Source of the DNA: Fusarium oxysporum f. sp. lycopersici 4287
Taxonomy: Eukaryota; Ascomycota; Sordariomycetes; Hypocreales; Nectriaceae
DNA length: 64,000 nucleotides
Reading direction: 5' to 3'
NCBI RefSeq assembly: GCF_000149955.1
Contig: NC_030994.1
Span: 1,404,151 to 1,468,150, forward strand
Shown: positions 1-64,000 of the stretch, in pieces
How positions within the stretch are numbered: the stretch's first letter is position 1
Layout: every line of letters begins with the position of its first letter
Notes under the pieces: model-generated
What the model was told of the DNA's origin: nothing
What the model saw: only the letters and a program-made list of their open reading frames with translations
Database searches by the model: none
Translations under genes and position numbers: made by a program

Positions 1-1131
1 CTTAGCTGATGTACAGTACGTACTTCTCTTTGATTTAGGTACCTTAGGCATGCATGGTTGGCATTGACACAAGGGACTGGCGACTGATGGATGTTTCCAT
101 GTTTGGCATGTACATCTCCAAGGACGTTGAAAGATTGCAACCATCACACGTCAGTCTTTCGCCTCTCTTGAATCCTCTCTGTGTTCTGATTCGTCGCCTA
201 TCTCATGCTTCAGTTTTGTAGATATCGGCGAGTAACAGAAGTTCTGAAAGCATAACCCCCCTTGTATACAGCCCATGCTATACCTTAGTTTCTTTCACGT
301 CAGGTTATAGTTCATGTACCTCCAATTTGTACGTCCTTCTTTGAGCAAAGGCATATATATCTTGGTCATTGACGTCTATCTTATTGCACATCAAACACTA
401 GGCACCATACATGGACTGCGCCTCATCCAATCCCGACCCAACTGCACTTGTCAGACGAGGTGCCGCGCCGATCAGTGTTTCATGTTTTTTGCCATCAATT
501 GAAAACATAAGAATAGCAATTGCCATGCTTACCTCCAACGTTTGTCTCGTTTTGGTCAGCTGAGTTACGTGGTGAGCTGTAGATGTGTGGATCTGCAGAG
601 CATTGGAGGGGGGTAGCTAAGCGGAGAGGTGCTCACATGGCAGTCTCTCAGTAGATGGTTGTCTAAGTCCTCTCAGTAACCGTAACTGACAAGAATAGTA
701 ATGGCTGTTATCAAGTGTACGTAGGTCTTCAGCTGGTCAAAGAAGCTCAACTCCACTATCATGGGTACCTAGCTACGTCAGAAGCTCCCACCAGAGCAAA
801 CGCTGCAATATCAGAATAAGCATTCAACAATGAAATTGCTCCAGAACTGTAGAAGAAAGATTGAAACCAACATACTGATGTATCACACGAGTCTGAATAG
901 CGTCACTATAATAAACGGGAATAACAGTTGTGGTGCATTTAAAGCTCAGCCAATCCGGGGTAAAACGATAATGCGATCCCGCCGATAAGCCCAACCCGGC
1001 CGAGTCCCGAGCTCTCTAGCCTGCTTATCTCAAAATTTCAGTCTCCATATCAAACCGACAACGTCAATCCACCTCGACAAGCCTTATAACCTCGATTTCA
1101 TCAACCACATCACCCCCCTTAAACCGTCAAA
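1..1131. other. Intergenic region upstream of tim9
   Basis: No reading frame here looks coding; the longest is a 62-codon frame at 314-502 with no recognisable features. The right end is the promoter and leader of tim9, ending in a C- and A-rich leader just before the ATG. Nothing else recognised. Confidence 0.6.
950..954 (+). promoter_or_regulatory. CCAAT box upstream of tim9
   Basis: CCAAT lies 178 bp upstream of the tim9 ATG. CCAAT boxes bind the fungal HAP/CBC complex, which controls many mitochondrial genes. The match is only five bases, so function is inferred from position and from the mitochondrial role of the downstream gene. Confidence 0.35.
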
Positions 1132-1516
1132 ATGGATATGTAAGTCTCTTCATGCTCGATTTATGTCACCAAGTCACAATTCTAATCAACATGTTCCAAT
1201 CATAGGCTTTCCGCAGCTGAGCAGCGCACTCTTGAGCAGCGCATGCAGAAGCGCCAGGTCAAGGAGTTTATGGGTGTATGTACCCCAAACGAGTATTGCG
1301 TTCGAATTGTTGCTGACGAACTTGTCTTAGGCATTTGGTGGTCTTGTTGAGCACTGCTTCATGTCCTGTGTCGATGACTTCACCTCAAAGGCCATCTCAA
1401 CCCGAGAAAGTGGCTGCATCAACCGATGCGTTCAGAAGTGGATGGCTTCTCAACAGCGCATCAGCGACCGCTTCCAAGAGCACAACGCCCAGCTCACAGC
1501 TCAGATGAACAAATAA
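1132..1516 (+). CDS. tim9: Mitochondrial import inner membrane translocase subunit Tim9
   Basis: Three exons are read as 1132-1139, 1206-1275 and 1331-1516, giving 87 residues, the usual Tim9 length. The protein has the twin CX3C motif of small Tim chaperones: Cys35/Cys39 (CFMSC) and Cys55/Cys59 (CINRC), 15 residues apart. In this family the cysteines form two intramolecular disulfides in the intermembrane space. Tim9 assembles with Tim10 into a hexamer that escorts hydrophobic carriers to the TIM22 translocase. Introns start GTAAGT and GTATGT and end TAG. Coding exon 1 is only eight bases (ATGGATAT), so the gene is easily missed by ORF scanning. The helices around the motifs fit Tim9 better than Tim10. 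It is convergent with nup188, 516 bp away. Confidence 0.95.
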
Positions 1517-2032
1517 ACGCGAAATACTCGAGAGACGAGACATGTACGATTAGCAAGGAGGACGACAAGGGGAAATACACACAAAATCTGTTCTGTTGAT
1601 ATCAGATGTGCTCCGGATTATATATGAGATCGAAAAGACGGAACGCTGTTTATGACCATGATACGCCGTGTGGCTAGGTCTCATGGCACCAGATGCACTT
1701 GTATATTATTACGGGCTACAGGCATGAGGCGCTTGGGCTTAAGCTGTCACCATGGAATGAATTTATAACCCATTCTTACTCATTTCTGATGTCCCTTCTC
1801 GCCCTTGCAACACAACTTCACAAGGCAGCAAGCATTTCGTGATCGCAAATCTTATTACAGACCGGCGAGCCGGTTCACAGGATAGATCGGTTTGTGTCAA
1901 CGAAATCAAATGAAGTCTCTCTTATGCCATTCCGCAATGCGTACATCCTATTCCAACGCCCTTGACCTAAGATACTTATAATATACACCTTGATGATTAT
2001 CACTCGTTTCTTCTAAGCTCCCATGTTCATAT
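1517..2032. other. Convergent intergenic region tim9/nup188
   Basis: This 516-bp stretch between two convergent stop codons should hold both 3' UTRs. No coding signal and no clear repeat were seen. Confidence 0.5.
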
Positions 2033-5000
2033 TCAATTATCTGCTTCTTCACTTAGCACATCCCTGATGGCATCTAATTGAGCCACTGCTTTCTCCTCCA
2101 AAAGACTATCATATGCCCCTGTAGCAGGCTTCATGCCACGCCAGTCCATTTCACGCTGACCTAAGGGCATGAGTCGCTCCTTTAGCAACTTCTTTGTGCT
2201 CAACCAAAAGTCGACGTTCTCTAGCAGGTTTGCCGAGTCCCATTCCACGTCAGGAATGTCCCGGTTGTTGTTCACACGAAGAGCAGCAAGCACTCGTGTG
2301 AGGAGGGCAAGAGAGTGAACCTCGGATATCGCGACAAGGGTCAGGTAGTGCGGTGACGCCCGAGACTGAGTACGACTGGCTCCAGGTGCTTCAAACCGGT
2401 CCACACTTGCTTCCAGTAGGTGAGGGAACTGATTAAGAACGTACGCAACCTCTGGAGCAACAGTTGCACCCAAAGCTGTGAGCAAGTTCAGCATTAGCGG
2501 CAACAGTCCTTTGGCCCAGATACCGTAGCAACGTTGCACCACAGGGGAATCTGAATAGGGAGAAATGTTGGACTTCAGCATGAACTTAGTCAGATTCGCA
2601 GATAGGATGTTGCTCAAGATTCCATCGCATGCCATCTGTTCAGCAACCATGGGGAGAGTTGAGAGTTCAAGCAAAAATAGCATGCTCAATTCGCCATAGA
2701 TAGGGTCGCCTTGATCCGCCAGTCTATCTGCCCATGAGTAGAGAGACGAGGCAGCATGGAGGACTTGATGCTCGGCCATGATGTTAAGGACTTGAGTCTG
2801 AGATTGATCCATGTTGGGCAGACTTATGCAGGCTTGAAGGATGGCTGTTAACAATCCTAGATCTTCCGGCGATACACTATTTTCGTTGTCGTGAATAAGG
2901 CTAACGAGTGCGCGGAAACCTCTGCCCACAACTCGGTCAAGGATATTCAGCACAGTTTGTGTAACTGTCACGGTAGTGCCCTCAAAGGCATCCTGAGATT
3001 CGGTTGCTTTCTTGCCACTGATTTGGTAGGCACGCAGAGTAACAAAAAGAGCCTTTAGAAGGGTGCGGTAGTACGAGATAGATTCAGTGCCCCAAGGCTC
3101 CTCGACTCCGTTCATGGTACCAACAAGGGTCGAGAGAAGCTGGTTGATGTCCTTGACTGGCACCGATGACTTGACAAGGCGCTGGATCAACACAAGCGCA
3201 AGGCTCGCCCTGGACCCGACAAGCTTTAGGAAGATGTGTTCAGGTCCTGGAACTCCTTGGTTGGCATTGAGACATTGTTGGGCAACCTGCAGCATTTGCT
3301 TCTCCACGGTGTCGTTCTTGGGCATGCATGTTGAAAGCTCTACAAGTAGAAACTCCCAGGCATGGAAAAGGGCCTAGAAATAACATCATTAGCTATGTCC
3401 ATGGTACGCAAGACACATTCACTTACGAGCTGAGCGTCAACTAAAGACAAGTTAGTGTTTGCGCGCTCCATCTCTGTCTTGAAACCATCGTCCTTGCGAC
3501 CTTTCCAGCCTGGATCGAATCGTAGCATCTGATCGGCGCGTTCCAAGTCATAGTAGTAACTCTTGCCGAGTTCCCGCGGCTCCAGGATGGTCCGCTTGAA
3601 GCAATCCACAGGGCAGTCTGAATACTTGTTGGAAAAGTTTCGGGCGAAGTTGTTGTGAAGAGACTTGTTGTAACCTCCAACCTCAACTCCATCACGCAAG
3701 TAGTAGTCGAGATCGCCAACAAGGCTCTTTGCCAATGTGCCAGAGTTGCCCAGATGCCGCGAGTGGTAAAGCTGCATGGCAAATGTCTCCGCAATATACG
3801 CGGCCAGTCTTGCGTCAAAAGCAGCACGGACAGGGTCAGACTTTACGGTGATACTGGATGACTTGAGGTCTCGGACATATTCTCTAAGCCCATCAAGATA
3901 AGCGGTGTCTTTCTGGAGTGTGAAGACTGTCCAGGGCCAGAAGTTCTGGGCAGAGGCGACAAAGTCCAAAATAACCAGGGCCTCGCTTATTTCTAGATCT
4001 TTCAACTTGCCAAGCTTGGCAAGCCCAGTGGCAAATACCGAGCTGGAAGAAGCATCCGTCTTCTTTTTGTCTTTCTTCATTGCCTCCCTGGGGGTCTGCC
4101 CGGTAAGCAGGCAATTAGACATCCACTGTTGTCGGTTCCTCAGAATAGCCGAAAAGAACTTCCATGTGGCCTTAACCTCGCCCCTGAGTTCAAAGGGCTT
4201 ACCCAGGATTGATAGGAGTTGGAGAAAAGACTTGGATATCTGAGGCCCCAAGTAACCGAGCAGTGACGGGGGCTCACTTGAGGATTTGCCAGCATTTACA
4301 ACCAAAGACTCAAGCAGCCACATGGTGGGTTTGCGGAAATGGTCAGATACTGCGCATAGCCGTGCAAGCAGGGTGGAGCTTTTGAACAGGTAAGTTTCAA
4401 TCATGCTAGAGGGTTGCTCTAGATAATTGGCGACGCGTAGTAGTGTTGCGGAAAATTCAAGTACTGAATTTAACTGTGCCTGTACCATCTCTACGCGTCT
4501 TGGATAGAGAGTACTGTCGGCGGTTGTAAATGCTGTGATAAGGGATGATAAAAGGGGTTGGAATCGCAGAGATCCAGTTGAGGGCGAGATAAAACAGTCG
4601 ATAACATAAGAGGCGGCAGGTCGTAGGCATGAAGTCAGATTCTCAGAGGTCGAAGGATCGCCAAGACTGTAGCTATACATAATCACCTTTTGCAGGATTG
4701 GTACAACCTCTCGGAGCACTGACGAGCGGCATGTGTCAGACGCAAATCTCCAGGTTGAAGTATTCTCAAAGATGTCTACGCCTGCTTGGGCAATGGCGTA
4801 GCTGACCTTTGCCAAAACTTTATCTGCTGTGCCCAGCCATGGGTTCAGATCTGACTTGTTTCTGCTTGTGGTATGAATACCAGCTCGTCGCTGAACAGCG
4901 GAAGTCATTGCAGTGTCAATGAGGTTTGAGAATAGTCTGAGACAAGATAGTAAAAATTCGAGCCTCTCCTGGACCAGGTCGAGGCTTCCCACGACCTTGG

Positions 5001-7691
5001 TGAGCTTACCAGCTCTGGACTCGGAACTCAAGAGCTCGCATCGAGAAAGATATGACCACACTCTGCTAGGGTATATAGGCAGGATCGCATCGAGGAATTG
5101 GACGCAAGAGTTCAGGATAGTGACGACAACGTCCTCGCTCTCCGCAAGATCAACCTGCATGTAGTAGTCCATTGTCTCGCAGACGACTGTTAGGAGATCT
5201 CTGCCACTACCCGCATCAATATGTTTCTTTGCCTCATGAAGAATATCATTGTCAGAAAACACCAAGGTGCCGGTGGACTCCCCCCCGGCGGCGTTCAGAT
5301 GATCCATGCGAATGAGTGTCGCAAACAAAGAGATGACTTCGGCAGTTTCTTCTGGCTGGAGCATTCCAAGTTCAGATTGATAGCCTTCCTTCATCAGGTT
5401 GATTTCCAGTCGTCGACCCAGGAGCGAAATAGTTGAGTGAGGATACTCCATTGAGACAACTCTACCTGTATCCGTAACAAATCGTCCATATGTGCCTGCT
5501 GGTATCCGGTAGGCATCGTCCTCGACACGTCTTCCTCGCCACGAAGGGGATAACGAGATGATGGGAATATCTTGCAGCAAACAGAAAGTATTGGTGTTCT
5601 CGTCTTCTTGTGCGAGCTCGTACTCTTGGAAGTAATCAGGAAGGACGAATGTGAGTGTGGGTGTTGCACGTAAAAGGTTAAGGATCATCTGAGACCGATC
5701 GCTCTCACGGAGGCTTGTAGCACTGGCGAGAGTTCGGCAGAGAGTGATAAATGGCAGAAATTCATAGGGGTATCTGTCAAGGGCTTGCTGAAAGAAGAAC
5801 TCTAGTGCAAGATCATCATTGACCATGGATGCGAGAATATCTTGCTTCTCCAAGAGGTTCTCCTTGTTTGAAATGTCCCAGTAATTTCGGCCGGCGCTTA
5901 GAATCGAAAGAAGGGAGCTTACTGGTTCGGACTGATAACCAACGATGGGGTATGACACCTTAAGAAGCTCGAGGAAGACATTGCGAAGACGAGCACTGAG
6001 TAAAGGGGTCATGCTACCCTCATCTGAGGGACCCAATGCTGTTGCCATATTAGAAACAACATCAAAGACACGGCCTTGAGCCGTGACTTGCGATGCAAGC
6101 TGTTCCACCACGACAAGGTCCTTGGATGACGTCGCATTCTCGAGGAAGCCATCAAATTTCGAAGATTCGATGGAGAAGATGCTGCCCGCCGAGTTTCGTC
6201 TTGCAACCGGTCGAACCACACCTCCTGCCTCAAAGGTTTCTCGGGCATTTTGCTGTAGCAAATTATCACGCTTCTCTGTTCGACTTTGGTAGGAAACATT
6301 CATGCGATGAAGAAGAAGCGTCCAGGCGAAAATGACGGGTGAAGCACTTTCGCAATCGGCTTCGGCAGCGTTTAGTATGCTCTTGTGGACCTGTTCAAGG
6401 ACGTCGGATGAGAGCAGGTATGTATCGTAGGAAGTATCTGCTTGAGTAGCATCCTCTTCTCTCTCGGAAAGATAGGTTAATGAGCGAGCTGGCTTGAGTA
6501 GTATCAGGGACACGGCGGCTGAAAGTGTCTTCAGGGGCAAAACCAGAGGCGCAATGCTCTCGTGGATCTGGAGGCACTATTAGTACAAGTCTGCCATCAA
6601 CAAGTTGTACAATACGTACCGGCTGAACAGCGTCAAAGAATCTGTAAACTTCCATCAAAGAAAACCACTGGTTGACGGCAGTTGAAGGTGCAAAATCGTC
6701 GCCAAAACTGTCAACAATCTGGAATACAACAGACAAAGCATGGATAGCTTCGGTTAGAAGCGTTCGCAGCCAATCTAGTTCGACTTCCTCTGTCACCCAC
6801 TTCTCGTCCGTTACAGCTTTTAGACCTGATTCGATGCGAGACATAGAGTCTGTGAGAACTTGAAGGTAGGTCGGGAGTAGGGGTTCGGCATCGTCTCGTG
6901 AGGGAAGCTTCAGTCGGTAGGTCTTGGCTAGGTCGAGATCAACACTGGCGAAGGTCGGCAGCCTCTCGTATAGCTTGATCGAGTTGGCATAGTCCGCAGA
7001 CATCATAAAAAAACGGCGCTCGGTAAGATAGGTATCGAACAGGCGTCGCTGTCTCGTCTCGGGCTTCTCGAATTCAGTCCAGATCTCCTCAGCATCCAGC
7101 GCAGCCGCCGATCCTAGGTCCAAAAGAAGTCCTGACCCCTGGCCATTGTTAAGGCCGGCAGCTTCCTGCAAATTCTTCGCATCTTGAGACGATAATGGGC
7201 CACTGAGATGGCGCGCAGGACGAGACTGGTGTTCTATCACGACCACACGCAAAGCTGCGACTAGGTTGATTTTGGCATTCTTGCTGAGCCATTCGGCATC
7301 TTTCTTGATCGACTCGATATCAGGTCGTCCATCTGAGCTTGCGGGAACATTTATCGGGGCCGTTTTTGTTTCAAAGACTTTTTTCGTAGCTTCATCTGCG
7401 GGTGCGAAGGTGCTGGCAGGGTCCTCGAGAAGACGGTGAACATAGTCGTCGCTCAAAAATTCGATAACGGCAGAACTCGTAGTTCTCTGTCCAGAACTAT
7501 CAGACAGCGCAGTTGCGATGAGCTTCCAAGAGCTGAGGGGTGAGTTAGCAGTGAGTTTGTGTACATAGATGGATAGGCAGCGCAAGAGATGAGAGCTGCA
7601 GAGGCAGTCAGTCAACTTACAGCAGTACCCGCTCCCCAGTCAGGCATTGTTCTAGGGAGGGGAAGTAAATGCGATCGGCCACCGGCGCCAT
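2033..7691 (-). CDS. nup188: Nucleoporin Nup188
   Basis: Four exons on the minus strand are read as 7621-7691, 6620-7532, 3427-6567 and 2033-3373. All junctions keep frame and give 1821 residues, typical for fungal Nup188. The introns (88, 52 and 53 nt) have GTAAGT or GTACGT donors; the second has a TACTAAT branch site. The protein is helical throughout, as expected of this large alpha-solenoid scaffold in the inner ring of the nuclear pore, where it binds Nic96 and shapes the transport channel. Around residue 686 a beta-type segment (GTYGRFVTD) matches the SH3-like insertion known from Nup188. The segment LFHAWEFLLVEL spans the last junction and confirms that splice. The start at 7691 was chosen because exon 1 then reads MAPVADRIYFPSLEQC, as in relatives. 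It is divergent from trpC. Confidence 0.93.
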
Positions 7692-8169
7692 TGCAAAGAG
7701 CGTCAAAAAGGCGACAGTGGCATGCGATGCATCACCTTGCGATTAGGGTGGATGCGTAGAAAGTTTGATTTTGATGCTTGTTGACGCGCCTGGTCGCGAA
7801 TGAATGGATCGAGCTTTGGCTGGTCAACTTTTTGGACCTGAGCTAGAGAGCTCCAATTTAGCCCAAGTTTACCCGGTGCTTCAGTGGACGGCAGTTATAT
7901 CGGACCTTATGCCTCCATTCACCATATAGAGTTAGCACTGTACGAACGATTGTGTCTCAGCCAGAGACGACAGTGCGCTAGTCAGTATCGCACTGGCCAA
8001 AAGTCGCATTCACAGCTTCTTTGTTCAACTCTATTCGAACTTAAAGTGACTCACCTTTTGCAACGTCACCGCTCTCAGTCTCGTAAAATAACTCATTTTT
8101 ACGAAGACACGGTTTCAAGCACTCTCCCTTCTCGTTGTTGTTTTTTCCGAGGAAAAAAAGAGAGAGAAA
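7692..8169. promoter_or_regulatory. Divergent promoter nup188/trpC
   Basis: This 478-bp region separates two divergent start codons and must hold both promoters. It contains a TGACTCA site at 8047-8053 and a pyrimidine-rich leader just before trpC. Confidence 0.7.
8047..8053 (+). promoter_or_regulatory. Gcn4/CPC1-type site TGACTCA
   Basis: A perfect TGACTCA heptamer lies 117 bp upstream of the trpC ATG. This is the consensus of the bZIP regulator of cross-pathway (general amino acid) control, Gcn4/CPC1/CpcA, which activates amino-acid biosynthesis genes, including trpC-type genes, on starvation. The site is seen directly; binding is inferred. Confidence 0.65.
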
Positions 8170-10505
8170 ATGGGTTCCTCAGATATTATCGATCACTCGC
8201 CTCACCAGGCTGATCCCTCGCCTCCAATTCCAACGGCCTCTAACCTTATTCTTATTGACAACTACGACTCTTTCACCTGGAACATTTACCAGTATCTCGT
8301 TCTTGCAGGAGCTACGGTTACTGTCTATCGAAATGACAAGGTCACTGTGGATGAAATCATTGCCAAGAAACCCACCCAGATTATCATCAGCCCCGGTCCC
8401 GGTCACCCCGAGACTGATTCTGGTGTGAGCCGCGATGTCATTAGACATTTTGCTGGCAAGGTTCCTATCTTTGGTGTCTGTATGGGCCTGTAAGTGTTGG
8501 TCTTTCACTTGTATATCAATTACTCTAACCTCCTTCCAGTCAGTGCATCTTTAATGTCTATGGCGGAGAAGTCAGTTCAGCTGGTGAATGGCTCCATGGC
8601 AAGACTTCACCGTTGACCCATGACTCCAAGGGTGTGTTCTCTGGTCTCAAGCAGGGTGTTCCAGTTACTCGGTACCATTCTCTTGCAGGTACCCACGTCA
8701 CTTTGCCTGAGGACCTGGAGGTTTCCTCTTGGGTGGCTAAGCCTGATGGTTCCCCTGGTGTCATTCAAGGTGTTCGTCACAAGAAGTACACCATTGAAGG
8801 TGTCCAATTCCACCCTGAGAGTATCCTAACTGAAGGTGGACGAGCTATGATCACAAACTTCCTCCGCATGCAAGGAGGTACTTGGGAGGAGAACACTCAG
8901 TTCCAGAAGTCTGGTTCTGCCAACAGTGACGACTCGGCTGCACCCAAGTCCAAGAAGAACAACATTCTGCAGCGAATTTACGCCAACCGAAAGGCTGCTG
9001 TGGATGCTCAGAAGCAAATTCCTTCTCAAAGATTTGAGGATCTACAAGTTGCATACGATCTTAACGCTGCCCCTCCCCAGATTCCTTTTGTCAACCGACT
9101 ACGACAGTCTCCTTTTGACGTTGCTTTGATGGCTGAGATCAAGCGCGGTTCTCCTTCTAAGGGCATCTTTGCGCTGGATATTTCCGCCCCTGCACAAGCT
9201 CGAAAGTACGCTTTGGCAGGCGCAAGTGTCATTTCCGTGCTTACTGAGCCTGAGTGGTTCAAAGGCAGTATTGAGGACTTGAGAGCCGTTCGACAAGTCT
9301 TGGATGGCATGCCCAACAGACCCGCAATCCTTCGTAAGGAGTTCATCTTTGACGAGTATCAGATCCTTGAGGCACGATTGGCTGGTGCGGATACTGTTCT
9401 GCTCATTGTCAAGATGCTTGATTCTGAGCTTCTACAAAGACTATATAACTATTCTCTCCAATTGGGTATGGAGCCTCTTGTCGAGGTTCAGAATGCTGAG
9501 GAGATGACGACTGCAGTCAAGCTGGGCTCCAAGGTCATCGGTGTCAACAACCGTAACCTCGAGAGCTTTGAAGTTGATCTCAACACCACAGGCCGGCTAC
9601 GCAGCATGGTGCCTGAAAGCACAATCATTTGCGCGCTCAGTGGTATCAACACCCATGATGACGTTTTGATGAACAAGAGGGATGGTGTCAATGCTGTTCT
9701 AGTTGGTGAGGCCATCATGAGAGCCCCTGACGCCAGTGTTTTCATCAGCCAACTATGCTCTGGAACCGAGCCCCCTGCTAAATCTGATGTCGCGTCATCA
9801 TTGTACGTCAAGATTTGCGGTACTCGAAGTCCTGAGGCTGCCCTGAAAGCTGCCGAGTCAGGGGCAGACTTCGTTGGCATCTGCCTTGTTCCTGGTGCCA
9901 AGCGATGTATCTCACATGAGACTGCCCTTGCAATCTCAGAAGCAGTGCACACATATCCTAGCACTCGAAAATACGAAACCCAAGTAGCAGCAGTAGACAA
10001 CAAAGCCAAGGACTACTTCGAAGCTGCTGCCCAAAGACTTCGTAGCCCTCGACCTCAGCTCGTTGGTATTTTCCAGAACCAGCCTCTGAGCGAGGTTTTG
10101 GAGAAGCAGAAGCAATACGACCTTGACCTAGTCCAGCTTCATGGTGACGAGCCTATCGAGTGGGCAAGCCTCATCCCCGTGCCTGTCGTCCGATGCTTCA
10201 AGCCTGGCCAAGTTGGAATTGCGCGTCGAGGATATCATACTGTTCCTCTTCTTGACTCCGGCTCTGGATCCGGCAAGCTTCTCAATGTCACCAATGTCCA
10301 GGCTGTTCTGGAGAGCGATCCTGAGCTTCGAGTCTTCCTTGCTGGTGGTCTCAACCCTGACAATGTGGCTGAATCTGTCAAGGCTTTGGGTCCCCTGGCT
10401 GATCGAGTGATTGGTGTTGATGTAAGTAGTGGTGTGGAGGAGGATGGAAAACAAAGCCTAGACAAGATCGCAGCTTTTGTAAAGGCTGCCAAGGAAATTC
10501 GATAA
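8170..10505 (+). CDS. trpC: Trifunctional tryptophan biosynthesis protein TrpC
   Basis: Two exons (8170-8489 and 8540-10505; 50-nt intron, GTAAGT...CCAG) give 761 residues. Three enzymes follow in the order usual for filamentous ascomycetes. Residues ~24-230 are the glutamine amidotransferase subunit of anthranilate synthase, with nucleophile Cys104 (GVCMGLQC, spanning the intron) and His198/Glu200 in FHPES. Residues ~250-515 are indole-3-glycerol phosphate synthase, with the [11 protein letters not shown] motif at ~305. Residues ~527-761 are phosphoribosylanthranilate isomerase, starting at VKICGT and ending near DVSSGVEE. The amidotransferase feeds ammonia to a separate TrpE subunit; the other two catalyse later steps. 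All key residues seen are intact. The upstream TGACTCA suggests cross-pathway control. Confidence 0.97.
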
Positions 10506-11127
10506 AAGGCAGAATAAAATACAGGTTATACAATTGCAGAAAACTCCCATAAGCACTCAGGTTTGATTGAAGCTGTGGGGTTGTAATCCATTTCAAAGTG
10601 TCCCCCTCTTTCAGGTGGTCCTTATAATATTTCTTTCGTGGGAACCCTTCTACGAGGCACAAATATTATTATCCCGTTCTATGCACTCTCTTTCCCATGG
10701 CCTAAGGCGCTATCAAACATGCACTTAGGCTCACAGTCTCGCATATTCATCTCTTATCACAACAAATGCTGATCTTGAGCTTTTACATTAACTTCTCTTC
10801 TTTTTTAAACCTCTTCCTATACTCTCACTCTTTATTCTATCTTATAACGAGGCCCTCGGTCTTTAGTAGAGGATCTCAAGGCTGATACTACTTTCTCTCT
10901 TCTAAAGTCATCATCTTTCACTTTGGTCCTGACCAGCAACAACCTCTTCATCCCTTGCCACAAGACATCTTTACCTTCGCCTACCAATACTTATTCTGTT
11001 CTTCCTTCTTCAGTTTCTATTCTTCTCCTCATTCGACTTCTACCTCCTAGACCCAAGTACAACATTGATCGGTCCTCGTCCTTCAGCTTTTCGACAATTT
11101 ATCAACATTACACGAATTGCAGCAGAC
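10506..11127. other. Intergenic region trpC/BRCT gene
   Basis: This holds the trpC 3' UTR and then a long pyrimidine-rich promoter and leader (about 10790-11090) of the next gene. CT-rich tracts just upstream of the start are common in fungal promoters. No gene seen. Confidence 0.5.
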
Positions 11128-12698
11128 ATGGTTGCTCAGATCTTCAAGAGCCGTATAATTGCAGCCGCAGGGCCTCTCCCTGGTCAGTTGACAGTGGAAA
11201 ACCTGAGGCGATGGACCTCACTTCGCAAAGGCGTCTTTATCGAGGACTTTGACGAGACTGTCACTCATCTCCTCTGCACCAAGGAACAGTTCGACAAGAA
11301 ACTTCCCAAAGGTACTAATTTTTGTTTCTTGTTCTCTTTCTGTGGTAACTACTTATAACTTTATAGTCAGAAAGGCATTGAAACTTGGAAAGGGCATTCA
11401 CATTGTTCATTGTGACTGGTTCGAGTACTCGACAGTCAAGAACAAGAAATTGCCTGAAGCGGACTATTCCATGAGAAGTCTCGTCGCAAAGGAAAACGCA
11501 AAGAAGAGAGAAAAGGCTCGGATCGAGAAGGGTAAAAGGAACGCGGAGAAATTTGTTAACACAAGTATGTTCTTCAAAGTTTTGCTGATTTATGAAAACT
11601 AAAGCTCTACTAGACCTCTTCCACCTCTATCGAGACCGTCTTAACTTTGTCTACCAGGTCGACATCACTCGAGATAATGAGTTCACAGGCGAGTTCGGAC
11701 AGAAGTATTCTCTTTGCGTAAGTAAGATCTCTCCCTCTCGTGTGTCTTGGTACTAACAGTAAACAGTTATGGGAGTCCAACGCCAAACCCCACTTGTACT
11801 GGTTCACGGCCAAATTCCTCAAGCATAAAGGCAGCGCTCAGCCCGTGTATCACCGCCCTAGTCCTCACGAGGGAAAATGGAGGGCGCAGATGGGGCTGTT
11901 CGTGGACTTCTTCAAAAAGAAGACCGGGATCGATTGGCAAGATCGCGTGTCACTAGCCCAAACAATGCCCAGTTCGTATTTTCAGTACGAGCCTCCGGTA
12001 TGTCTGAAGTCAATTACTATTCATGAAAATAATGTATTAATAATATGTAGTCCAGAGGGAAACCCATCGGGAGACGTCTGAAGCACGACATTGAGTATTG
12101 TCGAGAGATCAATGCTGGGATTCGTGGATTGCCGTGGCCTCCCCTCGAGGAAGAAGAGCGTAAGACTGACTCGGTTGAAGATGAGTCTGACGATGGCCCA
12201 AGAGCCCTTGAAGAAGAAGACGAAGACGAGGTGATAGTTTCTCCTCCCGATTTCCCTTGCGCTCCAAAGGACGAGTCTGGCACGGATCCAAAGGAGTCTG
12301 GAGACGACATTGAAATGGCTTCTCCTCCTGATCCTGAGAAGCTTACCGATGAAAACGATTCCTGCTCCAGCTTTAAAATCCCTCGAGAAGAAAGGGAAGA
12401 TATTCCCCCTTCTGAGTTTGAGCATTCTCAAGACGAAAAAGCAGCTATCGCTAATTCAGAGACCCATGAGGGCGAAAAGAAGGCCGAATCACCTCCTGAG
12501 TCTGAAGAAGTTCAGGAAGCAGACAAACCGCCTGATGCCTCTATGGACGCAGAGCCCAAGAGTGCTCTTACTACCCCAGCCTCTTCTATTGATAAGAAAG
12601 ACCTCTCACATGCAGCAGATGAGGGCGCCGCCGTGGTTCCTGGTGATGTAGGCGGGATGGGAATCTCCTTCGAATTCGAGACACGAGAGTCTCTTTAG
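11128..12698 (+). CDS. BRCT-domain protein with acidic C-terminal tail
   Basis: Five exons are read as 11128-11311, 11367-11564, 11614-11717, 11767-11997 and 12051-12698, giving 454 residues; every junction keeps frame. Residues ~1-95 look like one BRCT domain, a phosphopeptide or protein-binding fold of DNA-damage and chromatin proteins. Features are the start IFKSRIIAAAGPLPG, the core strand VTHLLCTKEQF and the signature tryptophan in HIVHCDWFEYS. A basic helix follows (~100-125), then a conserved-looking globular segment around YSLCLWESNAKPHLYWF (~155-240). From ~270 on, the chain is a low-complexity tail rich in Glu, Asp, Ser and Pro. A nuclear DNA-repair or chromatin role is inferred from BRCT only. 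No specific orthologue name is assigned. The acceptor choice at 11613 (CTACTAG) is favoured because it gives NLFHLYRDRLNFVYQ. Confidence 0.8.
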
Positions 12699-13017
12699 TT
12701 GGAGTTCATCTGATGGTTATGGGTATTACAGGCTTGCTATCTTGCTGGGCATGACAGAAACGAGTGCGCCAGGTCTCGGGTTATCAATTTTGAATCTCAA
12801 CCCCAATTGCTAGGGAGCTTGAGAATGGGTTACTATCGGCTGGGGCAGCATATGATTGGGACGTGCATACCTTGGGAAACTTGGGGACAGTCGCTCAGTA
12901 GGCTTGGCGTATATGGAACGATAGCTAGTTACACAGCAATGCTCGTAATGGCTTATAATTTATTCATTTATACATAAACCGATGTGGTATTGCCAGTCTC
13001 CTTGTTGTTTCCGAGCT
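12699..13017. other. Convergent intergenic region
   Basis: This 319-bp stretch between the BRCT gene and use1 stop codons presumably holds both 3' UTRs. Nothing else seen. Confidence 0.45.
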
Positions 13018-14165
13018 TCAGAACCTCAACTTCGGTAAAACAAAGACCACGAGTATGCATGCCACAGCAAGCAAAGCGATATATGCATACAGGAGTAGCC
13101 TCCCAAAATATCCCTTTCCTTCTGTCATCCTCTTGAGCATACCCATTCGCCCCTTCGCCGCCTCCATGCTCTGTTCCGTCTTATCCATTCCCTCACCTGC
13201 ACGCGCCACTACGTCCTTGTCTGCCTCAAGAGTAGTTGAGAACCGTTGTGAGCTTGACTTTAGAGCACTCGCCATCTGAAGAATCGATTCGGAAAGGGCT
13301 TCCTGTTCGGCTCGTTGATGGTCAAGTAAGGCTTCGGCTGTTGCTGTTGATGTTTGGGGAGTAGAGGGTTTACTCCGGTTGGCGAAAAGCGCCGCGCGTG
13401 CTGTTGAATGGGCAGGCGTTGATGGAGATGAAGGTGCGCCTCTTGATCTTAGGTTCTGCGTTGTTTGTGTGGGTTGCTGTTTGTGCTCTTGCGATGTCGT
13501 AGACGTGTCAGAGGGTGTTGTTGATGCCGGTGCTGGTACTGTGGCTGTCGTCACTGGTATCGTTGTTGCCTCGGGGGGTTCTGACTCGGCATCATCATCT
13601 TGTCCTGAGCTTTCAGTGGGTTGGCCTGTTGATATGGAATCGACCATGCTATCGCTCGGCGTCGGTATTATTTCTGAGAGGATATCTTCTCCGTCGGTAC
13701 TCCCATCATCTTCGTCCTCTTCAATTGCCACCTGTCGTAATGTCAGCTTAAATCCTTTGCCTTGTCCTGTAAACCATTTCTTACTTGTCTCAAATCTTCT
13801 AATCGATCCAGTAGCAGTTCTAAAAGCTCTCTTTTCCCATTCAAGTCGCTTTGTACTTCAGCCCTCCGACCTGGCGCTTTAATCCCCAGCGCATCGTGTT
13901 CTAGTTTCGTCAAAGAGTTTCGTGCGTATTCGAGGTTCTATAATTCAGAGTCAGTGTATACGGATGTGGAATCGGGCACAGGCACTCTTACAGATGCTAC
14001 TCGTGCTCTTTCGAATTCGCTCGATCGTAGTCGTCGTTCGCGGTCGCTATCTGTATGAAGAACGGTCTTTTGTAGTCGCAGCAGCAGGTTTCCCAGCTCT
14101 GCCGATGCAATATCGATTGCGCTTCTATTGATTGAAGGTACGGTACAATGCGAGAGTCGCGCCAT
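13018..14165 (-). CDS. use1: Use1-type SNARE of the endoplasmic reticulum
   Basis: Three exons (13992-14165, 13785-13937, 13018-13731) give 346 residues. The order fits the Use1 family. An N-terminal helical region (to ~109) is followed by a long disordered Ser/Thr/Pro/Gln linker. Next come a heptad-patterned SNARE-like helix (~250-315, EALLDHQRAEQEAL ... MLKRM), a C-terminal membrane anchor (~322-342, LLLYAYIALLAVACILVVFV) and a short basic end. Use1 is the unconventional SNARE that works with Ufe1, Sec20 and Sec22 and the Dsl1 tether in Golgi-to-ER retrograde fusion. The tail-anchored topology is visible in the sequence; the partners are family knowledge. Introns have GTAAGA donors and keep phase 0. 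Its start is 807 bp from the cwc21 stop, same strand. Confidence 0.88.
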
Positions 14166-14971
14166 GGTTGTATTTTTGTTTGGTTGTCGATCTCCTGGAT
14201 CTTCCCCGTCTCTGGTGCTGTCGTTGGTGATTTAAGTGACGTGTGAAGTTCAAGGAAGCTCAAGCTATAGCGGGTCTTTGTAACTTGAGCATGTGCCAAG
14301 TCACGTCGCAACTTACAAGACCGTAACGACCAACCTGACTCTTGATGAAAACGAACAGCCTCTATATAAAAGCTACACAAAGATATAATTGGATTCATAT
14401 ACATTTAGTAAGTTATTAGGTTTGAGGACTTTGAACATCATTTGACCTGTGTCGGATCAAGGACTGTACTACTAGGTAAGTATCTAAGTGAGTAGATCAA
14501 CCAGCTTATATTCGTGTACCCATTATCATTCGCAGTCATGGCCAAGACAAAGCAAAGTGGCCATAATAAGAAACTCCAGAACCACTGTAATGGACACACA
14601 ATGGAATACAGAGCCCAACAATAATTTATGAGTCGTTATTTGAAGGAACAAACCCCCGTGTTCAGTGTTAAATATCCTACCCTATACAATGTAAATTGGC
14701 TCAATCAGTCCCAATACCTGAACGCCATGCGCCGCTTGAAAATGAACAGGAACACGACAGTAAAACTATCCAGGAACCGATGCTATAGTTATCCGCTCTG
14801 TTGATGTTCTCAACGGATGGAGAACTTCGAGAGGAATGGCCGATTCAGGCGAAGCATGAGAGACCGCCAGATGCTTGACAATTGCCCAAATACCGAAAGC
14901 TCTGCGTTCCCCCTCAAAACACAAGTTCCGATAACATAGTGGCTGATGTTTTTTTGAGTTTGGTGGTCGAC
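14166..14971. other. Intergenic region cwc21/use1
   Basis: This 806-bp stretch holds the use1 promoter and the cwc21 3' UTR. The overlapping frame at 13997-14404 shares its DNA with use1 exon 1 and has no recognisable features. Nothing else seen. Confidence 0.45.
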
Positions 14972-15549
14972 CTAGTCTCTTGGTTCACTTTTCCTATCGT
15001 CACCTCCATCCTTTTCTTCTTCTTTCTCCAAAGCATTGCGCAGCCTCTCTTCTTGGCGCTTCCAATGACCTCCCTCTTCATAGTCTGCGCTGATCTTCAA
15101 TGCTTTCCGTAGTCGTTCGCTCTCCTTAATCTTGGCATCAGCCATCTCGTGAACCTGATGTTGCTTGAATGTCTTTCTTTGGCCGCCTCTCCTCCCAGAA
15201 TTCATCTCGGCGAAGAGTTTTTGTCGGAGCTCGTCGCATCGCCTATCGATCTCGTCCTCGTCGACCCTTGATCGTGTTAGCACAGTCAGCTATGCAATTG
15301 GATGTAATCAAAGTTGTACTCTTCTTCTTCAAGCTTGTCCCTCAAGTCAAAGACCTTAACTTCGACCTCGCGCTTGCGGTCATGCTCCAGGATCCCCTTG
15401 TCTGGCTGCCGTTGCTTGTGTCGCAAGCTATCGAGGTCTTTGGGATAAGGAGCGCCGTAGTCGCGAGGCTTGATCTGAGCAAGGTTGCGTTGGACGTAGC
15501 CCGAGGTGCCACTGCCACGGGGAGTGTTGAGACCAACGTTATCAGACAT
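14972..15549 (-). CDS. cwc21: Pre-mRNA-splicing factor Cwc21
   Basis: Two exons (15320-15549 and 14972-15266) give 174 residues. The N-terminus MSDNVGLNTPRGSGTSGYVQ matches the highly conserved start of Cwc21 and of its animal relative SRRM2. A cwf21 domain (~65-95) follows: charged helix, LEEEEVDEDEID, then RCDELRQKL. The rest is a Lys/Glu/Arg-rich helical tail. Cwc21 sits in the activated spliceosome and contacts Prp8 and Snu114 near the catalytic centre. The intron (54 nt) has a GTACAA donor and a GCTAAC branch point 9 nt before AAG. It was placed because unspliced reading stops at once and the join rebuilds the domain. The start at 15549 was chosen over an in-frame upstream ATG because the conserved N-terminus begins there. 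It is divergent from cdc123. Confidence 0.9.
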
Positions 15550-15761
15550 TATAGAGTAGGCAGAGTGTTGTGTTTTGAGTGTTGAAAGGACTATTGGTAT
15601 AAGCTGGCGCGCTGATAATGTTATGGACAATCGAGATCTGTGATGGATGCGACAGCAACAGGCAAGGTGGATATTGGTGATGTAGGACCCTTCTCTGCCG
15701 CTGTCGCTCCAGATAAACCTTTACCGCCTACCTCTCTCGGAAGATAAGATAAGCAATTATC

Positions 15762-15782
15762 GCCCCTCCATGATGGAGGGGC
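15762..15782. promoter_or_regulatory. Perfect 10-bp inverted repeat carrying paired CCCCT sites
   Basis: GCCCCTCCAT, one base, then ATGGAGGGGC form a perfect palindrome between the divergent cwc21 and cdc123 starts, 158 bp upstream of cdc123. Each arm carries CCCCT, the core of the stress response element. A regulatory role for one or both genes is inferred. Confidence 0.45.
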
Positions 15783-15939
15783 ATGGAATATTTGGATAAT
15801 TTGTAAGTGAGTCAACATTTGAATGTTGACAGCACAGCCCATTACTTTTTATTCTTTTCATACAAGTAACATAATACTTGGATACTGAGGACTTCTAATA
15901 CTCTAAGCTTTTGGTTCAAGACCTTCGATAACACCCAAG

Positions 15940-17196
15940 ATGCCTCACGTTCCCGCTTCAGCTGAAGCTGACAGCCAAGGCGATGCGCCCGAGCTCGTTT
16001 TCCCACCAGTCACTAAAGATCACATCCAAAACTGCTCCTACGACTTCTGGTTTCCCAAATACCGAAGTTCATGTCTCAAATCTCGCATCATACCGCTGTC
16101 CCCTTCTTTCGTCGAGTATCTCCATGAAGACGGTATAGTTCTTGCAGATGATGATGATGATGAGAATCAAGACGAGCCTGAAGAAGAATGGCATCCATCA
16201 TCCAATACATCTGCAAGGCCTCAAGTTAAGGATCCCGATTCGTCAGATGATGAGGAAGACGAGCCAGAAAGGCTCCCTCCTAACCAGAGGTTCCCGGAGA
16301 CACACAATCTCATCAAAGAGAAGATTGCAGAATTAGGTGGCTCAGTTGCGCCCAAGTTGAACTGGTCTTCACCAAAGGATGCCAAGTGGATTTCGCCTCA
16401 TCAGAACACACTCAAGTGCACGACCCCAAACGACATCTACCTACTCCTTAAGTCATCTTCTTTTGTTTCTCACGACCTCGATCACGCCTTTGATGACTGC
16501 ACTCCAAGACCTCCGACCAAGCCATACGCACCCATTCTTGTTCTAAGACCATTCTTCACCCCTCATGTGGCCCTGGAATTTCGATGTTTCGTCAAGCATA
16601 GAACTCTCATTGGTATCACACAGCGAGATCTCAATCATTATGCTTTCTTAGAGCAGATTCGACCTCAGCTGTGGCGCAAGATCAAGACATTCTTCCGAGA
16701 GAAACTGAGGTTCACATTTCCTGACGCCAGCTTCGTCTTTGATGTTTACATTCCAGAGAACTCCTTTGAGAAAGATGGACTTGGAAGAGTCAGGTTAATG
16801 GATATCAACCCATGGGCTCCTCGAACAGACAGTCTCCTTTTTGGCTGGCAAGAGCTTCTCGAGATGGATGTTAAGAACCCCCTGTATGGAACATCAAGTA
16901 ATGAGGCCGGCGCGGATGTCAGCGGTGATGACACAGTCACAGAAGGTGAGGAGGAGGATGACGATATCGAGTATCGACCTGAAATGAGCCCTGAATTCAG
17001 GATAATAGAAAAGGATGACCCAGCTGCATACAACTTTAGTAGCCCCCAATACTCAGCGCACAAGCTACCAAAAGAGGTAGTCGATGCAAGCATGGGTGGC
17101 CAGGGAGGGTTGATGGAGTTTGCGATGCAGTGGAAGGAGATCACCGAGGGACGAGGAGATGGAATTTGGGAACAGGCTTCTGGTGCTAGGCAATAG
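15940..17196 (+). CDS. cdc123: Cell division cycle protein 123, eIF2 assembly factor
   Basis: One uninterrupted exon of 418 residues. It matches the Cdc123/D123 family: an N-terminal SYDFWFPKYRSSCLKSRIIPL segment, an acidic insertion (~65-110, runs of Asp and Glu), a WSSPKDAKWI motif, then LRPFFTPHVALEFRCFVKH. The C-terminal active-site region has FVFDVYIP and LMDINPWAPRTDSLLFGW. These belong to the ATP-grasp fold of the family; Asp-Ile-Asn and the preceding Asp-Val are the likely metal and ATP ligands. Cdc123 binds eIF2-gamma and promotes assembly of the eIF2 trimer, so it controls translation initiation. The tail after ~360 is acidic and divergent. The length is slightly above yeast Cdc123 owing to the acidic insertion. 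Most likely cytosolic. Confidence 0.95.
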   Translation: MPHVPASAEADSQGDAPELVFPPVTKDHIQNCSYDFWFPKYRSSCLKSRIIPLSPSFVEYLHEDGIVLADDDDDENQDEPEEEWHPSSNTSARPQVKDPDSSDDEEDEPERLPPNQRFPETHNLIKEKIAELGGSVAPKLNWSSPKDAKWISPHQNTLKCTTPNDIYLLLKSSSFVSHDLDHAFDDCTPRPPTKPYAPILVLRPFFTPHVALEFRCFVKHRTLIGITQRDLNHYAFLEQIRPQLWRKIKTFFREKLRFTFPDASFVFDVYIPENSFEKDGLGRVRLMDINPWAPRTDSLLFGWQELLEMDVKNPLYGTSSNEAGADVSGDDTVTEGEEEDDDIEYRPEMSPEFRIIEKDDPAAYNFSSPQYSAHKLPKEVVDASMGGQGGLMEFAMQWKEITEGRGDGIWEQASGARQ

Positions 17197-17947
17197 AATC
17201 TCAGAACTAGATAAAATGAACAACCTATTGAAGAATGAATTGGTTATCTACTCGTCCGTTCGTTGAATAAGCCATTGGGCAACATTGAAGAGAACGGAGC
17301 TTAGAGCATCGATATGCCCAATCAATGATGACGCAGGGGCAGGTAAGATATTCAGGATACCAGAGGTTTAGGAAAGAGAGTTATTTTATGATATTTTGGA
17401 TGTTCTCCAGTTCAATGAGTTGAGTTCACCAATTTCATAGGGGTTGAACACCATAATTTGGTGAACTTGACCAGAGACACTCCTGCATAGAGCCGCATGT
17501 TCACCAAAGCTTGTGCTGTTCTTGCAAGTGAATGATTAATAGAGCCAATGAAATAACTGTACGCCTCTATGTTTACATTTACGTCAGAGAAATGCATCTG
17601 CCTGCCCATAGTAAGTGACCTCGCCTGCTCATGTACTGTGCTGGAGCGCGAGATGCACGGCGCGTAGAAAACGCGTAAAACAGTGGGGGCACTTCGCCAA
17701 CAGCTCACAGCTACTTTTGCCTCCAGCCTGCTTCTCTCTTTTCTTCTTCCCTCCCTTCTTTTTGTCACCCATTCCTTTTATCCTTGTCAAGGATATATTC
17801 GCACTCACATCAAATTACCTACTATTGTTGATTAGATATTCTTCTTTTACCATACACCGGCTGTTAGTCTCCCAAGGACTCTGTATAAGTTTACCTTGCG
17901 ATTCTTTGGCAACCCTCGAGATTTGTATCTCGCCCTTCGCCTTCAGA
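17197..17947. promoter_or_regulatory. Promoter region of the DUF3716 gene
   Basis: The region holds the cdc123 3' UTR and the upstream region of the DUF3716 gene. It contains three copies of the nonamer GTTCACCAA (17424-17432 forward, 17458-17466 reverse, 17499-17507 forward) and a pyrimidine-rich tract (about 17700-17790) before the start. Confidence 0.5.
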
Positions 17948-18970
17948 ATGGGCAAAATGAAGGCTGGGCGCAGCACGCGCCGACACACGCCCCTCCCCAA
18001 TACTTCAACACGTTCTTCAAACCGCATTGCTGCGAAGAAGCAGACCAAGGGAACGAAGCAAGCTGGGTCGAGCCAGGAGAAAGTTCCATCTGCTCCTCAT
18101 GAGCCTACTTCTTCTCAGGAAACTCTAAAGAACTCGACTGATTCATCCAACCAAAACAACTTCAGCAGCTTCAGCAGCTATAACACTAATGAGTATGTTG
18201 AGCTTCCCTCACTTGCGTCCACACACTTACTCAATACCACTAGCAGCCACTCAGCTGAGCAGGTCGAGGGAACTTTAGCCCTCGCTCACCGTAATCCTCA
18301 GGTCCATGGAACCGGTGTTACATCCTCAAATCCTTCCAACAACACAGTTGGATCAGACACACCCCAGCTGACAGCTGGCGACGTCGCTCTAGAAATCTAC
18401 GGCAGCAGAATACTGATCGACAGCACTCTCGGTAAAAAGCTAGCCGGCGAAGCATCACTACGACCTATCCGGCAACGTCGCTCTGACATGGTTCTGAATA
18501 TGGAGCGCCGCAGCAATGTCGAAGCCTTCTTGGCTCATCTCACTGGAGTCCAGGTCAGCCGTTCTTGCAAGAATTGCTCCAAAGGACACGGTCCCTGGTC
18601 TGAATGTATCATCTATGATGGCCAGATGTGTGGTAGCTGCACAAATTGCTGGTTCAATGCCAGTGGCTCTCGATGCACTTTTCACGGTAAGTTGACCCTC
18701 ATGCCACACCGATATTATGAATCGACACTAACAAACTTTCCAGAGAATAACCAAAACTCCATCTATGCCCCGGCACCATTGTATCATCCTCAATCCGCGG
18801 GGATGCCAACTCAGCCTTTTCAATACGCCCAGCTCAATCCCCAGGCGCTTTCCCAGGGCATCCTCCCTATGAACCGAGAAGCTACCGCGTCCCTCTACGT
18901 GGCACCTCAAATGCGTAACCAGTTCGCTCTGAGCATTTTCCAGTCCTTGGGAATCGGTTCCGGCGAATAG
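17948..18970 (+). CDS. DUF3716 Cys-rich protein, cut by in-frame TAG
   Basis: Exons are read as 17948-18686 and 18744-18970, giving 321 residues to the TAG. The N-terminal ~170 residues are disordered and Ser/Thr/Asn/Gln-rich with a basic start (KAGRSTRRH). Residues ~165-245 look like the fungal DUF3716 domain. A basic helix and VEAFLAHLTG are followed by a Cys cluster, CKNC ... GPWSEC ... MCGSCTNCWFNASGSRC, ending CTFH, which may bind zinc. DUF3716 has no known function; it occurs in multicopy families in Fusarium and other moulds. The intron (57 nt; GTAAGT, CTAAC, CCAG) has a length divisible by three and no stop. After the TAG the same frame continues to 19399, see the next entry. The start at 17948 is the first ATG followed by protein-like sequence; the open frame reaches back to 17615 without one. 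Confidence 0.75.
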   Translation: MGKMKAGRSTRRHTPLPNTSTRSSNRIAAKKQTKGTKQAGSSQEKVPSAPHEPTSSQETLKNSTDSSNQNNFSSFSSYNTNEYVELPSLASTHLLNTTSSHSAEQVEGTLALAHRNPQVHGTGVTSSNPSNNTVGSDTPQLTAGDVALEIYGSRILIDSTLGKKLAGEASLRPIRQRRSDMVLNMERRSNVEAFLAHLTGVQVSRSCKNCSKGHGPWSECIIYDGQMCGSCTNCWFNASGSRCTFHGKLTLMPHRYYESTLTNFPENNQNSIYAPAPLYHPQSAGMPTQPFQYAQLNPQALSQGILPMNREATASLYVAPQMRNQFALSIFQSLGIGSGE

Positions 18971-18978
18971 AATTTGCC
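18962..18978 (+). promoter_or_regulatory. Hairpin placing the TAG adenosine in its loop
   Basis: GGCGAAT (18962-18968), loop AGA (18969-18971) and ATTTGCC (18972-18978) form a seven-pair stem with one G.U pair. The A of the TAG is the first loop base and is preceded by U. This matches the described preference of Sordariomycete A-to-I mRNA editing. Fold and position are seen; editing is inferred. Confidence 0.55.
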
Positions 18979-19399
18979 AGGTCCCGCCAACAACATGATC
19001 GGCAATGTTGTCTCAAATGTCGCTGCTATGAGCCAAGGAGAACGAAAGTTTGCACAAGTAGAAAGGGCTGCCGAGGAGCTTGGTATTCGCCTTGCGGAAC
19101 TCCACGAGTTCCTTGCCACCCCCGAGGGTAATGCTTTCGTGACCCAGCTTTCTGGGATGGCTGCTCCCCAGCAAATCTCTTCTGGGGACGATCAATCCCA
19201 GGAGCCACTCTCCCAAGAGCCTTCTTCACAGAACAATGCCCACCAGGAGCACGCTTCCCAAGATACTTCTTCCCATGAACCTTCCTCTCAGGAGCAGTCT
19301 GCTCAGCAAACCTCGTCACAGGAAGGCTTTTCTCAGGGAAACATCGAAGCACATCCTATGGCATTCGCTCTCTTAAACACTCCGCCATATGAGAACTGA
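18971..19399 (+). pseudogene. In-frame continuation of the DUF3716 gene beyond the TAG
   Basis: Directly after the TAG at 18968-18970 the same frame stays open for 142 codons and ends with TGA at 19397-19399. The first half reads as an amphipathic helix (RKFAQVERAAEELGIRLAELHEFLATPEG). The second half is a five-residue repeat around S-Q-E-x-S (19194-19349) in which the copies use different synonymous codons. There is no ATG where a separate gene would start. The most economical reading is one gene of 464 residues whose tail is reached only if the TAG is edited, spliced out or read through. A recent nonsense mutation would look the same. It is labelled pseudogene only because the stop separates it from its start. 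Confidence 0.6.
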
Positions 19400-21327
19400 G
19401 TGGTTCCATGCTCAGTGAGACCGCCGACGCATAAAACTTCCATTGAGCAAGGCTTAATGCTATGACGACCCTCAGCAATGCATCTAATACGCAGAACACA
19501 AAAGAATAAAAAGACCAGTCAACAAACCTATAGAAAAGTCGAGTGATGTAAGTCCACTCACACGGTTCACTGCAACCCACTAACCAAGTCGCAGTGCTCC
19601 TTGATCTCCCTTAACCCAGAATTTGGAACCCCTCGCTTATTGTGTAATCTCAAGTGAGTTTGCCGCTTGTTTCGGGCTACTCTCTGTCTTGAGACTACTA
19701 TTGGAATACACATTGTGTCACCACTGGATGAGAAGACTGTGCACCAAATCAACATGCTCGTAGTTATGAGCGTGTAGGCCATATTCGAGCAATAATCATC
19801 CGCCATTTCATTTTGCGAATTTTTCTTTTTTCAGTACCGCGGGCTGGCTCGACTCAAGACACATGTCGCCACTCTTCGATGTTCGTGCAGTTCAGCCGAA
19901 CTATTTTCTTTACCAACAATTGTATGATCATGTATTCAGGACAAACCGATAGCAAGGGCAGAGTTTGGCTAGCAGGGCTAGCAAGTGTATGGCAACTTTC
20001 AAGTAGTCTTGGAGGCTAGGCAGTCTAGGTTGGCCCTAGAGGGATATCAACTACTATCTGTACCAGTATCGATCTCGAGCAAGAACAACTCAAAGGCTCT
20101 GGGATACCTTTATGCCGAGATTGTCGGATATAGTCTATAACGAGTAGCCTTAGAGTATGGTAGTCCTGACAGAATTGAGATAGCCGAAACAAACAAGATC
20201 ATTAAACACGTGAGTCGCGATAGGACACGACTATTTGCTGCATATGCATTTTTGATATGAGCGGTAGAAGCTGGATCGGCGCCACTTGTACGGTTTTCGT
20301 GAAACATTCCCTTTCTTGCTATCTCTCATATATATTCTTCCTCCCAGGAGGGAGACCAAAGTTGAGTCAAGTCACATGATCTTGTTTATCTCGGTCTCGA
20401 GGACATCATCACAAGCAACATCCAACTGCTCCCACGCATGTCTCATATCTTAGAGACAAAACCTCCATAGTTCTGTAGGGTGATGGACCCGGATGTGTCC
20501 CCGTTGAGAAACGTGCGTGGGTAGCGCGCGTTAACATCCTCTGCTCTGCGCAAAAACGGGCACTGGGCTTGACTTCAAGACATACGCCAAAAGAAATGTG
20601 AGTCAAAATGCTAGCGAAAAGAGCAAACAAGACAGGTGCGGAATTTGCGACAGGCGGTGTGTTTGTTTCAGACGAAAGACGTGCCAAATCATTATTTTAC
20701 AGTATACTTGATAGTTGAAATTAAACGAGAAAACACCGCATCCGAGGGACGAGTGAGTAAACAATACAATGCTAACGTGTGGTGGGTAAAAAGGCATGGA
20801 CTGTAGTGGTAGGAAAGAGTTTCGTAATTAAACAAAGTAGATGACCACCATCTTCCGTCGCCCGTACTGTTTAGATGCAAATAATGACCCCTTCTTCCAG
20901 CCTCGTCCGTCACGCTCTTGAACGGGCAAATCATATCTTCCCGACGTCATGGGCGGCCATGACCACTGGCCTTCGCGGCTTCATCATCCGTGGTCCACCG
21001 TTCTTAAAATCCTTCTCCCTTTAAAAAGACGTTTTTGTGATACAAGGCAACTCCCATCCATCAACCGGAAAATCCTTACAAAGAAACGGAACCAAGGTCG
21101 ACCTGGGCACAGCCAAAGCTAGTAGTATATCTGGCGTAATGGGTGAGCCGGACCGTCAGTAACCGTCGTCGACCCTAGGAGTCACGCAGTTGTTGACTTG
21201 CGCCTTCGCTCCTCCGGTATGACGAGTACAAGAAAAAATCGTGAGCCATATCCCCGTGGCCCATCTAAGCAGTGTCGTTATTAAGTTCGAGGGTATTCGT
21301 GTTTTGTGACAGCAAGAAAAAAATCAT
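19400..21327. other. Intergenic region, no gene recognised
   Basis: This 1.9-kb stretch lies between the DUF3716 gene and the 3' end of the convergent G-alpha gene. Only short frames without features are present. A small hairpin-capable CTCCC/GGGAG occurs near 20346. Nothing else seen. Confidence 0.45.
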
Positions 21328-22584
21328 TTAGATAAGACCACAGAGACGCAGGTTCTCTTGGATGATGATATCTGCGACTTGTTAGAATACTGGAATTTGA
21401 GCAACACTCGAGTCGGGGTAACTTACCGTTGACAGCCGCCATGACGAAGCGGATCTGAGTGGTATCGGTTGCGCAGGTGAAGTGGGTATAGATCTGCTTG
21501 GTCTCGTGTTGGTTCAAGCTGACGAAACGGTTGAGGATGTAATCGCAAGCCGCGGCATAGTCGTCACCGCCCTCGTAGTCAGGGAAGTAGTTCTTCATGG
21601 GGCTGACAGGCAGCTTCTCCTTGAAACGATCGATCTTGTTGAGGAACAGAATGATCGATGTCTTGATGAACCACCTTGAGTTGCAGATGGAATCGAAGAG
21701 AGTGAGAGCCTCCTGCATTCGGTTGACAGTCTCATCCTCAAAGAGGAGCTGATCGTACTCGGAGATGGCAACCAAGAAAAGAATGGTGGTGACGTTCTCG
21801 AAGCAGTGAATCCACTTCTTTCGCTCGGATCTTTGACCACCGACGTCGAACATTCTGTATGTGAGGTCGCCGATGATGAATGTGGTCTCAGTAATACCGG
21901 TGGTCTTGACACGAGATCGGAGGACATCCTGGTCGTTAGGCATGTAATCAGGAGCAGCAATGCGAGCAATGTTGTCGAAGTAGCTATTGAATGTTAGTAA
22001 ACGAAAGTAGTTGTTTCCCTCAGATGTACATACTATCGGGCTGAGTCGTTAAGCTGGTACTCGCGAGATCGCTTGAAACATTCTTGCACACCACGATCCT
22101 TCCACAAAGCCTCGATGGCGCTGCCAACCTCGGGGGGGAGGACATCGCCTTCGATCTGAGCGGGTTGCATGAAGATGGTCTGAACGTGGTACTCCATGCG
22201 CTGGTCCTCAAGCGGAAGCTCGAGAGACTCCATAGCCTCGAGGATAACACGCATTGACTGAACGGTGTTGCTGAAGATGATTTCCTTGAAGGATTCCCGC
22301 TCGTCGCGTGAGTAGCCTCCCTCGTGAATGAGCTTCATCTGCTTGAGGATGGTGGACTTTCCAGATTCACCAGCACCTGTGAGCGTGTTAGAAAGCGGCC
22401 AGATCGACAGTCTTCGCGACTCATTGCTTGAGAATCGCGCGTGGCCGAAGTAATTGGTAAACATACCGAGCAGAAGCATCTTGATCTCGTTTCGCTGCAT
22501 CATCTTGTCGCGCTTGAGCTGGTTCTCAATCTCCTCATTCCGGGCCTTGCCCTCCTTCTCCTCTGTGCTCATTCCGCAGCCCAT
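21328..22584 (-). CDS. Group I G-protein alpha subunit
   Basis: Four exons (22467-22584, 22034-22376, 21427-21983, 21328-21371) give exactly 353 residues, the standard length. The N-terminus MGCGMS carries Gly2 for myristoylation and Cys3 for palmitoylation. GAGESGKS (40-47) is the P-loop; Arg178 and Gln204 (in DVGGQ) are the two GTPase-critical residues; FLNKIDRF is the base-specificity motif; TCAT follows. The C-terminus CGLI has the cysteine four from the end that pertussis toxin modifies in animal Gi. This is the class of Neurospora GNA-1, Aspergillus FadA and Fusarium FGA1/GPA. These couple to seven-helix receptors at the plasma membrane and influence cAMP, growth, conidiation and virulence. 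The second intron has a CTAAC branch point. It sits alone with a 7.4-kb gene-free upstream region. Confidence 0.97.
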
Positions 22585-23899
22585 TGTGACGGTGGTGCTG
22601 TTTACTCCTGTTCTTCGCAAGGTTTATAGGAAATGCTGGGATTGATTAAACAACGTCGACGACGCGGTGTTTACGTGTGTCGTCGTGGTCGCGAGATAGG
22701 TGGGTGAATGGGTACAGTCTAGAGCCGTCGACGTTAGTGACTAACAACGCTCGAAGTCGTGGCTCTAACGAAAGACAATCTGGTCGAGGGCAGAAGAATC
22801 CCGACTTGTCAAGGTATAGAGAAGAGAAAAGAGATGAGATGGAAAAAGCAGACGAAAGCGAAGGCGAAGGCGATGTAAGGTTGAGGTAAGGTAAAAAGGT
22901 GGAGTGAAGGAAGAGAAAAGGAGATGCAGAAGCAGCTTTTGGCGTAGCGCAGTAACTGGGGACCGGGACCGGGACTGACTGGGACTAAGGTGCGCTACGA
23001 CTGGGGGAGAAGAGAGGCTGCAATTTGGGGCACGACACACGAGTCGTGCCAGCAAAGGTCAAAAAGGCCCAGCCCAGGGCGGAATCTCTCGCGCCTCCTC
23101 CCCTGGGCCAGGGGGTGAGGGGCCCCTAAAGGTTGGAGCTTTTTAGGTAGCCCGGGGGGTGGAGAACAGGGGGTGTATCGTGGTACCTCATATGCTGTTC
23201 TGGGATTGAGGTGATGAAGTGAGGAACAGAAAGAAATGAACAGGCGCAATCGCGTGGAGAACTGGGATGTGGTAACTAACCTTCTGAATTGACCTCACAA
23301 ATATCGTTGAGACAGTCAGTAACAAACTTCGATTGTGATGACCCGGTACGGCGGCGAAATGTCCTCTTCTTTACTGGTGATGATACGTCGATGCTAGAGG
23401 GCGAAAGGCAAAGAAGCTGGAGAGGCAAAAGCGGCTGGCGGGTATGCGGAAGAAATGGGATGTGACAGGACAGGATAAGCGGGTGGGAATGAAGATGAGA
23501 ATGGATCGAACACCCCCAGTAGAGTAAATACAGTAGAGGAAACCCTAAATAAACGGACTGGAAGCCGGAAGGGGCACAAAGCAGTAATCACAGAAGGGCG
23601 GGATTGTGGTTTTAGAAAGGAGAGAGAATGAGTTAACAGATAGCAGAAGCAGAAGCAGAATTAAAGACGGTGGAGGATGGACGCAATTGGGAGAGGGAAA
23701 AAAGGATGCGGCCGGGGACACCGTCAATGAAAGTGTACCGGCTGCTGATTGGACAGAAGATAGAAAGAGGCGTGCCTTGAGCTCTTGGAGCCAGCCAGAT
23801 GGGAACTGGTCTGGCACTGGAAGCCAAAGAAGAGAAAAAGAAAATGAGATGAGATGAGCCATCCCAGTCAGGTACCGCTTGTTTTGCAGAAAACCCCAG

Positions 23900-23926
23900 T
23901 GTTTACCCGGTACCTTTCTGGTAAAC
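23900..23926. promoter_or_regulatory. Inverted GTTTACC/GGTAAAC pair
   Basis: GTTTACC (23901-23907) and GGTAAAC (23920-23926) are perfect inverted copies 12 bp apart; with the preceding T the first reads TGTTTAC, a forkhead core. The pair lies about 1.3 kb upstream of the G-alpha start. Function is unknown. Confidence 0.3.
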
Positions 23927-25484
23927 CTTACCTACTAGAGTTGGTTAGCAGGGTCCTCTGCTACCGCTTTAGCCCCCGACACTTTCATTTGCATTAGGAC
24001 CCATGGATCTCGTTTATTACCCGGGTCATGTACAGATTTGGTGAGTGGAAGATGGTTTCTAAGTCTGCCCGCTATCACGAGCGGCTGAATCAGCAGAGAT
24101 ACTTTGCAGGAAAACTAGAATTCCTCATACAACACTATACCTCAGTAAATATCTTTTCACTCAAAGTTGGATAGTAATTGCTGTTGAAGCAAATCGTACG
24201 GTACTCAAATTGTACCTGAACTAAGGGTCAGGGAACTCTGGACCCTGGTAGCCATCCAATACTTACAGCAACATCCTGGAGGTTATCAAAGCGGACTCCA
24301 GGGGACAGACCCTCTCTGTATACACTCCATTTCATCACCATCAGTGCACTTTCAGGGAGATTGGAGAGCATCAAAAGCACGCCAGGTCGCTGACAAGGCC
24401 AGGCCTGGCTGGCTACTTGACACGATCGCCTACCTCGGTATTCTCACCAGAGTGAAAGTCCTGCGGTCTCCAATTCCTGGGGTCACCTTACAAAGACACA
24501 CAAATCACTGCTTGCATCCATCCAAGTATACAGTGTGTAAATTCCTCAGCGCAGCCTTGAGCTCGGAGCCTCCCCCACTTCAGTATCGCTTGAGAGATCC
24601 AGCTTCTACTGGACATCCCCATGCCATAAGTGGTCGATCCATTGGTTGCCCAGCAAAGCTCCCACTGGTTCTGGCTCGTGGCGGGGACCAAAGCCATGCA
24701 CTTAAATGCATAGTGACGATCATCGCATCTGCTGTGACAGTGCTGCATGGCGGGCGACAGGAAGAAATTTATCAGCACCTGCAAAGAGCCGGTTCCTCAA
24801 ACGAGCGAACCTTTTCCCGGAACCAATTCAAAGCCAGACCAGGACCACGGTGAGGTGGAGTAATGGTGCCATCTACTTGGCTGTGGGTATCCCTGGGAGA
24901 TGGGCATGGCATGGCATGGTTTCTAAGTTGGAGCGAACGGGCAGGCATTGACAAGCCCGTCTCATCAGCTAATGAAGCGACGTCTTAACTCTCGCAAAGG
25001 GACAAGCACCCGCTAGCCACTATCTAAATTAAAGATACCTGCTCTTATTCCAGTCGTTCGTTACATCGCCATGCTCTATGGCCGGTTGCAGAACAACTTG
25101 ATTAGCTTTGGAAGCCAGTGGAGCTTTGTCGTTCGTCCCAATCGATTCAGACAAGACCTGGCCTTCTGGGGTATAGCGCCTTGTCCGGCGGCGGGATGAT
25201 CATGAAAGCCAAAGTGCAGACGATCAAATGAATCAGGAAGGGTATCAGTGGGAGACTATGAATAGTGGCAGAAGCTTGGTGCGACACTGATGACGATGCC
25301 AATGTTTTTATGGTTCGAAAAGCCAATCGGACACGCCCGAGAAATCACTTTTTGACGGTTCGTTCCAGAAGATATCAATAGTAAGTTATCAGTCATATAT
25401 CGCAATTGAAGTGTTGAAAGAACGGTACCGCAAGCGAACATGGCTGTTTCTGGCATGAGGAGTTAACTTCAGCAGCCATACATA

Positions 25485-25501
25485 CTCCGTACTGTACGGA
25501 G
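25485..25501. repeat. Perfect inverted repeat CTCCGTAC-T-GTACGGAG
   Basis: Two perfect 8-bp arms flank a single T, in a region without genes. It could form a hairpin or be a dimeric binding site. Confidence 0.5.
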
Positions 25502-26693
25502 AATCAACCGATCTGCGGGCAACGAAACATGCACAAATAGGGGCCATCCTTATGAACTGTGGAGTTGTTACAGCCCTTCGATGCACGGCACGACGGCTAA
25601 TAAGGCTGGCTGGTAGGCTTGAGAGAGATGACTAACTGCATGATACTGATGAAGCTCTGTTCTGTAGTTGAAACACCCTTCATACAGAACTGGGACCCAG
25701 TCTCGATGTTTGTTGTTTGAGCTTGATAAAGCCGTAGAGCCGTAGAGTTGCAGTCTTGATCATTTCGGCTCGGATCCGAGTTTCATTCAACCTGCAGTGC
25801 CCATCACAGACCAGGGAACTTCATCCGAAACGTCAGGTCAGGTCAGGTTCTCAAATCCTTTGAGGTGTGCTATAAGTGCCCTGAGCTTAATGCGACGTTA
25901 AAACGGCGAATATTCGTCTGTGGCCGTGTTCAGGAGTTACTTCAGTATCTTGTGTGATGTGATGTTGCGATTGGCCAACAGTTGCCGTTACAGCTTACGG
26001 GTTGACGCAAGAGTTAAAGTGCTGTGGCTCCATGTCACGATGGTACCTTGCATCATGATCCATTTGTTTTCGTTTTCAAAGCATCTGCAGGTATCGTCAA
26101 CAAACACACTCAAAGTTAATTACAGTGGAAGTTTCAGGCTTGGCTATCACTTCTCACTTATGTACTGTTATGGTATCTATTAAACAATACTTCACATGCC
26201 ATCATCATCACCATTATCAACAACACCAACTTATCTTTCCGCTCCTCAGCACGAGACAACATCGGCTCATTGCATCGAGGCGCGTATGTCCCGCCTCCCG
26301 CAGTCAGTCGGCATTATCTTGGTATTATCGTCCACCTTCAATAGTGCCGTGTCCTACTGTATCCATCTTCTCCGCATTGTTGCTCCTTTTGTGCCCTCAA
26401 CTCCGGCTACTCAACGTTTCAGCCGTTTGAAGCATCTTCACTGAGCATTGTCACTATCGCTCCACATAGGCCACTGAATGTCAAATGATACTGCTAGTCT
26501 GCCAAGCTCCTTGTCTCCTGACCAGGGTCTTCCTAGTTGATGGGTCGTTGCAGACGCTACCAAAGGGGGATCGCCCGAGAAGCGCCAGGGTCCTTCAATC
26601 ACTAGCAGCGCTTTTCAGCACAGAAGCCATCTAGAAGAGGAACCTCCATAATTCTCTTCTGTGATGCCCGTGCTGTCATCCCTGTTTCATTGC

Positions 26694-26719
26694 TTTTTTT
26701 TTTTTTTCTTTCTTTTTTT
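26694..26719 (+). repeat. T-rich tract
   Basis: Nearly pure thymidine run interrupted by a few C residues. Low complexity only. Confidence 0.7.
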
Positions 26720-28597
26720 CCACATCGGAGCGCTTTCGATCACGAACTGCAGTCTTGATCAAGACTCTCCGGTCTGGGCTATCGAGCTACGTATTCGATC
26801 TGTGCAAGCTCATTTAGTATAAACCATGGCCTTTAGCATACTGCTATTATGAACCTATGTAATATCCATACTGTAACTGTATAATTCGGGAACGGCTTGT
26901 GCGGCTGGCAGCAGGAACATGCTACACTAGCACCGTACTACGCACTTTATTTGCGACACAGCTTGCATCTTGCGTCCTTGGGTCTCATCGGAGTTAACAA
27001 TCTTTATCCTCTCAACGGTCGAAGCGCATCGTGTCTATTAAACACTCAAAATCATGGTTCTGTCATCAGATCTACAGCTAGTGAGAGGAAGTGCCAGCTT
27101 CTGGGTGTCGCTGCGACATTCTCGTCGATCATCAAGGAGCCGCGTGAGGCAGGGGAGTTTGGCATGACGGTCCGTCCGGTATCGATAGTATCAAACGACC
27201 AAAGACACTCAGACCTTTTGTTGTTCGCGTCTTCCTTGACTGACACTGACAGTTTGGCTATCATGATCGACAAAGTCCGAGCGAACAATCTGGGAATAGT
27301 TACAAAGTCCGTTTCTGGTGTCTCCTGCCCGGTTAAGCATTCCCGTATTACACTGTCCCCCAAGCCCCCTTTGAAGAGGCTTGTAAGTAATATCGTCGCG
27401 ACTGACTCAAGTGTAGCGGACTTAGTGAGAGAACTACTAGTCTTTATGGAGTAGAAGGAGCCGTAATCCAATCAACGCCATACATCTTCCCAGGGGAATG
27501 GACGCCGCGAGCTGAGGATCCTCAAGAGCCTCGGCCACACCCTCAACGGTAATTGGCCCTTTTCAGTAATTGGCAGTTTGGTTTAGTGGACGTCGTGCCC
27601 AAAGGCGATTCCGTGTTGGCCCACACGTTTCTGTGGTGGTTGGCTGGCGATGTCTCCATGTTGGTGATCAGACCTCTTCAAGTCCCTGGGATTTCTGATC
27701 ACCTGGGCTCCAGAATCAAGATGTTTGTCAATATTTGGTAGAAAGCGTTATCCGGATTTCACCGGCTAAAGTTTAATGTCTGCCCACTTGCTTTTTTGGA
27801 ATTGTTTCAAGATTGTTCGTTCTTGGGGAGTGATCGGTCCATTAAATCTATTCGCTAAGATCCAAGTCTCAGATCTTCAACCTCACATTAATAATTGGTT
27901 ATCCTTGCTCTGAGCTTCCAAGTTCCAGGAACTTGGTGCTGGGAGCACAGCACACGAAAGATATGATGATCATCATCTACGATACACGGGCGCTCGACTG
28001 CGTCCGTTCTGATCGATGTTGTCACAACTTTCCACGGCCATGCGGAAATCGCTGGCTGGAAATACTGTGTATCGAACTGAAGACCACCCATCCTTGCTAG
28101 CTGAAGAAGCTCTCGGACCCCAAATTTCGCGTGGGCTCTTGATGAAATAAAGCAATTTAAACAGCACCGGGACCACTCAAACCTTCAAGCTCCAGCACGA
28201 TATTCATTTAGCGAAGTGGAGTTTATCAAGTTTCTAGACGGGACCATTTTCTCAAACAGGGTGGCCACATGGCAGGCTTGTTCCGCTTTTGGTCTACTAC
28301 TGATGCTCATGATATGCAAATCATCTCCAGTACAACCTCTGAATGGCATCATCACCTGGTAACCAACCGAGGCTGGGAACAAAATTACAGATGCTTCTCT
28401 TTTCGATTCGATGTAACATATGATCTTTGATTGCTAGCTTTAGTATCTTGGACTGATTTTCAGGGTTGCACGCTCAGCACATTCACACAAAGGCAGTGGC
28501 TACCTACTCAACACAGACACTCTCACAACAAGAGTTGCGATGCTCTGCAACAACCCACTTGCTCATGTTTCTCAATCCTCACTTACTACCGGTTGAG

Positions 28598-28617
28598 CTC
28601 TCTCTCTCTCTCTCTCT
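28598..28617 (+). repeat. (CT)n dinucleotide repeat
   Basis: Ten uninterrupted CT units, a simple microsatellite inside the gene-free region. Confidence 0.9.
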
Positions 28618-30023
28618 ACAGGACAGTGAGGCCTGTACCAACAAGAACGGTTGAGGCAGTTGAGTTATCCATGATATGGCAAGTAGAACTTATTAGAGTC
28701 AGACAAAGATGAGGCGACGACCACCCGAGCAAGCCACAACACCACTTTCGAGGCAATTTCGAGCAAAGCTCTGTATAGGTACTTCCACGATGCGCTGATG
28801 TTACCCTTTCGTCGGTTTTTGGGCCATTTGATGATCGATGGCATGCGAGTCAACATGATTCTGTCCGAGGTTGAGGTCAGTTCAGCGATACAACTCTCAA
28901 CCAGATACCTGATAGAGGGCAGTGCCGAGCCAATGTAACTCTGTCAGACATTGAACTTGGCTTGAATATTCGTACAGCCATCGGGAATGGCAATCTTCAA
29001 GATCGAAAAGTCTGTTTCCAGGCCAAAGCTTCTCAGCCTAACCAGAGACACTGATTGAGAATGGAGGCGTATAAACCAAACCCCGTAACAGGAAATCAAT
29101 TATTAGCGGGCTGCCGCTATCACTTATAGGCTCCCCAAAACCCTCTGCAAGTTGTTTTTAAAGTTTGGTCTTGTCAAAAACACCTTCCAATTGCTTTGTT
29201 CCGTTGCCTCGACTTGACGTCGAGTGGCTGAAACTTTGTATAGAAATTTGTCGGCAGAGTTGAGCCTTTGCATACTTTGCAACAAATATTCGTTCATTAC
29301 TATGAGGTACCCGCTTGGTGTAGATATTGCTATAATCGCTGTTGAGATCTGTATAAATAATAGACGCTTGTGATGAAGAAGAGAAGATATCATAGTAGAG
29401 AGTATTCTATCCCTCTGGTGTATGAGGAGTCTAGAGCCCATACGATTAGCTGATGGTTTGAAAACTTGGTACTGGAAGCAATTGCCCGGCCATTACATCA
29501 AGGCTCATATTCAGGTGGTGATTGAAGTCTCTTTGAAAGACAAGTATGAATTATTCACCCTTCAGAAATTCGGAGCTAAAATCATATCTCCTTACTCCGT
29601 GCAGTTGTTCAACGTTGCAGTGGCAAAGCTGTTCTGAAACCTCGGGTGGCTGGATCAATAGATTCATGAGATAGTAGTAGCCCCAAGGTCTAGATCTCTA
29701 TCGCCATTAAACAAGCTCTTCTCGGCCCGGGAGTGCTCTGAAGAGGCCTCGCGTCTATGGAGATGGCAAAGTATAAGGAAGTGGCAGGAAAATCGTTGAT
29801 AGGTGCCGTATATGGACGAATAGCTATACCCGTCTTGGCACCATATCACTGTAGCTTGGCGGCGCCACTAATTGACAACACTTGCAGATCGCCAGCTCAA
29901 CACCAGAGCCCAAGCTTCAACTTCTCACCGACAGAGCCCAGAACAACGGGAACGGCGAAAAAAGTCCTTGCCTTGGGCAGAAAGAACGGCAACGGTTGGA
30001 ATTGGACTATTCAGACTTAAAAA

Positions 30024-30979
30024 ATGTCTATTCCTATGCATCGACTGGGCGGTCGCGGTACGTCATCACAAAGAAGATGGAAGTTGTTGTTTGCGCCGGA
30101 ATCGGCAACGCGAGAATTCGAAGTGCGGCGCTTTGATAATGAGACGTCAAACACTGACAGTTCGATCTGGTTAGCCTTTTGCTCCCGACGATGACGATNN
30201 NNNNNNNNNNNNNNNNNNNNNNNNNNNNNNNNNNNNNNNNNNNNNNNNNNNNNNNNNNNNNNNNNNNNNNNNNNNNNNNNNNNNNNNNNNNNNNNNNNNN
30301 NNNNNNNNNNNNNNNNNNNNNNNNNNNNNNNNNNNNNNNNNNNNNNNNNNNNNNNNNNNNNNNNNNNNNNNNNNNNNNNNNNNNNNNNNNNNNNNNNNNN
30401 NNNNNNNNNNNNNNNNNNNNNNNNNNNNNNNNNNNNNNNNNNNNNNNNNNNNNNNNNNNNNNNNNNNNNGCACATGCTGCACGTATGGATGATTACAACC
30501 AGCAAGCAGCCGATTTCATCTTCCGTGAGAACAACGCCTCTGCTCGCGTAGAGGCGGACTCGGTCGATCTTCATGGTCTATACGTCGAGGAGGCTGAGAG
30601 AATTCTTGAGGAGCGCATTCGTGCAGACCAGCGCAATGGACAGACACATCTCTATGCCATCGTCGGCAAGGGACACCACTCAGCTGGTGGTGTCCAGAAG
30701 CTCAAGCCTAAGGTCGAGGAGCTGTGCCAAGAACTTGGTCTCCGGTACGAGACCGATGAAGACAACACTGGGCGAATTATCATCAACCTCCAGGGCGGAG
30801 ATCCTGTCCCTCCCTCGCACTCTGGTGGTTACGGTGGTCACCATGGTGGGCAGCAGCATCACCAACCTCAGCATCATCAGCCTCAGCACCATCAGCAGGA
30901 ACAGCAGAACGACGACGTCAGACAGGTGCTGCCTTGGATTCTGAAGAAGTTGGAGAAGGCCTGTTGTGTGGTCATGTAA
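30024..30979 (+). CDS. Smr-domain protein with DUF1771 and CaaX end (gapped)
   Basis: Exon 1 is read as 30024-30057 (MSIPMHRLGGRG), followed by a GTACGT donor. The acceptor and the next part of the gene fall in or beside the N gap at 30199-30469. From 30470 the frame is open to 30979. The visible chain starts with the end of a DUF1771 helix (HAARMDDYNQQAADFIFREN). It continues into an Smr domain with VDLHGLYVEEA, the GKGHHSAGG loop and a final NTGRIIINL strand. Smr domains are small nuclease or RNA-binding folds; fungal DUF1771-Smr proteins are cytosolic and linked to mRNA surveillance. A His/Gln/Pro repeat (HHQPQ copies) follows. The last residues, KKLEKACCVVM, carry a C-terminal CaaX box (CVVM), predicting prenylation, with a neighbouring cysteine for palmitoylation. 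Confidence 0.85.
30199..30469. other. Assembly gap (271 N)
   Basis: A run of undetermined bases interrupts the Smr-domain gene. The missing part should hold the intron acceptor and most of DUF1771. Confidence 0.99.
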
Positions 30980-31357
30980 ACCTTGGATATACTCTTCTGA
31001 GTTGCCATTCGTGGAAAGCTTCTTTGGACTGCTTCTTTAACGCATTTATACCCTGATCGTGTGGGGTTGGAGAGATTGTGGCCTTCTGAAATCCTTGTTT
31101 GTGATTACTTTATCTTGTCAAGCATTCTGGAAAGGCTAGGTGATTTAGATGAAAGACATGTGGAACGTTCACGTTAAGAATTGAATTGATGGAGATATGT
31201 ATCAAGTCTTTATTTGCTCGCTAGACATAGGAAAGCTGTATTGTATGTAGATCAAGGCTCCTCTATACCCAAATGTATCTGTGAAATCGAACGCTTTAAC
31301 ATTTTGTTACAATATATTCAAAAGTCTTCTCCACCACTTTTCTTAGACATCCCTTGC

Positions 31358-32146
31358 TTATGCTTCGGTCGAGTCCTTGATGTTAATCATCTCCTGGCTC
31401 TCTGTGGGCTTAGGAGCCTTACAGAGAGTGAATCCAACGGCCTCGCAGATGATCGCGACCATCATCTCCATAATTATACCAGCACCGAGATACATCCAAA
31501 CATCCTGCTTGTGGCCGCCGAGGATGAGGGCGCAGGTGTAGGCAAGTCGGACAACGACAAAGGGCAGAGAAGCACCAACGGCGATAAGAAGTCGATGCTC
31601 ACCATCAGCAATGTAGGACTGGCTACGGAGAGCAAGGAAGAACTGGCCCAAAACCAAGACAAGTACAAGAATCATGAGGATGACACCAATCTTGCACTCG
31701 GAGTTGTACTTGACGCTGGGAGAGGAGCCGTTGAGTTCGTAGTCCGAGTTGGCACCGCCAACTGAGATAATGATAATGGCAGCAAGCATCAGAAGTTGGA
31801 TCGCACGCTGATAGATCGGTAGAACGCCGCGGCCGCCCTGTCGCTTGATAGAATCGAAGCAACGACTAAGCAGGCCGAGAAGGATAAGGATTAAGGGGCC
31901 GAGGCCGAGACCGTTCAGTGTAAGCCAGCCAACGTAGAGGCTTGTGTTACTTGGGTCGTTGATAGTTGCGAGGAGCATAGAAGAGCCGATTAGACGGGCA
32001 AGTGATAGAATGCAGATGTAGAGCCAGCCAGCAGTGCGTCCAAAGCCATGAGTCTTGCAGAGAAAGAGGGCTCCGATGAGGATGAAGGTATAGATGACAA
32101 TCTCAGCGATGGCAATGTCATCGTGAGCGTCCATAGGTCGAGCCAT
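31358..32146 (-). CDS. Seven-helix integral membrane protein (DUF7702-like)
   Basis: One exon of 262 residues. Seven hydrophobic segments are visible, at about 12-32, 40-60, 72-93, 115-135, 155-175, 187-210 and 220-240, joined by short loops. There is no cleavable signal peptide, and the C-terminal ~20 residues are polar. The pattern, including an early glycine-rich GFGRTAGW loop and a Cys-containing loop after helix four, resembles the fungal DUF7702 family, for which no function is established. The topology looks receptor-like, but nothing in the sequence shows ligand or G-protein coupling. The stop is 378 bp from that of the convergent Smr gene. The start is the first ATG; a second ATG four codons later is possible. 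Confidence 0.75.
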   Translation of the reverse strand: MARPMDAHDDIAIAEIVIYTFILIGALFLCKTHGFGRTAGWLYICILSLARLIGSSMLLATINDPSNTSLYVGWLTLNGLGLGPLILILLGLLSRCFDSIKRQGGRGVLPIYQRAIQLLMLAAIIIISVGGANSDYELNGSSPSVKYNSECKIGVILMILVLVLVLGQFFLALRSQSYIADGEHRLLIAVGASLPFVVVRLAYTCALILGGHKQDVWMYLGAGIIMEMMVAIICEAVGFTLCKAPKPTESQEMINIKDSTEA

Positions 32147-33279
32147 TGTAGTTGAATTTGTTGTGGTAAGTATGTGAACAAAAAGTCAGTTGAGTTTCAA
32201 GATGGTCCTTGGAGAATAGTTGACTTGTAAATGAATTGATGGTAGGGGGAGAGTATGAAGTGAAGAAGTGATGATTGTATTGTTGTTGTGATTTATTGAA
32301 TATTTTTCCCAACTCGAGAGATACAGGCATACTTATACATGTCACTGTCGACTCGCATTCCCAAACTTGAATATAGGAGATGCTGTATAGTCGGCACAAC
32401 GGCAACATCATAGCCTCAGTTTATCCCCACTGAATATTGACAGCTCGAGACACTTGCCCAAACGAGACAACGTCCTTTACCAGATATGCATGAGAAACAG
32501 AGACTTAACCATAAACCTTGCCGCCGTGTGGCATCAGGAGCTATGGCCCGGCGTCATTCCCGAGATACAGGGTCGCATGCAAAATGAGAATGCGATATCC
32601 CACGAAGGCTGAGTTCGTTCATCGAATCGTATGCCCAATTTGGTTTAGCTCGAGATCCGCTCAAATGGGATTGCAGGGCTCTGGTTTGTGGCTGTAACGA
32701 ACCTTACCTTGTAGGGCTGTCTATTCGAGTGCCGTGATCCGTGTGAACGACCAAAGCGAGAGCGAATATGTTAGTCAGTGACACTTCTTCTGCATGTAAG
32801 ATCGTGGCTTGTGCCTGTAAGGTGAAGTTCTTTGTTGAAGGGAATTTTGAATTCCCTCTTCGGGAAGTTCTTGAAATTGCAAGTATCGACATCTGCCTAA
32901 GATACCTTCGTTACTTCGGCTTTGCCGCCTCGAATTACTCTCCTGCTGAAGAGAGTAATATGAAACAGAAGCTCTTTGAAGTGCCGGTGTTTAGCTGATA
33001 ACGAATTACATTATACGAGGCCGTGGTTTGACTCACTCAAGCTTTGTTCTGTTGATCAATCAAGGGTCTTACAGGCACTAAGCTACAGTAACCCCACACA
33101 AAGTGAACCCTCCAAATGACGTCGAGCCTTTCTAAAATTCTCCAATCGACAACATCCTCCGCTGACGAGACCTCCATACCAACTTCGACAGCGCCGAAAG
33201 AGGCCTCATATCCACATACTACTACTTTCAAGTGTAGTTGTCGATCTAGGAAGTTTGAATGACTTCCTCTCACCAGACG
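32147..33279. other. Divergent intergenic region upstream of kti12
   Basis: This 1.1-kb region holds the promoters of the membrane protein and of kti12. It contains an ATG-started 48-codon upstream frame (33116-33262) close to the kti12 start. No other gene seen. Confidence 0.5.
33116..33262 (+). other. Upstream ORF of kti12, 48 codons
   Basis: An ATG frame of 48 residues ends with TGA 17 bases before the kti12 start codon. If it lies in the transcript leader it would be a uORF that limits kti12 translation. Whether it is transcribed cannot be seen. Confidence 0.35.
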
Positions 33280-34349
33280 ATGCCTGTATGTCCCCCACTT
33301 TGTGACAACTTACACGACCCCTCAGCTAAGTCATCGCCCAGCTCATCATTGTCTCTGGACTACCTACCTCAGGCAAGTCGACACGATCACAACAACTTTA
33401 CGATTACCTCTCCAAGCGTATCGCTGATTCGAAATATCGCCTACACCTCATCTCTGACGAATCCCTTTCTATCTCCCGTTCCGTTTACGATCTTTCGAGT
33501 CTCCCCGCACATACCAGGTCCGCGAACGCCTCAGAGAAGGATGCTCGCGCTACAATCTATGGCGCCGTGAAGCGCGTACTTAGCGACAAGGACATTGTGA
33601 TCCTTGATGGCTTAAATTACATCAAGGGTTGGCGATACCAACTACACTGCGAATCTAAGGCTGTGCGCACACCGAGCTGTATACTCCAGATTGGATGTTC
33701 AGTGGATAAGGCACGTGAGGTTAATGAGGCCAGATTAAAGAAGAGAGAGGCCGAGGCATCCAAGACAGCGGATAAAGAAGAGGCAACGCCTTCAGCTACA
33801 ACTTCCTGCGATACGATCGTGGACTCTACAGAGCCATACGAGCCCGGCAATTGGGACAACTTAGTCTTTCGATACGAAGAACCCAATCCCATGACCAGGT
33901 GGGACAGTCCTCTCTTCACGCTTATCTGGGAGGATGATGAGGCCCAAACCAACAAGGTCTTCTCCGACCTCTGGGACGCAATCGCCGGCGAAGCCCGCAA
34001 GGTTGTGCGCCCGAATCAAGCAACAATACAGCGCGGCCGCGAGGAAAGTGGTGACTACTTGTATCTCCTGGATCGCGAGACATCGGATGTTGTGAAGCGC
34101 ATAGTCGAAGCACAGCGAGAGGGTGACGACGTTGACGAGGTACGGATACCGTCTGGCTCTGTAGAACTGACGATACATTTACCCGCGGGCAATAAGGTTG
34201 GCCTCCCACAATTACAAAGGTTAAGGAGGGCGTTCATGGGGTTGAATAGAGGTGGTATTGGATTGGAGGCTGTGGGCGATATGAAGTCTTCACGGCTGAG
34301 AGACACCTTTGTGACGTATCTCAATGATTCGTTTGAGAAGGATGAGTAG
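33280..34349 (+). CDS. kti12: Elongator regulator Kti12
   Basis: Two exons (33280-33285 and 33342-34349; 56-nt intron, GTATGT...CCCAG) give 337 residues. Exon 1 codes only for Met-Pro, and exon 2 opens directly with the P-loop: LIIVSGLPTSGKS. HLISDESLSISR then provides the Walker-B-like strand, ILDGLNYIKGWRYQLHC is a highly conserved Kti12 motif, and WDSPLF lies in the mid-region. A variable charged linker (~145-175) separates the ATPase-like part from the C-terminal helical tRNA-binding part. Kti12 binds tRNA and the Elongator complex and supports modification of wobble uridines. The shorter open frame that begins at 33567 lacks the P-loop and is not the real start. A small upstream frame precedes the gene. 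Confidence 0.93.
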
Positions 34350-36154
34350 TACTTTTTCTCTATGAAGGTTGTGACCTCATTGTAAAAGCTCTCAGTGCGG
34401 CTCAATGTGATGGCCTTGATGTGACTATAGAGTCTTGACACCTGCTTACATGATCACACAATGAGTTTTCTCACATGCCCAGGAAGTTCAGAATTGTTCA
34501 TTGAGATAAATCACCGGGCGGGATGTACCTGCGATGAGAAAATGAAGTCAGTATAGTACATTCATACCAATGTGCTCGCCCATGGTGTCTGATCATGAGT
34601 TGAACATGCCAGCAGAGCTTATGATTGGTTGTGGGTTCTGTGGCTCCAGGGTAGCCTTTAGATCAAATGCCATGGACAGCAATGACCTGCATCGCAGATG
34701 GCATAAGACGAAGAAGAAGACGTTCCTTGTTTTCTTCTTCTTTTTCTCATTTCAACTTATAAGTATGCCAATATATTTCCCTGGACACATTATAGGTAAC
34801 CTAGGAGAGGTAAGAAAACTTAGGATATACATCCAAAGCAACAAAAAAACTCGAATAAGTTTAGGACAGACTTAACAAGCTTAGTATGCACTTCGCAGGT
34901 CTTTAGACTGATTATTTCTGGCACCCTTATCGAATGTCAGAAGTTTTCTTGCTCCTTGAGGGCAACATCAGACAGTGTAGTCTGGATGATAGATAAACAT
35001 GAGAAGCCTGAAGCTCGGACGAAGAATAACTGCAACTAGTACCTCACGGTCGAGAGGAAGTGTTTTGAATACGCCCTAGATGCCCCGAGTCATAGCACGG
35101 CTCAGGTTGACACCATTCCTCCACCTTGCCGACAAGTTCAATGACATAAATCGTTCCATCATGTTTGTCAGCAGTGTGCAGTGGGTTACCGGATGATTCG
35201 AGATTCAAGATGGCGAAGAGGCGAGAGGATTTATAAGATACTTCAAGAAATTACAATGGGGCAAAATAGCATCAGTGTTGGAAAATGGCGAGTGAGTCAA
35301 AACTTGATCCACAAGTATCGTCAGTATTGTCATCTGAGACGTTGAATGTCGAGGTAGGCAGCTGGGGCCGCGCAACAATTGGAAGCCTTTGATCCACCAT
35401 GACCGCCATATGCCGCTGTAACACTTGAGACAGTGTAGACCGAGCTACCAATGCAAGAGCTAAGTACTTTCCACGGTTCCTGCGTGGCACTCAACAAGGT
35501 GGCGGGATCATGAGCGAATATGTGTAAGGCAATTTACGCAGTATGTTTAAAATCATTATAGAGCAAACTATATGTTCATTTGCAACCAAAACTTACCTTG
35601 TTACAGTACAATGGAAGCTTCTGCTGGCTTCCACCTGTTTTGCCTTTGTCGTAGTCGTCACTCTCTGTTTGCCTGTTGCTACCGCCTTGCGCCCGCCTCT
35701 GTTCATCATACTAGTGCCAGCCTAGAGCCCCACCATCAAGCACGGCTGAGCTAAGCTACTTCCACCCTTGCAACATCATTGTTCCGCCCCGTTTCAGGAA
35801 ATCCGGTGATATCATTGGCCCACAGCTGTGGCGGTCGGCCAGTGAATCGCTGTCAAACAGTTCCGATGAGAGGGAAGGTGCCCTGTGGCCTTTGAGAACA
35901 GCTCGAACCTTCGTTACCTTACCTCCGACCTCACCTCTGCTTTAACTCTTGCATCTCTCAAACTTCAACACAAACTTTCTCTCTACGTCCGCCCCCACGA
36001 ATTCTCCTATTCCGCAATTTCTATTTAAACACACATCACACACGCAAGAGCCAGCACTTGGCTTTTTTTTTTATCTTGCAACACTCACAGCTCCCCCTCC
36101 TTTCGTCATCACCGAGCCAGCATCAGCTTCGCCTGAAGCATCCAGATAACCATC
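34350..36154. other. Intergenic region kti12/cdc48
   Basis: 1.8 kb with no recognisable gene. The cdc48 promoter side has an inverted CCAAT (ATTGG, 35814-35818), a perfect 12-bp palindrome CCACAGCTGTGG (35820-35831) about 325 bp upstream of the ATG, and CT-rich leader sequence. Confidence 0.5.
35814..35831. promoter_or_regulatory. ATTGG box next to palindrome CCACAGCTGTGG
   Basis: An inverted CCAAT box lies directly beside a 12-bp palindrome centred on the E-box CAGCTG, about 325 bp upstream of cdc48. Regulatory role inferred from position only. Confidence 0.35.
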
Positions 36155-38850
<2,696 letters not shown>

Positions 38851-39800
38851 GGACGGCAACGACTGTATGGACATGAGTCCTTTGTATTCTAATAATTTCA
38901 CTCGCACATCTCTACATTGGCTCGTAGGCTGCTAGTGGGCAATATACTCACGCATTCTATGCGGCTGATATTCGAATGGGAGTTGGTAGAATGGTAGAGG
39001 AAAGAAGAACGGCAACCTGATCCTGGCTTTTCTGATGAGCCAGAAGGATATGAAAGTAGTCACGGTGTGACTCGAGACGGATTTGCGTTTTGATAGATGA
39101 TGAAATTGATTCCCTTAGCTTTATATCAAGTCTAAAAGTGATTGTTTCCTGTGTGTGCTAAATTGATTATATTAGCAGGTGTCATAAATCTGTGGTAAGA
39201 TGGGCGCTTCCTGCTTGGGCCCTATACTGTTTATTTCTTTTGATACAAGGCTTTTAAACAGTCGTCTTAATACAATGAAGCTGAGAGCTCCATCAGTCTG
39301 CAGCTGGAAATGAACATTTCTCGCCTTCACGTAAGAGATATTCATAAAGTACATCAGCCTTGTAGCGCCAAGAACGGCAGACATTAATTTTCATCGTAGC
39401 AAAATCGTCAGAGATAGTCATCAAGGTAATGTCTATTCATTTGTGTCGTACGTAGTTATCGTCTCGTGTCCATGCGTTCGGGGTCCTGTCTCCCTTCCAA
39501 CACCCCGTGCGAGTATGTTTGTTGTGCATTATAATATAAGTTAGTTTGCTATTCAATAAAGGCCCTCGTTAAGCTATTATTTTGGGCGTATCCTGACTTG
39601 TCCGGTTTTGCGTATGTAGGGCTTGCTGGTGTATGGTGGTAAGCACCCAAGTTATCGAACCCTTGTTGGGCTTCTCGCATTGTTTGGATATTGTCTTCAG
39701 TTTTGTTGTAATTCAGAATGCCGGGCATATTTCCTGATGCGACGAGAATTATTCTATCACCTCTTGACTTGGTTCAAATGTTTCAAGGGATAGCCGCGTC
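38851..39800. other. Convergent intergenic region cdc48/orphan gene
   Basis: This 950-bp stretch holds both 3' UTRs. Nothing further recognised. Confidence 0.45.
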
Positions 39801-40342
39801 TTAAGCGGTTCCTTCGTCCTCGATGTCGCAAACAGCTTCTAGGCTCTCCCTGGTGACGCGAAGAGCCTCCTCGATTACCGACTCCGGCACAGCAAGACTA
39901 GGCTTAGCGTCAGCCGCACCATTAGTCTTCGGGGCATCGCCGTTTGTTGCAGGCTTAGCGCTCGTTCCGTTCGAGCTCGATGATATGGGGTTGAGGGCAG
40001 AATCGTGCCGGACATCTTCGAGCACGCGACTCAGTAGGGCGGGAAAAGTTGTCACTTCGCCGGAGCGCAGCAGAGCAAGTGCATGCGATTGGATAGCCGT
40101 GGGCCAGTTTGTAGAATGAGAGTTTAGCGCGTGGAGAAGAGCATCTTGTATTCTTGGATAGTGTGTTAGTAGGTTGTCATGATAGAAACTGGCGAGGGAG
40201 GGGGAGCGTACTTTGAGACGTGACCGTCGCGCAGAAGCACTGTGTTGATTTGTGAGCGTAAATCTGGATCCAGAGTCGCCTGTGTGTGGTTTGCGGCGCT
40301 GGAGGGCACCTTGACGGGGGTAGAGGGTGCGTTGTTGGACAT
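39801..40342 (-). CDS. Small orphan protein of 160 residues
   Basis: Two exons (40212-40342 and 39801-40152) give 160 residues. The intron (59 nt) has a GTACGC donor, a CTAAC branch point and CCAAG acceptor. The start at 40342 gives MSNNAPSTPVKVPSS and avoids the open but unlikely frame that reads back to 40484 through the intron. Residues ~27-93 are predicted helical (LRSQINTVLLRDGHVSKIQ ... LSRVLEDV). A disordered Ser/Asn/Gly/Ala linker and a second helix (ESVIEEALRVTRESLEAV) follow before an acidic end. I do not recognise a family. The build, two helices around a flexible linker, would suit a small subunit of a nuclear complex, but this is only a guess. Splicing logic supports a real gene. 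Confidence 0.7.
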
Positions 40343-42960
40343 GATGGCGATGCAGGTGGAGGATGATCAATTTTGGTCCCGCTGAGGGAGAGCGTCGGCG
40401 GGAGACGGAAAGTGTTGGTCTGAGGGGGCTCTTGACCAATCGCAATAGTTTTTCCTTCGATGCTGAGCCAAATATCGTGTACAAGACACAGCGAGAGCTC
40501 TCGATCGGTCGCTCCGAAGCTCGAATGTTGTACGCTAGGTCACGAGTATCACTTCGTTTATCTCTAAGATAACAATTGAACTATAACAATATGATTAGCG
40601 GCGTTCTCCGACTTGAGCAAAGGCCAAAAATGGAGCTCTTACCCACCCACAATGTATCGATAGAGGTCAACTCAATGATACAGAAGATAGAGGTTGATCG
40701 TCAGAATGTAGTAGCAAGGCTGAGGCTGGGGATAAAAGCTTCAGGGCGCACAAGGCTGAAATGCATTTGTGTTTTGATTGGGCACAAGACTCCACTCTGG
40801 TTGTGGCGGTGCTCCACAGAGAAACTTATTGTCCTCCTATCGACCAATCCGAATAAGAATAAACAACACAATATCATATAGAGCAAGCACTTACACGCTC
40901 TGGACGACAATGAGATAAACATTCAGTAAGTCATCTCATTCAGTTGAATAGAAGCTTCAGCAGAGCACAATGGCACTTGATTCTCTAGCTCCATTGTCAC
41001 TTCTTGCTGTACGTTTCAGAGAGTATTGCTTTTTCTATCCCTGGTCAAGATCACTTCGCTTGCTGTGTGGCTTGTTTACGAGTTTGACCCCTAGTTCATT
41101 GATTTACACCACGCACTAGATATCGCGAAGGAAATCTCGTCAATCTTATCAGACTCATATTGTGGGCTGCGTCCAGTCTAAAAGATATTGAGATCTTATG
41201 GTACTCCTTAATACACGAGATTTGGTGATATCTCACTGTGGACTTGAAATTTCCATCAACTCAACACATTCAGTCATATCTGAATGCTGTTGTCAATGAC
41301 CATTGAAAGTACTATTCCTGCCGAAGATAAGACAACGGGCTTAAGATATAGGCTCTATCATGTTTGTTGGCCATCTCGAATAGCATTACAGCAAGGGATG
41401 ATTAAGCGAAACTTAAGTCTTATGATAACTTCATGCAACAACCAGAGTTATTGAACCATAAAAATTTAAGGTCAACGAAAAGAGCATGAAGAAGGTATGG
41501 ATTACAACATTCTAGGCCAGGTGAATCATGACTCTATGGGAGAATTGCATTATTCAGATGTGAGCACTTAATCAGTTTCTGGAGGCTGGTATACGGCAGT
41601 TTTGTAAGTGATAAAGAGAATAATTCTCCGGCTTACATTACACTGCATGTCGGAGATTCTGTAAATTAATTAAGCCAGACAGAATTAACCGTTGTCTCAA
41701 AATCCTCCCCGTAGCCCACCATCAACTATTGACTATTGACTATTCCAAGGAGCTCGATGGGTTTAAATCAGGTGGTTCGCTATCACATACCAGGCCAAAG
41801 GACAATATACCATCTCTAACAATAGACAGAAAAGTATGCAATGAATGAACACGGGCTTGTTTTGGAATTTGGTTGAGGTGATTTGGGGGATATATCGCGA
41901 GATATGATAACACTGTATCTCTTGGGTATAATGCGAAAAGAGACGGCCTATAGTCGTACATCATTCCCCAATACATAGAATGGCCTGTAGGATGTGTCCG
42001 AGTTGTTCTCACTATGACCCCTGACGCCATTTCTTCCACGTCAATAATGTTCGTAGAGTTGAGCCAGACCCGAGACGCACAATTCGTATCATCATGGCAA
42101 GATCCCCGCCATTGGGCTCGTCTTGCAATTCTAGGGTGCCTCACGACCAAGCCAATGGTCTGACCGCTCGCTTCGATAAATTGGCAAAGAAAAGTTATTC
42201 GCCGTGGCTAATCTGGGATGCCGACGGCACCGGACATATTGACCATCCTTAAGAATGTCATCAACATGGATGTGAGACGGTCTACTTACCCTGCATCCTC
42301 AAATGTTGTTTCACTTGTAAGTCGTTGGACAACTCTCTCCTGTAAAAATTCTTTCTTGGCACGCACTGTTAGTGCGGTGCTAGGAGCGGGATTTTCTGCA
42401 GGCCACGCGACCACACAAAAACTGCGGGGACGCTATCGGCTCCCTAACAGCAGTTTTCAGAGAAGGAATTTTGGAGAGTTCGCCTTCTCTGACAACACCT
42501 TTGTCGGATCTAATGGCGGCACCTCAGAACCAGAACGCCTTAGATATCGGAGGGCGATGCCCCGGGCATTCGTAGCGACATCCTTCCGATCAACGACGCC
42601 GATTGCGATGGGTTTTTCTCCTTTAAAGGCAAGCCGCACCGTCGGCCTCTGATCCCTTCCCGAGGTTTTTCCCTGCCGCCGCGACAGTCGACTACGAGCT
42701 ACAACTTGGTTACTGGAGATTGTGGACTGCGTCAGCAGATGTAGTGATGCGCGAGAGAATTCTGGTCGGTGGAAAAAGTTCGACAATAGATTGCCCTCGA
42801 ACCCGCTGACGGGTGACGGGCTTGAGAAATACAGCACCTTTTGTGCCATTGGTATGCTGGATGGTGAAGGAAGCGGGGTATCCTGTACCTAGCTAGCTCA
42901 GCACGTCTTTTGCTCCAGTAGGAGATTTGGCTTCGTTACAGCCACCCAGACGAAAAATAC

Positions 42961-43004
42961 ACATACATACATACATACATACATACATACATACATTGTA
43001 AGTC
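42961..43004 (+). repeat. (ACAT)n microsatellite
   Basis: Eleven tandem tetranucleotide units without interruption. Confidence 0.95.
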
Positions 43005-46000
43005 GTTGGAAGACAGAGAACAGATGCTCGCCTGACGGGGGGGAAGAGTTCCCCGTTCCGTGTACTAGGCATAACTTTGTGCCTTAAGAGGATGCAACCA
43101 TCCTCATCCTTAACCAACAAGGACAATGCGGGTGTCATCCGGGAACATCCACTATTGAGTTGAGAGATTCGGGGCGTACCATGGCCCATGGGCACGATGT
43201 GGCTATCGGGCTGACATTTGTGCCCATGACGACACACAGACATACATAGTTAAGCCATGGTCGATGTCGATGGTGTTGAGCCCTGTCGTCGTTAGTGATT
43301 TACCTTGGGTTATGCAATGCGTTCCGACGGGTACTTTACCCCAGGCATCCACTGCAGAGACTGGCGGTACCCGAATCATCCATCCATGTCAACTATCTCA
43401 CCAGAAATCCCACTTTCAACTGGACTTGGACTGACTTACGGCCCGACCCGTTGGTATACCCGGTAATGACAGTTTCCCAGTGTCGGAGCCTGTAGGCATT
43501 GTGCTCACTCTTCACACCGACACATCACCGTCTCGTCTTGCTTGTTAGCTTGCCACGCCACAATCAAAGGAATTGAGCTTCCTGTAGCTGTCTAGTATAA
43601 TTCTCCGGAAGCTTCGCTCCCCCGTGCTGCACGGCTCCGTCCCAAGCCATCACATGAGCCCTTGCTGCCGCGAGATGAGATAACTTGGGGAAGTCAACCG
43701 AATGTTCTTGGCTGAGGGGGGCCAGTTGCTTGTTTGTTCGGTAGCTCGCCAACCCCGGTAGCCACCCCAACATTGCGGTCATAGTTGTATAGGCGGTGAA
43801 CAGCACCCAAGAAGCAACAAAAAGGCCCTCACAGCGAACACTATCGCATCGACCCATCACAGTTGCAGTTGAGAGCAGGGAGAGCTCTTGGGTTCTTGGA
43901 CTCTTGTTATTCCACGTCAGACGGGACCCAACTTACAGCTGTTCAAGGGTTTGTTCCTTCTGTCAGCGATTTTAAGATAAGAAATCCATGTGAAGCCTGC
44001 TAGCTATCTGGAGGTTTCCAAGGACTTGCATATAATCTGCGAAGTCATGAGTATCTTTCCCTGATCGTAATTTGCGGGATGAGGCCAAAAGTGTAATGGA
44101 AATGTTTAACATACGCTTGATGTGAATCATTGACTCGCGAAAGCAGCAGGCGAGCAGGATCGCAAACGTTGTCCATCTCCACCATATTTGATGACCATTT
44201 GGCTAAGTGAAACGAAGTTGTCTGTTGTTTTCAGTGCATGAAACAAGTGTTCTGATAGGACAGACTGTCACATCTGAAACGAAGGCACTCATCGCAAGCA
44301 AAGGAACCCAACCGTCCTGCATGTTCAGAGTTGAGATTCCGAGCTGCATATTTCGGTCTTTGCCCAAGTGGTTGCAGGACGTCGACTAGAGATCTCCTTG
44401 CTTTTCAAGGCGAGGAAAGAGAGAAACAGTCCACTTGACCAGTCAAGCATAGCACTTGACAAGCCCAAGTAGCATGCCGGTTTTCATATTCTCTAATAGT
44501 GTTACCGTTTCTTATCTCCCACAAATCTCAGACATTCAGACACCGTTCACAACTTGTCTTGGACCACTTCTGTGAGGTATAATCGGCTTCATTCAGCCGA
44601 TGAAAGCCCCGACAAGTCCCGTAATGCCATCAGTATTACTTCCTGTTGCAAGGGTTTGAGTATGATTTCGGCTCGCGGTGAAGCTGGTTGGACCCATTGG
44701 AGCGGAAACCTGCAAGCTTGTTTGTATCACAATGCAACCGTTATCGAAACTCGGGATGAACCCCATTTGCTGGAATAAACTTCCCGTTAGTCGACAGACT
44801 TGTCGGTGAGCCATGTCTTGAAGTAGCTATCTACCTGAGGTGATAGCATGAGGTATGTATGCACAAGGATGCACGTCGTCGACCCGAGGTGCCTAAACTC
44901 GCTGACAGGGTGGTGATTAGCTGGGTTAAGTCTCCCTCGCGATTGAGGCTGAAGTATCGGATTGGAGATCTTGTCGTTTGATGTGGGGGATGATCATCGA
45001 GGCTTGAGGCGAAGAATGAGCCGGAGCCAAAGAGTAGTGGGCCATCTCCAGGATCTCCTCGTGGTTGACCGGTCAAGTGAAGTACCGCGCAAAGTCAACG
45101 TCCCACACCGCGCATCCACCCATCATATTGCTTTGCAGCCACACACATGTTTCCCCAGAAAACTAGAACAGGCAGCTGAAGCGTATTCAGCTGCATATTA
45201 TACGTGCAGTGACGTTGGGGAGCCACGAGGGCTTAGTCAGAAGCATTGCAAGCCATGAGGGACAGCACTTGATCGAACAGCGAGTGACACTGATTGCATG
45301 CTATTCATGCATTTCCTCGACATGAGATAACCATAGAGAGTAGGGGTTGTATCCTGGTAGTTTGAAGAAGAATGAATGACTCGCTAAAAGCACTCAAGAC
45401 GCAACATCGAATGGCGGTCATTTTCAGTCGTATGTATCGTCCCGTATGCGTAGCTCCTTGTGGGCCTATGAAACGCAAACCGATGGCGAGCCGCATATGG
45501 GCGGATGTATTGCTTGGCGAGGCCGAGACCCAATAGAACGGAGTTTGTATGAAGAATGTCTCTGGAACTGATCTCATTGAACAGAGTATTGAGGCCTGTA
45601 TTCATGTGAAATTTACGAGTGTCAGAACAGGAAAGTTAAGTCCGATACCACGGGCCGTGGAGGCGAATCGACATAATGATCAAAGGACTACCGGCCAGAC
45701 CATAACCTGTCCAAGGCTGTTGAGCAGCACTGTGCATCTAAACGAGTCTGGAGGTGGGCATGCCATGACCCAATCGCAAACGTAATGCCTGCCGAATACT
45801 GCTTGGCACTTCTTAATGACAGATCATTTCTCCTGCCGAGGTGAAAATGCACAGAGTTGCTGGCGGTTTTGAGTTTCGAAAAAGCAATAAGGCAGTATAA
45901 GCTAGGAGAGAGTGTCTGTGGACAAGACATTGGCAGGGGTCTTCGAGGGCAGGGTTATCTGTGTGTAGGCTTGTGGTTAACCTAACCTGACATGATGACT

Positions 46001-47097
46001 GCAAGGTGAGTAAGGTAGGTCAGCGACCAATACGAGGAGTGAATCTGCGCTCTTAAAGCAATAAGCAAAGAAAGGCATGTCACGCGTAAACAATATAGAG
46101 GAAACAAGATAGACGAGAGAAGATAAGAGCCTTCGAAGCTACTCATGCCGGACAGTGGAGTTTGTGTAGGACTCAAGGCCAGAGCTGAACGAATGATACA
46201 TCACCATTTGGGAACTGAATAAAGGTCGGTATGATAGGTATGTCTTGACGAGTATAAACGGCTCTTCTTACCTAGGTCCCTTGCTCGCGAGATACAATAC
46301 ACTAGACAAGTGTGCAGCTAGTGATAAGGCGCAAAAGATCATGGATCAGGCATGTTGAACCAGCAGCGGAAGTTGTGAGAGGTGAGCTGTCAGACAAGCA
46401 ATTCTTCATGAAGTCGGCAAGGTATGAAGTTGTGGAGGGAAGCTGAGGGAGGCTGTCCGGAGTGGATGTCTAAGGAGGTACCGAGATAGATATCCCGTTC
46501 AATCTGCCGGGCTGTAAGGTAAGGCACTGATTGAATCTCAGGTATTCGGCAGGCAATCCCCACCGGCCCCGTCCTTCCATATTTGCTGACTCTTTCCTTG
46601 CTGATGCTATCAGGTTTTGAAAATGTTGACAAGGAAGGTACAGTGCAGCGCAGAAAACGGGAGTGTAGTGCGGTGCAGTACAGTAAAGGAAGGAAGGAAG
46701 GCACAGCAGAAATAGAAACAGCAACAGTTGGCCTCAAAGACTCTGAGAGTTGCAGCCGGCGGCTGGCAACATCTCATAATGTAGGTGAAGGGAAGTTAGA
46801 TAAGCGAAGGGGACGCTCATATCGAATCGTATCGAGTCTCGATATCTTTCTGGTGGGAGGTGGTGAGTTAAGAAGGCGCCGTAAGAAAGGATATCCTTGA
46901 AATCAATATATGCATCTGAGTCAATTAGGCACTCGCTGACTATGCTCGCCTTGTTTTGAGTTGTGCAGACTGATGCAGGCTGCCTAAATGAACAAGATAC
47001 CCCAGTATTTTACTGCGTAAGATATTCATTCCTAGGTAGTATGTATACAACCTATGCAAGAGCTCTATCCCAGCAACCTTCAAGTTTCACTTCGGGG

Positions 47098-47155
47098 CAT
47101 ACATACATACGCATACTCACCTACCTACCTATACATACATAATACATACATTATG
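47098..47155 (+). repeat. CATA/CCTA tetranucleotide-rich stretch
   Basis: Imperfect ACAT and CTAC units (catacatacatac, cctacctaccta, acatacata). A degenerate microsatellite. Confidence 0.75.
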
Positions 47156-50100
47156 TATGGCATCCCGTAGCTCATATCTCACATCACTCGGTATCACCTC
47201 GTATTACCTTGATCACATCACATCACATCAGCAAGTCTGACTTGGCCTGAATGGCCTGAATGGCCTCACTTCTCGCTTCCCCCAGAAAGCCCATGGGGTA
47301 ACACGTACCTGGGTGCGGATGCCAAGCAGTATATTCTCGGGGTGAATCTGTTACAAGATGGAAAAGAAGAGGGCCTGGTTTCGTCAGATCTCGACCCGGC
47401 CCAAGCCCCTTCGACTAGATGCAGTCGTCTGCAGATATGACACCACCCACTGCCCACTACAGCCACAACGACAACGACATACCTACCACCAACACCACTT
47501 TGATTAAGGCACAGGACCCGAAGAAAAGGGTGAGGCTTGAATTGGTCGGAGTGAGACGAATGCACGTTTGACTCTTTTAGAAGGTTGATTCTCACATTCA
47601 GCAGCTGTATTGGAGTGTTTGTCCCTTAGGAGGTGTCCTCACTTACACCGAGAAGAACGGTATCAATTGTGGAGGTGGGGTCATTATCACACTTACTTAG
47701 ACATTTTCATGATCTTTGGCTCTGGCTAATACAGAATCGGATGTCAATCCATACCATTTTCCATGTTTAGAACACCGAACATTACTGATCAGTTGCCAAT
47801 GGAGGGTTGTGTCAATTTGGCTTGGCTTTGAATTTATTCCAAGCTGGGCTCAAGTGCAGGCTGCCATGCCATTGCCATGGCTCACTAAAACCAACACTAG
47901 GATCGTGACGGAGCGGCTCTTTGAGCCTTGGTGCTGGGCTACCAGTCGTAATCAGTAAGGACGGAGGGGCGACCATCCGCTTGTCCTCTTAGTCTGACCG
48001 GGTCTTCAACCAGTCATTCCCATTTCATGTTATGGCTCGCGGGACCGTGACCTGGGATACCGCAACAGCAAGTACAACAGGTGATGCGGACTTAGCATTC
48101 CACAATTTACATTCCGCTATCTTCTTGCCTGGCCTGCCTTTGTTTTCTGCTTTGCTTTCTTTTTATCCATCAGCTCATTTCTGCACCTTTACGAGTTGAT
48201 ACCCATAAGTTACCTGAGTTGAATTGAGCTTCCGTACCGTAACCAGTAAAGGTCCCGCTTTGACGGCGGCGCCGGTGATGGTGGTGATCCATAAAATGAA
48301 TGCTAGGGGGACTGGACCCTTGAGAGGATTGGCGGAATAGGTGCAGTACAGATGGCTGTTGGACAAGAGGCACAGACAGGTGTCTTTACTCAACTCTTCC
48401 ACCTCATCAAGGACACTATCCTGTCCAAGACAGAGGGTCTGGAATTTTGGTGACCAAGACTGGGATTGTATTGCAGCCCAGGTCTCACAAGCTGACTGTT
48501 CTCGTGGCTCCCATGCTCAGTCAAGATGAACTGACCTGTCAACGGCTGAGACACCCATGCTTGGCTGGCGGCCAGACGCCGGGGTTTTGCATCAATCGGA
48601 TAACTTGACGCGAAGCTATTCAAGTAAATGTTGTAGAGACCACAGGCGTGTCTTGATGACTAGCATGAGCTGTGCACGACAAAACTTTGATTTGAACAAC
48701 GGGCCCAATTGCCTGCAGATACTTATGCAGCAGAGCAAGCGGTGAAAGAGAAAAGATGCTAATCATCTCATGATGAAGTAGAGGTAGCTCTTGTAGCTAT
48801 GGACGGTGAAAAAACACGTCCGAAATTTTCTGCTTCTTCACCGAGAGTGTTCCAGTCAAAAGGCACTTGCAGATCTCATTTGGGACTGATGAAGATCAAA
48901 CCACAGCACCATCCTAGCGCGGACCGCGATCCAATGTAGTCATGTTGGATACCGAACATTAAGCCCTCATGGTGGATAAAATAGATTGATCAATGGAATC
49001 CTTTTCTTTGTAGCCAAACATTCGCTAGTAAGGTATACAATGCTGCTAATTAGCTCGGACCTGTTCTTCGGTATTAGTAGATGTTGTGGTTGTCGCTCTT
49101 CAGTTGCCGAGTAGTATAAACACATGAAAAGTTAATACAGACAATGCTATCCAAGTCTGGCAGAGACAATAGAAGCAATGCTTGTACAATAAAAACAACC
49201 ATGGACCGACTTGTAAGTTGTGACGCATTACGACAGCTACAGCTCACCGGCAGTTGTATGAAAGAGGTGGGTCAAGCTAACAGGCCTCAGGACAACAATA
49301 GCAGCCTCTGTGGAGTCAGCACATATTCAAGGTGGAGGAGAGTCAAGCATTATGAGTCCTTCGTGGTGACACCTGGGCATAAATGGTGGGGAGAGAAAAC
49401 AGAAAGACTTGAGACGCCATCGAGAAGGTATGGAGACACGGATGACCCTTGTAAACAAAAGCAAAACCTTCAGTGAATACAGTACATCCGCTATTGGATG
49501 TCAGCAAAAATTAATTGATCAGTTAATTGACCATTTTAGCCGCCCGCTCATCTTTGTCAGTTTTCCAGAATCGGACGGTGCATCGCCAATCTTAGCTTGC
49601 ACACCAGGGACTGCACTCTTCCTTGACCTAAATCTCACCTTATCACTCACCTTGCGAATCCGACATCTGACAGCAGCACGGAATCCGACAGTCCCACTGC
49701 AGTCTGCAGTCTGCAGCCAACGCTTTCCCACCAACGCAGCAACGATCGATCTGGAGAGCAGAGAGGGGATTAACAGCTAGGTAATGTTAATACCAGCGTT
49801 TGGTGCAGTACAGAGCCAACAATGGGGCTTTTGCGCATATGCTCGTTCTGTGTAAGCTTGTACACTTACTGTACTTATTACATCGCAAATACCTGAGAAC
49901 CTGTTTCACCGTGCATCACTCGCCGCATGATATCGTATCGCATCGCTGCTCAGCGCCGCCCCGCGCCTTGACACTAACCGACAGATCCCTGACGTATTCT
50001 AGGACTTCTCTGTACAATGGAACGAATAGTCAATGGCAGATGGCGCAGCCAAAGCTCATTCGTCAATTGCAGCTCAGTTTTCTCTTTCCTCTCCTCAGGG

Positions 50101-52627
50101 ACCTGCGTCAATTCGCATACCTACATGCAGGAAACTACTGTAGCTGGCGCAATAAGGAAAAGATCAAAGACCATCATCTGCAGCCTAAAGTTTGTGACAC
50201 GACACGACAACACAACACAACCTGCCCGCCGGTGAAGGAGGGCTGTCACTTTTCTTTTTATGGCAGGAGAACAGCCCACCCCTCCTCTTCGACCCCGGCT
50301 TTTCAGCGATTCTTGTCTCGGGAATAAGAACACCATCATGACTTCTAAAGCCAAGACTCAACAGCGATGATCTGCCCGGCCAGATCTCTCCGATCCTTTC
50401 CTCCGTTGCTGGCCGAGAAACGTCCTCCTGACTCGGCCTCCCATATGACTTGACTCGGATGACGACGGCGGAGTAGAGGTGGTGCTGTGGAAGTGGAAAG
50501 GGGGTTAGGCAGGGCAGAGTAAGCTACGTCAGGAGCTCAGATCTAGGTACACACATCTATACCTCGACAAGGTGAAGGCTGGGATCTGGCGGTCGGGATC
50601 GAAGATGGTGGAGGACTGCTGGCCACGGGATGGAGTAAAGACTTGGCCAGTCACTTTCCAGTATAGACAACTGAGACACAAAAAGATTGTACTCGATAGA
50701 TCATATTGGAGTAGAAACTTCAATGAACTGAACTCAATGAAGGAAATGCCAGGGTCATAGTCATGACGCCAAGGCAAGCCTCTTGATACCGTACCCGCAG
50801 CCTACAAGCCCTGCCAGGCACAATACGTGATCTTTATTCGACCTGCGTGGAGAGGTCTCCAACCGCTTCTTCTTTGGAACGGCAGCAAGCGAAATCGCAG
50901 GTTGTGTTGGAGGTACAATACGGGGTACATGTTCCTGTGCAACCATTACACCGAGCTAAGGCGCGGAACATGGAAGTCATGGCCCTCACTTACATCATCA
51001 CTATCGCCATCATCTTAGCCACCGTGACCACTTACACGGCCTTACAGTTCACACCAAATGTTCCAGATACGATCGCTGAGGAGTCATGTATGAATTTCAT
51101 GAATCAATCAGAAGCAGGCATCAGGTCACTGGGAAGAGAAATTCATGATTATTGACACAAAGACAGAGACATACACACCGCTTAATCAAACCGATTAGAC
51201 GACTAGCTATGCAAGTCCTCTGAATTCCTGGCTTGCTTTCACAAATCAACATAGCCCGTCCCATGCGGATTCGTTTCCTTGGTTTGTCATTGGACTGCAT
51301 AACCATTTTGTTGTGCGCCAAAAAACAACAATTGAGTCCATGATACAACAGCGTAAAGCGGATGACTACTGTAGTCTACCGAAGCGCACAAACCAACACC
51401 ATCAGCCGCTGGGCGGCGTTCTGTCCGGCCAGTGCAACGGATTATCGAAACTTTACAGCGGGACAGGGAGGGTTGAGACGGGATGGATTGGTTGGACTGG
51501 ATTGAATAGGACTGGTGTTGACTTTGTTTACACACGGTCTAAATTGGGACATTTTCAAGGCTGAGGTGGTGCGCTATCACGATACCCCTTAAACCAATAG
51601 GGGAAGTCAAATTGAAATATAGTGTTTTGGCTGAACATCATGACTATTTTTTGTATATCTGATCACTTTGCTTGGCCTTTCAGTTCGTTGTTCGCAGAAC
51701 AGCCGTACTAACAAAATACCCAGCAATGGATCTTGATGATGATGAATTCCAATTTCCCTGTCATTGCTTGACTTCTATTCTTATTGATTAACCTTGACCT
51801 GCCATCTGGGGGAACCTGGCCGTTGGTCAAACAATCCCCGATCTCACCTGAAGCGGAACCATACTAGACAAGGTGTAGGTGAAGTGAATGTTGTATTGGA
51901 CCCGTTTCCCTAAAAAAGAACAGAGAATGACATCCATCCCTTGCAGTTGTACGGTACCCGTCAATGGACAACAAGCTTTATTTGCTGTTAGTTGTGCTTT
52001 CCACGCAATCATCAACAGGCACATGTCGTGTCATTCGAAGCCGAGCTTCATGATTGACCCACGCAAAACAACAACTTAGCCAGTCGGTGCATGTGTTTTG
52101 CAGTGTGATGTATAATAATAGACAGGTATCGATTGTTAAACGCCCGAGTCGCGTCCTAATAACGCCGTCTCTCCATAATGTTGAGTTTGTCATTCGTTTG
52201 AACCCCTACTGCTCCCGCGGCACCAGCGTTATGCTATCAGGTCAGGTCTGTCAATGCTCAAAGCGCCGAGTCTGCGGATCATCTATCTATCGTCTTTACC
52301 ATTCTTTCATCGCGATTCACGCTCTTGGCATAGAACAATACACAGACCCTGTCAGGTCAAAGAGACAAGCATTGAACTCGAGGTTCCGTCGCTCAGATAA
52401 ACCCGGTAAAGACCCATCAAATTCCTGGTAGACAACGGACCCAAAGACAAGAACGACGTGAGGATAAAAGCGTGGAACCCAAGCCAAGAACCGCCGCCCC
52501 CCAGAAAGGACTCAAAGAGGACCCTCTTCCCAAGACTCTCTCCACCAAAAGGGACGCCCCACCCTACCCTAGCTGCTTCTGGGTAGTTGAAGACGTGTGT
52601 GTGTGTGGGAGCGTGCCAAGTCGAGAG

Positions 52628-52691
52628 AGGCGTGTGCTAGAGGCTAGAGGCGTGTCGCCGGACCACAGAGTGCCCCAGGCCTGAGGCGTGT
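52628..52691 (+). repeat. Three AGGCGTGT copies in a GC-rich patch
   Basis: The octamer occurs at 52628-52635, 52648-52655 and 52684-52691, and AGGCGTTG at about 52737. Function unknown. Confidence 0.6.
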
Positions 52692-53939
52692 ACCCACCTC
52701 TAGGAGAACGCCGGGAGGCTCAGAGGGCCTAGAAGAGAGGCGTTGCTTGTGGTTGAGCAAGAGTTGATAGTGAAAGGGAAGCACGAGAACAGGAATAAGA
52801 GGAGCAAGATGGACCAGGAGGCCTACTGAGGCGATGTTGTAGTCATCGAATATGATGCTAGCTGCTTCTTCTATAGCAAAACCCGCTCTCCGTTTCCATT
52901 CCCAAGTCGAGAATTAGTGGAAGCCAGCAGCAACAAGCGAGTTATCGATCGAGCCACAAACGATCTAGCAACGATCCAGCAACGCCCACCGGCGGCGCCC
53001 GCGCAATCCAATCTCGAAAACAATATTAAACTGGCCATACAATACAGCCCATAACAGAAACTGTCACAGTAACGAGTATTTAAAAACGAATTGTTATCGT
53101 GCAGTTGTTTGAGTAAATACAACTCAACAGGGAACCTCACAGTATTGACACTATCTATCATATAAAACAAGAATATACGGACTCTCGCTATTAGTTCCCA
53201 ACTCTGATTAGAGTAGAGACCCTTGGACCCTTTGAATAACGACAGCGAATTCAAATTCAGGCTGGTTCACCGTGCAGTGCAAGTGTTTGACCCAATAGGT
53301 ACGTACCTGTTATTCTCTATTCTCTTTCCGTACCTACGGCACCTCTCCATCTCAATCATTCATTCGATGGGCCAAGAAGAGAGCATCCCAACGGGAGGGC
53401 AATTTTCGGGGAGGCTTTCGCCACTTACCCAAGTCAGCTGCCCCACCAAAGGGCTCCAAACACTGAAGCAAAAGGCCTGAATACGCACTGCTGCTGGCAC
53501 CTGGCCTTCACTGCCTTCCACTGGCTGCTTTTCCATGTTGCTAAAAGCTGGGCTGGTGCTGGGACCTGATAGAGGGGCAATTGATGACCGATGTCGTAGT
53601 TAGCTGGAGGGAAAGGGCTTAGGTGTGCTGAATCCCCAGGGCATCTATCATCCATCCCTACTGAGCTGAGCTGATGTGATGGTGTCGCCCTGTGCTCACT
53701 ACATTCACGCACTCACTCACTCGTACCTGCCAACCATTCCATCATCCAATACTGTTCAAAGCATTGCTTGCTTCAGATTTGAGGTGCTGTTAGTTGTGCT
53801 GTAGTAGAGTGCACACCCTGCGGAAACCGTGGCACTCCGACACCCATTTTCATCCATCACCGGTTGCTTGTCCTGGACTGGCGCTGCGAGCGAATGGATG
53901 CTCGTCGGAGTTGCGCTTGCCCAAAATCTGGATAGGTGG

Positions 53940-54066
53940 GCACCTGCCCTGCTGCACCTGGCACCTGGCGTCCGGCATCCTGCCCCCGGCACCTTGCACC
54001 TTCCCCCCCTGCACCCTGCACTTGCATTTGCGCTTGCACTTGCACCTGCACTGGTAGTGGCACCTG
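53940..54066 (+). repeat. Five GCACCTG copies upstream of the ABC transporter gene
   Basis: GCACCTG occurs at 53940, 53954, 53961, 54042 and 54060, among many variants (GCACCTT, GCACTT, GCATTT) in a C-rich, G-poor stretch. It ends about 320 bp before the ATG and may belong to the promoter. CACCTG is an E-box type core. Confidence 0.6.
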
Positions 54067-54387
54067 CTTGAGTCGTAGGTTCGGCTCAAAGCAAAGCAAG
54101 CAGGACAAGGACAAGACTTAGACCGCACTCGTCTTTCGAGTCTCGAGTCTTTCTTTTAACCCTTCAACATCTTCAACTCGTGCCTCTTCCACAGTCTCCC
54201 CGCCACTCACTCGTTTTTCGGCCCCTCTGTCCCGTCAATTGCCACGGGCAGGGCGATGCTTTGTCCGCGGTGAAGGCCTTTCCCTTCCTCTATCGACGTC
54301 GTCCTATTTCTCGGATTCCATAGTTCACATATGGGCTTGCCGCTCTTTGACACCGAACGACGCTCACAACTATTTTAGTCCGCCATC

Positions 54388-57300
54388 ATGGCTACCACCG
54401 ACGACACCGCGACCATTTCCTTCCGCGGTGCAGGCCGTGATGATCTACCTCTAGCCGATTATATCTTGCGCAAAACGCAATACCTCTACGCCCTCATCCT
54501 ACTTACAGCATTCATATCTTGCGCCGCTTGGTACAGCGTCGTGAACTCCAAGAAACAAGAAGACCTGGTCCAGCCTACAGTTAAAGGACCTGGAGGCAAG
54601 CCATTACCCATAACCAAGAGGAAGCGAGCCCGAGGCGATGGTGACCGCAAGATCGGCCCAGGTTTTGGCCGTACCGCAAAAAATGTTTTTCGTTACCTCG
54701 CCTTTGTTGTCTTCATGACCTATGTGGGCAGCGCTGGATTCATGTTTTATCATGCTTTCTGGTACGAAGACCCTTACCAATGGTCCAACGAGGGGTTGCC
54801 ATGGGCTGGTGAATGGAGTGTTGTATGTGAAATACCTACTCCCTCTTAACTGTCTCGAGATCTCGAGAGAGTCATCGTAACTGCAACTGACACTTTTTCG
54901 CATAGGTCCATGTTACCGGATCCCTTTTCTTCTACCTTTATATCCTCATCTCGCTTTTCGATTGGCGCAAGGGTCCTAATATTGTTCACTTCATTATCTG
55001 GATCTTGGGCTTCATTGGCGAGATTATCATGTTCTCTACAACTGCAGTTGCGGCTGTTGATTGCCACTTCTTCCGCTCTGTTAAAAACAGCGGCTCAGAC
55101 AAGGAAGGAAACTGTGTAGATTACTGGACCAAGATCGACCTCGTCCTCTATTTCGTTCGAATACTTCATCTACTTGCCTTGGTCGGAGTCTTTAGCTTGG
55201 CATGGATTCGGAAAGCTCGCGACACTGACGAGAAGAAAGCCGAGGAAGCTAACCCAGCCGAGTCAACACCACTACTGAACGGAAACCGCCGGTCGTATGA
55301 GACTAATGGTCAAGCGGTCAATGGCCAGATTCCTAATGGTCGTGATACCAATGGTCGCCGTGGGCGCGGTAGAACGATGTCGAACGCACACAAGACGCCA
55401 AGTTTCCCTAAAAAGGAAGAACCTGCTGCCTTTTATCGACCCGAGAAGCTACCACACAAGACGTGGTGGGAGTATCTTAAGGGGTACTCACTTTTCTTCC
55501 CTTACCTCTGGCCTAAGGACTCTGTCAGACTTCAGATAAATGTTCTCATCTGCTTCATCTTGGTCATGCTACAGCGTTTGGTCAACGTAGCTGTTCCGAT
55601 GGCAGTCAAACAAGTGGTAAATGATCTCGAGGAGGTGATCAAAGATGTTCAAGATGGCGAACGCCTTTCAATGGACAACTTCCCATTGAAAGATTTTTTG
55701 ATTCTGGGAATCTTGTGGATCCTTCAAGGCCAATCGGGACTTCTGGGATCGTTGAGATCAATTCTTTGGATTCCCGTCTCGCAATATTCGTATCGGGGAC
55801 TAACGACAGCGGCTTTCAACCACGTCCACTCTCTGAGTCTCGATTTCCACCTCTCTAAGCGCACTGGAGAGGTCCTGTCAGCACTCAACAAAGGTTCTTC
55901 TATTAACCAATTTCTTGAGCAAGTGACCTTCCAGGTTTTCCCCATGCTTTTCGATCTTTTCCTCGCAATCTCGGTTTTCTACTATTATTACGGCCCACTG
56001 TATGCTGAGATCAACCTGGTTGATACTTGTTGGTATCTCTACATGACTATCAAGATGGCTTCCACTCGAGCGGATCAGCGTCGTGAAATGACCAACGCCG
56101 ACCGCGAAGAGGAAGCAGTAAAGAACGACTCAATCTCTAGTTACGAAACAGTCAAATACTTCAACGCCGAAGATTTCGAGTCCAGACGGTACCAAGGCAA
56201 GGTTGCAGTGTTCCAAAATGCCGAGGCAAAGGTTCAGATGGGCATGATGATGATGAACATTTGCCAAACCGTTGTTTTCAACCTCGGTAGGATCATCGCT
56301 GCCTTGGTCTGTGGCTGGCAAGTCGCCATGGGTATGGATCGTCGCACCACTGGTGACTGGTTCATGGTAGTCTCATACTTGACACAACTACAGGGTCCCC
56401 TGAACTTTTTTGGCACTTTTTACCGGACTGTACAGCAGGCGATGATCTCAGGCGAGAGATTACTTGAGCTTTTCAAGATCCAGCCAACTGTAGTGGATAC
56501 ACCCCATGCTGTCCCTCTGGGCAAGGACTTCCAAGGTCATGTGCGTTGGAACAACGTTAGCTTCTCCTATGACCGACGAAAACCCGCGCTACGCAACATT
56601 TCCTTCGAATGTCTGCCTGGCACCACAACAGCGTTTGTGGGCGAGTCAGGTGGAGGCAAGTCTACTTTGTTTCGCCACATGTTCCGTTACTACGACTGCG
56701 ACGAGGGATCGATTGAGTTGGACGGGAAGAATGTCAAGGATCTGACCATCAACTCAGTCAGAGAGAAGATTGGTGTCGTTCCCCAGGACACAACGCTTTT
56801 CAATGAGACCTTGATGTACAACCTTAAGTATGCAAGACCCTCCGCGACAGACGAAGAAGTTTACGAAGCATGCCGTGCCGCCAGCATTCATGACCGCATC
56901 CTATCATTTCCAGATCAATACAGCACGCAAGTCGGCGAGCGAGGTCTCCGTTTGAGCGGTGGCGAAAAGCAGCGAGTCGCCATCGCGCGAACAATTCTCA
57001 AGGACCCTCGTATCATCATGCTGGACGAGGCCACATCAGCACTAGACTCCCATACTGAGCAGGAGATTCAAGACAATGTGTGGAACATTGGACAGGGCCG
57101 AACTTTGCTCATCATTGCGTATGTAACCGCTCCATACCCTGCACAGCTTTCTTTCTAACATGAATTCAGACACCGACTATCTACGATCACACACGCCGAT
57201 CAAATCATTGTTCTTAACTCTGGAACAATTGTTGAGAAGGGAACTCATGAAGAACTCCTGGCCGCTAAGGGGCGATATGCCTCTATGTGGGAGAAGCAAA

Positions 57301-57551
57301 TCCGAGCCGAGCGAGCCCTCAACGTGGCTCGTGAAGCGCAACTGAAAGCTGCCAGGGCCCTTCGTAAGGCTAAAATGGGACCAAAAAGGAATTCAGACGG
57401 TGCTATTGACAGCTACAACAGTCTGGGATCCTCAGGAAGCATATCCGGCTCAGGTTCACAAGGCCATGAGGATGATACACACACATCCTCTTCGTCATGC
57501 TCAGACGCAGAGTCGAGCCACAGCGAGGAGCACTCGATGGAGCGAAAGTAA
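54388..57551 (+). CDS. hmt1: Vacuolar/mitochondrial-type ABC transporter, HMT1/ABCB6 family
   Basis: Three exons (54388-54822, 54906-57118, 57170-57551) give 1009 residues. This is an ABCB half transporter with an N-terminal extra membrane region (TMD0; helices near 28-48, 103-122, 150-168, 172-195, 225-245). A basic linker follows, then a six-helix core from ~290 to 610. The ATP-binding domain has Walker [10 protein letters not shown] (~724), signature LSGGEKQR (~828), Walker [13 protein letters not shown] (~847) and the switch histidine in AHRLSTI (~884), which is restored by splicing the second intron. The tail is Ser-rich. Fission yeast Hmt1 is vacuolar and confers cadmium tolerance by moving glutathione or phytochelatin complexes; animal ABCB6 is the relative. 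Substrate here is inferred. The upstream region is the 14-kb gene-free stretch. Confidence 0.92.
54853..54868. repeat. 16-bp perfect palindrome in intron 1 of the ABC transporter
   Basis: TCTCGAGATCTCGAGA is fully self-complementary and sits in the middle of the 83-nt first intron. Confidence 0.6.
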
Positions 57552-57897
57552 GCTGTTGCTTCACGTTTCAGCACTCTAGTGTTTCACCAATATACACGAC
57601 CTCACTGTCAAACGTCGTGACATCTTCACCATCGAGGATTGACGTTACCCTCTAACTTAATTCTCATCACAACTCTTCCACGCTATCATTTTATCTACTT
57701 GGCTTACGAAGCACCATCTCCGCCTACGACGTTTCACCCATAGGTTCGGCATCAAGACTGCATCGGATCGGTGTTGAGGCGTTTTGCTTCTAGTGTTTAA
57801 TGCATCGGATCATCGGAATCCGACTAATCATCTCGAAACAGCCTGCATCAAGGCACTCGAGTGAATATTTTCAACCTTATCATCAATGCAATAGGAA

Positions 57898-57917
57898 GGG
57901 GGGGGGGGGGGGGGGGC
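57898..57917 (+). repeat. Poly-G run
   Basis: About twenty consecutive G. Its exact length may be a sequencing uncertainty; it could also form a G-quadruplex-like structure. Confidence 0.8.
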
Positions 57918-59145
57918 GGTAATGCAGTCCAACGTTTGCGTTGCAATGTGCTATATATAGCATAGTAATTGTCATGGCAGGGTACATATGCAGGCGTTTA
58001 CGGATATCACGATTTGCTTTTGAAATGGGACATGGCTTAGGCTGAATATAAGGGGCATATGGATTGATCTGAATTTCTCTTATCTGCGACGACCGGCTCG
58101 ACGCTCTCGACACAGCAAACGGCATTGCACACATGACGTCTTCAGAAGAGGATGCAAATGAGTGGTTGAGGGATGCGAGGTCTTTATACAGGAGACTTCT
58201 AGGTCTTTTAGACAAACAGACCGCTCATGCGGGGGGAAACGGTTGTGAATCGACTGGCTCTTTTAAGAAGGGGGCGGCGGGTGAATGGTTGCTACTTAGG
58301 ACGAGGAGAAAATAATGGCCTCTTGCTATCTTACGGTCGATGGTCTAAAAGCTCTGGAAGAGGAGGCAGGGACACTGTTCGACAGAAGACAACAAGCCGA
58401 GTCATGTCCATTTCGGGGCCGAACAAAGTATGTAATGCAAGGTATTTTACCTGAGTCAAGCATATTGAAGTATGGACTAGCATAGCATAGCAAGCATAGC
58501 AGGCGAGTAATCGAATGAAGTCTTTCTGTTCTAACTCTTAGTCAGTGATTCGCTTTGGTATTTCCACGTGTCGTTATATGCCGGAATATGTGTAACAAGC
58601 TAATCGCCCGTTACCACGACGTGTTTCAACTCGTTTCGAGCGTGCAAACGTTTGAGGAAATGCGTTGTTGTCGTGTTTTACGGACCGTCCTCCGTTCCGT
58701 TACATTGAGGCTGTGCTCGGTAGAATTGACCCCACTTAACCCGGACCCGCCACCCCGGATACCGGGATCCACGGCGAGGGGGGCCCAACAAGCGCCTCAC
58801 CGTAGTAGCATCGACCCCTGAAAGGGAATATATTTTGACGCCATTAGGAAATGGTATGGGGCATCCGAGACTCGGTTACTGTAAGTCGTTGCTTGTCTTC
58901 TGTATGCCTGCGGCGTATGGCTATCTCCCGGCGGCTAACCTCCGCGAATCTCATCCCTATGTCGCACATTCTTCATCCTGTGATGATGTGCTGCGCCGCC
59001 TGATTACTTGATTCTTAGCGTACGGCGTGCGTAGAGTACCTATTCACATATAAAGTTGTATCAATGTCGCAGTGCATACAAGCCCTGTCCCGAGTGGATG
59101 TGTACACTTTAAACTGCCATTCTTCCCGCCGAACAAGGGGGCATG

Positions 59146-59170
59146 CCCATGCATGCATGCATGCATGCAT
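59146..59170 (+). repeat. (CATG)n tract
   Basis: Several tandem GCAT units, a self-complementary simple repeat. Confidence 0.85.
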
Positions 59171-60366
59171 TGTGCAGATATTCTCTTTCAGACTGCATCT
59201 TGAGTCTCGCTACTACGCTAAGAAATTCAAGTGGACTGACTGCGACATAGTAGAGTTACCCACGATTCAGACAGGCGAATGATAGGTTCACGTTTTATTT
59301 CTGGCTTATCTCCCATGCATGACCTTTCTCACCGTACGGAGGAGATATTGGAGCTCGCTCGTATCGGCTTACGCGTGCGCCTCCAGCGTGATGCGGTGTT
59401 TTTAAGGGTCTGGGAGAGTATCCATAAGAGGCAAAATTGGGGGTTATATCCCCACCTCATAGAGTGCATAATAGGTGAGATCTGTATATCATCCAACACG
59501 AGAGGCGAGTTAGTAATCGGGCCTCCGGATTATGAAAAGGCGCCAAGTTGACGCGTGTTGAGGCTTCCAGCTGAAAAACGTAAAGCTACTCACTACCGAC
59601 GAACACGAAAATAGCTAAATGGGGCTAGGAGTGTGAATAGCACGCGGGTCGGGGGGTAGAGGTAGCGAGCGTCAAGGTGGTAGTATTATTAAGTGTGTTC
59701 GAAATAGATAGTGGCAAGCGTGATTGTACAAGAAGATATAGGTGCTTGAATACATGGCCCGAGGGAGATGGTGTACTGCCGAGGTGCATGCGGTAGGTTG
59801 ATTTGAGGCCAGCGAGAGTGTTGCACATATAAGTGAGGAACCCCCTTTTCCAAAATGGCTTGACGAGTTCGTCGAAAGACATTTCGACTGCCTCATTTGA
59901 ATGAAGCTCTCTTGGCTCCCAATGTTGACACGACAAGCCAACCATATGCATGTGTGCACGATTCGTACACGCATGTGATTGTATGGCTGTATGTTGTCCG
60001 ACTCGGCAACCTACCACCGCAACACAGCAGATATTAGTCCGTATAGTTCGGACTCCCTCGGAACGCCGGCATGTTTGATACAAAAGCGACAGTGAGGTCC
60101 AACCACTCCCAGTTGAACTCCATTACCATCCATCTCCCATCCTGCTGCCTCCGTGATCTCAAAAAGAAAAAGTGGGAAATATAACTATGCGCCCGTTTCG
60201 TGGCATCCCTCGATGTGGTCATTAGATGATGTTGATCCATTAATTCGTCTCACCAACCCTCTCTTCGTTTTCCCGATACTCTCCTGGAAACAAAGTAGGT
60301 CGTATTCCTTTCCTCTAGCAGTTTCCTTCCATTAGTTTCAGATACCAACCTGAGGTGCGAATTCAT

Positions 60367-61849
60367 CTAGTTCTTCGCATCTTCAGGGATCTTGCTGATG
60401 GCATGACCATTGGTATGTCCGTTGACGAAGCCATTTGCCTTGCCGTTGGTCTTGAGGGCAGAGGCAGGCATCTCTTCCTCTTCCTCGATATCATCGTCTT
60501 CGTCCTCAGATCGGTCATCCTGGAGATCATTCTGGCTGAGGAATCGCCAAGCAATTCGAGCAATGCAGAAGAGCCAGAACAAGTTCAAGGCTTGGAGGGA
60601 CGAGAGGAGTGCGAAAGTGATGACCTGTGCGATACGGCACTTGTATTGCTGAGTCTCCCAGTTGAGCTCAAAGGGGCCAACGGTCTCGAATTCGGTGAGA
60701 AGAGACCAAATGATCTTCAAGTTGAGGAAGTGACGCAGATAGATCCAAGCAACCATGAAAACTCCGAAATAAGGTCCGACAAGGGGAGAATCAATGTAGT
60801 TGAGCGTCTTGGACGTAGCGAGGAAGAAGTCACTGATATCGTGGGTGACGTAGACTGCCAGACCAATGTAGGTGAAGTGGAATCGGTAACTCAGGCCAAT
60901 GAGTCCGAGGGTGACAACATGGTGACCAACAAGCTCCTTGAAGTCCTTGCGAGGCTTCTCCATACCCAGGAGAAGCACAATGGCCTGCTGAGCCCAGTAT
61001 GCGGCCTCGAATAGATAGTAGAACTTGACTGGTGCAAGATGAGTTCGGTGAGGGAAGCCCTCGTACATGCCATGGGTATTGAAGTACCACACAGGAGTGT
61101 GGCTCATGACCCAGAGACCAGCGGGACCAAGGACGCCGAAGTAGAGAGCAGTGTAGACCTGCTCCATAAAACGGGCCTTCTTACCACGGGTGAGGTTGTA
61201 GTTTCGGGCCAGTGGTGACAGGAGCTCCTGCATGATGAATTCACGAGTGAAGGAGAGGACAATTGTGTAGAAACCAACAAAGGCGATATCCCAGCGTCCC
61301 TTTCCGTACTGCGCAGGCTCGTTGGGGTCATCCTGAGGAAGCTTGTACGACAAGAAGATGAAGTGGTGGATAGGGTTGGACTCGGTAGGGTTGATGGCAT
61401 ATCCAACGAGGAAGAAGACGAGGAGGACGGCAGGGAGGACGAAAGTATGCTTGATCATGGTCTGCTTCGCTCGACCGATGAGGCCACGAGCACGGCGTCG
61501 TTTCGAGAGGCGCTTGCGGCCGTCGGACTGTTCCATCGACATGTTAGTACACGGCAGCATGCACAGGCGGTTCTTGTCCAACAGAAGAGGAAAAGTGACG
61601 TACGTGACCATTGGAGTGGTTATCTGAGGCCTCGAGACTGGCACGACTGGAAGCCAATGCCGGAGCACCCGTGTCACCTCTGATCTCGCCGCCCAAAAGA
61701 CTACTCTTACGTCGCTTCCGGGCGTTGTTGATGGCGTCTTGGGTGGCTGTGGTGTTGCTGGCGTAGGAATTTGCTTGGTCTGCGGGACGACGCTGATGCA
61801 GCTGATCGTTTGCCGTGTTTAGCAGCGGAAAAGGTTCTGAGCCTGACAT
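60367..61849 (-). CDS. lag1: Ceramide synthase, Lag1/Lac1 family
   Basis: Two exons (61604-61849 and 60367-61527; intron 76 nt with GTACGT donor, CTAAC and ACAG) give 468 residues. The N-terminal ~100 residues are cytosolic, disordered and basic. A TLC domain with about seven membrane helices follows (~110-430). Its Lag1 motif is visible as GHHVVTLGL (His284/His285) and THDISDFFL (Asp312, Asp315), the catalytic residues of N-acylation. The tail is acidic (EDEDDDIEEEEE) and then Asn/Gly-rich. The enzyme joins a fatty acyl-CoA to a sphingoid base in the ER. Fungi have two or more paralogues; I cannot tell from sequence alone whether this one makes C16/C18 ceramides for glucosylceramide or very-long-chain ceramides. 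The acidic tail fits CK2-phosphorylated ceramide synthases. Confidence 0.93.
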
Positions 61850-63659
61850 GTCTCGTCTTTCGTGTTGTACTGTGAGGTTCCTCAGAAGAATAGTCCAGTT
61901 TCGAAATTGTAAATAGATGCCGAGAATTTCTGTGGTAGACTAGTAGACGTTGCACCCCTATTTCATTCGACGCCTTGAAGTGGAGTTTTCCTGTCGCAAA
62001 GAGTCCGCGTATAGGTCAAGGTCGGTCTAGGAAGGACGGAAGTCGCAAATGGTGACGAGTCGTTGTAGAGAGAAAAAGGAACGTGTTTCTTGCTCAATCT
62101 GTACGGCTCTTCTCCCGTATTTCAATGCAACGAAGAGATAAAGACGAAAATGGGAAGCAGAAGAAGAGCAATGAAGGAGAGTCGCGGATTGTGCGGGATC
62201 GTCGCGTGCTGGAAAGTTGTATTAGAGGGAGATGCTAGTGGATAGTGGAGGTTGAGATTTTAAGGTGGCTAAGCCGAGGCGGGAAGGGATCTGATGATTG
62301 GTCAGATTGGGAAATATGGGGGACTTACCTGACTTGGCTTGCCTTCCATCTCCATTCCGTCCATCATCTCAACGCCCGAAGCACTGTAAGCCAGTGCCAC
62401 GCTGTTTGATGTTCTGTTATGCAGATGCCACTGGAATAGTTGTAGATTTTATATAAATGCACATGAAACTCATATTTAAGCTTATTGCGATAGAGTTTAA
62501 CGGACCTGTTTCCCCCGGATTTACGTATATTTCTTCCTGTCGCACATGGCTTCGAATTCTTCCTCAGCCCCTCTACAAGCAGTCAACTTCCCACAATGTG
62601 GAGAACAGATAGGCCTCCTGGCTCCGTGGGCTCCAAAATTGAGATTATCCAAGGGTCTCTCAGAGGATCTCATTACCTGCAGAGCTGACTTTAATGTGGC
62701 GTTCGGTGACCCGCGGAGTCCATTGTTGTTCTGGGAACAGATACAGAGTAGGTAATTATCATTCCTTGACCGCTCCATGAGCTCTCCCGCTGGGTAATCT
62801 TGTGATATCGATTTCACCATAATTTGTCTGATATTCTGCTTGATGCATCGTCATATAATGATTGCGGGGCCATACAAACTCTAAAAATTCAATCCAAGTT
62901 TTTCTTAATCTCCGTGCCAGGCATAACATCCAATGTAAACATGTGAAGGAACGTGGTGCGATAGTGCAATCATCCCCTATCCCCCTATCGCTATCATCAT
63001 CCCATCTGCCATGATTCATGTCCTCTCCTCTCCCGAGCTTGCCGAGAATTGATGTTTTTCGCTTTGGCACGGGATTGTCTCAAGTCCATTCTCATTTGCA
63101 GGCGTTGCAGCTGACATGCATCACTACGTCATGCCGAACGTTATTTTCTATTTCAACCGTCAGCAAATGTAACCTCCAAACATTCTTCTCAACAGCCTCC
63201 GCTTACGAGGGGCATCAAATGGTTTGAGGCACCAGAGTTCATGTTTCCTGTCATTGCTAAAGAATATGTCCCTATGGTTGCACAACCGTTGATTTCATCT
63301 TATTGTTCTTATATAGTATATTTACCACAGTAACACACGCCATATTCGGGCATGTCCTTTTCAGGCGAAAAGGCCATTCTGACTATGAGTATCCATGTAT
63401 ACTTCCAATAGAGCATCTTGATTCTGCCCAATCCATTAATGCCGTTTCCCTCTTTCAAGGTCGACCCATCTAGTATATGTAGGATCCAATCCCAAGCATG
63501 GCGCCCATGTCTGTCCCCTCCCATCCCGTAGATATACACGCGAAACTCTACTACACTCATTCCTGGGGTATCATTCGTATAAATCATCCAGATGCTCATC
63601 AAAACAGAGAGCAGAAAACAACGCCTCGCTAAGTGCACAGCTATCAACACAAAGTGTTC
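61850..63659. other. Intergenic region upstream of lag1
   Basis: 1.8 kb containing the lag1 leader and promoter and the 3' UTR of the gene at the right edge. Short frames (such as 62521-62820 minus) show no features. Confidence 0.45.
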
Positions 63660-64000
63660 TCAACTCGTCCGGTGGAGACCCGATGAGTCCGAATCTTGCC
63701 TCCGATGATCCAATGATGACCTGCCCGATAGTGATCCATCGTCAGAATCATCATAGTAATCTTCGTCGGGGGCCATTCTCGGTCGAACACCCCGCCATAG
63801 TGGTGGGTTGTTCGGTGGGATCGGCCCATCGCCTTGGCTGCCTGAGAACGCGCTTCGACTCCTGTCTAGTTGTGTAATTTCTCCTGTTGCGTCTCGCGAT
63901 GCGTTGCTAGGACTGTTCGTACTCCTGTTTTGGGACGTAAAAGGTTCCCGACCTGGCGAGCCCTGCTCTGCTGTGTTGAGCTCTTCTTCCTCGAGCACCT
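63660..64000 (-). CDS. C-terminal end of an unidentified protein (partial)
   Basis: The frame is open from the right window edge down to a stop at 63660, giving about 113 residues. There is no credible start, so the gene begins beyond the window. The visible part is hydrophilic and disordered: many Ser, Asp and Arg, a Pro-rich patch (DGPIPPNNPPLWRGVRP), an acidic run (DEDYYDDSDD) and a Ser/Arg end. That is typical of a long regulatory tail. I do not recognise the family. The coding call rests on the open frame, its low-complexity but protein-like composition and lack of stops; an intron could still lie inside. Confidence 0.5.
   Translation of the reverse strand, partial: VLEEEELNTAEQGSPGREPFTSQNRSTNSPSNASRDATGEITQLDRSRSAFSGSQGDGPIPPNNPPLWRGVRPRMAPDEDYYDDSDDGSLSGRSSLDHRRQDSDSSGLHRTS

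What the first reader, a model, noticed from the sequence alone, without database searches (positions are those of the whole stretch)
18962..18978. In-frame TAG in a hairpin loop: candidate A-to-I edited stop codon
The DUF3716 gene is interrupted by one TAG and the frame stays open for 142 codons beyond it. A18969 is the first loop base of a seven-pair hairpin (GGCGAAT-AGA-ATTTGCC) and has U at -1. Established work on Fusarium graminearum and other Sordariomycetes shows stage-specific A-to-I mRNA editing during sexual development that favours U at -1 and hairpin loops, and that recodes UAG to UGG in otherwise broken genes (the kinase PUK1 is the known example). Here UGG would give Trp and a 464-residue protein. 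I infer that this gene belongs to that class.
Basis: partly seen in the sequence, partly recalled or inferred. Interest (0 to 1): 0.85.

Follow-up and report, generated by a model that had tools for sequence, protein, structure and literature searches.

The report
Shared Fusarium stop codon awaiting RNA editing
A gene in a Fusarium oxysporum-like fungus carries a stop codon in mid-gene, at the place where most relatives outside Fusarium carry tryptophan, and its setting suggests the cell converts it back to tryptophan in the RNA message; why a fungus with no described sexual stage would keep it is an open, testable question.

Summary
The hairpin alone is weak: 28 of 1270 TAGs in the window have such a stem. 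Comparison decides. Projected without gaps from the conserved helix behind the stop, the TAG falls on Trp in 38 of 47 homologues not labelled Fusarium; none of 22 Fusarium-labelled models with that helix has Trp there. Of 42 Fusarium-labelled models, 19 end at or near the site, 22 resume behind it, 1 is partial; 11 further records hold only the downstream half. The part behind the stop is about as conserved as the part before it. None of 41 GT-AG spans skipping the TAG has a listed donor or branch site. The genome encodes an Ame1-like protein with the residues needed for editing. Best reading: restorative A-to-I editing of UAG to UIG, restoring ancestral Trp; a new member of the PUK1/CHE1 class. 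No RNA reads or relatives' DNA were available, so editing is inferred; when F. oxysporum, considered asexual, would edit is open.

The parts
17948..18686 (+). Exon 1 of the DUF3716 gene (ATG at 17948)
   Evidence: protein homologues
18524..18685 (+). DUF3716 (PF12511) Cys-rich domain, residues 193-246
   Evidence: Pfam E 1.2e-15, 57.6 bits against cut-off 22
18687..18743 (+). Intron 1, 57 nt (GTAAGT ... CTAAC ... CAG), a multiple of 3
   Evidence: removed in many public orthologue models, read through in a few such as P0006 and P0011
18744..18967 (+). Exon 2 coding part before the stop
18962..18978 (+). Hairpin: stem arms 18962-18968 and 18972-18978, loop 18969-18971
   Evidence: prediction
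18968..18970 (+). In-frame TAG (codon 322); A18969 is the proposed A-to-I site; aligns with a conserved Trp outside Fusarium
18971..19399 (+). 142 open codons plus TGA; encodes the conserved C-terminal helical part and a Ser/Gln-rich tail
   Evidence: helices in a homologue model
18915..18980 (+). In-frame span (66 nt, GTAACC...TGCCAG) that fits the intron of F. oxysporum model P0001; judged artefactual
   Evidence: P0001 reads QMR|PANN; no listed donor or branch site
19548..19594 (+). Consensus-like intron behind the TGA (GTAAGT, CTAAC, GCAG, 47 nt)
   Evidence: joining across it reproduces the C-terminal ends of F. oxysporum models P0132 and P0133

Best explanation
The gene is a working gene of the restorative (premature-stop-correction) class. 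A Trp codon changed to a stop (TAG here) in an ancestor of Fusarium and has been kept since. Unedited mRNA gives a 321-residue protein that ends 75 residues after the Cys-rich DUF3716 domain. When the Tad2-Tad3 tRNA deaminase is redirected to mRNA by Ame1, A18969 in the hairpin loop is deaminated, UAG becomes UIG, and Trp is inserted, giving the 464-residue protein with its C-terminal helical part. Shown here: the TAG, frame, predicted hairpin and flanking bases, the aligned Trp outside Fusarium, the shared end point of Fusarium models, conservation behind the stop, and an Ame1-like protein with the key residues. Inferred: that the RNA is edited, by which enzyme, at which stage, and what the short and long forms do. 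My guess on function: a zinc-binding regulatory protein whose helical C-terminus is supplied only when editing is active.
For: Gapless projection from the downstream helix puts the stop on Trp in 38 of 47 proteins not labelled Fusarium that have that helix (83 considered); over the other 61 positions examined (-40 to +21) those 47 proteins hold 3 Trp in all. Of 42 Fusarium-labelled models, 10 end clearly at the site, 5 from more distant species end with a similar motif, 4 more (LDPSN ends) end where it probably lies, 22 have the helix but resume behind the site, 1 is partial; none of the 22 has Trp at the projected place. Downstream-only models in 11 Fusarium-labelled records; in F. gaditjirri, F. 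mundagurra and F. pseudocircinatum the halves carry consecutive locus tags on contigs of equal length. Identity to nine other-species sets: core behind the stop 32/44 to 44/45, N-terminal part 132/175 to 159/174. Context preferred at -1, +1, +3, a combination reported to hold many edited sites. Ame1-like protein: MV at S-31/-30, D at S+58, H at S+98, the spacings of MV500-501, S531, D589, H629. CHE1 shows the same three annotation faults at a stop proven to be edited.
Against: No RNA evidence. The hairpin is only a 2-3% feature with z -1.35, and three of six flanking positions carry depleted bases. 9 of the 47 homologues with the helix lack Trp at the site, among them Neonectria magnoliae, although N. 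ditissima has it. The stop codon type in relatives is unknown. F. oxysporum has no described sexual stage, and genome-wide editing is reported only from sexual tissue. The Ame1-like match contains one TAA, presumably in an intron, which I did not resolve.
Confidence: 0.82

Rival explanations
1. The TAG is removed by splicing of an in-frame intron, as public models assume.
For: P0001 (cluster of 31 members) and other Fusarium records are modelled this way. In FgBUD14 both editing and alternative splicing of the stop-bearing intron occur (review PMC11156358).
Against: 41 GT-AG spans of 45-150 nt would skip the TAG, 15 in frame; none of the 41 has any of six listed donors or a YTRAY branch site 6-40 nt from its end, whereas intron 1 has GTAAGT and CTAAC. 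Boundaries differ: five arrangements in the six models P0001-P0005 and P0007. The peptide before the stop varies conservatively (IFQSLGIGSGE, MIQALGLGSGR, ILQTLGIGSGE) as coding sequence does.
Confidence: 0.06
2. TAG is the real stop; Fusarium makes only the short protein and the rest is a relict.
For: 19 of 42 Fusarium-labelled records end at or near the site.
Against: The frame behind the stop is kept to its end or nearly so in records of 14 labelled Fusarium species, and its core is about as conserved as the upstream part. No dN/dS could be computed without DNA.
Confidence: 0.05
3. Translational readthrough or reinitiation delivers the downstream part without editing.
For: A Met is the ninth codon behind the stop (residue 331), and the 11 Fusarium-labelled downstream-only models begin there.
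Against: That Met is not shared by all: F. redolens P0007 has Val, and the aligned outgroups have mostly Leu or Met. UAG followed by A is, as far as I recall, not a known leaky context. Replacement of Trp by a stop at this one codon is what UAG-to-UIG editing restores.
Confidence: 0.05
4. It is edited, but by another deaminase (OLD, OTT_1508 family) or in vegetative cells rather than by Tad2-Tad3-Ame1 in sexual tissue.
For: 13 OTT_1508 matches in this genome; CHE1 is edited in hyphae; OLD prefers the same U(-1) loops.
Against: None of the 13 OTT_1508 matches lies on this contig, whereas zao genes sit beside their OLD genes. Pfam finds no C2H2 finger in either half.
Confidence: 0.15

Closest known systems
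PUK1-like restorative (PSC) editing genes of F. graminearum (Liu et al. 2016, PMC4817773; abstract and sections 11, 12, 14, 16, 17 read)
   Same: In-frame UAG with U at -1 and an open frame beyond, false introns in automated annotation, same stop in relatives
   Different: Editing not observed here; different protein family; whether the F. graminearum orthologue is in their Supplemental Tables 3 or 4 could not be checked
CHE1 (FG3G21220; Zou et al. 2024, PMC11169179; parts 1-4 of 5 read)
   Same: Stop position conserved across Fusarium; the same three annotation faults; edited A in a loop
   Different: CHE1 is a C2H2 factor edited in hyphae; this is a DUF3716 protein, and relatives outside Fusarium show the Trp at the site, whereas the CHE1 authors call tracing homologues outside Fusarium very challenging
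OLD-ZAO antiviral editing pair of Neurospora (commentary PMC12754623, part 1 of 3 read)
   Same: UAG corrected by A-to-I editing, with U at -1 in a loop
   Different: No OTT_1508 deaminase on this contig and no zinc-finger match behind the stop

Membership tests
PUK1-class restorative PSC editing | In-frame UAG with long open frame behind it | tested here: met
PUK1-class restorative PSC editing | Edited A has U at -1 and lies in a hairpin loop (a preference, not a rule) | tested here: met
   (prediction)
PUK1-class restorative PSC editing | Automated models avoid the stop by truncation, false introns or split genes | tested here: met
PUK1-class restorative PSC editing | Stop stands where relatives have Trp | tested here: met
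   38 of 47 homologues not labelled Fusarium with the helix
PUK1-class restorative PSC editing | Stop is UAG in orthologues | not testable with these tools
   No DNA of other Fusarium held with G000
PUK1-class restorative PSC editing | A-to-G in RNA with A in DNA, mostly in sexual tissue | not testable with these tools
   No RNA reads available
Tad2-Tad3-Ame1 substrate | Genome has an Ame1 with the MV dipeptide and D589 equivalent | tested here: met
   orthology judged from residue spacing only
Tad2-Tad3-Ame1 substrate | Genome has Tad2 and Tad3 | tested here: inconclusive
   9 PF00383 matches, not assigned to genes
OLD-ZAO pair | OTT_1508 deaminase gene next to the edited gene | tested here: not met
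   13 matches in G000, none on C9
CHE1/ZAO | Zinc-finger transcription factor domain behind the stop | tested here: not met
   Pfam on both halves

The most novel reading that the evidence does not exclude
A restorative editing site fixed in an ancestor of Fusarium is still functional in a F. oxysporum lineage without a described sexual stage, so that lineage must edit mRNA in a hidden sexual cycle or in vegetative cells; intact stop-bearing genes of this class plus an Ame1 with MV and D589 would then be a genome-level marker of cryptic sex or of asexual editing.
Probability: 0.5. Interest if true: 0.75.

Novelty: new member of a known kind. Interest (0 to 1): 0.62.

Why it matters
It is a clear comparative case for restorative editing: the earlier residue, the likely branch of the change and its retention can be read from public proteins. 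DUF3716 occurs in 0 papers of the held library, and if the reading is right the public Fusarium models examined are wrong at this point. In F. oxysporum, considered asexual but with recombination attributed to sexual reproduction (abstract of PMC10318998), one cDNA amplicon would test whether mRNA editing is alive.

Tried and rejected
Hairpin as stand-alone evidence: rejected, 28 of 1270 TAGs in the window have such a stem, and the 61-nt fold is not exceptional (z -1.35). Adjacent OLD deaminase: not found. Relatives with solved structures: 0 by sequence profile, 0 by Foldseek with a model of mean pLDDT 63.4, so no function from fold. A first MAFFT alignment did not place Trp on the stop, probably because false introns in the models opened gaps; the gapless projection from the downstream helix replaced it, a choice made after seeing the sequences. 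Of 83 proteins not labelled Fusarium considered, 36 lack a match to the downstream helix and were left out of the Trp count; of proteins new only P0142 and P0143 were added to that set. Assembly error: rejected because records of many species end at or avoid the same place. DUF3716 in print: 0 papers in the held library. F. oxysporum with A-to-I and RNA editing: 16 papers listed; PMC12582100 was searched inside and the passages shown name no edited F. oxysporum gene; the other 15 I saw as listing entries only. Sex in F. oxysporum: two listings, one abstract and one passage read (PMC10318998).

Full report
What is there. The window lies in a 61.2 Mb, 71-contig genome. Its protein matches a F. 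oxysporum record closely (P0001: 169/172, 54/54, 56/58, 45/45 and 84/85 residues by part), so I treat it as F. oxysporum-like, an inference. The gene runs from ATG 17948, with a 57-nt intron, to TGA 19397-19399, and has one in-frame TAG at codon 322. DUF3716 lies wholly before the stop. Upstream on the same strand, at 15940-17196, is a D123 (CDC123-type) gene, and other large ORFs include Nup188 and an IGPS/PRAI enzyme, so this looks like core chromosome. The 464-residue count keeps a 51-nt stretch (18193-18243, read by eye) that some public models such as P0001 lack and others such as P0006 keep.

Local signals. A18969 is in the loop of a 7-pair hairpin, predicted with flanks of 20 to 200 nt and in the approximate mRNA. 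Flanking bases are preferred at -1, +1 and +3 and depleted at -2, +2 and +4; the 2022 cis-element paper says the group with this combination holds more edited sites than many groups with more preferred positions (PMC9600606 section 6). By itself the hairpin is weak: 28 of 1270 TAGs have a stem of 7 or more around the A.

Comparison. A search with the protein (X at the stop) gave 124 proteins, 120 listed; the downstream half alone gave 16; F. culmorum P0078 gave 78. In one search I classed the 42 Fusarium-labelled proteins (counts checked). Ten end clearly at the position of the TAG (GSGE, GSGR, GSGK, GSDE, RPGE; P0006, P0008-P0010, P0012-P0017). Five more distant records end with a similar motif (F. 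lateritium, F. coffeatum, F. equiseti, F. pseudograminearum, F. graminearum). Four end in LDPSN (F. duplospermum, F. falciforme, F. euwallaceae, F. piperis), where the homology of the end is less sure. Twenty-two contain the downstream helix but resume behind the site, with different boundaries even in near neighbours; for the more divergent of these I cannot say from protein alone that the genome has a stop. One is partial. None of the 22 has Trp at the projected place. The downstream half is its own gene in 11 Fusarium-labelled records, two further Fusarium-labelled hits (P0135, P0136) match only 27% of it, and in three species the two halves carry consecutive locus tags on contigs of the same length. 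These are the three annotation faults described for CHE1, whose stop is proven to be edited (PMC11169179).

The earlier residue. Counting back without gaps from the conserved helix behind the stop, 38 of 47 proteins not labelled Fusarium have Trp exactly at the stop position; the other 61 positions examined hold 3 Trp in all 47 proteins. The nine without Trp have R (3), L (2), N, S, F or D. Ilyonectria, Dactylonectria, Cylindrodendrum and Neonectria ditissima have Trp, Neonectria magnoliae has L, so the change is most simply placed near the base of Fusarium; no tree was made. That all Fusarium stops are TAG is not known, because only proteins were available.

Constraint behind the stop. Against nine other-species sets (two of them F. 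redolens or like it) the core behind the stop is 32/44 to 44/45 identical, compared with 132/175 to 159/174 for the N-terminal part and 41/75 to 68/75 for residues 247-321; the 32/44 is F. proliferatum, whose model skips into this region. A model of the Ilyonectria homologue P0024 gives two confident C-terminal helices (306-332 and 335-353, block means 75-95 over 301-350) preceded by a weaker one (288-301, block means 58-64) that starts four residues behind its Trp 284. The stop would thus cut the protein just before its C-terminal helical part. No solved structure matched.

Rivals. Of 41 GT-AG spans that would skip the TAG none has a listed donor or a YTRAY branch site. The Met behind the stop is not shared by F. 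redolens P0007. A relict tail does not fit the conservation. Editing by an OLD-type deaminase is possible, but none of the 13 matches is on this contig.

Machinery. Among the DUF726 matches, L008 has M-V at 31 and 30 residues before the nucleophile-position Ser, Asp 58 and His 98 after it, the spacings of MV500-501, S531, D589 and H629 in F. graminearum Ame1, where MV and D589 are needed for the interaction with Tad3 (PMC11087585 section 17). At the same offset L009 has AH and L010 has SL. The L008 match holds one TAA, presumably intronic, not resolved. Tad2 and Tad3 were not individually identified.

Meaning. I file this as a new member of the restorative-editing class, with the editing step inferred. 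It may already stand in a supplementary table for F. graminearum.

Noticed in passing
19548-19594: A consensus-like 47-nt intron (GTAAGT, CTAAC, GCAG) lies behind the final TGA; the ends of two F. oxysporum models (P0132, P0133) fit its use. A 3'-UTR intron could expose unedited mRNA to nonsense-mediated decay (speculation).
   Followed up: partly
L008 (G000:C4): Ame1-like DUF726 protein with the MV dipeptide, D and H at the published spacings.
   Followed up: partly
L003-L007 (G000 C1, C7, C15): Five further DUF3716 matches lie in long, similar ORFs at several places, two pairs with equal scores, as if a repeated element carries the domain; Pfam finds nothing else in the two pieces tested.
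   Followed up: partly
L012-L017 and other G000 contigs: 13 OTT_1508 (OLD-type) deaminase matches, five of them with almost equal scores on C1, C2, C15 (two) and C71.
   Followed up: no
18193-18243: A GTATGT...CTAG stretch of 51 nt (by eye) is absent from some public models and kept in others; its peptide LPSLASTxLLN recurs in P0011, P0015 and P0016, which suggests coding.
   Followed up: partly
P0135, P0136: F. proliferatum and F. fujikuroi models carry a short piece of the downstream core inside otherwise unrelated sequence.
   Followed up: no
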